DNA from: Gammaproteobacteria bacterium
GTDB taxonomy: Bacteria; Pseudomonadota; Gammaproteobacteria; Enterobacterales; Alteromonadaceae
Length of the DNA: 64,000 bases
Assembly: GCA_018222985.1 (NCBI GenBank)
Contig: JAAEZG010000003.1
Location: 62,001-126,000 of the forward strand
Direction: 5' to 3'
Shown piece by piece: positions 1 through 64,000 of this stretch; position 1 is the stretch's first letter, and each line of letters begins with the position of its first letter. The notes under the pieces are model-generated. The model was not told the origin of the DNA. It ran no database searches and saw only the letters and a program-made list of their open reading frames with translations. Both the position numbers and the translations under genes were made by a program.

Positions 1-651
1 TCCGCCATTATAGGGCGTGGCGACTTCGACGATTTTATCAACGATACCCAACAAACTCGGCCCACCGTTATACGTCGCGATCAGTCTGACGAAGAATGGA
101 TGGTTGGGCTAGGTTTTGACCCCTACGTGCAAACGAATCACAGTGTGTCGTTTGGTGCTGGTTTTCGAGGGGGCATAAACATGGACCCTTATGTGCGCGC
201 TCGCTATCGCTACGAAACCATCATTGATCACAACGCCGAGCTGCATATGCAGTCGGTGGCTTTTTGGCGCGACAGCGACGGTTTTGGCGTAGCACAAACC
301 TTTGAATACGATACCGCGCTGTCTGCCAAATGGTTCGGCAAGTCATGGATACGCGGCACATTTGCTGAGCGTACCGAAGGCGTGCGGTGGCAGGCTTCGC
401 AAAAAATCTATTACCTGTATCATCACGAGCGTGCTATTGGCGCTGATGTTTGGTGGTATGGAGAAACCGAAAACGCCGTGCCAATGCGAGACTATGGCAT
501 TCGCGCGCTACACCGCAGTCGGTTTAGCCGCGAATGGTTATTTTTAGAAGGGTGGGTTGGCATGCATTGGCCACGAGACACACTCGACGACCAACGCGAG
601 CCACGTTGGATAGTTGGTATTGAAATAGAAATGCTATTTGGTGGCGACTAA
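1..651 (+). CDS. Probable outer-membrane beta-barrel protein, C-terminal part
   Basis: The reading frame is open from the first base of the window, so the N-terminus lies outside it. The visible 216 residues are rich in Tyr, Trp and Arg, with alternating polar and hydrophobic stretches (for example VRARYRYETI and WIVGIEIEMLF) that look like antiparallel beta strands of an outer-membrane barrel. The last residues are LFGGD rather than the usual terminal Phe. An internal ATG at 100 is unlikely to be the start, because coding character continues upstream. I do not recognise the family and assign no function. It converges on the Nramp-like gene with a 2-base gap. Confidence 0.55.
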   Translation, partial: SAIIGRGDFDDFINDTQQTRPTVIRRDQSDEEWMVGLGFDPYVQTNHSVSFGAGFRGGINMDPYVRARYRYETIIDHNAELHMQSVAFWRDSDGFGVAQTFEYDTALSAKWFGKSWIRGTFAERTEGVRWQASQKIYYLYHHERAIGADVWWYGETENAVPMRDYGIRALHRSRFSREWLFLEGWVGMHWPRDTLDDQREPRWIVGIEIEMLFGGD

Positions 652-653
652 GC

Positions 654-1862
654 TCAGAGCCAGCCAAAAGCAGCTGCAATACTGCGTGCCCCTAGGCCAA
701 TTGCAACCGCGCAAACGAACCCACCTAAAATATTTTGTTTGATAGAGTTACGATACTCACCCAGCCTGCGATGATTGCACACCCACACCAAAAACAGCGC
801 CATAACGGGCAGTAACAAACCATTGGCCACCTGCGCAAACAGAATCACCTCAATTGGCTTTAGCCCAAGCGAAGCAATAATAACGCCAATACTGAGTATG
901 CTTAGCCATATTGCACGAAACTTGTTGTCTTTTAAGTTATTTGAATACCCCAACACTCCGCTTAGCGCATAAGCTGAAGCAAGCGGTGCTGTTAGTGACG
1001 AAGACAAACCGGCGGCAAATAAACCTATCGCCATAAACGCGGTGGCACTGTCGCCAAACAATGGCGTTAAGGCTTGGCCCAAATCAGCAGCCCCTTCAAT
1101 GGTCACCGCTTGGCCAAAAAACGCCGAGGCTGCCGTGGCCACAATGGCCATAGAAATAAGCCCACCTAACGGAATAGAAACGTAAATATCTTGGCGTGCT
1201 TGTTGCAGGCTGTCCGCCGACTGCCATTTTTGCGCGCAGCTCGATGCATGTAAGAACAAGTTATAAGGCACAACTGTAGTACCAATAAGCGCCACCACCA
1301 TGAGTAAGCTACCGGAAGGTATAGACGGCACGAACAAGCCTTGAAATAAATCCCCCCAATTCGGCTGGGTAAGAATGAAGGTAGCTAAAAACGCTAAACT
1401 CATTAACAGCACTAAGCCGATGAGTACTTTCTCAATGACTTTATAACTCCCCTGCCATAGTACTGCGGCCGCCAATACACCCAAAATCACTGGTATCCAC
1501 TGCCCATCGATGTGAATCAAGTCGGCTAACCCCATGCGTGCACCGCTAATATTGCCACCTTGATATACGCTATTGCCAACAATGACTGCCGCAAAAATAA
1601 GCACGACAACAAATAGCCGTACGCTTGGGTGGGCAATCGCCTCGCGAATATTTTCCCCCAACCCCTTACCAGTGACCACGCCTAGTCGTGCTGCCATTTC
1701 TTGTAAGATAATGGTTGCTAGCACCGAAAAAACCAGTGCCCACAACAGCGCGTAACCAAAGTTTGCGCCAGCTAATGACGCCGTGACCACTGTACCTGGC
1801 CCAATAAAGGCCGCCGCAACTAGCGCCGCTGGGCCCATGCTAAAACGTGACTTTTGTTTCAA
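654..1862 (-). CDS. Nramp-like divalent metal transporter with altered metal-site motifs
   Basis: This 402-residue inner-membrane protein has about eleven hydrophobic segments and the overall look of the Nramp (MntH/SLC11) family, including the start of helix 1 and the TTVVPYNLFLH stretch of helix 6. In canonical Nramp proteins helix 1 carries DPGN and helix 6 carries MPH, and these residues bind Mn2+ or Fe2+. Here helix 1 reads GPGT (residues 21-24) and helix 6 reads VPY (198-200), so the liganding Asp, Asn and Met are all missing. Transport of Mn/Fe by the usual chemistry is therefore doubtful. The substrate could be another ion such as Mg2+, or something else. It is divergent from a universal stress protein, with 129 bases between the starts. 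Confidence 0.85.
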   Translation of the reverse strand: MKQKSRFSMGPAALVAAAFIGPGTVVTASLAGANFGYALLWALVFSVLATIILQEMAARLGVVTGKGLGENIREAIAHPSVRLFVVVLIFAAVIVGNSVYQGGNISGARMGLADLIHIDGQWIPVILGVLAAAVLWQGSYKVIEKVLIGLVLLMSLAFLATFILTQPNWGDLFQGLFVPSIPSGSLLMVVALIGTTVVPYNLFLHASSCAQKWQSADSLQQARQDIYVSIPLGGLISMAIVATAASAFFGQAVTIEGAADLGQALTPLFGDSATAFMAIGLFAAGLSSSLTAPLASAYALSGVLGYSNNLKDNKFRAIWLSILSIGVIIASLGLKPIEVILFAQVANGLLLPVMALFLVWVCNHRRLGEYRNSIKQNILGGFVCAVAIGLGARSIAAAFGWL

Positions 1863-1903
1863 ATTTCACCTTTCTTGTTGTTTCATTCGACTTCAAACTC
1901 GCG

Positions 1904-1924
1904 CCTGATCATGTCATTATCAGG
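1904..1924. promoter_or_regulatory. Inverted repeat between divergent Nramp-like and usp genes
   Basis: CCTGAT and ATCAGG form a perfect 6-bp inverted repeat with a 9-base spacer in the 129-base divergent intergenic region. It could be an operator shared by the two genes. No regulator is identified and the match is short, so this is only a candidate. Confidence 0.25.
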
Positions 1925-1991
1925 GTCCATTCGGTGCATTGTTTCATTAATGCTGCTGACAAAATAATGGGCTACTAGGGGAATAATAACA

Positions 1992-2852
1992 ATGACAAAT
2001 GTAGTTGCCTGTATTGATGGCTCTCGGGCTACCGGCGCAGTTTGTGACTTTAGTGCATGGGCAAGCTTGCAAATGCGCTCACCGCTAACCTTATTGCATG
2101 TGCTTGATGAAGGGCGTTACCCGGTTGCGACCGACATGACCGGTCATATCGGGTTGGGTAGTCGCGAACTATTGCTTGATGAACTGGCCGAACTTGATGC
2201 TCAACGTAACAAACTCGCATTGCAGCAGGGGCACCACATGCTCGAGGCCGCCCAAGTTCGTGCGCGCAAAGCAGGTGTCGAGCAGGTGACTATGCGCCAG
2301 CGCCATGGCGATTTAAGCGAAACTTTATTGATGCTGGAAAACGACACGCGGTTGTTTGTGCTTGGCATTCACGGTCAGGACACAAGCGAACAGGATAGCG
2401 AGTCGCGGCACATTGGTAGTCACCTTGAAACGGTGATTCGTTCTGTGGCCCGCCCGATACTGTTAACGCCCGAAAAATATCAAACGCCAGGCAGTGTTTT
2501 GTTTGCTTACGATGGCAGCAAAACTACAGAAAAAGGCATCGACATGGTAGCCAAAAGCCCTTTATTTAAAGGGTTGCCTATTCATGTTGTCATGGTAGAC
2601 GCCGACACAGCGAGCAATCAGCAGCTACTCGCCAATGCTAAAACAAGCCTAGCAAACGAAGGGCATGAAGTGACCACCGCACTCATTGCCGGCGATGTGG
2701 AGCCTGCATTACATCAGTATCAGGCAGAACATCAACTTGATGTGTTGGTGATGGGAGCCTACGGCCATTCACGAATTCGTCAGTTTTTAGTAGGCAGTAC
2801 GACCACGAACATGATAAATAATAGTGAAACCCCTGTACTGATATTACGTTAA
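1992..2852 (+). CDS. Tandem universal stress protein (two UspA domains)
   Basis: The protein has 286 residues and two consecutive Usp folds of about 140 residues each (roughly 1-157 and 164-286). The second domain keeps the nucleotide-binding pattern G-x2-G-x9-G-S (GAYGHSRIRQFLVGS) and ends in the typical PVLILR strand. The first domain has a degenerate version (GIHGQDTSE onward), so only one ATP site may be functional. Such tandem Usp proteins act in the cytoplasm during stress and are often encoded beside transporters, here a divergent Nramp-like gene. The ATG follows a purine-rich AGGGGAATAATAAC stretch. The ogt gene starts 2 bases after its stop, which suggests cotranscription. Confidence 0.9.
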   Translation: MTNVVACIDGSRATGAVCDFSAWASLQMRSPLTLLHVLDEGRYPVATDMTGHIGLGSRELLLDELAELDAQRNKLALQQGHHMLEAAQVRARKAGVEQVTMRQRHGDLSETLLMLENDTRLFVLGIHGQDTSEQDSESRHIGSHLETVIRSVARPILLTPEKYQTPGSVLFAYDGSKTTEKGIDMVAKSPLFKGLPIHVVMVDADTASNQQLLANAKTSLANEGHEVTTALIAGDVEPALHQYQAEHQLDVLVMGAYGHSRIRQFLVGSTTTNMINNSETPVLILR

Positions 2853-2854
2853 TT

Positions 2855-3304
2855 ATGTTTCAAACAAGCTTGCAGTCGCCATTAGGCCCAGTCACCGCGA
2901 CGAGTGTCGACGGCCAACACATTACAGATGTATCGTTTTGTGCTCCCACAGCGCAACGCGCATGCGCTGTTACCGATATGGCTGCACAGCAACTTACTGA
3001 ATACTTTAACGGTTCAAGAACGACGTTTGAGCTGCCTCTTGCCCCAGCAGGAACAGCATTTCAACAACAAGTATGGCGGGCCTTGCTAGACATTTCTTAC
3101 GGTCATACCGCATGCTACGGCGATATTGCGCGGGCGATCAATAACCCCAAAGGCGTTCGTGCGGTTGGTTTGGCCAACAGCCGCAACCCCATCGCTATCA
3201 TTATTCCTTGCCACCGTATTATTGGTGCCAACGGAACACTCACTGGTTACGCCGGTGGCTTGGATAAAAAAGAGTGGCTATTGCGCCTAGAGAACGCGCT
3301 TTAG
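2855..3304 (+). CDS. ogt: Methylated-DNA--protein-cysteine methyltransferase
   Basis: This suicide repair enzyme transfers the methyl group from O6-methylguanine or O4-methylthymine to its own cysteine. At 149 residues it is the short Ogt type without an Ada N-terminal domain. The active-site motif IPCHRIIG is present with catalytic Cys119. The helix-turn-helix and arginine-finger region (VRAVGLANSRNP, about 101-112) and the C-terminal GYAGGLDKKEWLL motif are intact. It starts 2 bases after the usp stop codon and is probably translated from the same mRNA. It converges on the regulator gene downstream. Confidence 0.95.
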   Translation: MFQTSLQSPLGPVTATSVDGQHITDVSFCAPTAQRACAVTDMAAQQLTEYFNGSRTTFELPLAPAGTAFQQQVWRALLDISYGHTACYGDIARAINNPKGVRAVGLANSRNPIAIIIPCHRIIGANGTLTGYAGGLDKKEWLLRLENAL

Positions 3305-3317
3305 CTTGCCGGTTGCG

Positions 3318-3866
3318 TTAACCGCCATGCCCGTTGTAGCTAGCATGCATACGACGAATGTGCCCTTCAATTTCATCACGAAGCTGTTTAGGTTCTAAAA
3401 CTTCTGCGTGCTCACCACAACTAAGTATCCACGCCACGAGTTCATTACTAATGGCCACGGTTGCTTTGACAATAATGTGTTCGCTATTGGTTTCGATAAC
3501 TTGCTGCGGATGTAACGGGTTGTTCGTCAGAAAGTTTGATAGGCTGGCTGCACACTTTAGTTTTACTTGCGCAGCGGCACTCGGACGTGCGTGGTCGGCC
3601 AAATTTAAAAACGGCAGCTGCGGTGCGCTCTGAGCAATACTCCAGCCATAGGGCTTCGAGCGCTCATCCGTGGTTAACGGGAACACTTCTGACAGCTCAA
3701 TCAAATTGCGCTGTATAGTGCGAACACTTACATCAATACCTTGTTCATAAAGGCGTTGTTGTAATGTCTTCGCGTCAACTTTATGTGGCTGCCGAGGCAC
3801 GTGGCGTAACATCATTAGGTATCTTAATACGCTCTGCACTGACTTGCTCCTTGTCATCTGTGTCAC
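3318..3866 (-). CDS. WYL-family transcriptional regulator lacking the WYL core
   Basis: The N-terminal 60 residues form the winged-helix HTH typical of YafY/WYL regulators (VSVRTIQRNLIELSEVFPL), followed by the conserved DERSKPYGW stretch. In usual family members of about 310-330 residues, the Sm-like WYL ligand-binding domain comes next. Here the sequence passes after about 30 residues directly into what looks like the C-terminal WCX extension (VAWILSCGEHAEVLEPKQLRDEI, in part). No W-Y-L signature is visible. At 182 residues the protein is therefore HTH plus WCX only. The frame is intact, with a GTG start at 3866 or an ATG at 3857. No target gene can be named. Confidence 0.75.
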   Translation of the reverse strand: MTQMTRSKSVQSVLRYLMMLRHVPRQPHKVDAKTLQQRLYEQGIDVSVRTIQRNLIELSEVFPLTTDERSKPYGWSIAQSAPQLPFLNLADHARPSAAAQVKLKCAASLSNFLTNNPLHPQQVIETNSEHIIVKATVAISNELVAWILSCGEHAEVLEPKQLRDEIEGHIRRMHASYNGHGG

Positions 3867-4034
3867 GACGATAGCTTACCGCCTACATGCGACAAATCAT
3901 GTCGCAGCGATCACTTTTTGTAAAACAACCGCAAAATAATACTATGCCACATTGTATAGTGACCACGCTGAAGCTTTACTTAACAGGGCAAACCCCTGAA
4001 ACTAAAACTATACGACTCACAGGAGTATCTCGCT

Positions 4035-4331
4035 ATGACTCGCAATCTATTTTTATTATCTGCAGTAGTTGCCACTACTTTTGTTATTACTCAGCCTGCA
4101 CTGGCGCAATCACAGTCGGCACAACAAGGGCAACAGACTGCTGAACAAGCCAAGCAAGAAGCGGCAAAGAAAAAAGCTGAACGCGACGCTCTGCGCGAAA
4201 AAATGAAAGCAGAGAAAGAAGCTTTACAAAAACAACGTGCTGAACAAAGTGAAAAATTAAAAGCTAAGTCATCGGATGAGAAGAAATCTGACGATAAAAC
4301 CAAAAAAAAGGACGATAATGGCGATAATTAA
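4035..4331 (+). CDS. Small secreted Lys/Glu-rich coiled-coil protein
   Basis: The 98-residue protein has a signal peptide (hydrophobic residues 5-22, likely cleavage after ALA near residue 24). The rest is highly charged: Gln/Ala-rich at first, then a Lys/Glu/Arg heptad-like helix (about 40-75) and an Asp/Lys tail. It is predicted to be periplasmic or secreted and helical. A ribosome-binding site AGGAG lies 9 bases before the ATG. No family is recognised. The charged composition resembles many unrelated low-complexity proteins, so similarity searches would be weak. The broken DUF3667 gene follows 23 bases downstream. Confidence 0.7.
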   Translation: MTRNLFLLSAVVATTFVITQPALAQSQSAQQGQQTAEQAKQEAAKKKAERDALREKMKAEKEALQKQRAEQSEKLKAKSSDEKKSDDKTKKKDDNGDN

Positions 4332-4354
4332 CGCCAACTTTATAACAGGTTAAC

Positions 4355-4952
4355 GTGGAACAATTAGCGTCAAATGAGCAGCAATGTTTAAATTGCCAGC
4401 AGCCTCTGCAAGGTGAGTATTGTCACCACTGCGGGCAACATCACCGGGTTTACGTTCGCAGCATATTCGCCGTACTCGGCGACTTAATGGGCGAACTGGG
4501 CCACTGGGACTCACGATTTTATCGCACCTTGCGAGGGTTGATTTTGCGGCCGGGGTTTCTCTCACGAGAATTTATGGCAGGCAAGCACGTTGCCTATGTA
4601 CCGCCATTACGGCTTTATTTCTTTATTTCTTTAATCGCTTTCGTAATTTTCTCGGCCGCCATTGATATTGAGGTCGTCTCGAATAATTCTGACCCTATCT
4701 CGGTGGAAGAACCAAGTGGCGCGGTAGAAGTTATGACGCCCGAAGACATGCGCATGGACTTGCCTTTTTTACCCGAAGCCGAGCAAACTCGAATTAACGA
4801 GCGCCTTCGCTATTTAACGAAGAACCCTGACTTGTTTGTGAAAAGGCTGGCTAGTCACTACCTTTAAGTTCATGGTTTCTGGGTTGATCTACATAATGTT
4901 ATTGCTATTTGCCTTCGTCGGCATGGTGATTTATAGCGTTGCCAGCGCATAA
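4355..4952 (+). pseudogene. DUF3667 membrane protein, broken by an internal out-of-frame deletion
   Basis: The intact 5' part (GTG start, 170 codons to a stop at 4867) has an N-terminal zinc ribbon (C11-x2-C14-x8-C23-x2-C26), then a segment typical of DUF3667 ending in one membrane helix, and a polar loop through NPDLFVKRL. The frame then shifts. From about 4842 another frame reads GWLVTTFKFMVSGLIYIMLL and runs to a stop at 4952, which resembles the C-terminal membrane helix of full-length DUF3667 proteins. The central membrane helices between the two parts are absent. The simplest reading is a deletion with its junction near 4841-4850 that also shifted the frame. The 170-residue product would lack most of its membrane domain. 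Confidence 0.75.
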
Positions 4953-5046
4953 GATGTATTGTGGTAGGGTTTGTTGAACTTATTGTGCAGTATATACTTA
5001 GCATTAATGTGGTTTAACAGCCCGTATATTTAAGGATGAAAACGCA

Positions 5047-5934
5047 ATGCACGTGGATACCCTTGTCACGTTACCAAATCTTCCCGGTATGTTTGTGCGC
5101 TCGTTATTTACCGTCGCACGCAATGGCCAAGATGCAGCAGAAGCAGACGTACTGAATGCAGAGTTCAGTGCGCCGCCGTTTTCAGCCGAATTAGTTCAGC
5201 GCTACCACGATGCCTTTGGTGGTTTTGTTAGCCCATTACCATTAACGCTTATTTACTGTTTGGCGCAGCGCGTTCACCTAGCCCAAATGCTGGGCGAACA
5301 CTTTCCGTGGCCTGCTCCGGGCCTTGTGCATGTCAGTAACCGTATTGAACAGCACCAACAGCTTGACGCCGAAGAGGGCTTTCACCTTAAAGCATCTATC
5401 AAAGTTCCAGCACGTGGCCCAAAAGTATCGCCGCGCCGTTTGCGCCCTGTTTTCACGGTAGAGTTTTGGCAGTCGGGGCAGCATGTTGCAACCTGCATTA
5501 GTGAATATCAAGTCATGCCGAAACAGCCCGAGCGCCCGCGCAAAGCAAAAGAAACGAAAGTGGTTGATGCGCCAGATGGCGATTGGCAATGCATGAATAC
5601 GTGGCAGCTTGATGCACAAACAAGCCGCAGTTATGCACGCTTATCCGGCGACTTTAACCCCATTCATTTACACCCGTTTTTATCGCGCTGGTTTGGTTTT
5701 GATAAGCCAATTATTCATGGCATGTACATGTCAGCACGGGCGCAGGCAGAAATTGAGCGTAGCGTGAAGCAGCCAGTTACGGCCATTGACGTGACATTTA
5801 AACGCCCAGTTCCGTTGCCAGCAAAGGTATCACTGTGGCACTGTCAAACCGACCCGAACACTGGGAAATATCAAGTGTGCGGCGCTGAAGACAACCTTCA
5901 GCGCCTTGAAGGTACCGTTACTTGGGCGGTTTAA
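5047..5934 (+). CDS. MaoC-like hotdog dehydratase domain protein
   Basis: The protein has 295 residues. Its C-terminal half carries a MaoC-type (R)-hydratase signature: LSGDFNPIHLHP (about 199-210), with the Asp/His pair used for hydrating or dehydrating 2-enoyl-CoA, followed by KPIIHGMYM. The N-terminal half, with a proline-rich PGMFVRSLF start, looks like a second, degenerate hotdog fold. A role in fatty-acid or polyhydroxyalkanoate acyl-CoA metabolism is likely, but the substrate cannot be read. The 3' end overlaps the convergent oxidoreductase gene by 17 bases. Confidence 0.8.
   Translation: MHVDTLVTLPNLPGMFVRSLFTVARNGQDAAEADVLNAEFSAPPFSAELVQRYHDAFGGFVSPLPLTLIYCLAQRVHLAQMLGEHFPWPAPGLVHVSNRIEQHQQLDAEEGFHLKASIKVPARGPKVSPRRLRPVFTVEFWQSGQHVATCISEYQVMPKQPERPRKAKETKVVDAPDGDWQCMNTWQLDAQTSRSYARLSGDFNPIHLHPFLSRWFGFDKPIIHGMYMSARAQAEIERSVKQPVTAIDVTFKRPVPLPAKVSLWHCQTDPNTGKYQVCGAEDNLQRLEGTVTWAV
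5881..5905. repeat. 10-bp perfect inverted repeat at the end of the MaoC-like gene
   Basis: GGCGCTGAAG and CTTCAGCGCC pair perfectly around a 5-base loop (ACAAC). The hairpin lies inside the coding sequence just before the overlapping ends of two convergent genes. There is no T-tract on either side. It may slow or end transcription arriving from the minus-strand gene, or protect mRNA 3' ends. Confidence 0.5.
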
Positions 5935-7198
5935 GCCGCTCAATCCCCATAAAGCGCAGCGAAATTTTTTCGTAAATTGGCTCTGAAGTACCGCGCCAAA
6001 CTTTGTACATAAAGTATTTTTCAAAAGCCACTTTCGCCCAATGAACCCAACGCCCGCTGCCGGTCCAATTACGGTTACGCGGCGGGTTTTGTGGAATTGC
6101 CAAAAAAGCCGCGCCAGTATTCCCCATGTCAGCCAAGCATAATGCGCTTAATGTTGGTTCCACCAAGGTATCGCTCTGAGCCATCAAGGCTTTAATATTC
6201 TCAACAATGGCCGATGTCATAGACTCTATCATTAACCCAGTTTTTGGGGCTCCAACAGGTACTGGCGTTTCTTCAATGGGAGCGATAGCCACGCACACGC
6301 CAGCGGCGAAAATATTTGGATACTTCGGCGAGCGCTGGTGTTTATCGGTGACCACAAAACCTTTCGGGTTACATAAGCCAGGTACCGCCGCAACAGCTGG
6401 CGAACCTTTAAATGGCGGCAAAAACATCGCATGCTTATAGGTCAGTTGCTGCGTTTTTAGCACCTGCCCCTGCGCATCGTGCTCTTCAAAATGACAGTGA
6501 CTATCGGCAAACTCAGTGACTTTGGCGTTACAAATCCACTTAATGCCATGCTCGCGGAACTTGTGTTCCATAAACCCTTTTGAATCGCCAACACCGCCTA
6601 ATCCCATATGGCCAATATAGGGTTCTGGGGTGACAAAAGTGATAGGCACTTGGTCACGAATTTTTCGTTTTCTAAGTTCGTACTCTAATGACAATACGTA
6701 CTCGTAAGCTGGGCCAAAGCAACTTGCACCTGGCAACGCGCCAATCAGCACAGAGCCTGGGTTTTGGTACAACGCTTGTACTTCTTCATAGGCCTTCAGC
6801 GCATGATCAACGGTGCAAACAGACTGACTACCACCCACGTCAGGGCCGGCGCCAGGTATGCTCTCCCAAGCCAATTTAGGCCCAGTACATAACACCAAAT
6901 AGTCATAGCTAATTTCTTCACCAGAATTCAGCTGTAACGTGTTTTCGTTGGCGCTTATGGTTTTTACACCGGCAGCCGAGAAATGAATATCACGCTTGTG
7001 AAATAACTCGCCAATGGGCATAACGACGTCTTCGCGCTTGCGCGAACCCAAAGCCACCCAAGGGTTCGAAGGCACAAAGTTAAACTCGCTGCCTTCACCA
7101 ATCACCATAATATCGGTGCCTTTTGCTAGCTTTTCGCGCAACTCGTACGCAACTGACACGCCACCGAGCCCAGCGCCAACCACGACTACTTTAGTCAT
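5918..7198 (-). CDS. FAD-dependent oxidoreductase, sulfide:quinone oxidoreductase family
   Basis: The protein has 426 residues. It opens with the dinucleotide-binding motif VVVGAGLGGVSVA and has the second FAD contact region YDYLVLCTGPKL. Cysteines in SVCTVDHA and GASCFGPAYEY fit positions used by sulfide:quinone oxidoreductases for sulfide capture. These peripheral membrane enzymes oxidise sulfide to polysulfide or sulfur and reduce ubiquinone. The C-terminal region, with a Trp/Tyr-rich KVAFEKYFMYKVWRG stretch, would supply the membrane contact. A general type II NADH dehydrogenase-like role is the alternative. It overlaps the MaoC-like gene by 17 bases tail to tail. Confidence 0.85.
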   Translation of the reverse strand: MTKVVVVGAGLGGVSVAYELREKLAKGTDIMVIGEGSEFNFVPSNPWVALGSRKREDVVMPIGELFHKRDIHFSAAGVKTISANENTLQLNSGEEISYDYLVLCTGPKLAWESIPGAGPDVGGSQSVCTVDHALKAYEEVQALYQNPGSVLIGALPGASCFGPAYEYVLSLEYELRKRKIRDQVPITFVTPEPYIGHMGLGGVGDSKGFMEHKFREHGIKWICNAKVTEFADSHCHFEEHDAQGQVLKTQQLTYKHAMFLPPFKGSPAVAAVPGLCNPKGFVVTDKHQRSPKYPNIFAAGVCVAIAPIEETPVPVGAPKTGLMIESMTSAIVENIKALMAQSDTLVEPTLSALCLADMGNTGAAFLAIPQNPPRNRNWTGSGRWVHWAKVAFEKYFMYKVWRGTSEPIYEKISLRFMGIERLKPPK

Positions 7199-7302
7199 AA
7201 AATCACCTGTGTGATGCTTTTTTGTTCAAGTTAACTATGGTTGGCAGGTTGTATTTCGTCAATAGCTAAAATACGCTTTCGCAATTAATTTGTTCTAACG
7301 CA

Positions 7303-7335
7303 AAAAAAAACCTTCTCGGCGTAGAGAAGGTTTTT
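7303..7335 (-). terminator. Intrinsic terminator of the acylase gene
   Basis: On the minus strand a CCTTCTC/GAGAAGG stem with a 6-base loop is followed by a run of nine T. It lies just downstream of the acylase stop codon at 7358. The stem is extended by A/T pairs, and the plus strand also has five T after it, so weak bidirectional activity is possible. Confidence 0.9.
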
Positions 7336-7357
7336 CGTTATCAGCAAATATCTAACT

Positions 7358-9883
7358 TTAGTTCAGTGAATTACCGGTTAAATTCAAGGTAGTCACCGCG
7401 TTTGCTTCAATGTCACTGTTGCTAAAGTGCAACGGACGTAACTGCGGCTCAGATGAATACAGTAAAGTCTGATCAATATAATGATCAGAGCCTATATTTG
7501 AGCTTTGTGAATAACTTAATAGACCGTTAGCAACTGGGCCATTGTCGGTAAATTCCATGGCAAACATCCAGCTTGAACCATAGGTAATATGATAGCCACC
7601 TGCTACGGCGCTCAAATCACTACCAGGTAATAGAGGGTAGCGGTGACGCGGTAACACAGTGCCGTCGTTGCCCATATTGCTGCGGAATACATTGAAGCCG
7701 CCTTCCACATTATGCGCGCCGCCCCACGGCAGTTTTTGCCCTGATGCGCTGCCATCTGGCAAGCTACGCTCGACAAATTGCACACTACCGAGGCTTGCTG
7801 CTGGATCTAAACCGGCGTTCACAATACGTTGCTGCGCCGCGGCTAACTGTTGTAGCACCGTGTTGTTTGCCGCCAAGGTATTTGGTGTCGTGGTGGGTTG
7901 CGCCGGGTCATAAGGCACTTGCCATTGCGGGTTGCGATTGAATTCAAAGGCAAATTCACGGAACATCATTGCACCTTGGCTTGCAAGGTTCATGCGACCG
8001 TCCCATAAACCTAGCGCGTTGCAGGCTGCACTAATGTCTACGGTGCTGCTATCGGGCATTGTCACTGGTGTCGAGCCTTGTGCCTGACACTGCGCCAAAA
8101 GGTCGGTCAATACGGCTTCGCCCAAGAAGGTACGATTGCCGATAAGACGGTCAATCAAGTCTTCCCGCGTGAAGCGACCTTCTACAGAGCCCCCTTCGGC
8201 TAACATTTTTTGCCCCAAACGCGAGCGTAGCGACTGTTGATTGCCAACCGGCCCCCACAACGGTGAAACACCGCTAATTGGTGCCGCAGGGTTGGTTAAC
8301 CAGAAGCTGTCATTCGAGTTCTGCACAAAGTCGGTGCGCTCAAGCTGCGGAGCCTGTTCAAATGGCACGGTACCTTGTGGCATATAAAGGCTGTCATCAC
8401 CTGGGAAAATAAATAATCCGGCTTGTTGTGTCAGGGCTTGATAGAGCGGATTCGCACCCCACGCTGCTAGCGCTTCTGGCACGATATTAGGAACTGACGA
8501 GCCATCGGTAAAGAACGCTTGGCCATTTTTATCGACTGCCATCGCGTTGTTAAATACCGTGCCGGTATAGTCCACAAAGGTTTGCTTATATTCCTCAATG
8601 CTTGAGGCCATATTCATACCTAACCAGTGATCAAATAAATCATAGTTGGGTAAGTTAGCGTCATGCAAAGCATAAGCAACGGCTTGCCCAGTTTGGTCGG
8701 TACCCCATGGCAATGCATTTGGAATAACAATGACTGGCCCAAATTCACTGTAGTAACTGGTTTTGCGCAGCGTCATGCTACTTTCAGCCCCTGTTGCCAC
8801 CTGAATTTCATGGGTTTTGGTGGTCATAGGTACGCTTTCACCGTCTAGCATGTAGCTAGTGCCACTCGCATCATTAGGGTCTAGTGTTAAACGGTGAATG
8901 GTAAAGCGCGACGCGGTTGAGAACGTATGTGTCCAGGCCACGTTTTCATTAAAACCTATATTGATAATACCAGGCATACCCGACAACGAGCCGCCAACTA
9001 CTTTTAAGTGACCAGGCACTTCAATACCAAACTGCCAAAAACGTTGGTTACCAGTATGTGGAAAATGCGGGTTAGCAATAAGCATGCCTTTTTCGGTAGC
9101 GCTTAAATCGCTACCAATCGCCCAACCATTTGAGCCCGCTTCGGTTGGATTGGTGTCTGGTATACCAACCGTTTCTGGGTCAAAGGCAAGGGTAACTGGC
9201 TCATCATCTACCGATGTCACAAAGCTTTGGTTACTGGGTACAGCCAAGAATAGCGGACCGGTAAAGTTAGCCGCACCGGGTAACAAGGCCACACCTTGTG
9301 CATAGGTCATTAGGTCAATTGGGGTGATATCACGCACCCAAGGTTGCCCGGCACAGGTTGGGTCCATATCAGCTAGAGCTGTTTCGTTAATGTACTTGTT
9401 GTAACCTGCTGCATAGCCTGTCATCAATGCTTGCGCATGCTCACTAATTTCGCTGAAACCAGCTTCGGCGTTGGCACGAATGCCCAAGGTTAAAAAGCCA
9501 AAGTCGGTGAGCAAGTTGGCGGAATCGCCAGAGCCAGGCACCGCATCAGGGCCAAAAAAGCGTGAACGTTGCGAATTAAACTTCACAATTTGGTCAGCCA
9601 GAATACACAAGTTATCTTGCGCAAAAGCAAAGCCGACACCAAAGCCTAAGCTTTCCATGTTATCGGCTTTCACATAAGGCACACCGTAATCAGTCCAGGT
9701 CACATCAACATCTAAGTTGCCGCTAGGAGCAAACGCAACGAGGCCAGTGGGCTGAGTCGGTGGTGGTGTTCCGGTGGTTGGTGGTGGGGCATCGTCTGAG
9801 CCGCCGCAGCCAGTCACGGCAAAGAGACTACCGCTGAGCATAAGCGCCGCCAACGACGTACGCGCAAAGTTGTTCTTTTTCAT
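7358..9883 (-). CDS. Lipoprotein penicillin-acylase family (Ntn-hydrolase) amidase
   Basis: The precursor is about 841 residues. It has a lipoprotein signal (lipobox VTGC, Cys near residue 26) and a Pro/Thr linker, then the acylase fold. The autocatalytic cleavage site and nucleophile are visible as AGSNGWAIG with Ser near residue 251, so alpha and beta chains would form by self-processing. Conserved family stretches follow, such as NPHFP and VAWTHTFSTA. The length and motifs are closest to aculeacin A / acyl-homoserine-lactone acylases, so hydrolysis of long-chain N-acyl amides is plausible; the substrate is inferred. The ATG at 9883 is chosen over one 6 bases upstream because GTAGG precedes it at good spacing. 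Confidence 0.88.
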   Translation of the reverse strand: MKKNNFARTSLAALMLSGSLFAVTGCGGSDDAPPPTTGTPPPTQPTGLVAFAPSGNLDVDVTWTDYGVPYVKADNMESLGFGVGFAFAQDNLCILADQIVKFNSQRSRFFGPDAVPGSGDSANLLTDFGFLTLGIRANAEAGFSEISEHAQALMTGYAAGYNKYINETALADMDPTCAGQPWVRDITPIDLMTYAQGVALLPGAANFTGPLFLAVPSNQSFVTSVDDEPVTLAFDPETVGIPDTNPTEAGSNGWAIGSDLSATEKGMLIANPHFPHTGNQRFWQFGIEVPGHLKVVGGSLSGMPGIINIGFNENVAWTHTFSTASRFTIHRLTLDPNDASGTSYMLDGESVPMTTKTHEIQVATGAESSMTLRKTSYYSEFGPVIVIPNALPWGTDQTGQAVAYALHDANLPNYDLFDHWLGMNMASSIEEYKQTFVDYTGTVFNNAMAVDKNGQAFFTDGSSVPNIVPEALAAWGANPLYQALTQQAGLFIFPGDDSLYMPQGTVPFEQAPQLERTDFVQNSNDSFWLTNPAAPISGVSPLWGPVGNQQSLRSRLGQKMLAEGGSVEGRFTREDLIDRLIGNRTFLGEAVLTDLLAQCQAQGSTPVTMPDSSTVDISAACNALGLWDGRMNLASQGAMMFREFAFEFNRNPQWQVPYDPAQPTTTPNTLAANNTVLQQLAAAQQRIVNAGLDPAASLGSVQFVERSLPDGSASGQKLPWGGAHNVEGGFNVFRSNMGNDGTVLPRHRYPLLPGSDLSAVAGGYHITYGSSWMFAMEFTDNGPVANGLLSYSQSSNIGSDHYIDQTLLYSSEPQLRPLHFSNSDIEANAVTTLNLTGNSLN

Positions 9884-9957
9884 ATGCATACCTACTTGTT
9901 GTTCGAATTATGTTAGCAGAGTATGGCTTGGACTGGTCGGAGCTGCAAGCTCAATAA

Positions 9958-10374
9958 TTAATCAATTTTGCCGCGCATGGCTTTTATTGAACTGCGCTTT
10001 TTCTTCGCATCAATGCGTTTTTGCTGGGCTGCCTTCGAAGGTTTAGTCGCTATTCTGCGTTTGCGTGTTACGGTGACACTCTTAACTAATGCGACGAATT
10101 GCTGCAACGCCAACTCACGATTTTGCAATTGGCTGCGGGTTTCTTGGCTTTTAATGATAATTTTTCCACTTTGCGTAATGCGGTGATCACGCAACGCCAG
10201 TAATCGACTTTTGTAGAGTTCAGGCAGCGAGCTTGCGTTGATATCAAAAATTAATTGGGCCGCTGTCGATACTTTGTTGACGTTTTGCCCGCCAGCACCG
10301 GACGAGCGTATAAATTGCCATTCAAGTTCCTGCTCGGGAATCGTCACGCGTTGAGAAATCACAATATCAGGCAT
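9958..10374 (-). CDS. arfB: Alternative ribosome-rescue factor / peptidyl-tRNA hydrolase
   Basis: This 138-residue protein has the release-factor-like catalytic domain with the GGQ motif (SGAGGQNVNK, about residues 25-34). It has a basic C-terminal tail (KRRIATKPSKAAQQKR onward) that in ArfB (YaeJ) enters the empty mRNA channel of stalled ribosomes. It hydrolyses peptidyl-tRNA on non-stop ribosomes without needing a stop codon. It overlaps recD by 8 bases and is the last gene of the recCBD operon. Confidence 0.95.
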   Translation of the reverse strand: MPDIVISQRVTIPEQELEWQFIRSSGAGGQNVNKVSTAAQLIFDINASSLPELYKSRLLALRDHRITQSGKIIIKSQETRSQLQNRELALQQFVALVKSVTVTRKRRIATKPSKAAQQKRIDAKKKRSSIKAMRGKID

Positions 10375-12307
10375 CGGTTAGCCCTCCGTTACGTTTAACG
10401 CGGCGTTGCACAGCTTTAAGCACCAGCTGTGGCTGCGAACAGATTAACGTGAAATGATTTTTCGCGCGGGTAATGCCGGTATAAAGCAGCTCTTTCGTCA
10501 AAATAGGTGCATCCGTCTGTGGCATGACCACCACCGTATGATTAAATTCAGAGCCCTGAGACTTATGAATGGTCATCGCATATGCCGTATCTATGTGTGT
10601 CAATCGACTCGGGAGAATCCAGCGCACTTCGCCCTGCGGGTTCAAAAAAGCCACGCGTAACGGTTCATTCTCGCCACGTTGCAATACCACGCCAATATCG
10701 CCATTGCGCAAGTTCAAACCATAGTCGTTATGCGTCACCATAACCGGTCGACCAATAAACCACCCCTGTTGTTGCGACTGATCGGCGTGCAACCAGTAGG
10801 TCACTCGCTGATTAAAGGCATGCATACCCCAGTCACCTTCACGCACTGCCGTCAGAAGTTGAAATTCACCCAGCTGGGTCAGCACAGCTTTGGCCCATTG
10901 ATTCAGTGCCTCGTCTGTTTGCGCTTCGGGCCCTGCCTTGATCAACTGCTGCAATGGCGCGTAGCCGTCCGTTACTAACTGTTTAATTACCGCGGCATCG
11001 GCACGTGTGCATTGCAGCGCATGAATATTATCGAATTCTGGATATTGCTGCGCCATGGTTTGGCTGTTGCGCAACCATTGCTGCAGCCACTCAGTGCGTT
11101 GTTGGTTGACCTCAAAAGCGAGCTTACCAATGCCTTTTTCAGCGTCAAAACGGCGACTTTCATGAAACATTGTGGTGTACTGCAAGTAAGGCCACTGGGC
11201 GCCGTTGGCATCAACTTTGTCCTCAGGTATTTGGCTGGTCGCTGTAGCGTTCAGCCATTGCACCAATTGCGGCGTGTAGTGACCATGCTCTGCACCTTCA
11301 CAGAGCTGACCTAAAATAGCGCCTGCTTCTACCGACGCCAACTGGTCTTTATCGCCAAGCAAGATCAACCGCGCTTGAGCCGGCAATGCCGCCACCACGG
11401 CGGCGAGCATTTCAATGTCCACCATCGAGGCTTCATCAATAATTAACACATCGGTATACAATGGGTTGTGCGCGTTATGTCGAAACTGTCGCGTATTGGC
11501 AACGGTTCCTAGTAGTCGGTGCAAGGTCACCGCTTCAGTGACTAGGCCTTCAGCAAGTACATCAGCAACCGCCGGAATTGCCCGCAAATTCTCCAATTCC
11601 GCACTAATCGACTCTGTCATTCGGGCGGCGGCTTTACCGGTCGGTGCTGCTAAGCGAATCCGCAACGGCTGTGACTGCTCTCTTAGCTTCTGTAAGGTCG
11701 CCAATAAGCGCACCACCGTGTAGGTTTTCCCCGTACCCGGCCCACCGGTGACTATCGTGAATAAACTGCGCATGGCCATCGCACATGCGGTGCGTTGCCA
11801 ACTGATACGCTCTGCGGGGCCAAACAGCGCATCGAGCACCTGCTGCAGCTGCGAAGTGTTCACCTGTGGCTGGAATTGCATACGCTGCTGCAAATCTTTT
11901 TTTATACGCTGCTCATAGTCATAATAGCGGCGCAAATATAGCCGCGTGCCAACCAAAACCAGCGGGCTATTGGTGGCATTCACCGCCCCACTTTGCTCTA
12001 GTTGCTCCAAGCATTGCTGTAAGTTAACTAGCTGCGAGTGCGAGGCAAATACCTCAGCCGGCTCGTCACAAGCCTGCAAGCTCTCTTGTTGCGCGTGCTC
12101 AGGGGGTAAATTTAAAACCGTTTTGGGGCTTTGATACAGTTCAGCAAGTTCTAAACACGGGTGCCCTTGACCAAGCTGAAAGCTTGTTAAGGCCGCCATA
12201 AAAGCTACTGCTTCGGGCTCACCTAACTGGTGTAATTGCTCAGCCAAGCTCAAGTCTATTGCGCGAATCCAGCCATGCCGATACCACAGTGACAATGTAT
12301 GCATCAT
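10367..12307 (-). CDS. recD: Exodeoxyribonuclease V alpha subunit
   Basis: The protein has 646 residues. RecD is the fast 5'-3' helicase of the RecBCD complex that processes double-strand DNA ends for RecA. Visible motifs are Walker A TGGPGTGKTYTVV (about residues 186-198), motif II IIDEASMVD and the C-terminal UvrD-like YAMTIHKSQGSEF. The length is close to that of E. coli RecD (608). The start overlaps the recB stop by 4 bases (ATGA type), indicating translational coupling. Confidence 0.97.
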   Translation of the reverse strand: MMHTLSLWYRHGWIRAIDLSLAEQLHQLGEPEAVAFMAALTSFQLGQGHPCLELAELYQSPKTVLNLPPEHAQQESLQACDEPAEVFASHSQLVNLQQCLEQLEQSGAVNATNSPLVLVGTRLYLRRYYDYEQRIKKDLQQRMQFQPQVNTSQLQQVLDALFGPAERISWQRTACAMAMRSLFTIVTGGPGTGKTYTVVRLLATLQKLREQSQPLRIRLAAPTGKAAARMTESISAELENLRAIPAVADVLAEGLVTEAVTLHRLLGTVANTRQFRHNAHNPLYTDVLIIDEASMVDIEMLAAVVAALPAQARLILLGDKDQLASVEAGAILGQLCEGAEHGHYTPQLVQWLNATATSQIPEDKVDANGAQWPYLQYTTMFHESRRFDAEKGIGKLAFEVNQQRTEWLQQWLRNSQTMAQQYPEFDNIHALQCTRADAAVIKQLVTDGYAPLQQLIKAGPEAQTDEALNQWAKAVLTQLGEFQLLTAVREGDWGMHAFNQRVTYWLHADQSQQQGWFIGRPVMVTHNDYGLNLRNGDIGVVLQRGENEPLRVAFLNPQGEVRWILPSRLTHIDTAYAMTIHKSQGSEFNHTVVVMPQTDAPILTKELLYTGITRAKNHFTLICSQPQLVLKAVQRRVKRNGGLTDA

Positions 12308-15300
12308 AGCAGGCCCTCCTTGAGCTCAAACTGACTGGCTAACGCTTCGATCAGCTCGCGCGGCGGCCGGTCGTAAAAGGCGCCAGCTTGCTCGCCATGA
12401 ATACCGCGCAAAAACAAATACACAGCGCCGCCCACATGGGTGTCATAGTCATAGTCACTGCCTAAACGCACGCTAAGTAATTTGTGCAAAGCAACCAAGT
12501 AAATAACGTATTGCAAGTCATAACGACTGGCCAAAATTTTATCGCGCATGGCTTCGGTGGTATAAGCTGTTTCGTCATGCCCCAAAAAATTCGACTTATA
12601 GTCGGCCACGTAATAACGCCCTTGGTACTCGAACACTAAGTCAATAAAGCCTTTTAACATGCCGTTAAGTGTCATTGGCAATACCTGTGGCCTATCACAC
12701 CCTTGTAGAACATATTGCTGCAAAGTTTTATCAAGTTGCTCAGCTTGAATATGGGCAGCAGGAAACCAAAACTCTGGTTCTGCTTGATAATGTTGTAAAT
12801 CAGCCAACGCCACGCGCGCATCGCCAGCAGTAAATGGCACCGTCAGCATGGCATGCAGCCAGCTGTCGAGAACCTCCTGAAAACTTGCCCAAGGCTCCAG
12901 TTGTGCTCGCTGTTCAACAAATTGACGCCGATAGTTAGCGTCTTGTGCAAGTCGGGCAAAACCTTCGGTGGCGGCATCTTCAAGCAAATTATGCAAGTAG
13001 GTACCAGCCTCGGCCCCCTTTGGAAAGCCATGAATGGTGTTCAATGCCGGCGCTTGATTTAACTCGGGTTGCGCATCATGGCGCTCTTCCAGTGCATTTT
13101 GCGCATCCGCGCTGTCGGCAAAAGCTGTCGTACTACCAACCCACTCGCCATATTTTAGCGCGCTATAACTTGCCACCCACCAACTCTCAAAGCTGTGGGG
13201 CTGAGGCATTTGGCAAAACTGAAAGGTCTGCGCTGCTTGCTCCGGTGGCTGATAAGTCGTTTTTGACAACAACTCAGGCACATGGGCTTGGCTACAGTGC
13301 TCCGGCAGTTGCAAACGCTCAAGATCAAGCTCCGCCCCCCCCCCTAAAAGATAACCTAACGCCGTTTCATGAAGGGTTTTATAGGGGGCCAAGCCAATAT
13401 AAGTGGCAAATTGTGCACGGGTTACCGCAACGTAAAGTTTGCGAATATCTTCTTCTAAGCGCTCTTGGTCAAGCTTAATCACCACGTCCGCATTGGTGTT
13501 ATCAAACGCCACACAAATATCGCCGGCGGCACTATGGTAGGTGGCAGGGTAACGTAAGCGGTAATTCGTTGGGCTAACGTAAGCAACAAATGGCAGAAAA
13601 ACAATGGGATACTGTAAACCTTTGGATTTATGAATGGTCACCACTTGAATGAGCTGGCTGTCACTTTCTAAGCGCACCTGTTGCTCTTTGCTGTCAGTGC
13701 GGTTGTTTGCTTCTTGGGCAAGTTCAATATGTTCTTGTAAATAGCGCAGCAAACCAGCCATGCCTTCTGTGGTTGCAGCGTGCTGCTGCAGCAATTCGGC
13801 AAGGTGCAGCAAGTCGGTTAATTGGCGCTCACCTTCGGGCGCCTGAAGTAACTCCGCCGGCACATCATAGTCATGCAGCAAACGCTGTATCATCGCCAAC
13901 ACGCCTGAACGCTGCCAGCGTTGATGATAACCAAGCATGCGCTCAGCAAAAGCATCCCACAACAACTCATTGTTAAGCGTTTTATCAATGTCGCTCAAGG
14001 TTAAGTTCAGTAGGCGGCTCAATAACGCTGCACGCAGTAAGCTAGGGTCTCGAGGCTGCGCACACGCCTGTAAAACACGCAGCAACTCAAGTGCCATTTG
14101 GCTTGCAAAAACTGAGTCACGGTCGGACAAATAAACACTTTGCAAGCCACGTTGGCGCAAGGCGTCACGCACAACTCTGGCCTCACTAGCCTTGTTCACC
14201 AAAATGGCGATATCACCTGGTTGTAAGCGTCTAAATTCGCCGTTTTTCTCAAAACCCGTTGTTGGGTTATGCAACATTTGTACAATTCGCTCCGCTTGCC
14301 ACTGGGCAAGGGTTTCGTGCAAGGTATCTTTATTGGCGTTGGCAGCATCAAGCACCGTATCAAATTGCAACGCACTGTGCTGCTCACCGTTTTCCAACCA
14401 CTGTGTTTTTAGGCCATTGGCTTGCACGGGGAAAAACGGCAATGGGTCATCGCCGGTGTTTGCGTCCCGAAAGTGAAACGGCCCACGCGGGGTATCTTGC
14501 GCCTGTAAAAACAATGCATTACTGGCTGCCACCATGGCGTGTGTTGAGCGGTAGTTGGTGGCCAGTGTGTAATGACGGCCTTGCGTCGCTCGGCGTGCCT
14601 TTAAGTAGGTATGAATATCAGCATTACGAAACGAGTAAATGGCTTGCTTCGGGTCTCCAATAAGAAACACGCCAACATTTTGGGGGGTATTTTGCAGCGA
14701 ATAAACTCGGTCAAAAATAGCGTATTGAACTGGGTCGGTGTCTTGAAACTCATCCACCATAGCTATCGGAAATTGCTCCCGAATAGTTTGCGCTAGCGCG
14801 TCGCCAAACTCGCCATGCAGGGCTGCCCGCAAGCGCGTTAGCATGTCATCAAAGCCCATTTCAGCACGCTGCTTTTGCAGTTGTGCAAAACGCTGCTGTA
14901 ACCATTGGGCGGCATGCTGTAGCAGCCCGGTACGCAGCCGAGGCAATCCATCATAAGCAGTCTTAAGGTCTTGTAACGTTTGCCACAACGGGTGTTGCGG
15001 TAACTCTACTTTTAAGCCATTCGCTTGGAGGTCTTCTGGCGCCAGTTTTTGCCACGCCGTGTCCGGCTTGAAGGTGGGCAATAGCGGTGCATTGGGCTGC
15101 CCTAGCTGGCCCGCCCATTCACGAATTTGGGTAAACCATTGACTGACCGAGCGTGCTTGTAGTTTTTGTCCATTAAGCTGCTTATTCGCACGTAGCTGAT
15201 CCAGTATTTGTTCGCATTCATCAGCCCATTGCGCCCAAGTAAAACCATGAAACTTATCACGCACTTGTTGCTGGGCCGCAGCCAATTGAGCAAGCAAATC

Positions 15301-15957
15301 TGCCGGCACAGTGGCCGTTGTCGCGTGAGAGTGGCTCACAACCCCTTTGGTAGCTTCTAATAACGCCGTAGGGTGAGCAAATTCGTCACTGACCAATTGA
15401 TACTGTGCAAGTTCATGTTCCGGCAATACACTCACAAAAGTACGCCAATAATCTTGGCTTACCTGCTCCCACATGGCTGCGGTATCGGTGTTCAGCTGTT
15501 GTGAAAACAAACTGCCGCTGGCAAACGCATGCTCACGCAGCATGCGGTTACACCAGCCGTGAATGGTATGCACGGCGGCTTCGTCCATAGCTTGCGCTGC
15601 GAGGTCGAGTAAGCGCCCATAATGATCATGTTGGTCGGCCGGGAAGTCTGCTTTTAGCTGCTGCAAAAATGCGTCATCAACATCAATATCCCCCCGAAAA
15701 TAGGCGGCAGCCTCGCTTAAGTTAGCCCGTATTCTGTCGCGCAACTCTTCTGTTGCCGGCTCGGTAAAGGTCACCACTAATAGCTTATCTGGGGTAAAAC
15801 ATTCGGTGGTTCCATGACCAAGTACTAAGCGCAAATACAGCGCGGCAATGGTATAGGTTTTGCCGGTGCCTGCGCTGGCTTCGATCAGGCGACTGTTGTT
15901 TAACGGAAACGTTAGCGGGTTCAGTATGTTCATTGCGCTATTCGGCGATGTATCCAT
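12304..15957 (-). CDS. recB: Exodeoxyribonuclease V beta subunit
   Basis: This 1217-residue subunit combines a 3'-5' SF1 helicase with the nuclease of RecBCD. Walker A is ASAGTGKTYTIA (about residues 28-39), motif II is MVDEFQDTDPVQ, and the C-terminal nuclease domain has GFIDLVFEYQGRYYVADYKS with the catalytic Asp and Lys. A run of ten G on the coding strand (13335-13344) encodes three consecutive Gly near residue 872 and is a possible slippage site. The gene starts 1 base after the recC stop. Confidence 0.97.
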   Translation of the reverse strand: MDTSPNSAMNILNPLTFPLNNSRLIEASAGTGKTYTIAALYLRLVLGHGTTECFTPDKLLVVTFTEPATEELRDRIRANLSEAAAYFRGDIDVDDAFLQQLKADFPADQHDHYGRLLDLAAQAMDEAAVHTIHGWCNRMLREHAFASGSLFSQQLNTDTAAMWEQVSQDYWRTFVSVLPEHELAQYQLVSDEFAHPTALLEATKGVVSHSHATTATVPADLLAQLAAAQQQVRDKFHGFTWAQWADECEQILDQLRANKQLNGQKLQARSVSQWFTQIREWAGQLGQPNAPLLPTFKPDTAWQKLAPEDLQANGLKVELPQHPLWQTLQDLKTAYDGLPRLRTGLLQHAAQWLQQRFAQLQKQRAEMGFDDMLTRLRAALHGEFGDALAQTIREQFPIAMVDEFQDTDPVQYAIFDRVYSLQNTPQNVGVFLIGDPKQAIYSFRNADIHTYLKARRATQGRHYTLATNYRSTHAMVAASNALFLQAQDTPRGPFHFRDANTGDDPLPFFPVQANGLKTQWLENGEQHSALQFDTVLDAANANKDTLHETLAQWQAERIVQMLHNPTTGFEKNGEFRRLQPGDIAILVNKASEARVVRDALRQRGLQSVYLSDRDSVFASQMALELLRVLQACAQPRDPSLLRAALLSRLLNLTLSDIDKTLNNELLWDAFAERMLGYHQRWQRSGVLAMIQRLLHDYDVPAELLQAPEGERQLTDLLHLAELLQQHAATTEGMAGLLRYLQEHIELAQEANNRTDSKEQQVRLESDSQLIQVVTIHKSKGLQYPIVFLPFVAYVSPTNYRLRYPATYHSAAGDICVAFDNTNADVVIKLDQERLEEDIRKLYVAVTRAQFATYIGLAPYKTLHETALGYLLGGGAELDLERLQLPEHCSQAHVPELLSKTTYQPPEQAAQTFQFCQMPQPHSFESWWVASYSALKYGEWVGSTTAFADSADAQNALEERHDAQPELNQAPALNTIHGFPKGAEAGTYLHNLLEDAATEGFARLAQDANYRRQFVEQRAQLEPWASFQEVLDSWLHAMLTVPFTAGDARVALADLQHYQAEPEFWFPAAHIQAEQLDKTLQQYVLQGCDRPQVLPMTLNGMLKGFIDLVFEYQGRYYVADYKSNFLGHDETAYTTEAMRDKILASRYDLQYVIYLVALHKLLSVRLGSDYDYDTHVGGAVYLFLRGIHGEQAGAFYDRPPRELIEALASQFELKEGLL
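13335..13344 (-). repeat. Homopolymer run G10 (coding strand) inside recB
   Basis: Ten consecutive C on the plus strand (G on the coding strand) encode Gly-Gly-Gly and the first base of Ala in the linker YLLGGGAELDL of RecB. It is the longest mononucleotide run I noticed in a coding region here. Gain or loss of one base would truncate RecB and remove its nuclease domain. Confidence 0.85.
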
Positions 15958-15958
15958 G

Positions 15959-18900
15959 TTATTCGGCCTCCGTGCTAGCAGCCACTAAAGCTTCCAATAG
16001 TGGCCGATAAATCGCTTCGGCAAACGGCTGCTGATGGGCAGCGGCGCAAACGTCTTGATAGGTTGGGAAAAACCGAGCCAGATAAACCGCTTTACGACTA
16101 TGAGGTTGCTCTTGGTAACTGCCAACATCATAAAATTCAGCAACTTTGGCATGTTCCACATGAAAGTCGGCACTACCTAGCGCCTCTTGCCAATTTTTGT
16201 AGTGCGCTTTAAGGCCTTTAAATACGGTATCAAACTCAACTGCTAACGGTTGCTGCAATGCGCTGCCCACCCACTGCAATAAAGTATTCAATAGCGACTC
16301 GGCTTGTGCGGTTGTCATTGGGGCTAACTGTAACACGCCTTCACGCCCGACCACCTGAGTGTGCGTAGCATTTTTACTGTTCAACAACAGGTGTTCAATC
16401 CAGGCCTTTATCGCATACTTCGGCCGAGGCGAAGCCGCTTTTGTGTTATCAACTACCACCGAAGGGGTGACATGTAAACTTAACCACTCACCATTGCTAT
16501 TCATTCGTAAATGCTGAAACGTCGCTTCAATTTCATAACCTTGCGCACCAGCAAAGGCAACCTGAGTTGTTGGCAGCGCCCTGACATAGCTGCGACTCAA
16601 TTCTGAAACGCGCTCAAACACCTGCTCGGCGTTTTCGCTTAACTCTTGCTTAATGACGAGCCCCGCAGCCCCATCAGCCACCGCCCCTGAACGTTGCAGT
16701 TTGGCTAGCGCAACTTGCAGGGTGTCTTGCGCTTCTTGCTCGCTGCCGCCATGAAGGATTACCGGCAACGCGCTATCGAATAACTGAGTTAATAATTGCC
16801 AGCGCTCTAAGTGATCAAGTGCAAAGCTCTCATCGTCTTGCAAACTTAACTGCTGGTGTGCCAAATAAGTTTGCAACCGGACTTGAGTAAACAACCGCGC
16901 CGGTTCACGGAAGAAATCTGTTAAGTGTTTTACACTAAACGGACGCTCTGGTTGATAGGGGTCCAATACTTGGTGTGGGGTAAACTCTAACGCGCCACCG
17001 CGCGATGGCTGATGCACCACATGCCATTCACGCGCATAGCTGAACAGTTGCTGAACCTGCGGTTGCTGCGCCTCAAAATAGGCTTCATGAAATGGCTGCA
17101 AACGGTGCTCAAGCACCCAAGGTTGACCATTTGACCGTGCCCCATAAACACGCTCGATATGCTCCAACAGCTGATTCACCACAACTGCTGGCGGCTTTTC
17201 GCTGTTGTCACGTACGCTACGCCCTTGCCAACTTATGTGCAAAAATTGCTGCGCTGACAAAATAGCTTCTAAAAACAAATAACGGTCATCTTCACGGCGT
17301 GAACGATCGCCTGGCCTTGGGTTCTTTGCCATCAGATCGAAATCAAACGGCTTCTGGGTACGCGGGTAATCGCCGTCATTCATACCTAGCAAGCATACGC
17401 ATTTAAAGGGTATTGCACGCATGGGCATTAAGGTCGCGAAGTTTACGCTGCCAGCCATAAAGCGTTGGTTTAAATTCAGTTCATCTACCCCGGACAGCCA
17501 GCTCTCAAGCACTACTGTTAAGGTTAGCGGCGTGTCTAATGCTGCACTTTGAATGACGTCTAACCAGCTTTGCAAGCGCTGTTGCAGCCGGTTGAGCAGA
17601 ACTAGGTCAGCATCATCTTCGGGCGCAAACAAGCGCTCTAACAATTGATTTAAGTAGGCGGCCCACTGTTGAGGCGTGCGCTCAAGCGAAGCTTGCTGAG
17701 CATGCTCTGCCAATACGTTTATAAATTGCTGTAACCCACCCACAATGTCCGCTTCTAAGCCGCCAACATCACCATAAGGCTCAATACCCTGCCAGTCACT
17801 ATGTAAGTGCTCACTACCGCCTAATGCATAGCCTAACAGCATGCGTTGCAAACCAAATAACCAAGAGTTTTTATGGCTAGGGGGCAGATCGAGCTGCTGT
17901 CGATGATTAGCGTTCAGGCCCCAGCGTATGCCCGCACCGTTGGCCCATCGTTGTAACTGCGTCAACTGCTCAGTACTAAGGCCAAAGCGTGCTTGCACAG
18001 CTTTTACCTGCAACACATCGAACAACTCACTGGCACTCGCCCGTTGCTGACCAATGGTTAACACATATTCCAAGGCAATCAGCATCGGGTGCCGATGCCG
18101 AGCACTTTGATCGGCCAAGCTGTATGGAATATACCGTGGGTCAACGCGATCTAAGCGCCCAAACACGGCTTCAATATGGGGCGCATAGCGGTCAATATCC
18201 GGTACCATCACCATGACATCGCGCGGTTTAAGCTGTGGGTCTTGCGCAAACCGGGCGAGAAGTTGGTCATGCAAAATTTCCACTTCACGCTGCGGACTAT
18301 GCGCACTGTGAAACTGAATTGCTGCGTCATTGAGCGCTTTAGTTTGCCAGAGTTGTTGGGCTTCATGAGCTGAATTCAGTTGCAAAATATCGTAGCGCAA
18401 TGCATCGAGCACCGAAGGCTCAGGCGGCAACTCATGCTCAAACAGATCTAATTTTAGGGTTGGAAATTCACTGCGCAGCGCTTCCGTTTCATCAAATTGG
18501 TCCAGCATGCGAATATAATCACGACCTTGCTTACCCCAAGAAGCTAGCAACGGATGCGCCGCCATATGCAGCTGGTCTGCCGCTAAAGTTTCTAACTGAG
18601 AATGATCACGGCGCTGTTGGCGAGGCTTCACGTAATGTTTATAAACGTCGCCGCCGTCAATAATATCAGCCCAATAATACTGACACGGATTATGCACACA
18701 CAGCACCACTTGGGTGAATCGACTCATTGCGCGCAGTACCTCAAGGCTTTGCTTCGGCAAACTAGAAATACCAAACACCACCACCCGCGGCGGCAACTGC
18801 GCTGGCCTTGTTGCCGTGGTGAGTTGCTCACAGGCTTGGACAAAGTTTTGATGAAGTAAGGCGCGGTTATTCCACTGTTCATCGCCAACGTCGGCCAACA

Positions 18901-19429
18901 CATAACGCCATAACAACGGCTGCCACTGTTGCTCGTCTGGCACTTGAATAACGTTCCCTTGGGCCCAGTCGCTCAGCCAGTCAGCGCGGTAAACTTGGTA
19001 TTGGTCATACAAATCAGCAAGGCGCTCGCACAACTGAAAACACTTACGCGAGTCCGTGTCATCGGCCATGTAACGTCGCAACGTAGCAAATTCAGGTTCA
19101 TGCAGGTGCGCCGGCAAAATTCGCATTAAGCGCCATGTTAACCGATCTTTATCAAACGGCGAGTGACGTGGAAGATCGTCACCGAGTACTGCGCGATAGG
19201 CTTGCCATTGAAAACGCGCCGGTAACATCACGTCAATCATTGCGGCCACGCCAAGCCCAGCAGCCAAATGTTGCTTCAACCATTGGGCAATACCATTGGA
19301 CTGCACTAATACGGCTTCATTGGCTAACGGTGGCAACGGATATTGCTGCTGAAGAGAGACAACAAGATCGGTTAAGTCCTGTAACCGATGACTATGAGCA
19401 ACAATAAATCCTGGGGTAAGATCTCGCAT
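15959..19429 (-). CDS. recC: Exodeoxyribonuclease V gamma subunit
   Basis: The protein has 1156 residues from the chosen ATG. RecC splits the DNA duplex and recognises Chi in the RecBCD complex. Its fold resembles an inactive helicase, and no Walker motif is seen. Recognisable stretches are PGFIVAHSHRLQDL at the N-terminus, LPARFQWQAYRAVL, and PMRAIPFKCVCLLGMNDGDY with the following RPGDRSRREDDRYLFLEA. The ATG at 19429 is preceded by AGAGGA at 6 bases, whereas a longer frame from 19468 would need a TTG start and adds 13 unconserved-looking residues. It is the first gene of recC-recB-recD-arfB. Confidence 0.96.
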   Translation of the reverse strand: MRDLTPGFIVAHSHRLQDLTDLVVSLQQQYPLPPLANEAVLVQSNGIAQWLKQHLAAGLGVAAMIDVMLPARFQWQAYRAVLGDDLPRHSPFDKDRLTWRLMRILPAHLHEPEFATLRRYMADDTDSRKCFQLCERLADLYDQYQVYRADWLSDWAQGNVIQVPDEQQWQPLLWRYVLADVGDEQWNNRALLHQNFVQACEQLTTATRPAQLPPRVVVFGISSLPKQSLEVLRAMSRFTQVVLCVHNPCQYYWADIIDGGDVYKHYVKPRQQRRDHSQLETLAADQLHMAAHPLLASWGKQGRDYIRMLDQFDETEALRSEFPTLKLDLFEHELPPEPSVLDALRYDILQLNSAHEAQQLWQTKALNDAAIQFHSAHSPQREVEILHDQLLARFAQDPQLKPRDVMVMVPDIDRYAPHIEAVFGRLDRVDPRYIPYSLADQSARHRHPMLIALEYVLTIGQQRASASELFDVLQVKAVQARFGLSTEQLTQLQRWANGAGIRWGLNANHRQQLDLPPSHKNSWLFGLQRMLLGYALGGSEHLHSDWQGIEPYGDVGGLEADIVGGLQQFINVLAEHAQQASLERTPQQWAAYLNQLLERLFAPEDDADLVLLNRLQQRLQSWLDVIQSAALDTPLTLTVVLESWLSGVDELNLNQRFMAGSVNFATLMPMRAIPFKCVCLLGMNDGDYPRTQKPFDFDLMAKNPRPGDRSRREDDRYLFLEAILSAQQFLHISWQGRSVRDNSEKPPAVVVNQLLEHIERVYGARSNGQPWVLEHRLQPFHEAYFEAQQPQVQQLFSYAREWHVVHQPSRGGALEFTPHQVLDPYQPERPFSVKHLTDFFREPARLFTQVRLQTYLAHQQLSLQDDESFALDHLERWQLLTQLFDSALPVILHGGSEQEAQDTLQVALAKLQRSGAVADGAAGLVIKQELSENAEQVFERVSELSRSYVRALPTTQVAFAGAQGYEIEATFQHLRMNSNGEWLSLHVTPSVVVDNTKAASPRPKYAIKAWIEHLLLNSKNATHTQVVGREGVLQLAPMTTAQAESLLNTLLQWVGSALQQPLAVEFDTVFKGLKAHYKNWQEALGSADFHVEHAKVAEFYDVGSYQEQPHSRKAVYLARFFPTYQDVCAAAHQQPFAEAIYRPLLEALVAASTEAE

Positions 19430-19587
19430 GACGGGTCCTCTGCATGGTCTGCCTCTCATCCTAACCAAATAATGCGCATGAAACTAGTTCAGTGATGACC
19501 GTTTTATTGATTTAGCAACTTGCGAAATAGACTGTTTTCTCTATAGTTAACCCCACTTGTATTTGGAAATTCTATGAGGAGCCTGTT

Positions 19588-20118
19588 ATGCGATTTCTAC
19601 ACCTGTTAAGTGTGACTCTTGTCGCCGTGCTTTTACTCAGTGGTTGTGATGAAAAAGAGCCAACCGTAAATAGTATCCCTGTTGAAGTAGCCGACGTATC
19701 TAACATTCATCACCCAAGCGCTCAGCACTTTACCTCGGGGCAGCCAACACAAACCCAACTGCAGGCTTTCAATGAGCTTGGCGTCACCAAAGTCATTAAC
19801 TTGCGTAGTCACGAAGAAATGGCCAGCATTGACGAGTCAACTTGGGCCGCGAACTTGGGTATGAGCTACCATCACATTCCAGTTGCCGGCGGTGATGACC
19901 TTACCCGCGAAAAGGTCGCTGAGTTTCATCGTGTTATGAGTGCCAATGAGGGTGAGAAAACCTTACTGCATTGTGCCAGCAGCAATCGCGTTGGCGCATT
20001 AACGGCACTGCGCGCCGCATGGTTTCAAGGGGCCAGCAAAGAAGAGGCGTTAGCTAAAGGCCGTGAGTATGGCTTAAGAAGTCTTGAGCCTATGGTTGAA
20101 AAGCTGCTCAGCGAATAA
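19588..20118 (+). CDS. Lipoprotein with bacterial tyrosine-phosphatase-like fold
   Basis: The protein has 176 residues. A lipoprotein signal (LLLSGC, Cys near residue 20) places it in the cell envelope. The mature part starts with SGQPTQTQLQAFNELGVTKV and ends with a P-loop-like HCASSNRVGALTAL. This matches the DUF442/PTP-like group, in which a Cys and Arg form the phosphate-binding loop. The spacing is C-x4-R rather than the canonical C-x5-R. A general acid Asp may be in AGGDDL. The substrate is unknown. A good AGGAG site precedes the ATG. Confidence 0.75.
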   Translation: MRFLHLLSVTLVAVLLLSGCDEKEPTVNSIPVEVADVSNIHHPSAQHFTSGQPTQTQLQAFNELGVTKVINLRSHEEMASIDESTWAANLGMSYHHIPVAGGDDLTREKVAEFHRVMSANEGEKTLLHCASSNRVGALTALRAAWFQGASKEEALAKGREYGLRSLEPMVEKLLSE

Positions 20119-20151
20119 TTTTATGCTAGAATGCGCGCGCAAATTTTGACC

Positions 20152-20168
20152 TCGGATTTGCGATCCGA
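20152..20168 (+). promoter_or_regulatory. Leader inverted repeat before trhO
   Basis: TCGGAT and ATCCGA form a perfect 6-bp stem around TTGCG, about 25 bases before the trhO start codon and downstream of a possible -10 element (TAGAAT near 20127). It may be an operator or a 5'-UTR hairpin; no regulator is apparent. Confidence 0.25.
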
Positions 20169-20192
20169 ACCGCCAAAAGAAGGAAGTAACAC

Positions 20193-21122
20193 ATGTATAT
20201 TTGCGCCGCACTCTACAAATTTGTTGAGTTCAATGATTTTGAGGCCTTTCGTGAGCCACTTTATAACTGCATGATCGACAATGAGGTTAAAGGCACCTTA
20301 TTGCTTGCTCGTGAAGGTATCAACGGTACTATTTGTGGTACTCGCGAAGGCGTCGATAACGTCCTTGCGTTTATTCGTAATCGCACCGAATTTAACGACA
20401 TTGAACACAAAGAATCACCGAGCGATACGCAAGCGTTTTACCGCACCAAAGTAAAACTGAAAAAAGAAATCGTAACCATGGGCATTGACTGGGTCGACCC
20501 GAAAAACGTGGTCGGTACCTATGTCGACGCCAAAGACTGGAACGATTTAATTCGCGACCCTGAAGTACTGCTGATTGATACCCGCAACGATTACGAATAT
20601 GCGGTTGGAACCTTTGAAGGTGCAATCAATCCTAAAACCGAATCGTTTCGTGAATTCCCACAGTATGTGAAAGACCACCTTGACCCAGAAAAGCACAAAA
20701 AAGTTGCGATGTTCTGCACCGGTGGTATTCGCTGCGAAAAATCAACGGCCTACCTGAAATCTATCGGCTTTAACGAGGTTTACCATCTTAAAGGCGGTAT
20801 TTTGAAATACCTTGAAGAAGTTCCAGAAGAAGAAACCACCTGGAATGGCGATTGTTTTGTGTTTGATCAACGTGTCACTGTGCGTCATGGGTTAGAACAG
20901 GGTGAGTATGATCAATGCTACGCCTGCCGTATGCCTATTACCGAGCAAGAAAAGCAGTCTGAGCATTATCAAAAAGGGGTAAGCTGCCCGCATTGCTTTG
21001 ATAAAACCACGCCTGAGCAAAAAGAGCGTTTTGCCGAACGTGAAAAGCAAATTCAGTTGGCAAAACAACGTGGCGAAGCACACATTCGCGATGGCAAAGC
21101 CGATGAGGTCAATCGAGTTTAA
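20193..21122 (+). CDS. trhO: tRNA uridine(34) hydroxylase, rhodanese family
   Basis: TrhO (YceA) hydroxylates uridine 34 of certain tRNAs to 5-hydroxyuridine, using oxygen. The 309-residue protein has an N-terminal acylphosphatase-like domain (about 1-95, with [14 protein letters not shown]), a rhodanese domain with the active-site loop [11 protein letters not shown] (Cys near residue 174) and a C-terminal Cys-rich region (CYACRMPI and CPHCF) that could bind zinc. It has its own AAGGAAG ribosome-binding site. It is somewhat shorter than E. coli TrhO (350). Confidence 0.94.
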
Positions 21123-21203
21123 GCGTTGTAGCGAGCCCCTTGAATTGGACTATACTGGTACCAAGGTACAAGTTATAAATTAAATTCAAACAAGGAGTTA
21201 AAC

Positions 21204-21677
21204 ATGCAACAGCTAAACGTAATTGGTCTTGACCAACATCATGCAGAGCAACTTGCAGAGCGCCTTAATCAATTATTGGCGAACTACCAAGTGTTCTACA
21301 TGAACGTGCGTGGCTTTCATTGGAACATTAAAGGTAAAGAGTTCTTTGAACTGCACGCCAAGTTCGAGGAAACCTACAATGACTTATTGCTCAAAGTTGA
21401 CGAAATTGCTGAACGCGTTCTCACTTTGGGCCAACGTCCGTTGCATGCCTATTCAACGTACATCAAGGCCAGTGAAATTATTGAAGTGAAAGACGTGCAT
21501 GACGGCAAAGCCTGTGTGCGCGAAATTCTCGACAGCTACCGTGTTGTTATTCGCTTACAGCGCGAAATTTTGGAAATCGCTGGCGACGCAAATGACGAAG
21601 GTACTGCGTCACTCATGAGCGACTACATTAAAGAGCAAGAGAAAACCGCCTGGATGTTAACTTCTTATTTGGGTTAA
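21204..21677 (+). CDS. dps: Dps-family ferritin-like protein
   Basis: This 157-residue protein would form a 12-subunit shell that oxidises and stores iron and protects DNA from Fenton chemistry. The ferroxidase-site pattern is visible as NVRGFHWNIKG followed by HAKFEETYNDLLLKVDEIAERV, supplying His, Asp and Glu from adjacent subunits. It lacks the long Lys-rich N-terminal tail of E. coli Dps, so direct DNA binding is uncertain. A ribosome-binding site AAGGAG lies 7 bases before the ATG, and a possible -10 (TATACT) lies at 21151. Confidence 0.92.
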   Translation: MQQLNVIGLDQHHAEQLAERLNQLLANYQVFYMNVRGFHWNIKGKEFFELHAKFEETYNDLLLKVDEIAERVLTLGQRPLHAYSTYIKASEIIEVKDVHDGKACVREILDSYRVVIRLQREILEIAGDANDEGTASLMSDYIKEQEKTAWMLTSYLG

Positions 21678-21751
21678 TTCGCTATCTCAGTAATTTTTGC
21701 TAAGCTGAGCAAGTAGTACCTTAATCCATGAAAATAAAAAGGAAACATTCG

Positions 21752-21949
21752 ATGAACAAGATCATTGGAATCGTTCTGTTAGTGGTTGGTGTTATTTTGC
21801 TGTATTTCGGTTGGGAAGCGTATAACTCAGTAGCCTCTGAAGCCACTCAAGCGCTCACTGGTGAAACCACCGATGAAGCCATGTGGTACTTAATTGGCGG
21901 CGCTGTAGCCGTAGTGGTTGGTCTTTACGGCGTTATTCGTGGCAAGTAA
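21752..21949 (+). CDS. Small two-helix membrane protein, DUF3185-like
   Basis: The protein has 65 residues and two membrane helices (about 3-23 and 43-62) separated by a short polar stretch (VASEATQALTGETTDE). Its pattern of IIGIVLLVVGVILLYFG, then YNSVAS, then a second helix ending GVIRGK resembles the DUF3185 family. The ATG at 21752 is chosen because AAGGA lies 8 bases upstream; an in-frame ATG at 21728 would add a charged KIKRKHS leader. The function is unknown. A strong terminator follows. Confidence 0.75.
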   Translation: MNKIIGIVLLVVGVILLYFGWEAYNSVASEATQALTGETTDEAMWYLIGGAVAVVVGLYGVIRGK

Positions 21950-21992
21950 GTCGTGGCAAATAAGTCGCAATAAACAACCAGCCTAGCATTTG

Positions 21993-22020
21993 AAAGCGAG
22001 CTCCAAGAGCTCGCTTTTTT
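21993..22020 (+). terminator. Intrinsic terminator between convergent genes
   Basis: GCGAGCTC and GAGCTCGC pair around a 3-base loop and are followed by six T on the plus strand. AAA before the stem extends the pairing and gives a short T run on the minus strand. It ends the plus-strand DUF3185-like gene and may also stop the MFS gene, whose stop codon is at 22026. Confidence 0.92.
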
Positions 22021-22025
22021 ATTGC

Positions 22026-23351
22026 CTAGTCTTGCTGTACATTCGGCAAGCTAAAAGCACGCCCTACAGCAACCAGCCCCAGTATAATAAGCAAGCCAAT
22101 AACCGCTTCAACGCCGGCAAATTGATCGAGCAAGCCCAGTAAAATACCAAGCAACAACACCACGCCAATCACGGTGTTTGAAACCGCCGTGTACTGGGCT
22201 CGATTGTCTTGTGTGGCCATGTCGATGAGGTAGGTTTTACGCCCTACGCGAGCGCCATGATGGGCGACCGCTGCAGTAAATATAATCAAGCCAGATAACC
22301 ACTGCTGGGCCAGTAAATTAGGTTGCCAAATATACAACACCAAAGCTACGGCCATGACCATAGTGGCCAGTAATGCGGCCGCTGCCATCACATAATTGCT
22401 GGCTTTATCAGACCATTTACCCCAGAACCGTCCGGCGAGCATGCCGGCTAAGCCGCTAGCCAACATTAAGCCGCCTAGCCCAGTTAGGCCGCCATCGCCA
22501 CTGCGCTGAATCATGACGACAATATAGGGTATGGCAAATGCTGAGGCGACAAGCAGTGCGCGAGTCAGAACAAATTGGCCGAAGTTTTTGTCTTGCCACA
22601 ACAGTGCTATCGATTTTAATGCTTCAACAACGGCGTTACCGCCGCCTTCAGTGGCACCAGGAACTTCTGGCACTTGCGCATAAATAGCCGCAGCGACAAC
22701 CCAAAGTACCGCTGCAAAACTAAGTAATGCGATAAATATCCACGCATCGCCTGCACGGTGCGTGTCGGTAAGACTTGGCGCAACTAAAATGGCAATGGCC
22801 GTTAATAATGACAAGGTTCCCGCTACCGATGCTGCAAGGCCAGACAAACGGCCGCGTCGAGTTTTAGAAATGGTTTTACCTTGCACGTCTTTAATAGCAA
22901 CCGAGCACACACCACGGGACAAACTAAACAACGCCAGCAAAATAACCACAGCCCAGCCAAAGGTTTCCCCTTCCGTGGTGATAATGGCAGCCACCATGGC
23001 CACCAAGCTCAGCGCTTGGCCAATACTGCCCGCCACCCAAAACCATTTGCGCACGGGCGTTTCGCGCATCCGCTGGGCAATAAATAGCTGTGGCAGCAAT
23101 GCCAATGACTCACGCAATGGCACCAACGCACTAATAAACCCGCTTGGCGCACCAAGTGCAGTCAGCATCCAAGGTAAAACTAGGCGAGCACTGACTAACG
23201 AGTCACCTAGCTTGGTTAGCGTAAGCGCCCACAGATGAGCCATAAATGCTTGGGGTTGATCGTTACAGGCACTTTCAGGAATGTCTTTACAAACGCGAGC
23301 ATCTTCATCCTCTGCTAAATAGCCGTACATGCGGTCAGTTAGCTTTGACAT
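22026..23351 (-). CDS. Major facilitator superfamily transporter
   Basis: The 441-residue inner-membrane protein has about 12 hydrophobic helices after a 40-residue cytoplasmic N-terminus that contains two cysteines (ARVCKDIPESAC). The loop KTISKTRRGRLSGLAASVAG between helices fits the MFS fold. The substrate cannot be inferred from sequence. It ends in a shared terminator region and is separated from the thiamine kinase-like gene upstream by 24 bases on the same strand, so it could be the last gene of that operon. If so, export or import linked to thiamine is possible, but this is conjecture. Confidence 0.8.
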   Translation of the reverse strand: MSKLTDRMYGYLAEDEDARVCKDIPESACNDQPQAFMAHLWALTLTKLGDSLVSARLVLPWMLTALGAPSGFISALVPLRESLALLPQLFIAQRMRETPVRKWFWVAGSIGQALSLVAMVAAIITTEGETFGWAVVILLALFSLSRGVCSVAIKDVQGKTISKTRRGRLSGLAASVAGTLSLLTAIAILVAPSLTDTHRAGDAWIFIALLSFAAVLWVVAAAIYAQVPEVPGATEGGGNAVVEALKSIALLWQDKNFGQFVLTRALLVASAFAIPYIVVMIQRSGDGGLTGLGGLMLASGLAGMLAGRFWGKWSDKASNYVMAAAALLATMVMAVALVLYIWQPNLLAQQWLSGLIIFTAAVAHHGARVGRKTYLIDMATQDNRAQYTAVSNTVIGVVLLLGILLGLLDQFAGVEAVIGLLIILGLVAVGRAFSLPNVQQD

Positions 23352-23375
23352 CGTCGCTCCTTGTCCGTGTTTGAA

Positions 23376-24158
23376 TTAAACGTGGTGATGCTGCAAATGG
23401 TGGTGTAGTTCATACCAAAGTTGACTAATAATAGTCGATAGCTCTAACCATTGTTCAAGCTTATCTGTGTCAATTTGCTCGCCCGACGCCCCTTCATAAG
23501 CATTGATAAAAGCTCGGCGCTCAGCAAATTCCAGTTGGTTCACTTGAATTGCATTGGCTAAGTCAAAATAGCGGTCGCCTAACCCAGCGTATTCCCAGTC
23601 AATAACGGTTGGCTGGGGCGCCAAAAACACATGATGAAAAGCCAAATCGTTGTGGCAAAACACTGGGTTTTTACCAAAACTATCAATGAGTTTACGTTGT
23701 TGTTGCAAGCGTTTTTGAAACTGCCTCGCCCGCTCAGGTTCATAGTCTGCCAAATTATCACAATAACGCTGCAACCGTGTGCGTAGCGACCACACAGGCA
23801 CGTCAATTTGCAAACGGTGAATATGTGCGCTCACTTCACCAAGTCGTTGAATTTTGGTACCCATCGATTTGTTATCATGGGCTAAATCTGGGGCTTCAAT
23901 AAATTCTTGCAGCAGCAAGCCTTGGGCGGGGTCATAATGCAGAACTTGCGGCGCAACACCGTGCTCGGCTAACTGTTGCTGAACACTAACCTCTTGGTCG
24001 CGATCAAGCCCATAGGGATGATCAAACCGAAAGTGTTTAAGTACGTAAACACCACTAGTGGCTGTTATTTTGTGTACATCATTGGCGACACCGCGCAGTA
24101 GCGGCTCAGTTTTCATCACGCCGTGTATCGGTAAATTCGTTAACCAGTGTTGTTGCAT
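23376..24158 (-). CDS. Aminoglycoside phosphotransferase-fold kinase, probable thiamine kinase
   Basis: The protein is 260 residues from the ATG at 24158, or 270 from a GTG at 24188; the ATG has AGGA just upstream. It has the APH/choline-kinase fold: a Lys-containing strand GVYVLKHFRF, the catalytic loop VFCHNDLAFHHVF and the metal-binding VIDWEYAGLGDRYFDLAN. Its position in an operon behind a TPP riboswitch with a thiamine-type receptor and PnuC-like permease makes phosphorylation of imported thiamine the best inference. The start overlaps the end of the permease gene by 19 bases. Confidence 0.82.
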   Translation of the reverse strand: MQQHWLTNLPIHGVMKTEPLLRGVANDVHKITATSGVYVLKHFRFDHPYGLDRDQEVSVQQQLAEHGVAPQVLHYDPAQGLLLQEFIEAPDLAHDNKSMGTKIQRLGEVSAHIHRLQIDVPVWSLRTRLQRYCDNLADYEPERARQFQKRLQQQRKLIDSFGKNPVFCHNDLAFHHVFLAPQPTVIDWEYAGLGDRYFDLANAIQVNQLEFAERRAFINAYEGASGEQIDTDKLEQWLELSTIISQLWYELHHHLQHHHV

Positions 24159-24706
24159 ACTTCCTGTTGACTCCGGCGCCAGCTCCACATTGCATATAAA
24201 ATTAGCACAATATAAATTGCAAATAGACCACTTGTTTTTTCAAAGCCTTTAATAGCATATAAGTAAATATACACACTATCGATCACTAACCAATAAAGCC
24301 AATTTGAAAATAACTTGCGGGTAAGCAACCAGGTCGCGAATAAACTAAAAATAGTGGTAAAACTGTCTAGCCACACTTGGTCTGCTGCGGTATAACGCTG
24401 CAGTAATAATGCACATAGCGCCGCCACCAGTGACAGTATAACGATAGCAACCACATGCCAACGCCAGCTGTATCCTGTTTGCTCAATGGCTTCGCCGGTG
24501 GCAGCACCATAGCGCCACTGCCACCAACCATACCCAGCCAAAACCACATAAAATGCTTGTAGCGCTGCTTCCATATAAAGCTGCGCGCCTAACATTAAGT
24601 AGGTATATATTGCGCAACTTATTGCGCCAGCTAACCAGCACCACAGTGACTGGCGCGCCGCTAGCAGCAAATAAACCAACGCTAACACAATCGCGGTTAG
24701 CTCCAT
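24140..24706 (-). CDS. pnuT: PnuC-family permease, probable thiamine transporter PnuT
   Basis: The protein has 188 residues and about seven membrane helices, as in the PnuC family of facilitators that move vitamins which are then trapped by phosphorylation. The motif YGWWQWRYG (about residues 59-67) and WLVIDSVYIYLYA near the C-terminus are typical. The PnuC branch usually carries nicotinamide riboside. The upstream TPP riboswitch and downstream kinase favour thiamine (PnuT), and the symbol rests on that context. It starts 37 bases after the receptor stop. Confidence 0.85.
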   Translation of the reverse strand: MELTAIVLALVYLLLAARQSLWCWLAGAISCAIYTYLMLGAQLYMEAALQAFYVVLAGYGWWQWRYGAATGEAIEQTGYSWRWHVVAIVILSLVAALCALLLQRYTAADQVWLDSFTTIFSLFATWLLTRKLFSNWLYWLVIDSVYIYLYAIKGFEKTSGLFAIYIVLILYAMWSWRRSQQEVCNNTG

Positions 24707-24742
24707 GCGGCATGCTCACTTGGCTGAATACTGTTCATGTCA

Positions 24743-26827
24743 CTACATAACATAATTAAACGTTACCCCAATGCGAAGCGGCTCACCCCATTGCACATAT
24801 GTTTTCGGAGCGTATTCAATACGAGGGTCGTTACCAAAATAGAAGCCACGCGTGGCATAGTCTTCATCGGTTAAGTTACGTCCCCAGAACGTTACTGTCC
24901 ACTGCTTAATTTGCCAAACCAGATTAGCATGTAACAGTGTCATATTATCGCTACGACTGTTGTGTGAGTCTGAAAAATAGAAGCTGTCTTTACTGTCAAT
25001 TTGTAAACTCGCACTTAGATTATCTTGTAACTGCCAGTTCACCCCAGTATTTAGCTGATAGCTTGGCGCTTGAGCTTGTTCACGCCCACTCATATCAACG
25101 CCGTCTTCGGTTACAAAGCCACGAATCTCGCTTTTTAATAAGCCAATATTGGCAAACCAGTTTAATTTTTCGTGCGCCTGCCAGCGTAGCTCCACTTCGG
25201 CACCTTGGGTTGTGCCGCCATCGGCGTTATCAATAAAGCCAATAAAGGTTTGCTGACGGTTAATCCAGCTCTTTAACTGCACCTGTTCGCGGCGTTGGTG
25301 AAACAACGCAACGTTGACTGCTAGCCCGTTGTCAGCGCTCACATATTTATAGCCAAGCTCAATGCTGCTGAGGTACTCAGGGGCAAAATTCGCACGCGCT
25401 CGAAGATAGTCTTCAAGCTCAGGGTTATCGCCGACTTTACCGAGCGCCGCACCGTTTACGCCACCGGCTTTATAGCCACGAGACCAAGTACCATACCACA
25501 GCTGATCGGCGTGCGGCTGATAACTCAAACTCACTCGTCCGCCGAGCATAGTGTCATTTGGCTGTTCTTGTACCGCATTGGTATCAGCATAATCATTACG
25601 ATAGCGTTCAACGCGCAGCCCTGTGGTCAATTGCCATTGTTCACTTAGATAGTGGCTCAGCTCACCATACACCGCGTGATGCGTGCTATCATATTGGCTC
25701 TGAAAGAGTGCATCGGTGTAGGCGTCCCAATCAAAAAATGCGCGCTGCAGGGCTTCATCGCGCTGGTGGCTATACCAACCTAGCACCCAGTCTGTGGGTA
25801 AACCAAACCAACTAAACGGCTCGGTGCTGACTAGGCGTGCCTCGAAGCTTTGATCGGCCCGATCACGCCAATACGCATCTGTCGATGAATATTCCCAACC
25901 CGGTGCAATACCCACGTAGCTCCAGTCTTCATCGTAGCTATACAGCGTATTAGCGTTTAGCCAACCGTAGCTAAACTCAAGTTCATAGCTACTGGCGCCT
26001 AAATAGGTAGCGGCTAAACGGCCAGCGTTAATATGAGCGTCGTCTTGCCCAGGCTGGTCAGAATAGGTTTGCCGAGTGTTGTCTAATGAAAACGCATCAT
26101 AGCCGTTGTCTTGATGATAATGGTGCAAGGTAGTACGTAATTGCCAATGCTGGCCTACGTCTGACCAAAAATTAAAACGCGCCTGTCGTTCCGAGCGCTG
26201 CTGCGTATCGTCTCGCTGCAAATAGACGTTATCAGTGAAGCCATCATCACGCTGTTGATGAACGCTCACTCGCGCTCGTCCCAAAGAGCCAAGTTCACCA
26301 CCAGCGGCAAACCCGCCTTCAACCGCGTTATAGTTGGCCGCGCCAAGCTGCCAGAAACCATCAAATTGCTGACCTGCTTGGGTGCTTTCTAACACCAACA
26401 TACCGGCCATACCATCAGCGCCAAAGCGACCACTTTGGGGTCCGCGGTATACCTCAACTTGGCTGATATCAAACAGCGCAGCGGCTTGGCCTAAGCCACT
26501 GTAGTTAATGCCGTCAATAAGAATACCTACCGACGGGTTTATGGGGTCAACAAATTGACTGCGCTCGCCAATACCGCGAATTTGCATGAAACGCGCGCGC
26601 GAACTGCCACTGGAAAAGTTTACATTGGGAATGACGTTAAATACGTCTTCTAAATGGGTTCCGTGGCGGGCGCTGATGCTGTCAGCCTGAAGTACCGACA
26701 CGCTAGTTGGGGCTTGATGAACTTGCACGGCACGAAACTGCCCTTGCACTTGAATGCGTTCAACGGGGTCGTTGTTATTTATGGGTTCGGCGTTTAACGC
26801 CAATAAACTTACTACTGTTAGTAACAT
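24743..26827 (-). CDS. TonB-dependent outer-membrane receptor, probable thiamine uptake
   Basis: The 694-residue precursor has a short signal peptide (LLTVVSLLALNAEP). It has a plug domain with HLEDVFNVIPNVNFSS, IRGIGERSQFVDPINP and QVEVYRGPQSGRFGADGMAG, then a 22-strand barrel region ending in RIGVTFNYVM. A TonB-box-like VERIQVQG lies at the mature N-terminus. Energy comes from TonB-ExbBD, which are not in this window. Control by a TPP riboswitch and cotranscription with a PnuC-type permease and a kinase indicate uptake of thiamine or a close derivative. A strong GAGGAA site precedes the ATG. Confidence 0.9.
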   Translation of the reverse strand: MLLTVVSLLALNAEPINNNDPVERIQVQGQFRAVQVHQAPTSVSVLQADSISARHGTHLEDVFNVIPNVNFSSGSSRARFMQIRGIGERSQFVDPINPSVGILIDGINYSGLGQAAALFDISQVEVYRGPQSGRFGADGMAGMLVLESTQAGQQFDGFWQLGAANYNAVEGGFAAGGELGSLGRARVSVHQQRDDGFTDNVYLQRDDTQQRSERQARFNFWSDVGQHWQLRTTLHHYHQDNGYDAFSLDNTRQTYSDQPGQDDAHINAGRLAATYLGASSYELEFSYGWLNANTLYSYDEDWSYVGIAPGWEYSSTDAYWRDRADQSFEARLVSTEPFSWFGLPTDWVLGWYSHQRDEALQRAFFDWDAYTDALFQSQYDSTHHAVYGELSHYLSEQWQLTTGLRVERYRNDYADTNAVQEQPNDTMLGGRVSLSYQPHADQLWYGTWSRGYKAGGVNGAALGKVGDNPELEDYLRARANFAPEYLSSIELGYKYVSADNGLAVNVALFHQRREQVQLKSWINRQQTFIGFIDNADGGTTQGAEVELRWQAHEKLNWFANIGLLKSEIRGFVTEDGVDMSGREQAQAPSYQLNTGVNWQLQDNLSASLQIDSKDSFYFSDSHNSRSDNMTLLHANLVWQIKQWTVTFWGRNLTDEDYATRGFYFGNDPRIEYAPKTYVQWGEPLRIGVTFNYVM

Positions 26828-26895
26828 GGATTATTTCCTCAACACTTAGTCAGAAACAATCCGGTCGGGCAGGTCTTATAATGGAGTGATAATGC

Positions 26896-26997
26896 TACCA
26901 TCCCTACGCCAGTATTAACCGGATCAGGTGCAAAGGGTTCGCGTTTCGCATCTCAGCCAAACCAGCGTCATTGTCGCTAATGTGGCACCCCTTGGTA
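26896..26997 (-). promoter_or_regulatory. TPP (THI-box) riboswitch
   Basis: On the minus strand the sequence contains the conserved core elements in order: GGGGTGCC, then GGCTGAGATG, then ACCCTTTGCACCTGATCCGG, then TTAATACTGGCGTAGGGATGG. These match the two arms of the thiamin pyrophosphate aptamer, including the CUGAGA and ACCUGAUC pyrimidine and pyrophosphate sensors. It lies about 70 bases before the receptor start codon, so TPP should switch off receptor, permease and kinase expression. I see no clear T-tract terminator between aptamer and ATG, so control of translation is the more likely mode. Confidence 0.96.
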
Positions 26998-27027
26998 AAA
27001 ATTGCGCGGCGAGTATAACAGAACTGT

Positions 27028-27726
27028 TTAGATAAACGCCAGCGCGTCGCCGTAAAGTTGTGATAGCGGTAAGCCTTGCCCATGAAACGCGTCGCGAATG
27101 ACGCGTACCATTTCAAAGCGCCCAGCCACGTACACATCGGCTTCGTTTAAGTCGGTTTGCTCAGCCATAACCGCATGGTGAACCAAGCCTGTAGCCCCGT
27201 GCCATTGTGCCGGCGCGTTTTCTACCACTGGGCAATAATGCAATGGCTCATGCTGTGCAGCTAATTCACGTAACTGCGCATCGTAGTACAAGTCTTCGGC
27301 ATTACGGGCGCCCCAATATAAAGTGACTGGGCGCGAAGAGCCGCTGCGTAAATGCGCTTGCAAAATCGACCAGGTATACGAAAACCCAGTACCACCAGCA
27401 ATTAAGATAATAGGGCGTGCGCTATCTGCACGATAACTCGCCTGCCCTAATGGCACTTCAATGGTTATCTGCTGCTCGTCACGCATTTTGTTCAATACTT
27501 CAAGCGCGTATGGATTATTCGCGGCTGCGCCAATGTGCAATTCAAGTTGCTGGGTACTTGAAGGGCACGAAGCTATCGAAAATGGTCGCTTATCACGCTC
27601 GCCCATCACCACCTGCAAATACTGGCCGGCTTCAAACTCAAGCGGCTCTGGTAGCTCTAGCACCACGCGGTAAACCACGGGTGTGAGGTTTTCAATGCGA
27701 CTAATACGGCATAGCCATTGTTTCAT
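27028..27726 (-). CDS. fre: NAD(P)H-flavin reductase
   Basis: The protein has 232 residues (E. coli Fre 233). It has a ferredoxin-reductase-like flavin domain with RPFSIASCPS (about 51-60) and an NAD-binding domain with ILIAGGTGFSYTWSIL. Fre uses NAD(P)H to reduce free FMN, FAD or riboflavin, which can supply reduced flavin to other enzymes, including UbiX for prenyl-FMN used by UbiD. It starts 2 bases after the ubiD stop, the same ubiD-fre pairing as in E. coli. Confidence 0.93.
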   Translation of the reverse strand: MKQWLCRISRIENLTPVVYRVVLELPEPLEFEAGQYLQVVMGERDKRPFSIASCPSSTQQLELHIGAAANNPYALEVLNKMRDEQQITIEVPLGQASYRADSARPIILIAGGTGFSYTWSILQAHLRSGSSRPVTLYWGARNAEDLYYDAQLRELAAQHEPLHYCPVVENAPAQWHGATGLVHHAVMAEQTDLNEADVYVAGRFEMVRVIRDAFHGQGLPLSQLYGDALAFI

Positions 27727-27728
27727 AA

Positions 27729-29216
27729 TCAGTTATTTTCCTTTGAATTGGCAAAAATCTCGAGACTATCCCACAAGTCATCGACACGCTGTTTTACCTG
27801 ATCGTCCATCACAATGGGCACACCCCACTCACGATCGGTTTCACCGGGCCACTTATTGGTGGCATCCATTCCCATTTTTGAACCTAAACCCGATACAGGC
27901 GAGGCAAAATCTAAATAATCAATGGGCGTATTCTCAATTAATAGCGTATCGCGGGCTGGGTCCATACGGGTGGTCATGGCCCAAATCACGTCCTTCCAAT
28001 CACGCGCGTTCACATCGTCGTCACAGACAATCACAAATTTAGTGTACATAAACTGCCGTAAGAAGCTCCATACGCCCATCATGACGCGCTTCGCGTGGCC
28101 CGAGTATTGCTTTTTCATGGTCACAACAGCCACACGATACGAGCAGCCTTCGGGGGGCAGATAAAAATCGACGATTTCCGGAAACTGTTTTTGTAGCAAG
28201 GGCACGAATACTTCGTTCAAGGCAACGCCGAGTACCGCGGGTTCATCTGGCGGCCGGCCAGTATAGGTGCTGTGATAGATGGGTTGCTTGCGCATGGTGA
28301 TATGCGTCACCGTAAACACCGGAAACTCATCCACTTCGTTGTAATATCCCGTATGGTCGCCATAAGGCCCTTCGGGGGCAGTTTCGCCTGGGGCAATATA
28401 CCCTTCTAAAATAATTTCAGCGTGGGCCGGTACCTGTAAGTCATTACTGACACACTTAGCCACTTCGGTTTTTCCGTCGCGTAAGAGGCCGGCAAACGCA
28501 TATTCCGATAAGCTATCAGGCACTGGCGTAACGGCGCCCAAAATAGTGGCTGGGTCAGCCCCAAGCGCTACAGCTACCGGGAAGTTCTCGCCCGGATGTG
28601 CGCGTTGCCACTCTTGAAAATCTAACGCGCCGCCACGGTGTGATAGCCAGCGCATAATGACTTTGTTCTTACCAAGCAGTTGCTGGCGATAAATACCTAA
28701 ATTCTGGCGCTCTTTATGGGGCCCTTTAGTGACAGTGAGGCCCCACGTGATCAGCGGCGCCACATCGCCTGGCCAGCAATGCTGAATAGGAAGCGTGGTT
28801 AAGTCAACGTCGTCGCCACTAACGACAACTTCCTGACATGGCGCTTTTTTCAACTGTTTCGGCGACATGCTTAATACTTTTTTGTACATCGGCAGCAAAT
28901 TCAGCGCATCGCGAAAACCTTTCGGTGGCTCTGGCTCTTTCAAAAAAGCCAATAACTTACCGACATCTCGTAGCGCAGCTACCGACTCTTGCCCCATACC
29001 TAATGCAACCCGCTCTGGCGTACCAAATAGGTTTGCAAGTACCGGAATATCGTGACCCTTCACGTTTTCGAAAAGCAATGCAGGCCCGCCCGCTTTAAGC
29101 GTACGATCTGATATTTCAGTGATCTCAAGATAGGGATCAATTTCTTGTTGAATACGTTTTAATTCGCCGCGTTGTTCTAGCAGTTGAATAAAGCCACGTA
29201 AGTCTTGATATTTCAC
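27729..29216 (-). CDS. ubiD: 4-hydroxy-3-polyprenylbenzoate decarboxylase
   Basis: UbiD removes the carboxyl group of 3-polyprenyl-4-hydroxybenzoate in ubiquinone synthesis, using prenylated FMN. The protein has 495 residues (E. coli 497). Landmarks are the N-terminal [15 protein letters not shown], the cofactor region [19 protein letters not shown] and the [12 protein letters not shown] loop with catalytic acidic residues. The start codon is GTG. The operon is ubiD-fre, and the divergent neighbour is an endonuclease/phosphatase-family gene. Confidence 0.96.
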
Positions 29217-29332
29217 ACTTGCTCTCGCTATGTTGTGCTGGCCAAGAAGTAGCGCGCAGTATAAATGTTTTTGATATAGTTTTCAGCGTTAGCTGTTCAA
29301 CCAGCGTTCACTCGTTTCATAGGGATATTGCC

Positions 29333-30322
29333 ATGTTGGCGTTTTGGATCATAAGCGTAATCACAACTTTATTACTCATCACAACCTTGCTACCGCGCTC
29401 TAAGCGCACGGTGTGGTGGGTGCGGGTGTGGGACTTTCCACGCTTACAGCAAAGTGCCGTGGCATTGTTTTTACTTATCTTCAGTGCGGTGTTACTACCA
29501 GCCTCTGCTTGGTCTACCTGGTTACTGGTGAGTGTGCAACTAGGCTGTGGGGCATGGCATTTTTGGTGGATATTCCCCTATACGCCATTAGCTGCGCGCA
29601 CCGTAAAGCGCTACCGCCGCAAACGTGACGAAAGTCACATCGCCGAGCACATTCGGTTGCTGACAGTAAACGTACTAGAGCACAATAGGGATGCTGTTGA
29701 GTTAACCCAAATCATCAATAACGAGCGCCCAGACATCATTGTTGCCGTGGAAACAGACGAATGGTGGGAACAGCAATTTAGCGATATTGAAGACGACTTA
29801 CCGCATGTTCTTCGCCGGCCGCAGAACAATCTGTACGGCATGATGGTGTATTCAAAATGGCCGGTGACCAACGTCGAAATTTGTGAACTGGTGCAAGAAG
29901 GCATACCGTCAATGCATTTCGATTTACAGCTACCGACGCGTACGGTGCGCATGCATTGTGTGCACCCGGCACCACCTAGCCCAACTGAAAATTACAAATC
30001 AAAACAGCGTGATACCGAACTACTACGTATTGCGAAGCGGGCCAAGCAAGAGTCGGGACCCGTTATTGTGACGGGAGATTTGAACGATGTGGCTTGGTCG
30101 AAGTCGACCCGGGCGTTTTTGCAAGAAAGTAAGCTACTGGATCCACGCATGGGGCGTGGCATATACAACACCTTTCACGCGAAAATTCCGCTGATGCGCT
30201 GGCCGTTAGACCATGTGTTTCATAGTGAGCACTTTATGTTGGTTGAGCTCAAACGGCTACCGCCGTTTGGCTCAGACCACTTCGCATTGCTAACTGAATT
30301 AGCGCTGCGCAAACAAACCTAA
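29333..30322 (+). CDS. Membrane-anchored endonuclease/exonuclease/phosphatase family protein
   Basis: The protein has 329 residues from the ATG at 29333, which has AGGGA 7 bases upstream; an in-frame start at 29219 would add 38 residues lacking coding character. Three membrane helices occupy about residues 1-85. The catalytic domain follows: LLTVNVLEHN, a Glu in VAVETDEWW, HCVHPAPPSP, VTGDLNDVAWS and the terminal GSDHFALL, all typical of the EEP metal-dependent phosphoesterase fold. The active site would face the periplasm or the membrane surface. DNA, phospholipid or inositol phosphate substrates are all possible. It converges on rho. Confidence 0.85.
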   Translation: MLAFWIISVITTLLLITTLLPRSKRTVWWVRVWDFPRLQQSAVALFLLIFSAVLLPASAWSTWLLVSVQLGCGAWHFWWIFPYTPLAARTVKRYRRKRDESHIAEHIRLLTVNVLEHNRDAVELTQIINNERPDIIVAVETDEWWEQQFSDIEDDLPHVLRRPQNNLYGMMVYSKWPVTNVEICELVQEGIPSMHFDLQLPTRTVRMHCVHPAPPSPTENYKSKQRDTELLRIAKRAKQESGPVIVTGDLNDVAWSKSTRAFLQESKLLDPRMGRGIYNTFHAKIPLMRWPLDHVFHSEHFMLVELKRLPPFGSDHFALLTELALRKQT

Positions 30323-30328
30323 CCGTGT

Positions 30329-30358
30329 TTAGCTCTTCTGGCGTTAGCTCTTCTGGCG
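30329..30358. repeat. Tandem 15-bp duplication at the rho stop codon
   Basis: Two perfect adjacent copies of TTAGCTCTTCTGGCG lie at 30329-30343 and 30344-30358. Read on the minus strand, each copy is CGC CAG AAG AGC TAA, the last four sense codons of rho plus its stop. The second copy, lying downstream of the true stop codon, provides an in-frame repeat of the same ending. Confidence 0.9.
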
Positions 30359-31609
30359 TTTCATGGCCTCGAAGAATTCGTCATTGGTTTTGGTCATTTG
30401 TAATTTATCGATGAGGAATTCCATCGCTTCAGTTTCGCCCATTGGGTGAACAATTTTGCGTAGAATCCACATTTTTTGTAGCTCTTCTTGCGAGGTTAAT
30501 AATTCCTCGCGGCGAGTACCCGAGCGATTGAAATCAATAGCAGGGAATACGCGTTTTTCAGCAATTTTACGGTTTAAGTGCAGTTCCATGTTACCGGTGC
30601 CCTTAAACTCTTCGTAAATCACTTCGTCCATTTTTGAACCGGTATCGATTAGCGCTGTTGCGATGATGGTTAAGCTACCGCCTTCCTCAACATTTCGCGC
30701 AGCACCAAAGAAGCGCTTCGGTTTGTGCAATGCGTTGGCATCCACACCACCGGTTAACACTTTGCCCGAGCTAGGAATAACCGTGTTGTATGCGCGCGCT
30801 AAACGAGTAATAGAGTCGAGCAAAATAACCACGTCTTTCTTGTGTTCAACCAATCGCTTGGCCTTTTCAATCACCATTTCGGCAACTTGCACGTGGCGGT
30901 TAGCTGGCTCATCAAACGTAGACGCAACCACTTCGCCTTTCACAAGGCGGTGCATTTCGGTTACTTCTTCTGGCCGTTCGTCAATAAGCAATACCATGAG
31001 CACGCATTCAGGGTGGTTTGCCGCAATTGACTGCGCAATGTTTTGCAGCAGCAACGTTTTACCGGCTTTTGGCGGCGCCACAATCAAACCACGCTGACCT
31101 TTACCAATCGGTGAAGCAAGGTCTAACACACGTGCCGTAATATCCTCTGTTGAGCCATTGCCACGCTCCATACGCATACGTTCGTCAGCGTGCAGTGGGG
31201 TAAGGTTTTCAAAGAGAATTTTATTACGGGAGTTTTCAGGCTTGTCGAAGTTAACTTCGCGGATCTTCAGGAGGGCAAAATAGCGTTCGCCTTCTTTCGG
31301 CGGTCGAATTTTCCCAGATACCGTGTCGCCAGTGCGTAAGTTGAAACGGCGAATTTGGCTTGGTGACACATAAATATCGTCGGGCCCGGCTAAGTAGGAC
31401 GAGTCGGCCGAACGTAAGAAACCGAAGCCATCTTGCAAAATTTCAAGCACGCCATCGCCATAAATGTCTTCGCCGCTTTTTGCGTGCGCTTTCAAAATAG
31501 CGAAAATAATGTCTTGTTTGCGCATCCGCGCCATGGACTCGAGGCCCATAGTCTCTGCGAGCTGAACCAGCTCGTTTACAGGTTTATTTTTTAATTCTGT
31601 TAGGTTCAT
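30344..31609 (-). CDS. rho: Transcription termination factor Rho
   Basis: The protein has 421 residues (E. coli 419). Rho is a hexameric RNA helicase that ends transcription at rut sites. The N-terminal RNA-binding cold-shock-like domain contains DGFGFLRS. The ATPase has Walker [12 protein letters not shown] (about residues 180-190), Walker [11 protein letters not shown] and the R-loop [10 protein letters not shown]. The end of the gene is duplicated in tandem. It lies downstream of trxA on the same strand with a 232-base leader, as in enteric bacteria. Confidence 0.97.
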
Positions 31610-31841
31610 AGGGGGGTTATGACTTTTTGGCCAATGGAAATAGTTAAACGTAATTTAGTTAAAAACGACTCGGGGTTTTGACTGCACGGCTGCCGGAAGG
31701 CTGGCAACCTGAAGAAAAGTTATGCCAAGAAAAGTAACACTTAAATTGAAAAACGTCCAGTTTTTCAGCGTAATTTGTGCAAAAGCACAGCAAAGGTTGC
31801 TGTCGATCAAACCACAACAACCCGCTGAAACTTACCGGCTA
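31610..31841 (-). promoter_or_regulatory. Long rho leader between trxA and rho
   Basis: This 232-base gap lies between the trxA stop and the rho start. It holds no credible gene. On the minus strand GGTTGCC and GGCAGCC can pair around an 8-base loop (about 31690-31711). In E. coli the equivalent leader is the site of Rho autoregulation. The same role here is inferred from position and length only. Confidence 0.4.
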
Positions 31842-32168
31842 TTACAGGTTTTGTTCAATGAACTCAGCCAGTTGCGCTTTTGACAAGGCACCTACTTTGG
31901 TTCCTGCCACTTCGCCGTTTTTAAACAACAATAAAGTTGGAATACCACGAATACCATACTTTGGTGGAGTTTGGTTATTGTGGTCAACGTTCAGTTTACC
32001 AACAGTGATGCGATCGCCAAATTCGTTTGCGATATCGTCCAAGATTGGCGCAATCATTTTACAAGGGCCACACCACTCTGCCCAAAAATCTACTAGAACT
32101 GGCTTGTCTGAATTAAGAACATCGCTCTCAAAACTTTCATCACTTAGCTGAACAATTTTGTCACTCAT
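31842..32168 (-). CDS. trxA: Thioredoxin 1
   Basis: The protein has 108 residues with the redox motif WCGPCK (Cys33 and Cys36), the conserved [10 protein letters not shown] context and the cis-Pro loop RGIPTLLLF. It is the cytoplasmic disulfide reductant, supplying ribonucleotide reductase and methionine sulfoxide reductase, and is recharged by thioredoxin reductase. It is divergent from rhlB and upstream of rho, the arrangement found in E. coli. Confidence 0.97.
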
Positions 32169-32194
32169 GATAATCTCCGCTGCTGAATTCGCGT

Positions 32195-32218
32195 GAAATA
32201 ATAAAACCCTATTATTTC
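32195..32218. promoter_or_regulatory. 9-bp inverted repeat between trxA and rhlB
   Basis: GAAATAATA and TATTATTTC are perfect inverted repeats with a 6-base spacer AAACCC, centred in the 88-base divergent region. The AT-rich arms may contain overlapping -10 elements for both genes or be an operator. Confidence 0.35.
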
Positions 32219-32256
32219 TGTTTTTGAATGTTAGCGCAAACTGATATGCTTACGCC

Positions 32257-33525
32257 ATGAGTAAAACACACTTAACAGAGACACGCTTCGCCGATCTCGA
32301 CCTGCACCCGCAGGTATTGTCCGCACTGCAAAGTGTTGGATTTGAACATTGTACACCGATTCAAGCATTGAGCTTACCGATTGCACTAATCGGAAAAGAC
32401 GTTGCTGGACAGGCTCAAACCGGTACAGGTAAAACCTTGGCGTTTTTGATTGCCACGTTCACGACGTTGCTCAACAACCCGCGTAACGGTGACAAACGCT
32501 ATCCGCGTGCCATTATTATGGCGCCGACGCGTGAGCTTGCAATTCAAATTGCGAACGATGCTGAGCAACTCGCACAACACTGCGACATGCGCCTTGGCAT
32601 TGTTTATGGGGGCGAGGGTTACGATTCTCAACGCCAACAACTTGAAGAAGGCGTCGATATTCTTATCGGCACCACCGGTCGCTTGATTGACTATTACAAA
32701 CAGGGCATTTATCAGTTGGATAAAATCCAAACGGTAGTGCTTGATGAAGCCGATCGTATGTTCGATCTAGGCTTTATTAAAGATATTCGCTACATGTTCC
32801 ACAAGATGCCACCCCCTGGCGAACGCCAGAGCTTGCTGTTTTCAGCCACCTTGTCGCAACGTGTGCAAGAACTTGCCTATGAGCACATGAACTCGCCAAC
32901 GAAAGTTGAAGTTGAGCCACTGCGTAAAACTGGCGAACGTATTACCGAAGAGCTGTTTTATCCGTCGAAGCAAGACAAAATGAAGTTATTGCTGACGCTG
33001 ATTGAAGAAGACTGGCCAGACAAAGCCATTATTTTCGCTAACACCAAGCACGTTTGCGAAAAACTGTTTCAATGGCTTGACGCCGACGGCCACCGAGTGG
33101 GTTTATTAACCGGCGATGTTCCGCAACGCAAGCGCTTGAAAATTCTTGAGCAGTTTACCGAAGGCGAACTGGACTTCTTAGTCGCTACCGATGTAGCCGC
33201 GCGTGGATTACACATTCCTGAAGTAAGCCATGTGTATAACTACGACTTGCCTGACGACTTTGAAGACTACGTGCATCGTATTGGCCGTACAGGCCGTGCC
33301 GGCGCAAGCGGCAAGGCGGTAAATTTAGCCTGCGAAGAGTACGTATACAACTTACCAGCCATTGAAGAGTATATTGGTCATAGCATTCCCGTGACCAAAT
33401 ACGACCCAACGGCCCTGTTAAGTGATTTAAAAACGCCACGCTCTAGTCAGCGCCGACCACGTGGTGGTCGTCGTGGTGGCAATCAGCAACGCCGCAGCGG
33501 TGGTAACCGCAAACCCACAAGGTAA
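32257..33525 (+). CDS. rhlB: ATP-dependent RNA helicase RhlB
   Basis: This 422-residue DEAD-box helicase works with RNase E in the degradosome to unwind structured RNA. Motifs in order: Q motif [13 protein letters not shown], Walker [23 protein letters not shown], and [10 protein letters not shown]. The C-terminus is an RNA-binding Arg/Gly-rich tail ([18 protein letters not shown]). The next gene, gppA, follows after 9 bases, as in E. coli. Confidence 0.96.
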
Positions 33526-33534
33526 ATAACGACG

Positions 33535-37284
<3,750 letters not shown>

Positions 37285-37291
37285 AGCATCC

Positions 37292-38071
37292 CTATTTTGC
37301 GAAAAAGCTAACGCTGTTTTGCCATGTTTGGGCAGCAATTTGGCTGACTTCCTGTTGTCGTAGCTGCGCCAAAAACTCGCCGATAGCCGGCAAGTAACAT
37401 GGCTCGTTTTGTTTTATTCGAGGTCGTACGTGGCGTGGTGCTAAAAATGGTGCATCGGTTTCTAATAACAACCGATTAAGCGGTATATCCAACACCGCCT
37501 CTTGCAATTCTGTACCACGCCGCTCATCGCACAACCAACCTGTTATGCCTATATAACAACCAAGTTCGAGGTAAGGTGCAAGCTCTTTTTTTCCACCGGT
37601 AAAGCAATGCGTCAGCATTTTTGGTATAGCTGATTGATAACGCGCTAATAATTCACATTGCTCACGATGTGCATCGCGTTCATGCAAATAAACCGGTAAT
37701 TTTAAGTGCGCCGCAAGCTGCAGTTGCGCTTCAAACACATCGCGTTGCTTGGGCTGAGGTGAGTAATTACGGTTAAAGTCTAAGCCGCATTCGCCAATCG
37801 CCACCACACTGGGGTGCTGGGCTAAAGTGGCTAATTGTTCAATGAAATCATCTGCAGCTGCGTCGGCATCATGCGGATGAATGCCAACCGAAGCGACGAG
37901 TTGGTCTGGGTACTGCTCGCACAAACGGATGGCATCACGACTTTCCGCCAAATTGGTGCCGATAACCAGCATTTTCTCAACCCCGGCTTCGCGGGCGCGG
38001 CGCAACACGCCTTCAACATCGCGAAACAATTTGCCATTGGTTAAGTTAACGCCGCTATCGAACCAGCGCAT
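37292..38071 (-). CDS. tatD: TatD-family deoxyribonuclease
   Basis: The protein has 259 residues with a metal-dependent TIM-barrel hydrolase fold. It has GVNLTNGKL at the N-terminus, VASVGIHPHDA with the metal-binding His, GECGLDFNRNY, THCFTGGKKEL and the closing LLETDAPFLAPR. TatD is a 3'-5' exonuclease involved in DNA repair and possibly quality control, and is not needed for Tat export despite the linkage. Its ATG overlaps the upstream stop codon by one base (TAATG). Confidence 0.94.
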   Translation of the reverse strand: MRWFDSGVNLTNGKLFRDVEGVLRRAREAGVEKMLVIGTNLAESRDAIRLCEQYPDQLVASVGIHPHDADAAADDFIEQLATLAQHPSVVAIGECGLDFNRNYSPQPKQRDVFEAQLQLAAHLKLPVYLHERDAHREQCELLARYQSAIPKMLTHCFTGGKKELAPYLELGCYIGITGWLCDERRGTELQEAVLDIPLNRLLLETDAPFLAPRHVRPRIKQNEPCYLPAIGEFLAQLRQQEVSQIAAQTWQNSVSFFAK

Positions 38072-38571
38072 TATTTGGTGCGTCGAACGTTGGTACGCCG
38101 ATTCATATCGGTGCGCCCTAAGTAATATGAATTCAAGGCGCCGCGCTCAATAAAGTAAGTTGCATTCGCATCAATCGGGTAAGACTCTGCCGATATTTGC
38201 TCCCACACTTGACCATCTGTGGTGACAATAACCAAACGCCCTAAACGATTCTTCGAGTAGCTCTCAATTTGAATGGTCACGCTGTCTGCTTCTGAGTTTG
38301 TACTGTCTTGAATTAACTCGCTGCCAAAACCAGCTGCGGCCGGTGCAACTTGCCGTTCGTTCGCCATGGCGTTACGGGTTGATGCCGAGTTAGTTGCGGC
38401 AACACCTTCGCCAGCCACAACATTGTCAAAACAGACCAAACGCTCAAGTGGGTTGTTAATGCCAGCACAAATAGATAACTGCTCAGTAAGGTCTTGTGCT
38501 TGTGCTGCTGACATCGAGATACTGAAAACACTGATGAGCAGGCCCGCACGAGCAAGAGTATTTTTAATCAT
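38071..38571 (-). CDS. Secreted hypothetical protein between tatC and tatD
   Basis: The protein has 166 residues with a signal peptide (cleavage after AQA, near residue 25). The mature N-terminus has a Cys pair in ICAGINNPLERLVCFDNVVA, a pattern seen in short envelope proteins including some type VI-associated ones. The rest forms probable beta strands (VTIQIESYSKNRLGRLVIVTT), with TDGQVWEQIS and a basic C-terminus. I do not recognise a named family. It is translationally coupled to tatD and 3 bases after tatC, so it belongs to the tat operon here. Confidence 0.75.
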   Translation of the reverse strand: MIKNTLARAGLLISVFSISMSAAQAQDLTEQLSICAGINNPLERLVCFDNVVAGEGVAATNSASTRNAMANERQVAPAAAGFGSELIQDSTNSEADSVTIQIESYSKNRLGRLVIVTTDGQVWEQISAESYPIDANATYFIERGALNSYYLGRTDMNRRTNVRRTK

Positions 38572-38574
38572 TCG

Positions 38575-39309
38575 TTATTCCTGTTGTTCCGGTTCTGTTT
38601 TTGGTTGATAGAAGCTGGCTATAAGCAAACCAAATTCAAATAAAAGCCACATTGGAATTGCTAATAACGTTTGCGAAATAACATCCGGTGGCGTAAGTAG
38701 CATGCCTACAATAAAGGCTATGACGATAATATATGGGCGCTTACGACGCAATGACTCAACGCTCGTGGTGCCGCTCCAACACAACAAAATAATCGCCACG
38801 GGCGTTTCAAAAGCAATACCAAAGGCCATAAAAATAGTCAGCACAAAGTCAAGGTAGCTGGATATATCGGTTGCCACAGTCACCCCTTCAGGGGCGGCCG
38901 CTGCCAAGAAATTAAGCGCCAATGGCAACACCACAAAATAGGCAAATGCAACGCCTGAAAAAAATAGCAAGGTACTGCTGACCAGCAAGGGAACCACTAA
39001 GCGTTTTTCTTTTTTGTACAATCCGGGCGCGATAAATGCCCATAACTGCCACAGCAAATACGGAATCGCAAAGGCTATTGAAACCACAAAGGCAAGTTTA
39101 AACGGGGTAAAAAACGGAGTTGCGACGTCCGTTGCGATCATCGATGTACCCTGCGGCAAGCTGGCGATCATCGGCGCTGCTAACCATTGGTATAGCTGGT
39201 CAGCAAAAGTCGCGGCAATAGCGAAAACTAGCCCTACGGCTATCACGGCATGCAGTAATCGACGACGCAGCTCTAACAGGTGATCAATAAGCGGAGACTG
39301 GCTAGCCAT
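38575..39309 (-). CDS. tatC: Sec-independent protein translocase TatC
   Basis: The protein has 244 residues and six membrane helices. TatC with TatB is the receptor for twin-arginine signal peptides. Conserved stretches are [16 protein letters not shown] near the N-terminus, [15 protein letters not shown] and the FETPVAII region around helix 4. It overlaps tatB by 8 bases. Confidence 0.97.
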
Positions 39310-39661
39310 TGGTATCAGTATCCGTGGTGTTGCTTGCGTCGGGTTTCTTATTGGTATTAGAGTCAGGTTTGGCGTAAGGCCGCTGCACTTGTGCCGCAGC
39401 TGAGCGTAACTCAGCTACTGAACGTTGCAAATCAGGCGGTAGCTCATCCATGTTCAACTGCTCGGCTTTTTTTAAGTGTTCATGAAGCTCTTTAATGCGT
39501 AGCTCGTGCTTCAACTCGGCCTGCACATTGCTAGAGAATTCACGCACTTTACCAACCCCGCGTTGTAGCGATCGCAAGGCGCCCGGCAAGCGTTCAGGGC
39601 CCAGTACAATGAGCCCCAAAATAGCAATGATAACAAGCTCCCAAAAGCCAATATCAAACAT
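39302..39661 (-). CDS. tatB: Sec-independent protein translocase TatB
   Basis: The protein has 119 residues: an N-terminal membrane helix [20 protein letters not shown], the hinge [10 protein letters not shown], an amphipathic helix and a polar, Asn/Asp/Thr-rich tail. It forms the substrate-binding complex with TatC. The start lies 5 bases downstream of the tatA stop. Confidence 0.95.
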
Positions 39662-39666
39662 AGGGC

Positions 39667-39882
39667 TTATTTATCTTCTGACTTTTTTTCGACGCTTTCG
39701 TTGGTTTTGTTTTGGCTTGCCGAATCTAATTCTTTTGGCTCTTTATCGTCATCACTCACTGACTTTTTAAAACCCTTTACGGCTGAGCCCAAGTCTGAAC
39801 CAATATTGCGGAAGCGTTTGGTGCCAAAAATAAGCACAATAATCACTAATACAACCAGCAACTGCCATACGCTAGGTCCCAT
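39667..39882 (-). CDS. tatA: Sec-independent protein translocase TatA
   Basis: The protein has 71 residues with one N-terminal membrane helix (about 5-20), the hinge [14 protein letters not shown], an amphipathic helix and a charged tail. Oligomers form the protein-conducting part of the Tat pore. The gene order ubiB-tatA-tatB-tatC is conserved. Confidence 0.95.
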
Positions 39883-39899
39883 ACATTTACCTCATTTAA

Positions 39900-41543
39900 T
39901 TAATGGCTTCGTCGCCATGCAAATAATCCACTAAGCACCGTTGCTGCGGCACTGCTTGCCACAACCCAAAGGGGTTGTTCGCTAATAAATAACAGCGTTG
40001 TGCTAATTAATAAGCCACTGGTTAATACGCCCCACCACAATGCCTGTGACTGGCGTTGCTGGGTGGCGCGTAATTGCGCCAATAGTTGTTGTTGCGTGCG
40101 GGCCAACGGCCGCTGTTGTTGCAGGTAATCATAAAGCAAGGTTGGCATTTCGGGCAATTTTTCCGCCCAATAGGGCGCATTTTCTTTCACCGACCGCACC
40201 ACCGCGCGCCAACCTAGCTGTTCTTGCATCCAACGTTCTAAAAACGGTTTGGCGGTTTGCCACAAATCAAGTTGGGGGTACAAGGTGCGCCCTAAACCTT
40301 CCACGTACAACAAGGTTTTTTGCAGCAACACTAACTGCGGTTGCACTTCCATTTCGAAACGCCGAGCAGTGTTAAACAAGTTCACCAACACATGTCCAAA
40401 TGAAATATCGGCCAACGGCTTATTAAATATTGGCTCACATACGGTGCGAATAGCAGACTCAAATTCTTCCACATTAATGTGCGACGGCACCCAACCCGAA
40501 TCAACGTGTAGTTCGGCAACTTTGCGATAGTCACGATTGAAAAACGCCAAAAAGTTCTCGGCAAGGTAACGCTTGTCTTCACGGTTTAAAGTGCCAACAA
40601 TGCCGAAATCAATACCTAAATATTGCGGGTCATCTGGGTTTTCGCGTGACACAAAGATATTACCTGGGTGCATATCGGCATGGAAAAAACTATCGCGAAA
40701 TACTTGGGTGAAAAAGACTTCAACGCCGCGTTCCGCGAGTTTCTTCATATTCACGCCAAGGGTCATTAACGTATCGACGTCACTTACCGGAATACCATCA
40801 ATGCGCTCCATGACCATCACATTGTGGCGGCTGTAATCACTGTAAACCGTAGGAATATACAGTAACGGCGAGTTTTCAAAATTGCGCTTCAGTTGAATCG
40901 CGTTACCGGCTTCACGCAGCAGATCAAGCTCATCAAGCAAGGTTTTGCGGTATTCTTTGACAACTTCTTTTGGCTTTAAGCGGCGGCCATCAGGCAAGTG
41001 ACGCGCCAACACGCTGGCCAGGGTTTCCATTAAGCGCAAGTCGGCATCAATAGAGGTGCGAATATCTGGGCGAATGACTTTAATCACGATGTCTTTGCCA
41101 GCATCATCACCCTGCTTCAACCGCGCGGTATGCACTTGGGCAATAGAGGCTGAAGCCAATGGCTGCACCGCAAAGTCGTCAAACGCTTCGTCAATGCTCA
41201 CCAACTCAAGTGCTTTTTCAATGAGTTGTTGCGCTTGTTCGCCCGGAAAGGCTTTCACCCGGTCTTGCAGCACGGCAAGCTCATTGGCAATGTCTGGTGG
41301 CAGCAAGTCGCGCCGAGTTGAGAGCATTTGGCCAAACTTCACCCACACCGGGCCAAGGCTTTCTAGCGCAAGGCGTAAGCGTGCCCCTGCCGGTTTGTCT
41401 TTGTGCTTATTGGGCATCCAAAATAGCGCATAGCGGCCTACCCGAAGGCTCCAAGGCAACCAACGCGCAGGAATAATTTCATCGAGCCCATAGCTCAAAA
41501 ACGTACGAGTAATTTGATAAGCGCGCTGTAACCGAATACTCAC
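39900..41543 (-). CDS. ubiB: Ubiquinone biosynthesis atypical kinase UbiB
   Basis: The protein has 547 residues (E. coli 546). UbiB is a membrane-bound ATPase of the ABC1/ADCK3 family that supports ubiquinone synthesis, possibly by extracting lipid intermediates. The KxGQ motif is in [15 protein letters not shown], the Ala-rich loop in [11 protein letters not shown], and the metal site in [10 protein letters not shown]. Two membrane helices lie at the C-terminus. The start is GTG, overlapping the ubiJ stop (GTGA). Confidence 0.96.
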
Positions 41544-42154
41544 GAGGTTTTCCTTTTGTTTACCGCTGCCAGGTTACGCTCAAGCCGATCAACGGCGGCG
41601 CGCAATTGCTGCAACGCTTCGCTAAAACCAGTGAACTCAGCTTGGCTAACCAGTAGCTGCTTTTCTTCCACCAGTACATCGCGAACCCAAGCTTTTTGGT
41701 CTGCCATCGCTTGTTCTAGCCAACGCCGACTGCGCATAAACGCCTGGCTTAAAAAGTGCGCGGGTACATCACCAATGCGCTGTGCTAATTGCTCTTGCCA
41801 GTCAATGTCTAACGCCACAAACAGCTGTGCAAATTGCTGCGCTAGCATGGGGTCGCCTTCAATATCCAGCGCATCGGCCTTAATAAGCCGAGTAATATTG
41901 GCGGTGTCGCGTAGCTCAGGTAGCACCGCTAAACGCGTTATAATGTGGCAATCGACAGGCTCGTTATCAACCCAACTAAAAATTAACTGCTGCGAGCAAA
42001 CCTGCAAGGTAAAGGGTTTCCCCAATTCACTTAAGGTAACGCGCAAACGTTTGTCCGCCAGCTTGTGCAGGCGTGCAGGCGAAGCGTCATCGAGGCTCAG
42101 TAGTTGGTTTGCAAGCGCTTCTGCGGCGGCTGTCGGTAACACGGTAAACAACAT
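41540..42154 (-). CDS. ubiJ: Ubiquinone biosynthesis accessory factor UbiJ
   Basis: The protein has 204 residues. The N-terminal SCP2-type lipid-binding domain (about 15-110) is followed by a helical C-terminus with a predicted coiled coil. UbiJ binds isoprenoid intermediates and organises the soluble Ubi complex. The sequence is poorly conserved and the assignment rests on the domain and on its place between ubiE and ubiB. The start overlaps the ubiE stop by one base (TAATG). Confidence 0.9.
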
Positions 42155-42909
42155 TAGAATTTGAACCCACGATGCAGCGCCACAATACCACCAGTTAAAT
42201 TGGTATAGGTAACTTGGTCATAACCCGCTTGTTCCATCATGCCTTTAAGCGTTTCTTGATCTGGGTGCATGCGAATGGACTCGGCCAAATACTGGTAGCT
42301 CTCAGCATCGCCAGCAACCATCTGGCCCATTTTGGGCAAGACATTGAACGAGTAAAAATCGTAAGCTTGGTTTAACAACGGCTGTACTGGTTTTGAAAAC
42401 TCCAATACCAACAGGCGGCCGCCTGGCTTGAGTACACGAAACATCGACTCAAGCGCTTTTTGCTTATCGGTCACATTACGTAAGCCAAACGCAATGGTAA
42501 TAATGTCAAAGCTATCATCGGCAAACGGCAATTCTTCGGCGTTAGCCTGCACATAGCGCACGTTGCCCACAATGCCACGATTACGCAGTTTGTCGCGGCC
42601 AACTTCCAGCATGGCGTCGTTTATATCCGCCAAGACCACTTCGCCAGTTGGGCCCACACGTTTCGAAAACTGCGCAGTTAAGTCACCAGTACCGCCGGCA
42701 ATGTCGAGAACCTTCATGCCCGTACGTACACCACTGCTATCAATGGTGTAACGCTTCCACAAACGGTGAATGCCAAATGACATTAAGTCGTTCATGACGT
42801 CATATTTTTGCGCCACTGAGTTAAAAACATTGGCAACGAGGTTCTGCTTTTCGTTTTTAGCAACCTGCTTGTAGCCAAAATCAATGGTGTCTTGGTTGTT
42901 ATCTTTCAT
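42154..42909 (-). CDS. ubiE: Ubiquinone/menaquinone biosynthesis C-methyltransferase
   Basis: The protein has 251 residues, identical in length to E. coli UbiE. It methylates the ring of 2-polyprenyl-6-methoxybenzoquinol and of demethylmenaquinol using SAM. SAM-binding motif I is [12 protein letters not shown]. The family signatures [18 protein letters not shown] and [13 protein letters not shown] are present. It is first gene of the ubiE-ubiJ-ubiB-tat operon. Confidence 0.97.
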
Positions 42910-42952
42910 GGTTAAGCCTTTTTGCGCATGTGCGCGCTAGTGTACTACGAAA

Positions 42953-45037
42953 TCATGCTTGGGCGTAGTGGTCTCGCCGCGGCAGCCAACGTTGTATGAG
43001 TGCGTCCGTGGTTTGCGGATAACGCTGCCACAATACCTGTGCCATGTGCTGTACTTGGTCAACAAGGTGGGCGTGTTTCACTAAATCGGCCACTTTCATT
43101 TCCGTTAATCCGGTTTGTTTTTGGCCCAGCAATTCACCCGGCCCGCGCAGCTCCAAATCGCGCTGGGCAATGACAAAGCCGTCACTACTGTCGCGCAGTA
43201 CTGCCAAGCGTTGCGTGGCCGTTTTCGACAGCGGCGAATGGTACAACAACACACAATGGCTTGCTGCAGCACCGCGACCAACCCGACCTCGCAACTGGTG
43301 CAATTGCGCTAAGCCTAAGCGCTCGGGGTTTTCAATAATCATCAGGCTAGCATTAGGTACGTCAACACCCACCTCTATAACCGTGGTTGCCACTAACAAA
43401 TCCAGCTGGTGCGCTTTGAATGCGCTCATCACGGCTTCTTTCTCTTGGCTTTTCAAGCGCCCGTGCACCAGCCCAATACGTAAATTCGGCAAGGCTTCTT
43501 GCAACTGAGTGGCGGTGTCTTCTGCCGCTTGGCACTGCAGTGCCTCCGACTCTTCAATGAGCGTACACACCCAATACGCCTGCAAGCCCTGTTTGGTGCA
43601 CACTTCATGCACCCGCTCAATGACCTGATCACGGCGCGTATCAGGAATCGCCACTGTGGTTACCGGCGTTCGCCCAGGGGGTAATTCGTCAATAATCGAC
43701 GTAGCTAAGTCGGCATAAGCGGTCATCGCCAAGGTTCGTGGAATTGGCGTTGCAGTCATAATCAACTGATGCGGCTGAAAACCTTGGTCAATGCCCTTCT
43801 GGCGCAATTCTAAGCGTTGGTGCACACCAAAACGATGTTGTTCATCAATAATCACTAAAACTAAGTTTTTATAAGTCACTTCGGCCTGAAACAACGCGTG
43901 CGTGCCAACCACTAGCTGTACTTGGCCGGCAGCGATTGCCGCTAAATTTTCAGCACGCTCTTTGGTTTTTTGCTTGCCTGCTAACCACCCCACCTGAATA
44001 CCGAGCGGCTCGAGCCATTGACGAAAGGTTAAGGCGTGCTGTTCAGCCAAAATTTCGGTGGGGGCCATAAGCGCAACTTGGTACCCCTGCCCGATGGCTG
44101 TTAGCGCTGACAGGGCTGCTACGAGGGTCTTTCCCGAGCCGACGTCACCTTGCACCAAGCGCATCATCGGCATGGGTTGCGCAAGGTCCTGCTGTATTTC
44201 AGCCACCACTCGCTGCTGCGCGCCCGTAGGCTGAAATGGCAACTGCGCTAAAAACTCATGCTGCAATTCATTGTTCACGGTTAGTGCGCGCGCTTGGTGG
44301 GCCTGCTTTAGGGCGCGCAACTTTAACAAGCTAAGTTGATGAGCCAGTAGCTCTTCTGCGGCTAAGCGTGTTTGTGCCGGGTGCGTACCTTCCATCAGCT
44401 GCTGCAAACTGACATCAAGCGGCGGCCGATGCAAAGTACGAATAGCTTGCGCTAGGCTAATACCTCCGGGCTGTAATTCAGCGGGCAGAAGCTCAGGCAA
44501 CGCTTGTTCATTCAAGTAGGTAAGTGCTTGCTCACTTAGTTTTCTAAGTAGGGCTTGCTGCACCCCTTCGGTGGCTGGGTAAACGGGGGTGAGCGCCTCT
44601 TCGCCTAACACCGGCGCCTCGCCCTCAATAATTTTGTATTCCGGATGAATCATGTCGGGGCCACTTAGCCCGCGACGTGCTTCACCAAATAATTGTAGCC
44701 GTGTACCTTGCGCAAATTGCTTTAACTGCGCGGCAGAAAACTGGAAGAACACCAAATTAAGCACGCCACTCGCATCGCGCACGCGCACTTTGAGCATACG
44801 CCTGCGCCCATAGGCAACTTCAGCTTTCAGCACTTCGGCAATCACGGTCGCACTGGTGCCCGGTTGCAACGCGGCAATAGGGTAAATACGCGAACGGTCT
44901 TCATAACGCAGGGGCAGGTGTAGCAATACATCTTGCACATTCGCCAAACCGAGCTTTTCTTCAAGCTTGATTTGTAGCTTTGGCCCAACACCTTTTAGGG
45001 TGCTAAGCGGAATGCGATGAAGACCGTCCGTTGTCAT
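42953..45037 (-). CDS. recG: ATP-dependent DNA helicase RecG
   Basis: The protein has 694 residues from the ATG at 45037, which overlaps the trmH stop as ATGA; a longer frame would start inside trmH. RecG remodels stalled forks and branched DNA. The N-terminal wedge/OB domain is followed by Walker A VQGDVGSGKTLVA, the DEQH box (VIIDEQHRFGVHQR), TATPIPRTLA, and the TRG-type C-terminus QLRGRVGRG. Confidence 0.96.
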   Translation of the reverse strand: MTTDGLHRIPLSTLKGVGPKLQIKLEEKLGLANVQDVLLHLPLRYEDRSRIYPIAALQPGTSATVIAEVLKAEVAYGRRRMLKVRVRDASGVLNLVFFQFSAAQLKQFAQGTRLQLFGEARRGLSGPDMIHPEYKIIEGEAPVLGEEALTPVYPATEGVQQALLRKLSEQALTYLNEQALPELLPAELQPGGISLAQAIRTLHRPPLDVSLQQLMEGTHPAQTRLAAEELLAHQLSLLKLRALKQAHQARALTVNNELQHEFLAQLPFQPTGAQQRVVAEIQQDLAQPMPMMRLVQGDVGSGKTLVAALSALTAIGQGYQVALMAPTEILAEQHALTFRQWLEPLGIQVGWLAGKQKTKERAENLAAIAAGQVQLVVGTHALFQAEVTYKNLVLVIIDEQHRFGVHQRLELRQKGIDQGFQPHQLIMTATPIPRTLAMTAYADLATSIIDELPPGRTPVTTVAIPDTRRDQVIERVHEVCTKQGLQAYWVCTLIEESEALQCQAAEDTATQLQEALPNLRIGLVHGRLKSQEKEAVMSAFKAHQLDLLVATTVIEVGVDVPNASLMIIENPERLGLAQLHQLRGRVGRGAAASHCVLLYHSPLSKTATQRLAVLRDSSDGFVIAQRDLELRGPGELLGQKQTGLTEMKVADLVKHAHLVDQVQHMAQVLWQRYPQTTDALIQRWLPRRDHYAQA

Positions 45038-45720
45038 CTTTTGGCGCTCCGAATTTGCTGCCACCAAGTGTCATCGGCAGCAATTTGCCCATCGCTATCT
45101 AAGCTTGGGTACGGAATGTTGTTTAAGCGGCATAAGCGCGCAAAAATAGGGTGACCACCTTCAAATAGCACGCGTTCGCGTTCTTGGGCGCTTAACGTCG
45201 GTTGTTGATACATTCCCGCCGCATCGCGTTGACGCTGGGCTTCATACAATATGACAGCCGCCGCAACAGAAACATTCAACGACTCGGCCATACCTACCAT
45301 AGGAATAATAATTTCGTGATCAGCAGCAGCAATGGCTTCAGGGGTAACCCCTCGGCGTTCTTGCCCCATGATGATTGCCGTCGGTTTGGTGTAATCAATA
45401 GCGCGAAAATCAACGGCTTGGTCAGATAAATTGGTGACTAAAACCTGCTTACCTTCGCTTCGCAATTGCTCAATGCACGGGGTTAAGCCATCATGATGAT
45501 GTACTTTCACCCACTTTTCACTGCCTACGGCGGCACCTCGCGTGAGACGAAAATGGCGCTCATACCAAATGGCATGCACATCGTGAATACCCACCGCATC
45601 GGCGGTGCGCACCAAAGCAGCAAGGTTATGATTTTTGTGGACACTCTCTAAACACAACGTAAGATCGCTCTGGCGCTGGTCCAGAAGTTTAGAGATACGT
45701 GCGAAGCGTTCCGGCGACAT
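45034..45720 (-). CDS. trmH: tRNA (guanosine(18)-2'-O)-methyltransferase
   Basis: TrmH (SpoU) methylates the ribose of G18 in the tRNA D-loop. The 228-residue protein is of the SPOUT class with a trefoil knot. Motif 1 is in NHNLAALVRTADAVGIHDV with the catalytic Arg, motif 2 IIMGQERRGVTPEA, and motif 3 IIIPMVGMAESLNVSVAAA. It is translationally coupled to recG. In E. coli the pair directly follows spoT, but here it does not. Confidence 0.95.
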   Translation of the reverse strand: MSPERFARISKLLDQRQSDLTLCLESVHKNHNLAALVRTADAVGIHDVHAIWYERHFRLTRGAAVGSEKWVKVHHHDGLTPCIEQLRSEGKQVLVTNLSDQAVDFRAIDYTKPTAIIMGQERRGVTPEAIAAADHEIIIPMVGMAESLNVSVAAAVILYEAQRQRDAAGMYQQPTLSAQERERVLFEGGHPIFARLCRLNNIPYPSLDSDGQIAADDTWWQQIRSAKR

Positions 45721-45766
45721 GTACTATTCCAATTTAATATCTATCACTTAAGGCAAGTATAACGGC

Positions 45767-46408
45767 ATGCGAGAGTTATCCATAGTGTTTAGCCACCCCG
45801 ATTTTTATGTGCTGAATAAACCGGCTGGGGCCCCCATGCACGCTAACGATAACGAGCTTGGTGTGGTTCAGCAACTTAGCGAACAATTGCATGAACCGCT
45901 TTGGCCAATACATCGGCTAGACACGCCAACCTCGGGCGCTTTGCTTATTGGCCGCAATCAGCACGCCGCAGCCGCCTTAAGTGGCTTGTTTGCACACCGG
46001 ACTATTCACAAAACCTACCTTGCCATTTGTGCCGGTAAGCCGAAGAAAAAACAAGGCCTTATTAGCGGCGACATGCAAAAAGTACGACGCGGCAATTGGC
46101 GCCTACTGCACAGCCAAGAAAACCCCGCACAAACACGCTTTACCAGTTTTTCATTAAAGCCGGGCTACCGTTACTATGTGCTCAAACCGACCACTGGGCG
46201 CACCCATCAGCTACGGGTTGCTTTAAAGAGCATTGGCGTACCGATATGCGGCGACACCCGCTACGGAGGCGAAAGCGCTGAACACCTGCACTTGCATGCT
46301 TGGAAATTACAGTTTGAATACGCCAATGAGGTGTTCGATATAACCGTACCTTGGCCAACATATGAACACTTCGCCGATTTACCTACTGCTCTCGAAGTAG
46401 GAGGTTGA
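45767..46408 (+). CDS. RluA-family pseudouridine synthase (TIGR01621-like)
   Basis: The protein has 213 residues with a single catalytic domain and no S4 domain. The active-site motif is HRLDTPTSGALL, with catalytic Asp near residue 48. Further family motifs are KPKKKQGLISGDM and GRTHQLRVALKS. The opening VFSHPDFYVLNKPAG and overall length match the TIGR01621 group found in marine gammaproteobacteria, whose RNA target is not known to me. TruC is the alternative. Confidence 0.88.
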   Translation: MRELSIVFSHPDFYVLNKPAGAPMHANDNELGVVQQLSEQLHEPLWPIHRLDTPTSGALLIGRNQHAAAALSGLFAHRTIHKTYLAICAGKPKKKQGLISGDMQKVRRGNWRLLHSQENPAQTRFTSFSLKPGYRYYVLKPTTGRTHQLRVALKSIGVPICGDTRYGGESAEHLHLHAWKLQFEYANEVFDITVPWPTYEHFADLPTALEVGG

Positions 46409-46528
46409 TTGTTTTTTAGCCAACCCGCTCCGTTTAAAGCGACTTTACACATTGACATTCATTCTAACTCTCGCTAAACCTAACCGCTCAGAATGTGTGT
46501 TTTTTAAAAGCAACGTTAGGGAGTTGTT

Positions 46529-47041
46529 ATGACTCAAAAATTAATGTTCATACTTACTTTGATACTTCTGTTAGCTTCTTCTGTTACAAGCTCACAAGCA
46601 GGCGAACTTAACATAGACGAGAAATCACAAGCTTCAACTCAAGCAGCCTCATTGAAACTCGACTTCGGCTATGATGGAGAGTTGTTCACAAATATCATCG
46701 CTAATGCCTTTGTTGGGCATCCAATGAGTCTCTATCTAAGCCATCCAAACTCACAAAACGAGTATAAAGTTGAAGTGCTTATTAATCTTTTTGAACACTC
46801 GGGAAAAACGGCTGCAAAAGTATACTTATCATTTCATAAAAAATTGTATGATTCATGGGAAAACGAACGGGCGATTGAAGCATCGCTTTATCTGAATGAC
46901 ACCTCCAGCTTCTCTATTTCAGATGCTAGTGACAACCATCTTATTGAAGGGCAGCTCACCGTCTCGGCGTACAGCGGAAAATTACCCGAAGGTGCTTCGA
47001 CAAATGCAGAATATGATAACTTGACAACTATGACTCAATAG
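46529..47041 (+). CDS. Orphan secreted protein of unknown function
   Basis: The protein has 170 residues with a clear signal peptide (hydrophobic LMFILTLILLLASS, cleavage after SQA near residue 24). The mature part is probably beta-rich (SLKLDFGYDGELF, KVEVLINLFEHS, EGQLTVSAYSG) and has no cysteines. AGGGAG precedes the ATG. The gene looks more AT-rich and has different codon use from its neighbours, suggesting recent acquisition. I recognise no family. It is followed 23 bases later by the M20 gene. Confidence 0.7.
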   Translation: MTQKLMFILTLILLLASSVTSSQAGELNIDEKSQASTQAASLKLDFGYDGELFTNIIANAFVGHPMSLYLSHPNSQNEYKVEVLINLFEHSGKTAAKVYLSFHKKLYDSWENERAIEASLYLNDTSSFSISDASDNHLIEGQLTVSAYSGKLPEGASTNAEYDNLTTMTQ

Positions 47042-47064
47042 TCCTGCTACAAAAGGTAATCGCC

Positions 47065-48357
47065 ATGAAATATTCTTTAATCAGCTTGGCTCTTCTCACC
47101 GCAACGAGTTTAACAGCCGGCGCTGCCAAGGCCGAATCAGCCGTTCGAATTAACGCCGAGCTAGAACAGAAAGTTATTGAATGGCGCCGCGACTTACACC
47201 AACACCCCGAGCTAAGTAATCGTGAATTTCGTACCGCAAAAGTTGTTGCCGAGCACCTTGAAGCGCTTGGCTTAGAAGTACAAACCGGCGTTGCACATAC
47301 CGGTGTGGTGGGCTTACTTAAGGGCGCTAAACCAGGCCCCACTATTGCCTTGCGCGCTGATATGGATGCCCTGCCAGTCACCGAACTTACCGATGTGCCC
47401 TTTGCCTCAAAAGCCGTTTCAGAGTACCGCGGCAAAGAAGTTGGCGTCATGCATGCCTGCGGTCATGACTTGCACGTGGCGATGCTGATGGGCGCAGCTG
47501 AGCAACTTGCTACCATGCGTGATCAACTGGCCGGTAACGTGGTATTTATCTTTCAACCCGCCGAGGAAGGCGCGCCAGCTGGTGAAGAAGGCGGTGCTGA
47601 ACTCATGCTCAAAGAAGGCATGTTCAAACAATACCAACCAGAAGCAGTATTCGGTATTCACGTGTGGTCGGCAGGCAACACCGGACAAATTGGTTACCGC
47701 GAAGGCCCACTTATGGCCTCGTCTGATCGCTTTGAAATTAATGTCAAAGGCCGCCAAACTCACGGCTCGCGCCCATGGGGCGGGGTTGATCCCATTGTGG
47801 CCGCAGGCCAAATTATTAGCAACACGCAAAGCATTGTCTCGCGCCAAGTGGACATTACCAAAGCGCCCGCTGTGGTTAGCTTCGGTATTGTTGAAGGCGG
47901 CGTGCGCAACAACATTATTCCCGATGAAGTGTACTTAGAAGGCACCATTCGTAATTTCGACATGGGCAACCGCGCACAAATTTTTGAGAACCTGAAAACC
48001 ACCGCAGAAATGACCGCCAAAGCCAGCGGCGCTGAAGCTCACGTGCACATTGACGAAGGCTATCCAGTAACTATTAACAACCCCGAACTAACACGCCAAA
48101 TGCTACCCACTATGCAGCGCGTAGCAGGCGCTGACAACGTGAAAGTAAACGCGCTCGTCACCGGTGCCGAAGACTTCTCGTTTTATGCGCTTGAAGTACC
48201 CGGCTTGTTTGTCTTCTTAGGCATTACCCCTGAAGGTCAAAACCCAGCCGAAGCGCCAAGCAACCATTCGCCGTACTTTTATGCCGACGAAGAGGCCTTA
48301 AAAACCGGCACTGAGCTTTATGTGAATTGGGTGTTTGATTACGCTAAAGCCCATTAA
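47065..48357 (+). CDS. Secreted M20-family amidohydrolase
   Basis: The protein has 430 residues with a signal peptide (cleavage near AAKAES, about residue 23). It has the M20D amidohydrolase fold with metal ligands in RADMDALPV, HACGHDLHVAM and EEGAPAGEEGGAELML and the second His in GAEDFSFYA. Relatives hydrolyse N-acyl amino acids, hippurate-like amides or dipeptides; this one would act in the periplasm. Its last codons form half of a palindrome shared with the convergent ligase gene, which it overlaps by 4 bases. Confidence 0.9.
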   Translation: MKYSLISLALLTATSLTAGAAKAESAVRINAELEQKVIEWRRDLHQHPELSNREFRTAKVVAEHLEALGLEVQTGVAHTGVVGLLKGAKPGPTIALRADMDALPVTELTDVPFASKAVSEYRGKEVGVMHACGHDLHVAMLMGAAEQLATMRDQLAGNVVFIFQPAEEGAPAGEEGGAELMLKEGMFKQYQPEAVFGIHVWSAGNTGQIGYREGPLMASSDRFEINVKGRQTHGSRPWGGVDPIVAAGQIISNTQSIVSRQVDITKAPAVVSFGIVEGGVRNNIIPDEVYLEGTIRNFDMGNRAQIFENLKTTAEMTAKASGAEAHVHIDEGYPVTINNPELTRQMLPTMQRVAGADNVKVNALVTGAEDFSFYALEVPGLFVFLGITPEGQNPAEAPSNHSPYFYADEEALKTGTELYVNWVFDYAKAH

Positions 48358-48369
48358 TTGGGCTTTAGC
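48343..48369. terminator. 11-bp palindrome over the overlapping ends of two convergent genes
   Basis: GCTAAAGCCCA and TGGGCTTTAGC pair perfectly around TTAAT. The hairpin contains the last codons and stops of both the M20 gene (plus) and the acyl-CoA ligase gene (minus). No T-tract follows on either strand, so it is a candidate bidirectional termination or mRNA 3'-end stabilising hairpin rather than a classic intrinsic terminator. Confidence 0.6.
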
Positions 48370-50003
48370 ATTTCACGAATCACTTTCTTATCAATTTTGC
48401 CAACGCTAGTACGTGGAATTTCATCCACAACTTTTACGGTGTCTGGCAAGTACCACTTTTCGATAAGGCCTTCGTCAATGTATTGCTGCATATGCGCGGC
48501 CACGGCATCGCGGTCTACTGACGCGCCAGCACGGGCGGTGACGATGGCATGTGGGCGCTCGCCCCACTCGTCGTCGGGCAGACCAACAACGGCGGCTAGC
48601 TCAATGTCAGGGTGTTTGCTGATTAGGTTTTCAATGTCGAGTGACGACACCCACTCGCCGCCAGTTTTAATGACGTCTTTAATACGGTCGCGAATTTGCA
48701 GCGTGTAAGTGCTATCAATGGTGCCCACGTCGCCGGTGTGCATCCAACCGTTAGCCCATAGCTCTTCGCTTTTTTCAGGTTCATTTAAGTAACCCTGCGT
48801 TAACCATGGTGTGCGTACCACCACTTCGCCCATCGCCTCGCCGTCATGCGGTAAGAAACGACCATTGCTGTCAATAATGCGCATATTCACAAACGGTACC
48901 GGGCGACCGGTTTTAATGCGTTCGGCCACTTGTTGGTCGTGCGTGAATTCATCAGCGTTTAACGGCATCCAGGTGGTGCTTAACAGCGGACAGGTTTCCG
49001 ACATGCCGTAACCCGTATAAATTTGAATACCGCGTTCAAGCGCTGCGCTGGCAAGGCCTGCCGTTAAAGCGCTACCACCAATAAGCACCTGCCAGCCACT
49101 AAAATCAATGGCTTTGGCTTTTTCACTGCTGAGCACCATTTGCAAAATAGTCGGTACGCAGTGCGAGAAAGTCACTTTTTCGGTCACAAACAATTTCAGC
49201 AGGGTTGCTGGCTCGTAACGACCTGGGTACACCTGTTTTAAGCCCATCATAGTGGCCACAAACGGCACACCCCATGCATGCACGTGGAACATTGGCGTAA
49301 TGGGCATGTACACACTGGAGGCTTGCATCAGCTGCATGTTGTCATTCATGGACGTGGTGGCGGCAAGTGCCATGGTGTGCAGCACTAATTGGCGGTGCGA
49401 GAAATACACGCCTTTCGGGTTGCCGGTGGTGCCCGTGGTGTAGAAGGTGGTGGCAATCGCATTTTCATCAAAATCGGGGAAATCAAACTCTGGCAACGCT
49501 CCACTTAGCAACGACTCATACTCACCAATAGTCTTTAACGGCGCTTCTGCTGGCGTATCGCTATCACTTAATTGCATATATTTTTCTACGGTAACCAGCT
49601 CATGTTTAACTTGGGCTAATAACGGCAGAAAATCGTCATGGGCCAATACCAATTTGTCTTCGGCATGGTTCATGGTGTAGACAATTTGCTCAGGTGCTAA
49701 GCGCACGTTCACGGTGTGTAGCACGGCACCAATCATAGGTATGGCGAAGAAGCACTCGAGATAACGTGGGGTGTCCCAATCGAGCACGGCCACCACGTCG
49801 CCTGCTTTCACGCCCGCTTCGGTAAGCACGTTAGCAAGCCGGCAAACTCGCTCATTAAACTCTTGGTAGCTATAACGCTTTCCGTTGTTGCCGCCAACAA
49901 TTTCGTTGTCGCCTGCGTAGCGCTGGCTAGACAACAGCAATTGTTTGATTAAAAGCGGATATTGGTACGCCTCTTCGGTTGGTTTAAGTAGTTTTACCGG
50001 CAT
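48354..50003 (-). CDS. Acyl-CoA synthetase (AlkK/fatty-acid--CoA ligase family)
   Basis: The protein has 549 residues. The AMP-binding motif is TFYTTGTTGNPKGVYFSHR. It also has GYGMSETCPLL and the hinge and C-terminal motifs GWMHTGDVG and DRIKDVIKTGGEW, with a final Lys in RTSVGKIDKK. The enzyme activates a carboxylic acid, most likely medium or long chain, via an acyl-AMP to acyl-CoA. The closest general resemblance is to AlkK-type ligases. No beta-oxidation genes are adjacent. Confidence 0.9.
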   Translation of the reverse strand: MPVKLLKPTEEAYQYPLLIKQLLLSSQRYAGDNEIVGGNNGKRYSYQEFNERVCRLANVLTEAGVKAGDVVAVLDWDTPRYLECFFAIPMIGAVLHTVNVRLAPEQIVYTMNHAEDKLVLAHDDFLPLLAQVKHELVTVEKYMQLSDSDTPAEAPLKTIGEYESLLSGALPEFDFPDFDENAIATTFYTTGTTGNPKGVYFSHRQLVLHTMALAATTSMNDNMQLMQASSVYMPITPMFHVHAWGVPFVATMMGLKQVYPGRYEPATLLKLFVTEKVTFSHCVPTILQMVLSSEKAKAIDFSGWQVLIGGSALTAGLASAALERGIQIYTGYGMSETCPLLSTTWMPLNADEFTHDQQVAERIKTGRPVPFVNMRIIDSNGRFLPHDGEAMGEVVVRTPWLTQGYLNEPEKSEELWANGWMHTGDVGTIDSTYTLQIRDRIKDVIKTGGEWVSSLDIENLISKHPDIELAAVVGLPDDEWGERPHAIVTARAGASVDRDAVAAHMQQYIDEGLIEKWYLPDTVKVVDEIPRTSVGKIDKKVIREMLKPN

Positions 50004-50039
50004 AATAAATCCTTGTTGTTCTGTATTTTTATTTGTTGG

Positions 50040-51563
50040 TTACCACTTACGGGCAACTTCATAAATATCCGTACGACGGTCTTTTAGGTTCGTTACCGAG
50101 CCTTCATGATGTAAATAACGTAGCTCGTCCAAGTTTAGATCGGAGAAAATAAGCTGCTCGGTGTTTGGCGTGGTCTCGGCCAAAATTGCATCATAAGGGA
50201 AGGCAAAGTCCGACGGGGAAAATACCGCTGACTGCGCATATTGCACATCTAAGCTTTCAACTTGCGGTAAGTTACCCACGCTGCCACAAGTGACGACATA
50301 ACATTCGTTTTCTACCGCACGGGCTTGAGCACAGTGGCGCACGCGTAAATAGGCGTTGCGCGTGTCGGTCCAAAACGGTACGAACAAGATCTCGAGGCCT
50401 TCGTCGGCCATTAGCCGGCCTAGCTCTGGAAATTCAACGTCATAACAAATCAAAATACCCACTTTACCGGCGTCGGTGTCAAACACCTGCACGTGGTCGC
50501 CGCCTTCAATAACCCAGTCGCGCTTTTCGTGCGGGGTAACATGAATTTTACGCTGCTCTTCAATGGTACCGTCGCGGCGGCACAAGTACGACACGTTATA
50601 AATCACGTCGTCTTCGTTCAGTGGCATAGAGCCGGTGATAATGTTGATGTTGTAGCTGACGGCCATTTGCGACATTTCGCGCTTAAAGCGCTCGGTAAAA
50701 CCAGCCAAAAAGCGAATCGCGTCTTTTTGTTGGCTTTGGTCGGTGAGGCCCATTAATGGCGCATTGAAAAACTCGGGAAATACCGCAAAATCACTTTGAT
50801 AGTTCGACATCGCGTCGACAAAGTACTCTACTTGGCGCAGCATTTCTTCGACCGAGTCAATTTCGCGCATTTGCCACTGCACAGCACCAATGCGTACGTT
50901 ACGAATGCGCGAGCCAAGAATGTTATCTGACGGTTCATACAAAAAGTTATCCCACTCAAGCAAGGTAGCAAAGCCAACCGAACGCTTGTCTTCGGGCAGG
51001 TATTTACCAAGCAAGCGCTTCACGGTGAAGTCGTTGGCTAACTGAAAGGTCAGAATGGGGTCGTATATTTCACGGCGGTGTACCGCTTCAATGTATTGGC
51101 CGGGAGTCATCTCGTCGGCATATTTGTGAAAGTTCACAATACGTCCGCCGGCTAAAATAGCCTTCAAATTCGACTGGCGGCATAGCTCTTTGCGGGCATC
51201 GTACAAACGGCGACCTAAGCGAAAACCGCGGTAGTCTGGGTGAATCAATACATCTAGCCCATAAATGGCATCACCCTTGCGGTCATTTAAAATATTCTCG
51301 CGGGCGTCCATTAAGTCGTCATAGGTATGCGGGTTACTAAAGCGGGCGTATTTCACTTTCACCGTCAGCGCCACGCCAACCAACTGGCCATTGTCTTCTA
51401 GACAAATTTGGCCCTCTGGAAATTCTTTAATTAATTTTTGAATGGTGTGCTCGCCCCAAGCCCCGCCAATATCGGGGTAAACCTTGTCCATCAAGGCTTT
51501 TAGTTGCGGGTAATCGTCGGTGCGAAGATTACGTAACTGTAAATGCAGATCATCCGGGCTCAT
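50040..51563 (-). CDS. GNAT acetyltransferase - carbon-nitrogen hydrolase fusion protein
   Basis: The protein has 507 residues from the ATG at 51563, which has AAGGA 5 bases upstream. The N-terminal GNAT domain (about 1-200) includes DVLIHPDYRGFRLGRRLYDA, the acetyl-CoA loop. The C-terminal nitrilase-superfamily domain (about 215-500) has the catalytic triad Glu in FAVFPEFFNAP, Lys in QRKIHVTPHE and Cys in GILICYDVEFPELGR. Such fusions are known in bacteria, but the substrate pair is not established to my knowledge. A linked acylation and amide-hydrolysis step is the natural guess. Confidence 0.9.
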   Translation of the reverse strand: MSPDDLHLQLRNLRTDDYPQLKALMDKVYPDIGGAWGEHTIQKLIKEFPEGQICLEDNGQLVGVALTVKVKYARFSNPHTYDDLMDARENILNDRKGDAIYGLDVLIHPDYRGFRLGRRLYDARKELCRQSNLKAILAGGRIVNFHKYADEMTPGQYIEAVHRREIYDPILTFQLANDFTVKRLLGKYLPEDKRSVGFATLLEWDNFLYEPSDNILGSRIRNVRIGAVQWQMREIDSVEEMLRQVEYFVDAMSNYQSDFAVFPEFFNAPLMGLTDQSQQKDAIRFLAGFTERFKREMSQMAVSYNINIITGSMPLNEDDVIYNVSYLCRRDGTIEEQRKIHVTPHEKRDWVIEGGDHVQVFDTDAGKVGILICYDVEFPELGRLMADEGLEILFVPFWTDTRNAYLRVRHCAQARAVENECYVVTCGSVGNLPQVESLDVQYAQSAVFSPSDFAFPYDAILAETTPNTEQLIFSDLNLDELRYLHHEGSVTNLKDRRTDIYEVARKW

Positions 51564-51697
51564 AGACATCCTTTGTGCTTCTGTGTACAACTTGAGTTAA
51601 GGGCTTTATTTAAAGTAAGCGTTCTGCGCGGCGCTTGCAACGTCAACATAAGACATATAAACTTCTGGACGTCTAAATATAACAAGCAAGGAATTTT

Positions 51698-53023
51698 ATG
51701 ACTCAATCAGCCAGTGCCAAGGCGCTTCTGCCGCTTGGTTTGTTTCTTACGCTGTTTCTAGGAACCGGGATCTACTTTCAGCTATCCGGGGTCGACTATG
51801 CGTTTTATCAACTTGCCAGCCCCGTGGCTATTTTACCGGCCATTATTTTGGGCGTACTGCTAAGCAAGCAGGCCTTTGAAGAGCGAATCGATACTTTTGT
51901 GGCCGGCGTTGGCGAGCGCAATATTGTCACCATGTGCATGATTTACCTGCTTGCCGGGGCGTTCTCGACAGTTGCCGCGGCAACGGGCGGTGTTGATGCT
52001 ATGGTGGCGTTGGGTTTGAATGTCATACCCCCGCAGTTTTTACTGCCAGGCTTGTTTATTATCGCCGCCGTGGTTTCCACCGCCATGGGCACGTCAATGG
52101 GCACCTTGGCCGCATTAGCGCCGGTGGCACTAGGTTTAGGCCAAGCGGCTGAAATCGACCTCGCCCTGCTGGCGGGTGTACTGGTTAGTGGCGCCATGTT
52201 TGGTGACAACTTGTCATTTATTTCAGATACCACCATTGCCGCAACGCGCACGCAGGGTTGCGATATGAGCGACAAGTTTAAAGCCAACTTGAAAATTGCT
52301 CTACCAGCCGCAGCGATTACATTAATTTGGCTATTTACTTATGATACCGGCGCGGTACCGCCTAAAATTCCTGAAGCTAACTTATGGTTAAGCCTGCCGT
52401 ACTTCTTCATTATTGTATTGGCGGTTATGGGCTTGAACGTATTCGCGGTGCTTACGCTGGGTATTATTTTAGCGGCAGCCTTTGGCATGGTCACCGTAGG
52501 CTATGAGTGGGTGGCATTTAGCAAAGACATCTACGAAGGCTTTACCAGCATGCAAGAAATTTTCTTGCTGTCATTACTTATTGGTGGCTTGTCGGCGCTT
52601 ATTCGCCAGCAAGGCGGCTTGGCTTTCTTGGCCAACACAGTCGCTGGGGCAACCAAGCGTTTATTTAAGCACAAACAGCAGCGCGCAGCATTTGGTGTGG
52701 CGGCTTTAACCGGCTTAACCAACTTTGCCGTGGCTAACAACACGGTGACAATTTTGCTCTCTGGCGAGGTGAGTAAACAGCTGGCTGAAGACGGTAACTT
52801 GGCGCCGCGTCAAAGCGCCAGTCTGCTCGATATTTTTGCCTGTGTAGTACAAGGGGCGCTCCCCTATGGGGCGCAGGCATTACTTATGGGCGCTAGCTTC
52901 GGCTTATCGCCGCTAGATGTCAGTATTCACACAGGGTACTGTTTTATTTTGGCAGGGGTGGCCATTGCCATGATCATCTGGCGCAAGCCGCTAGAGGCTC
53001 GCACCAGCGAAGCAACAGCTTAG
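51698..53023 (+). CDS. NhaC-family Na+/H+ antiporter
   Basis: The protein has 441 residues and about eleven membrane helices. The conserved [25 protein letters not shown] (in part) with its acidic residues, and the [14 protein letters not shown] helix, are typical of NhaC and related antiporters. It would exchange Na+ for H+ at the inner membrane, consistent with a marine or salt habitat. AAGGAATTTT precedes the ATG. It overlaps the convergent ridA by 4 bases. Confidence 0.87.
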
Positions 53024-53412
53024 TTGGTGCTTGGCAGCTCCATCACACCATCAATTTCAATTTGCGCGCCCTTTGGCAAGGCTTTTACGCCAATTGCGGC
53101 GCGCGCTGGGTATGGCGTACGGAAAAACTCCGCCATGACTTCGTTCACCACAGGGAAGTTACCCAAATCAGTTAAGTAAATTTGCACTTTGATCATGTCT
53201 TGCAATTCGCCGCCTGCAGCTTCACATACCGCGCTTAAATTTTTAAATACTTGCACGGCTTGCGCACGAAACTCTTCGCTCACAAATTCCATGGTTTCTG
53301 GTACCAAAGGAATTTGACCAGACAAATAAACAGTGGTGCCAATTTTTACCGCTTGTGAATAAGTGCCAATAGCGGCTGGAGCTTTTTCTGTGCTAATGAT
53401 GACTTTTGACAT
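53020..53412 (-). CDS. ridA: 2-iminobutanoate/2-iminopropanoate deaminase
   Basis: The protein has 130 residues. RidA hydrolyses reactive enamines and imines released by PLP enzymes such as IlvA. The signatures are [16 protein letters not shown] at the N-terminus, [11 protein letters not shown], and the arginine that binds the carboxylate in [10 protein letters not shown]. It follows spoT by 16 bases and is probably in the gmk-rpoZ-spoT operon. Confidence 0.95.
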
Positions 53413-53428
53413 AATGAATTCCTAGAAA

Positions 53429-55543
53429 TTACTTCCTTAGTCGCCAAACGCGCTGCACATTCGGCATTTTGCGAATGTGACGAATAACATCGGCGAGTTG
53501 TTTCCTGTCACGCACACTCAGTGCGATATCAATGTAATAAATACTGGCGTCAATCTCTTCGGTTTTCAGGCCATGAATATTACAGCCGGTTGAAGAAATT
53601 GAGGCCGTTAATTTCGCCAAAGCGCCTTGGTGGTTTTCAATTTCCACGCGCACTTCGGTGGTAAATTCTGCGTCGGTATTGGCTTCCCATTGTACAGGGA
53701 AATAACGGCCGGGTTCGTCTTCGTAACCACGTACGTTCTTACACTCTTTGCGGTGTACCACTAAACCTTTACCTGGGCTAACGTGGGCAATAATGTCGTC
53801 GCCCGGAATTGGCCGACAACACTTAGCAAAACTCACCAATAAACCTTCGGCGCCACGAATGGCTAACGTGCTCTTCGGTGCGTTTGCTGCTTGTTCGTCT
53901 TTAATTTGGGCTAGCTCGCCTAATAACCGTTTGGCAATAGCCACCGACATTAAATTACCGAGACCAATTTCACGCAATAGCGTAGGTACGTCTTCTACTT
54001 TGACTTCTTTGAGCACACGCTTAAAGTCAGCCGTTGGTATATCGTCGTAATTAATCGGCCCTAAAGCCGCGCGCAATAAACGCTCACCTAAATGTTCCGC
54101 TTCGCGCGTTTCTTGGCCCTTTAAGTACTGGCGTATTTTCGCGCGTGCTTTACCGGTTACCGCAAAATTCAGCCAAGCGATATTCGGGCGTGAGCCCGGT
54201 GCGGTTTTAATTTCAACGGTTTGCCCCGTTTCTAATGGCTTCGACAACGACGACACGCGGTGATTGACTCGCGCGCCAATACAGGTGTTGCCAATATCCG
54301 TATGCACGGCGTAGGCAAAATCAACCGGCGTTGCACCTTGCGGCAATTCAATAATGCGCCCTTCTGGGGTGAACACGTAAATTTCTTCTGGGAACAGTTC
54401 TGACTTCACGTTTTCAATGAATTCAAAGGCATTACCGGTGCTTTGCTGCAACTCAAGCAAACTTTGCATCCAGCGACGGGCGCGCACTTGCGCGGTGGTG
54501 CCGGAACTGTCATCGGCTTTATACAGCCAATGCGCCGCAACCCCTCGGTCGGCCATCAAGTTCATTTCTTCGGTACGAATTTGCACTTCAACCGGTATGC
54601 CATGCGGGCCTTTCAGCGACGTATGCAATGACTGGTAACCGTTTGACTTAGGAATCGCAATATAGTCTTTGAAGCGGGTTTCAATTGGTTTGTACAAATT
54701 ATGCAAGGCGCCAAGTACGCGGTAACAGGTGTCTAGTTCATCCACGATCACCCGAAATGCGTATATATCCATCACCTGTTCGAAGCGTAATTCTTTGTGC
54801 TTCATTTTTTGGTAAATACTGTACAAGTGCTTTTCGCGGCCAATCACGCGGGCTTTAATGCCAACATCGTGCAATCGCTTTTCAATTTCTTGCTGCACTC
54901 GCTCAACCAGCTCGCGACGGTTGCCGCGCGCGCGCTTCACTTCAGACTCAAGTAACTTCGCTCGCCACGGGTGCAGGGCATGGAAACCAAGCAGTTCCAA
55001 CTCGTTCTTTATGTCATGAATACCTAAGCGGTGCGCCAACGGTGCATAAATTTCGAGCGTCTCGCGCGCAATGCGGCGTTTTTTATCGGGCCGCAAATGA
55101 CTAATGGTGCGCATGTTATGCGTGCGGTCGGCTAATTTAATAAGAATAACACGAATATCCTGTACCATCGCCATAATCATTTTGCGATAGTTTTCGGTTT
55201 GCAGTTCTTCTTTGGAATTAAATTGCAGTTTGTCGAGTTTCGACACGCCTTCCACCAACTCGGCTACGGTAGAGCCAAATTGTTCAGCGAGATCTTCTTG
55301 GGTGTATTCGGTGTCTTCAATCACATCATGCAGCAAGGCTGCCATGATGGTTTCATGATCAAGGCGCATGTCGGCCAGCAAGCCGGCGACAGCAACAGGG
55401 TGGGTAATATAGGGTTCGCCGCTATGGCGCTTTTGATGTTTGTGGCCATCGGCGGCCAATTTGAAGGCCGCAGCAGCTCGCTCCACCTGTTCGGGTGGCA
55501 AATACTCAGCTAGCTGTTGCCGAAGGCCTTCAAACAAATACAC
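53429..55543 (-). CDS. spoT: Bifunctional (p)ppGpp synthetase/hydrolase
   Basis: The protein has 704 residues (E. coli SpoT 702). The N-terminal HD hydrolase is intact (ALLHDVIEDTEY), as is the synthetase domain (DIYAFRVIVDELDTCYRVLG). A TGS domain (VFTPEGRIIELPQGATPVDFA) and a C-terminal ACT domain (VEIENHQGALAKL) follow. It controls (p)ppGpp level in response to starvation. The start is GTG, 5 bases after the rpoZ stop. Confidence 0.96.
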   Translation of the reverse strand: MYLFEGLRQQLAEYLPPEQVERAAAAFKLAADGHKHQKRHSGEPYITHPVAVAGLLADMRLDHETIMAALLHDVIEDTEYTQEDLAEQFGSTVAELVEGVSKLDKLQFNSKEELQTENYRKMIMAMVQDIRVILIKLADRTHNMRTISHLRPDKKRRIARETLEIYAPLAHRLGIHDIKNELELLGFHALHPWRAKLLESEVKRARGNRRELVERVQQEIEKRLHDVGIKARVIGREKHLYSIYQKMKHKELRFEQVMDIYAFRVIVDELDTCYRVLGALHNLYKPIETRFKDYIAIPKSNGYQSLHTSLKGPHGIPVEVQIRTEEMNLMADRGVAAHWLYKADDSSGTTAQVRARRWMQSLLELQQSTGNAFEFIENVKSELFPEEIYVFTPEGRIIELPQGATPVDFAYAVHTDIGNTCIGARVNHRVSSLSKPLETGQTVEIKTAPGSRPNIAWLNFAVTGKARAKIRQYLKGQETREAEHLGERLLRAALGPINYDDIPTADFKRVLKEVKVEDVPTLLREIGLGNLMSVAIAKRLLGELAQIKDEQAANAPKSTLAIRGAEGLLVSFAKCCRPIPGDDIIAHVSPGKGLVVHRKECKNVRGYEDEPGRYFPVQWEANTDAEFTTEVRVEIENHQGALAKLTASISSTGCNIHGLKTEEIDASIYYIDIALSVRDRKQLADVIRHIRKMPNVQRVWRLRK

Positions 55544-55548
55544 CCGAT

Positions 55549-55824
55549 TTACTCAAGCCCACGAATTGCGTCAACAGCCGCCATTTCTTCAGCGTCTCTT
55601 TGCGCCATTTCAGTACGCTCTTCAGCGTCAAGACGCTTCGCATCAATGTGGCCACCTTCAATTTCGCGTAAAGCGACAACGGTTGCCTTTTCATTGTTTT
55701 TCCAAGGCACCAATGAATCTTTACCTTGCGTGGCCAATTGACGAGCACGACGTGCTGCAACAAGCACTAAATCAAAACGGTTGCCGATACGATCAACAGC
55801 ATCTTCTACGGTTACGCGAGCCAT
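55549..55824 (-). CDS. rpoZ: RNA polymerase omega subunit
   Basis: The protein has 91 residues (E. coli 91). It starts [20 protein letters not shown], the conserved omega N-terminus, and continues [13 protein letters not shown]. Omega helps beta' fold and forms a ppGpp site on RNA polymerase, which fits its linkage to spoT. The ATG at 55824 is chosen over one 21 bases upstream by family alignment. Confidence 0.96.
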
Positions 55825-55868
55825 GTTTACTCCAACTATGTGCAAAACGGGTCAGGAATTATACGGAT

Positions 55869-56510
55869 TTACCCGTCATTCGCCAAGAGATCTTTGATTT
55901 TTGCGGCGTGCCGCACTTGTTGTAATCCTACCTTAAGGCGCTGGGCAAACACAATATGCTCTAGTTGAGCCAAGGTTTGCTCAAATTTATCGTTCACCAG
56001 CAGGTAGTTAAACTCATGATAATGCGACATTTCGGCTTGCGCTTTAGCCATGCGACTGGCGATTACTTCTTCGCTGTCTTGGCCGCGCGCACGCAAACGT
56101 TGCTCTAAAGCCTCAAGGCTTGGCGGTACAATAAAAATTGACTGAGTTTGTGGGTTAGCTTCGCGTACTTGGCGCGCGCCTTGCCAATCTATGTCTAAAA
56201 ATACGTCTATGCCCTGCGCAAGTGTTTGCTCAATGTAAACGCGTGAGGTGCCATAGTAGTTACCAAACACGTGGGCCCACTCATAAAACTCGTTGTTTTC
56301 AATTTTTGCTTTAAATTCAGCTTCGCTTAAAAAGTGATAATGCACACCATCAACTTCACCTGGGCGCGGGGCGCGGGTGGTACAAGAAACCGACACTTGC
56401 ATGCTGTCATTGCTATGGCGCTCAAGCAAAGCTCGGATTAAACTGGACTTACCGGCCCCACTGGGCGCGGCCAAAATAAATAAATTGCCACTGGCGATTG
56501 GTGCTGTCAT
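55869..56510 (-). CDS. gmk: Guanylate kinase
   Basis: The protein has 213 residues. The P-loop is [12 protein letters not shown] (about 14-25), with the GMP-binding region [19 protein letters not shown] and the lid after it. It phosphorylates GMP to GDP with ATP. It is the first gene of the gmk-rpoZ-spoT-ridA group. The region upstream to lemA (127 bases) holds only presumed promoters. Confidence 0.97.
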
Positions 56511-56637
56511 GAATGCTTACATTGATTGGCTTGCTAATAACGGGCAAGCATAGCATGTTGAACAACTAAATAACTAGATCGAATACGCCATACCGGCTTT
56601 CAGCACACTAGAAACAGAACACTCATGGAGAAACGCG

Positions 56638-57231
56638 ATGACTACCAGCTGGATTATTATCATTGTTATTGCCGTATTGTTTGTTTATTTAATCAGTATT
56701 TACAACAAACTGGTTCGTTTACGGAATCAATTTCAGAATGCTTTTGCGCAAATTGAGGTTCAGCTAAAACGCCGCTATGACCTCATTCCCAACTTGGTAG
56801 AAACCGCTAAAGCCTACTTAAAACACGAGCGCGAAACCCTTGAAGCTGTTATTGCGGCACGTAATCAAGCTGCCGCCGCACTACCTGCTGCCGCACAAGA
56901 CCCAACAAATGCTGGCGCCATGCAACAACTAGGCGGTGCTGAGTCTGCTTTAGGTAGCGCGCTGGGCCGTTTAAATGTGGTTATGGAAGCCTACCCAGAC
57001 TTAAAAGGTAACCAAAACATGATGCAGGTAAGCGAAGAGCTCACCAGCACCGAGAACCGCGTGGCGTTTTCACGCCAAGCATTCAACGACGCAGTCATGA
57101 CCTACAACACGTATAAGCAGTCGTTCCCACCGGTAATGTTTGCGAGCTTTTTTGGTCACAGCAAAGACGCTTCATTGCTGGAATTTGCCGACAGCGCTGA
57201 AATTCAGGCAGCTCCGAAAGTTAATTTTTAA
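56638..57231 (+). CDS. LemA family membrane protein
   Basis: The protein has 197 residues. One N-terminal membrane helix (about 4-21) is followed by the coiled helical LemA domain with NKLVRLRNQFQNAFAQIEVQ and LKRRYDLIPNLVETAK. The function is not firmly known. Its genes commonly sit beside HtpX-type M48 peptidases, as here, and a role in envelope protein quality control is inferred. GGAG precedes the ATG. Confidence 0.93.
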   Translation: MTTSWIIIIVIAVLFVYLISIYNKLVRLRNQFQNAFAQIEVQLKRRYDLIPNLVETAKAYLKHERETLEAVIAARNQAAAALPAAAQDPTNAGAMQQLGGAESALGSALGRLNVVMEAYPDLKGNQNMMQVSEELTSTENRVAFSRQAFNDAVMTYNTYKQSFPPVMFASFFGHSKDASLLEFADSAEIQAAPKVNF

Positions 57232-57246
57232 TGCAGGTTAACAACC

Positions 57247-58893
57247 ATGGTTAACTTTTTTGAACACCAACAGCAGGCCAAGCGCAATACCGGCCTGTTG
57301 GTGGTGCTATTTAGCATCGCCTTCTTGCTCATTGTCGGGTTAGTTGGCGGCATCGCTGCCGCGGTATTTGGCGGCATTTCGGTGAGTCAAAACGGCAACT
57401 ATGTCTTTAGCTGGCAACCTATTTTGTGGGTGGCCATTTGTGTTGGCGGCGGTATTCTCATCGCCATGTTCGTTAAATGGCTTAGCCTGAAGCCAGGTGG
57501 TCATGTTGTGGCTGAAAGCTTGGGCGGCGTGCGCATTGCGCCCGACTCAACTGACCCACTAGAACGCCGCATTTTGAACGTGGTGGAAGAAATGGCCATT
57601 GCCGCCAACATGCCCGTACCTGCGGTGTATTTATTGCCAAACGAGGGCAACATTAATGCCTTCGCCGCCGGCTACGAAAGCAAAGACGCAGTCATTGGGC
57701 TAACGCGTGGCGCCGTGGAAGCTTTTTCACGTGAGCAATTACAAGCCGTGGTCGCCCATGAGTTCAGCCATATTCTTAATGGCGACATGCGGTTGAACAT
57801 TCGGCTTATTGCCGCCTTAGCCGGTATTTTATTGATTGCCCATGTGGGCCGCATGTTCTTGCACTCCGCACGTTTTAGTAGCTCGCGCCGCAAAGGCAAT
57901 GGCAATGCCCTGCCATTAGTAGGGCTGGGGTTAATCATCGTCGGCTACATTGGCGTGTTTTTCGGCAACATCATTAAAGCTGCGGTAAGCCGCCAACGGG
58001 AATATCTTGCTGACGCCGCCGCCGTGCAGTTTACCCGCAACCCGGAAGCTTTGTCTGGCGCCCTGCAACAAATTGGCGCACGCCAACATGGTAGTCGCGT
58101 ACAACATGCCAACGCTGACGAAACAGCCCATTTGTTTTTTGGCCAGGCGTTGAGTTCTTGGTTTACATTATTGGCAACACACCCGCCGCTAGAACAACGC
58201 ATTAAACGCATTCAGCCGAGTTGGAATGGCCGCTATCCGCGCCCACAAGAGGCTCGCGTGCAGTCTCAACAAGAACAACAAGCCAACCAGCCGCAGCCTA
58301 ATGCGTTAAACCGCTTGGCCATGCTAGCGCTGCCAGCCCTGCTGCTAGACAGAGTGCGTTCGCCGCAACAAGCGCCACAGTTTATTCGTGATCTTGTGGT
58401 AGGCCAATTAGTCGGTGAAAAACACCCCGAGTTAACAGCCTTATCGCCGGCTCAGCAGCTAGCGTTGGTGGAGCTAGCCATTCCAGCTTTGCGTGTTGCC
58501 AAAGACTCTGCCCGCTTAGCATTGATTAACGACCTTGAGCAACTGAGCCAAAGTGATGACTTATTTCATTGGTGTTTGTATCAGTTGCTTGCACGTCAAC
58601 TAACTGACAGTAAACGCTTTTCGGCCAAACTCGACAATGCCGAAGCATTTGCCGTTACCGTAGTGGCTTTGAAACGCTCTGAAGCCGGCGAAAAGGTAAA
58701 TTTGTTGCAGTTGGAGAAAGCGCTGAACACCTGCAAAAAATGGTCGCCGCGCGCAAAGGAACCTTTGATCCAAAAGTGGGTTGAAACCGTTACCGAAGAT
58801 AACCATATATCAGATAACGAACGTAAACTGGTTGCTACTTTGTGCGCTTGCATTGAAGAGCCGCTGCCAGACGACATGCTACAAAATAGTTAA
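57247..58893 (+). CDS. Membrane M48-family metallopeptidase (HtpX-like)
   Basis: The protein has 548 residues. Two membrane helices (about 17-42 and 57-77) precede the zinc site VVAHEFSHILNGD (His171, Glu172, His175); a third ligand Glu is in REYLADAAAV. Further hydrophobic segments are at 182-205 and 220-245. A long Gln-rich and helical C-terminal extension (about 330-548) is absent from E. coli HtpX (293), which sets this apart as a LemA-linked branch. It probably degrades damaged membrane proteins. Confidence 0.9.
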   Translation: MVNFFEHQQQAKRNTGLLVVLFSIAFLLIVGLVGGIAAAVFGGISVSQNGNYVFSWQPILWVAICVGGGILIAMFVKWLSLKPGGHVVAESLGGVRIAPDSTDPLERRILNVVEEMAIAANMPVPAVYLLPNEGNINAFAAGYESKDAVIGLTRGAVEAFSREQLQAVVAHEFSHILNGDMRLNIRLIAALAGILLIAHVGRMFLHSARFSSSRRKGNGNALPLVGLGLIIVGYIGVFFGNIIKAAVSRQREYLADAAAVQFTRNPEALSGALQQIGARQHGSRVQHANADETAHLFFGQALSSWFTLLATHPPLEQRIKRIQPSWNGRYPRPQEARVQSQQEQQANQPQPNALNRLAMLALPALLLDRVRSPQQAPQFIRDLVVGQLVGEKHPELTALSPAQQLALVELAIPALRVAKDSARLALINDLEQLSQSDDLFHWCLYQLLARQLTDSKRFSAKLDNAEAFAVTVVALKRSEAGEKVNLLQLEKALNTCKKWSPRAKEPLIQKWVETVTEDNHISDNERKLVATLCACIEEPLPDDMLQNS

Positions 58894-58902
58894 GGAGTCA
58901 TT

Positions 58903-60009
58903 TTGTCTACTGATTTAAGCCCATTATTAAAGCCTTTTGAATGTAAGTCGCTGAAACTTCGCAACCGCGTTGTTATGGCACCAATGACCCGCAGCTTCTC
59001 GCCAGGCAACGTGCCGAACGAAGCCGTGGTAAAGTACTATCAGCGCCGTGCTGAAGGCGAAATTGGGCTGATTATTACCGAAGGTGTCGAAATTAATCAT
59101 GCCGGTGCGAGTGGTTTCCCGAATGTTCCGAAAATTTTCGGTGAAACCGCTATGGCTGGCTGGAAACGTGTTGTCGACGCCGTGCATGCAGCCGGTGGAC
59201 AAATTATTCCACAGTTATGGCACGTTGGTGCCGTTCGTAAGCCAGAAGACGAAAATGCCGCACCAGCCTATAGTCCGTCAGGTTTATTTGCCCCAGGTAA
59301 AGCCAGCGGCGTCGCCATGACCAAAGCTGACATTGATGAAGTCATCGCTGCGTTTGCTGAGTCCGCACGCCAGTCGAAAGAAGCGGGCTTTGATGGTGTT
59401 GAAATTCACGGTGCGCACGGCTATTTAATTGACCAGTTTTTATGGGAAGGCACCAATATTCGTGATGACGAATATGGCGGATCATTAGAAAATCGTGCGC
59501 GCTTTGCCTGCGAAGTTGTTAAAGCGGTACGCGCTGCGGTTGGCGAAGACTTTGCCATTGTGTTCCGTTTTTCACAATGGAAACAGCAAGCTTATGAAGC
59601 CAAGTTAGCTGAGTCACCAGAACAGCTAAAACAGCTACTAGACTTATTAGTTGAAGCCGGCGTCGATATTTTCCACGCCTCAACACGCCGTTTTTGGGAG
59701 CCAGAGTTTGAAGGTTCTAACTTGAATTTGGCTGGTTGGACCCAGAAACTCAGCGGCAAACCTGCTATTTCTGTGGGTAGTGTCGGCTTAACCGAAGACT
59801 TTATTAGCGGCACCTTTGCCTCCGATAAACCAGCGGTAGAAAAGTCAGGCATTGATGAGTTGGTGCAACGAATGGCCAACAACGAGTTTGACCTCATTGC
59901 TGTCGGCCGTGCTTTGTTGCAAGACCCACAATGGCTACAAAAAATGCGCGACGGTAACGAAGCGGATATTAAAGCCTTTAGCAAGGCTTCTTTAAAAGAG
60001 TTGGTCTAA
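58903..60009 (+). CDS. Old yellow enzyme family NADH:flavin oxidoreductase
   Basis: The protein has 368 residues with an FMN-binding TIM barrel. It has MAPMTRSFSPGNVPNE near the N-terminus, the substrate His pair in GVEIHGAHGYLIDQFLW, and DEYGGSLENRARF. These enzymes reduce electron-poor C=C bonds such as enones. The start is TTG, supported by AAGGAG 5 bases upstream and by family alignment of LLKPFECKSLKLRNRVV. The gene is 9 bases after the M48 gene. Confidence 0.92.
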   Translation: MSTDLSPLLKPFECKSLKLRNRVVMAPMTRSFSPGNVPNEAVVKYYQRRAEGEIGLIITEGVEINHAGASGFPNVPKIFGETAMAGWKRVVDAVHAAGGQIIPQLWHVGAVRKPEDENAAPAYSPSGLFAPGKASGVAMTKADIDEVIAAFAESARQSKEAGFDGVEIHGAHGYLIDQFLWEGTNIRDDEYGGSLENRARFACEVVKAVRAAVGEDFAIVFRFSQWKQQAYEAKLAESPEQLKQLLDLLVEAGVDIFHASTRRFWEPEFEGSNLNLAGWTQKLSGKPAISVGSVGLTEDFISGTFASDKPAVEKSGIDELVQRMANNEFDLIAVGRALLQDPQWLQKMRDGNEADIKAFSKASLKELV

Positions 60010-60019
60010 GCCATGTGTC

Positions 60020-60046
60020 AGCGAGGCGGTGCATGACTGCCTCGCT
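60020..60046. terminator. Hairpin between convergent OYE and hydrolase genes
   Basis: AGCGAGGC and GCCTCGCT form a perfect 8-bp stem with an 11-base loop, located between two convergent stop codons (60009 and 60057). No T-tract follows on either strand, so intrinsic termination is uncertain. Confidence 0.5.
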
Positions 60047-60056
60047 ACGACATGCA

Positions 60057-61025
60057 TTAACGGCGGCGTTGCAGCCACGGGTACAGGTACTCATGAAGTT
60101 TGGGGTCAATGATAGCCATTAAAAAGTGGTGCCGGTCGGGAATTTCTCTAACTTCTACATAGCGCGATGCTAGCGGCTCAAAATAGCTAAACGGCGCGAC
60201 TTTGTCATGGTCACTCGCCAGCAATAAGGTGGGTACTTTCACCGGCGGTAATACTTGGTGCAGATCAAGCGCCTCGGCTTCGATGTTGTTTTTCATCAAG
60301 GTATTGCGGGCGCCTTCGCGAATAGACTCTTCGGAGATAATTTTGGCGGCGGTTTTATGCATCATTTTAGTCACTTCAAACACGGCATCTTCAAATTGAC
60401 GCATAGGTGCAAGTAATACCAGCCCACTAATGTCATTACGCTGGCGGGTAACATGCACAGCAGCAAGAGCGCCCATTGAATAACCTGTGATAAATAACGG
60501 ATGCGGACGTTCACGTGCCGGCAGCGAATCAATTAATGTATTCACCATTTCTACGTCATTGACTGCCAACCCGGGTTCATCATGAGACGAACCACCGTGA
60601 CCTTTTAAGTCTGGAATAACAACGTGAAAGCCAATAAACCGATAGTACTGGGCTAAGAAATACATGGTTTCTTTGCTACCACCGTAGCCATGCAACATCA
60701 CCATGGTGCCACGGCGAACTTCTGGAATTTGCTCGCGGGTTAAATCAAGTTGGTATGACTTTGTCGCGTCTTCAAATACCGCAGTGAATTCAAAATTATG
60801 TTGTTTGGTTTCAGTTGTTGGTGGCGCATAAATATATTCTGTACAGCCGCCTAGGTGGGGCAAACAAAACTCGCGCGTCTCGCCGCCTGACTCGGCAATC
60901 ATTTCCGGCATATTAGTTGGTATTCCCGTAGGCTCAACACGTCCAGATAGCCTATGCTCTACGTATGTTGCACAGCCTTGCAATAACACCGTGGCAAAAA
61001 TGACCAACCCTAGCTTGCGATACAT
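60057..61025 (-). CDS. Lipoprotein alpha/beta hydrolase
   Basis: The 322-residue precursor has a lipobox LLQGC (Cys near residue 18). It has the alpha/beta hydrolase fold: MVMLHGYGGSKE oxyanion loop, nucleophile elbow ITGYSMGALAAV, acid in LLASDHDKVAPF and His in DRHHFLMA. The fold and motifs resemble monoglyceride lipase and related esterases anchored in the envelope. The substrate is not known. Confidence 0.87.
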   Translation of the reverse strand: MYRKLGLVIFATVLLQGCATYVEHRLSGRVEPTGIPTNMPEMIAESGGETREFCLPHLGGCTEYIYAPPTTETKQHNFEFTAVFEDATKSYQLDLTREQIPEVRRGTMVMLHGYGGSKETMYFLAQYYRFIGFHVVIPDLKGHGGSSHDEPGLAVNDVEMVNTLIDSLPARERPHPLFITGYSMGALAAVHVTRQRNDISGLVLLAPMRQFEDAVFEVTKMMHKTAAKIISEESIREGARNTLMKNNIEAEALDLHQVLPPVKVPTLLLASDHDKVAPFSYFEPLASRYVEVREIPDRHHFLMAIIDPKLHEYLYPWLQRRR

Positions 61026-61106
61026 CGGACAACTCCATCGAATTCATCTGACAATTGACATAGTTGCCCGATAATATCACTTCTTTACCAAACACCAACA
61101 GTCTTT

Positions 61107-61145
61107 ACGTTGCGTGAAGACGTTGTGTGAAGACGTTGCGTGAAG
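61107..61145. repeat. Three tandem 13-bp repeats just after metY
   Basis: ACGTTGCGTGAAG occurs three times head to tail (61107-61119, 61120-61132 with one C-to-T change, and 61133-61145), followed by ACGTT reaching the metY stop codon. On the minus strand the array begins right at the gene end, in the 123-base gap to the lipoprotein hydrolase. Confidence 0.9.
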
Positions 61146-61148
61146 ACG

Positions 61149-62429
61149 TTAGGCTAAAGCTTGATCAAGATCTGCCAAAATATCATCAATATGCTCAATA
61201 CCTACACACAACCGAATGGCTTCGGGCTTAACCCCAACGCTTGCTTGTTCTTCAGCACTAAGTTGGCGGTGGGTGGTAGACGCCGGATGACACGCTAATG
61301 ACTTGGTATCGCCAATATTCACCAGGCGCTTAAACAACTGCAATTGATCATAAAATTTCACGCCGGCTTGGTAGCCGCCTTTAATGCCGAATGTAAGTAG
61401 CGAGGCAGGTAGCCCACCGTCAATAAGCTGCTGGGCGAGTTCATAATGGGGGTGATTTTCACTGCCGGCATAATTGACCCAGTCCACTTGTGGGTGTTGC
61501 TGCAAATAATTCACTACTTTTTCGGTGTTCTCGCAATGGCGTTCAATGCGCAGCGGCAATGTCTCAAGCCCCTGCAAAATCAGAAAAGCATTAAATGGCG
61601 ATAGCGCCGCTCCGGTATTGCGCAGCGCCACCGTACGCACACGCGCAATAAACGCAGCGGCTTCGAAAGCCTCGGTGTACACCACCCCATGATACGCGGG
61701 CTCTGGCTGGCTAAATTGCGGAAACTTAGCGGCGTGTTTGTTCCAGTCGAATTTGCCGCCATCGACAATAATACCGCCAATAGTGGTGCCATGGCCGCCA
61801 ATATATTTCGTCAGCGAATGCACCACAATATGGGCACCGTGCTCAATGGGTCGGCACAAAACAGGCGTCGCCACGGTATTGTCCACCACCAACGGAATCC
61901 CGGCTTGCTCAGCCACGGCTGCAAGCCCCTTAATATCCGCAATATTGCCCGCGGGGTTGCCAATGGTTTCGCAGTACAGCGCTTTGGTATTGGCGTCAAT
62001 TAATTTGGCGAGATCTTCAGGTTTGTCACTTTGAGCAAAGCGCACATCGATGCCCAAAGCCGGTAATTGATGCGCAAACAAGGTATAAGTACCGCCATAA
62101 ATTTGCGGTGTGGTGACAATGTTGTCACCGCTTCTGGCCAAGGTAATAAGCGCGTAGTGAATAGCTGCCATGCCCGAGGCCACCGCTAAACTTGCCACCC
62201 CGCCCTCAAGTGCTGCAAGACGTTGCTCAAGCACGTCGTTGGTGGGGTTCATAATGCGCGAATAAATATTCCCAGGCACGGCTAAGTCAAACAAGTCTGC
62301 GCCATGTTGGGCGTTATCAAAGGCAAACGCTGCGGTTTGATAAATGGGTACGGCCACCGACTTGGTGGTGGGGTCAGCATCATAGCCGTGATGAATGGCT
62401 AATGTGGCTGGGTGCTTCGCTACTGTCAT
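61149..62429 (-). CDS. metY: O-acetylhomoserine sulfhydrylase
   Basis: The protein has 426 residues from the ATG at 62429 (GAGG 6 bases upstream); a longer frame adds 29 residues through the operator region. It is a PLP enzyme of the Cys/Met metabolism family with the Lys in VVHSLTKYIGGHGTTIGG. It also has SRIMNPTNDVLEQRLAALEGG and YCETIGNPAGNIADI. It makes homocysteine from O-acetylhomoserine and sulfide, the direct sulfhydrylation route. It lies downstream of metX-hom and has its own MetJ-like operator. Confidence 0.93.
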   Translation of the reverse strand: MTVAKHPATLAIHHGYDADPTTKSVAVPIYQTAAFAFDNAQHGADLFDLAVPGNIYSRIMNPTNDVLEQRLAALEGGVASLAVASGMAAIHYALITLARSGDNIVTTPQIYGGTYTLFAHQLPALGIDVRFAQSDKPEDLAKLIDANTKALYCETIGNPAGNIADIKGLAAVAEQAGIPLVVDNTVATPVLCRPIEHGAHIVVHSLTKYIGGHGTTIGGIIVDGGKFDWNKHAAKFPQFSQPEPAYHGVVYTEAFEAAAFIARVRTVALRNTGAALSPFNAFLILQGLETLPLRIERHCENTEKVVNYLQQHPQVDWVNYAGSENHPHYELAQQLIDGGLPASLLTFGIKGGYQAGVKFYDQLQLFKRLVNIGDTKSLACHPASTTHRQLSAEEQASVGVKPEAIRLCVGIEHIDDILADLDQALA

Positions 62430-62471
62430 GAAAACCTCACTTGCGTCTGAGTGCATTAATTTTAGATTTAA

Positions 62472-62495
62472 AAACGTATAGATGTTTAGACGTCC
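62472..62495 (-). promoter_or_regulatory. MetJ-type operator, three tandem met boxes
   Basis: Three consecutive 8-mers, AAACGTAT, AGATGTTT and AGACGTCC, match the met-box consensus AGACGTCT at 6, 6 and 7 of 8 positions. The operator lies 43 bases upstream of the metY start and downstream of the hom stop. MetJ with S-adenosylmethionine would repress metY. The repressor gene is not in this window. Confidence 0.75.
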
Positions 62496-62531
62496 ATAAT
62501 AATCAAACCAACCCATGACGCAAGTATTTTT

Positions 62532-63575
62532 TTACAGTTGCTTTAATAACTCCAAAATATCGCTGTGCACACCCGCTGCGGTTACCTCCGCCCCGGCACC
62601 AGGCCCTTGTATAACCAATGGGTTGGTGTGATATTGCTGGCTACGAATAATAAAATTAGCATTGCCCGGAGGTAAGTGTGCATAGGCTGACTGCTGATCG
62701 ATAGGCTGCAGTCGCGCCTTGGCGATTATTTTCCCTTCAGCTGATTTGTGTACCGAACCGATATAACAAAACTGCGTTGCGTGCGGGTGCTCACGCAAGC
62801 GCCATTGCTCAAAGTCTGCGTCAAAAGCTTCTGCTTCACGCCAAAAGTGACTAACTGAACAGTCACGCAAACTAGCGGGAACTAAATTGTGTAGCTGAAT
62901 ATCTGCTAATTGTAACTCCCAACCCGCATCGCGCGCCAAAATAAGTAACTTCCGCGCCACATCCATGCCGCTCAAGTCAAGCCGTGGGTCTGGCTCTGTT
63001 AAGTGCTGTTCAGCGGCTTTTCGCAGCCAATCCGAAAGCTTATCACCAGGTCTATACTGCTGAAAAACCCATGACAATGACCCAGAAAAGTTACCCTCCA
63101 TGACTTCAATCGTGTCATGACAGTCTAGGCGTTCGCGTACCGCCTTTTGTATCGGTAGCCCCGCGCCCACAGTGGTATTGTAAAACCAATAGCGCTGATG
63201 TTCGGTTAAGGCGTTGCGCACCTGCCGGTAAAAATTTGGGTGGCTAGAGCCTGCATATTTGTTGGCGCTAATTAAATGGGCGCCAGCCGCTATCCACTGC
63301 GGGTAAGCTCGGCTAACGTCTTTTGAGGCCGTCAGGTCAAGCACGACGAGGTTAGAAAACTCCCGCACCCCTGCCTGAGTAGCTGTGGTAACTGCCACAA
63401 TAACGTCTTGCGTGTCGCGCACATCGCGCCAATTGTTTGGTAACGGCCAGCGCCAAAACTGCTTCGAATTTGCTGCGCCAAAAATTTGTACGCCCGCCGG
63501 CAAGCACTTGGCATAATCGCGCAACCAAGTTCCACCAATGTTGCCAAGACCAACCACAATAATTCCTAGTGACAT
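62532..63575 (-). CDS. Homoserine dehydrogenase (single-domain)
   Basis: The protein has 347 residues with the N-terminal NAD(P)-binding motif IIVVGLGNIGGTWL. It has the family core LISANKYAGSSHPN (with the substrate-contacting Lys), NTTVGAGLPIQ and EGNFSGSLSWVF. It corresponds to the C-terminal half of the bifunctional ThrA/MetL enzymes without aspartokinase, and no ACT domain is visible. It would reduce aspartate semialdehyde to homoserine. It overlaps metX by 10 bases, and the pair probably feeds metY. Confidence 0.88.
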   Translation of the reverse strand: MSLGIIVVGLGNIGGTWLRDYAKCLPAGVQIFGAANSKQFWRWPLPNNWRDVRDTQDVIVAVTTATQAGVREFSNLVVLDLTASKDVSRAYPQWIAAGAHLISANKYAGSSHPNFYRQVRNALTEHQRYWFYNTTVGAGLPIQKAVRERLDCHDTIEVMEGNFSGSLSWVFQQYRPGDKLSDWLRKAAEQHLTEPDPRLDLSGMDVARKLLILARDAGWELQLADIQLHNLVPASLRDCSVSHFWREAEAFDADFEQWRLREHPHATQFCYIGSVHKSAEGKIIAKARLQPIDQQSAYAHLPPGNANFIIRSQQYHTNPLVIQGPGAGAEVTAAGVHSDILELLKQL

Positions 63576-64000
63576 GACTGCTCCAAAAAATAACTTAAAG
63601 TGGTGGCATAGTCTGCGGTGTTTTTTATGAAGCCATCATGACCGTACAACGACCTAAAAATATGACAACCGTGACAATCGGGGAGCCTATCAGCAAATTC
63701 CTCAAGCACGCTTGGCGGCACTAGTTGATCGCTATCAAAGCCAATCAATAACGTCGGCTGCTCAATATTGCTCGGCTCAATACGGTAGTTATCAAGTGCG
63801 GGGCCAAACACTTCAAACAGCTGTCGGGCGCGCGGCAATGAGCGCTGCACAGTGCGTAACCCACGACTTTCAATATAAGCAACCGCGTCTTGTGGGTCGG
63901 GGTAGAAGCTGTCCATACCCTCAGCGCTGCGATAGCTCATCATGGCTAAAGCACGTGCCAACTGCACACCACGCTCAGGTTGCTGGGCGGCTTCACCTAG
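63566..64000 (-). CDS. metX: Homoserine O-acetyltransferase (or succinyltransferase), C-terminal part
   Basis: The frame is open to the window edge, so the N-terminus with the nucleophile is not seen. The visible 144 residues have ALAMMSYRSAEGMD, the conserved MetX stretch. The acid and His of the alpha/beta hydrolase triad are in IGFDSDQLVPP and LYGHDGFIKN. MetX acylates homoserine for methionine synthesis. Whether acetyl or succinyl is used cannot be read from this part; linkage to metY favours acetyl. It overlaps the homoserine dehydrogenase gene by 10 bases. Confidence 0.88.
   Translation of the reverse strand, partial: LGEAAQQPERGVQLARALAMMSYRSAEGMDSFYPDPQDAVAYIESRGLRTVQRSLPRARQLFEVFGPALDNYRIEPSNIEQPTLLIGFDSDQLVPPSVLEEFADRLPDCHGCHIFRSLYGHDGFIKNTADYATTLSYFLEQSCH

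Follow-up and report, generated by a model that had tools for sequence, protein, structure and literature searches.

The reading frame at positions 4355–4867 of the plus strand is very probably a pseudogene of a single-copy DUF3667 gene, broken by an out-of-frame deletion, and one of several losses of this gene in the genus. The window, as the term is used here, is the whole 64,000-nucleotide stretch of DNA from a marine gammaproteobacterium that was analyzed. Bacterial pseudogenes formed by out-of-frame deletion have conserved flanks, a frame-breaking deletion and intact relatives. The window copy shares these three traits, but differs in that three of three sister species have been hit separately. 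As a pseudogene it is ordinary; that three sisters separately broke a strongly constrained gene is mildly surprising.

The remnant and the missing core

In the list of open reading frames the remnant has a GTG start and 170 codons, the last of which, before the stop, lie past the break and out of the ancestral frame. Its translation contains the cysteine pairs of a zinc ribbon, C11/C14 and C23/C26 (4385–4432, plus strand, as are the other parts of the gene), which are invariant in all 12 aligned full-length relatives. A profile match to PF12412 (DUF3667) follows at 4508–4642, covering residues 52–96 with an E-value of 2.9e-17 and 62.4 bits, which passes the curated cut-off of 27. The first helix, presumably a membrane helix, was placed at 4616–4666 by alignment with helix 87–108 in a model of an intact relative, and its ends are estimates. 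Comparison with relatives puts the break, an out-of-frame deletion of about 302–311 bp, at 4838–4842. From there the +1 frame, out of frame with the start codon, runs from 4842 to 4952; its 36 codons, KGWLVTTFKFMVSGLIYIMLLLFAFVGMVIYSVASA, followed by a stop at 4950–4952, align with the last helix of full-length orthologues. Chance likeness is excluded because homology is present on either side of the break. The PF12412 profile gives one match in the genome to which the window belongs, and no second DUF3667 match there.

The anchors that flank the break are separated by 25 bases in the window, by 336 in P. donghaiensis, which has the nearest long copy, and by 327 in G006, a genome of the genus with an intact gene. 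The missing length is 311 bp by the first comparison and 302 bp by the second; neither is a multiple of three, and the lesion is therefore frame-disrupting. The preliminary description had placed the zinc-ribbon N-terminus and the C-terminal helix in different frames, with the central helices missing and the junction near 4841–4850. The open frame, the profile match and the aligned +1 frame bear out the first point, and three long helices of the model described below fall in the gap; the break itself is real but lies slightly to the left of the proposed junction.

The locus is marked upstream by the gene for a 98-residue Lys-rich protein (4035–4331, plus strand; reading frame list and genus search) and downstream by that for a MaoC-like dehydratase (5047–5934, plus strand; PF01575), which also served as the yardstick for dN/dS. 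The Lys-rich protein has a signal-like start and has matches in 24 of the 26 genomes of the genus sample, with or without an adjoining DUF3667 gene; against known families it gave weak matches below the cut-offs only. A GTG start and a short leader after the Lys-rich gene (23 bases in the window) are common to the window, P. woesei and P. donghaiensis. The G006 gene has an ATG start about 107 bases after the Lys-rich gene. On the minus strand at 3318–3866 the window also encodes a 182-residue HTH-like protein with a match to the WCX domain and none to WYL. This gene was considered as a further internal deletion and rejected, as tblastn matches in other genomes of the genus cover nearly its whole length at 44–95% identity; to judge from these sequences, it looks like a conserved short form.

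The AlphaFold2 model of the intact relative, L003, has a mean pLDDT of 69.5, with long helices predicted at residues 87–108, 192–210, 218–251, 253–285 and 289–321, which, to judge from their sequence, probably sit in the membrane. On this model the window copy would lack counterparts of three of the five (192–210, 218–251 and 253–285) and would retain those of helices 87–108 and 289–321, in two different frames. The deletion also removed a central core with conserved His/Glu and Gln/Lys/Tyr motifs, YxEHLxVxLHxHxF and QKxxYxQxW, which have many invariant or nearly invariant columns in the alignment of the 12 full-length relatives; the W of the second motif is retained. The full-length orthologues of Pseudidiomarina and Idiomarina share with the window copy the zinc ribbon, the PF12412 domain, the first and last helices, the latter out of frame in the window, and the position beside the Lys-rich gene, and in G006 beside the MaoC gene too.

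Foldseek comparison of the model with the PDB gave seven matches with E-values of 10 or less, of which none reached E ≤ 0.001, and NCBIfam (E ≤ 0.01) had no family for either the intact relative or the window protein. Given the mean pLDDT and the lack of a PDB match at E ≤ 0.001, no function can be drawn from the fold. Structure, family and literature searches yielded no function for the DUF3667 family, which appears as a label in a table of PMC8687355. Among the matches listed for DUF3667, for Pseudidiomarina pseudogenes and comparative genomics, and for Idiomarina gene loss, no title concerned the window gene.

The locus in sister species and in the genus

The genus sample of 26 genomes includes 23 of good quality and three of lower quality (G018, G019 and G020). 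PF12412 was found in 17, all among the good-quality genomes and with a single match each. Fourteen of these have open frames of 296–357 amino acids; two of them, G015 and G017, are counted as intact from open-frame length alone (320 and 348) and were left out of the set of 12 orthologues used for alignments and distances. The other three, the window's genome, G025 and G004, are broken. G025 and G004 are referred to as P. woesei and P. donghaiensis, respectively, with which they are identical over the compared stretches. A comparison with full-length relatives, as the preliminary description had proposed, thus reveals 14 long frames and, in G006, an intact gene between the same two neighbours. 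The same description held that relatives with the 170-residue form under purifying selection would speak against a loss of function; none of the other 16 genomes with a match has this form.

PF12412 had no match in six good-quality genomes (G005, G009, G010, G013, G014 and G022) or in the three lower-quality ones. Between the matches to the Lys-rich and MaoC genes there are 143 to 223 bases in G009, G010, G013 and G022, and about 8 kb in G014, where both are on one contig. G005 has a different arrangement, with an oxidoreductase gene between the MaoC and Lys-rich genes (L095, G005:C1:2823636-2825037); by eye, this gene resembles the gene at window positions 5918–7198.

The broken copies of P. 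woesei and P. donghaiensis are the same gene as that in the window, with the same neighbours and an apparently recent inactivation, but the lesions differ. In P. woesei 550 bp are gone relative to P. donghaiensis, from the loop to past the stop codon, and the ends of the deletion have a very short TTGT-like similarity. In the P. donghaiensis gene codon 51 is a stop, and 46 bp are also missing, between two copies of GCGGCT that are still present in P. woesei. No lesion is common to the window and either sister. This looks like a gene that the group keeps discarding, as the two species nearest to that of the window among the genomes compared each broke it differently.

A tree of RecG and MaoC (24 genomes, 1000 columns; G018 and G019 omitted for a split RecG, G017 placed by MaoC alone) groups the window with P. 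woesei and P. donghaiensis at a support of 100, the latter two as sisters (98) and G006 next (82). Counting losses only, about six or seven are needed on this tree: seven as it stands, or six with the node of support 82 rearranged. In the wider DUF3667 family four short-framed matches were inspected. Three look interrupted, L105 (about 773–1634) and L103 (about 687–1278) by a lone in-frame stop each and L102 (minus strand, about 685–1554 from its other end) by a possible frame change; L104, the fourth, is situated at the end of a contig. These interrupted matches hint that genes of the family are often lost.

Constraint, timing and alternative explanations

Over the first 87–88 codons dN/dS was 0.038 for window–donghaiensis, 0.023 for window–woesei and 0.018 for donghaiensis–woesei (dN and dS of 0.049/1.29, 0.048/2.10 and 0.013/0.72). 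The corresponding values for MaoC were 0.040, 0.028 and 0.049 (0.063/1.58, 0.059/2.13 and 0.034/0.70). In most pairs with the window dS is saturated or nearly so, and their ratios are rough. Since the N-terminal ratios are as low as those of MaoC, the gene was apparently under much the same constraint as its neighbour over most of the period following the species split, and the losses therefore look recent. Inactivation in a common ancestor of the three sisters was rejected, given the low donghaiensis–woesei ratio and the absence of a shared coding lesion.

The N-terminal part of the window copy is 91% identical to that of P. donghaiensis over 76 codons. Excess distance, that is, distance to 11 outgroups beyond that of intact G006, was 0.08 for this part of the window copy (95% interval 0.019 to 0.152), compared to 0.018 (−0.026 to 0.060) for P. 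donghaiensis and 0.024 (−0.027 to 0.072) for P. woesei. There was no acceleration in the 35-column tail of the window copy (−0.026; −0.143 to 0.109), in the 130 columns of core and tail that are out of frame in P. donghaiensis (0.013; −0.042 to 0.066) or in the tail of the latter alone (0.026; −0.094 to 0.145). The P. woesei loop was misaligned, and its loop and core values were left out. At 43 N-terminal columns invariant in the 12 intact sequences the window copy has changed at three, one of them common to both sisters, and P. woesei and P. donghaiensis at one each; intact sequences left out in turn had 0 to 2 changes in 43–45 columns. These sequence comparisons give a weak sign of relaxed constraint on the window remnant, and its loss is perhaps the oldest of the three.

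The strong conservation of the N-terminal part between species could be taken to mean that the window's species and P. woesei still use a truncated module of zinc ribbon, DUF3667 domain and one helix as a small functional membrane protein, with only the core discarded. Neither copy has lost its start codon, its zinc ribbon, the PF12412 domain or the first helix, after which both come to an end. The end points differ, however, and the window N-terminal part shows excess change over the intact copy. In P. donghaiensis, in which the stop at codon 51 removes the first helix, the N-terminal part and the out-of-frame core and tail are equally conserved, so that conservation may reflect past rather than present use. 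A working short form is improbable on this evidence. More improbable still is an assembly or sequencing artefact, in which the gene would be intact in the window's species and its middle lost by the assembler. The genome assembly has 14 contigs and a completeness of 94%, and a collapsed repeat would leave one copy, which makes the absence of a repeat in the window less than decisive. Nevertheless, there are no direct repeats of at least 14 bases in 4601–5100, every 21-mer around the junction occurs once in the window, no long repeat is visible by eye between the matching flanks of P. donghaiensis, and the same gene is decayed in two further assemblies, those of P. woesei and P. donghaiensis. 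The preliminary description had left the choice between recent loss and artefact open; the intact G006 copy, the long frames in 14 of 17 genomes and the different lesions of the two sisters favor recent loss, and the missing repeats and decayed sister assemblies make an artefact unlikely. Translational frameshifting at the junction would join the two pieces, both of which are open, the second frame directly following the first, into a shortened protein of two helices. The junction was made by a deletion, however, it is not found in the other 16 genomes of the genus with a match, and the joined product would be without the three helices and the conserved core; it is hard to give this explanation any real weight.

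A recent pseudogene thus stands as the best explanation. As the comparison with relatives shows, a deletion of about 0.3 kb, of a length not divisible by three, took out the central helices and shifted the last helix out of frame. The translatable remainder consists of a zinc ribbon and a single helix, presumably of the membrane, and since it is without the conserved core, normal function has presumably been lost. In the two sisters, very short repeats at the deletion ends, clearer in P. donghaiensis than in P. woesei, suggest a slippage-type deletion. The gene was probably dispensable in the recent niches of these species, since it was broken separately in both sisters and is absent from six good-quality genomes.

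Possible causes and meaning of repeated loss

That three of three sister species lost one gene exceeds the expectation for evenly spread pseudogenes. PMC13272253 tabulates 14 genomes with 2 to 44 annotated pseudogenes each, on average about 19 among some 2,600 coding sequences. By our own arithmetic from these tabulated counts, evenly spread losses would leave both sisters also broken in about 5 of 100,000 cases. Selection may have favored the losses, for example if the membrane protein lets in a phage or a toxic compound, or if it carries a cost in a recent habitat common to the species, which would be compatible with the pseudogene reading. Separate lesions in all three sisters, in a gene under constraint as strong as that on its neighbour, are in favor of this idea, but genes vary widely in dispensability, a loss-prone gene, as the six good-quality genomes with no match would indicate, gives the same pattern without selection, and the pseudogene rate derives from annotated counts in other genomes. 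Selected loss is therefore a possible but rather unlikely addition. The gene may be unusually dispensable, in line with its absence from other genomes of the genus, or its loss may have been favored. The fuller proposal, that selection recently and separately switched off a strongly constrained DUF3667 membrane protein in three or more marine species of one clade because it had become harmful, for example by giving a phage or a toxic compound a way into the cell, is a little more doubtful again.

A lone pseudogene matters little. Repeated recent loss among sister species offers a natural knock-out set, with an intact relative for comparison, from which the role of DUF3667 proteins might be probed. 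If the losses were indeed selected, they would give a first clue to the function of this protein family.
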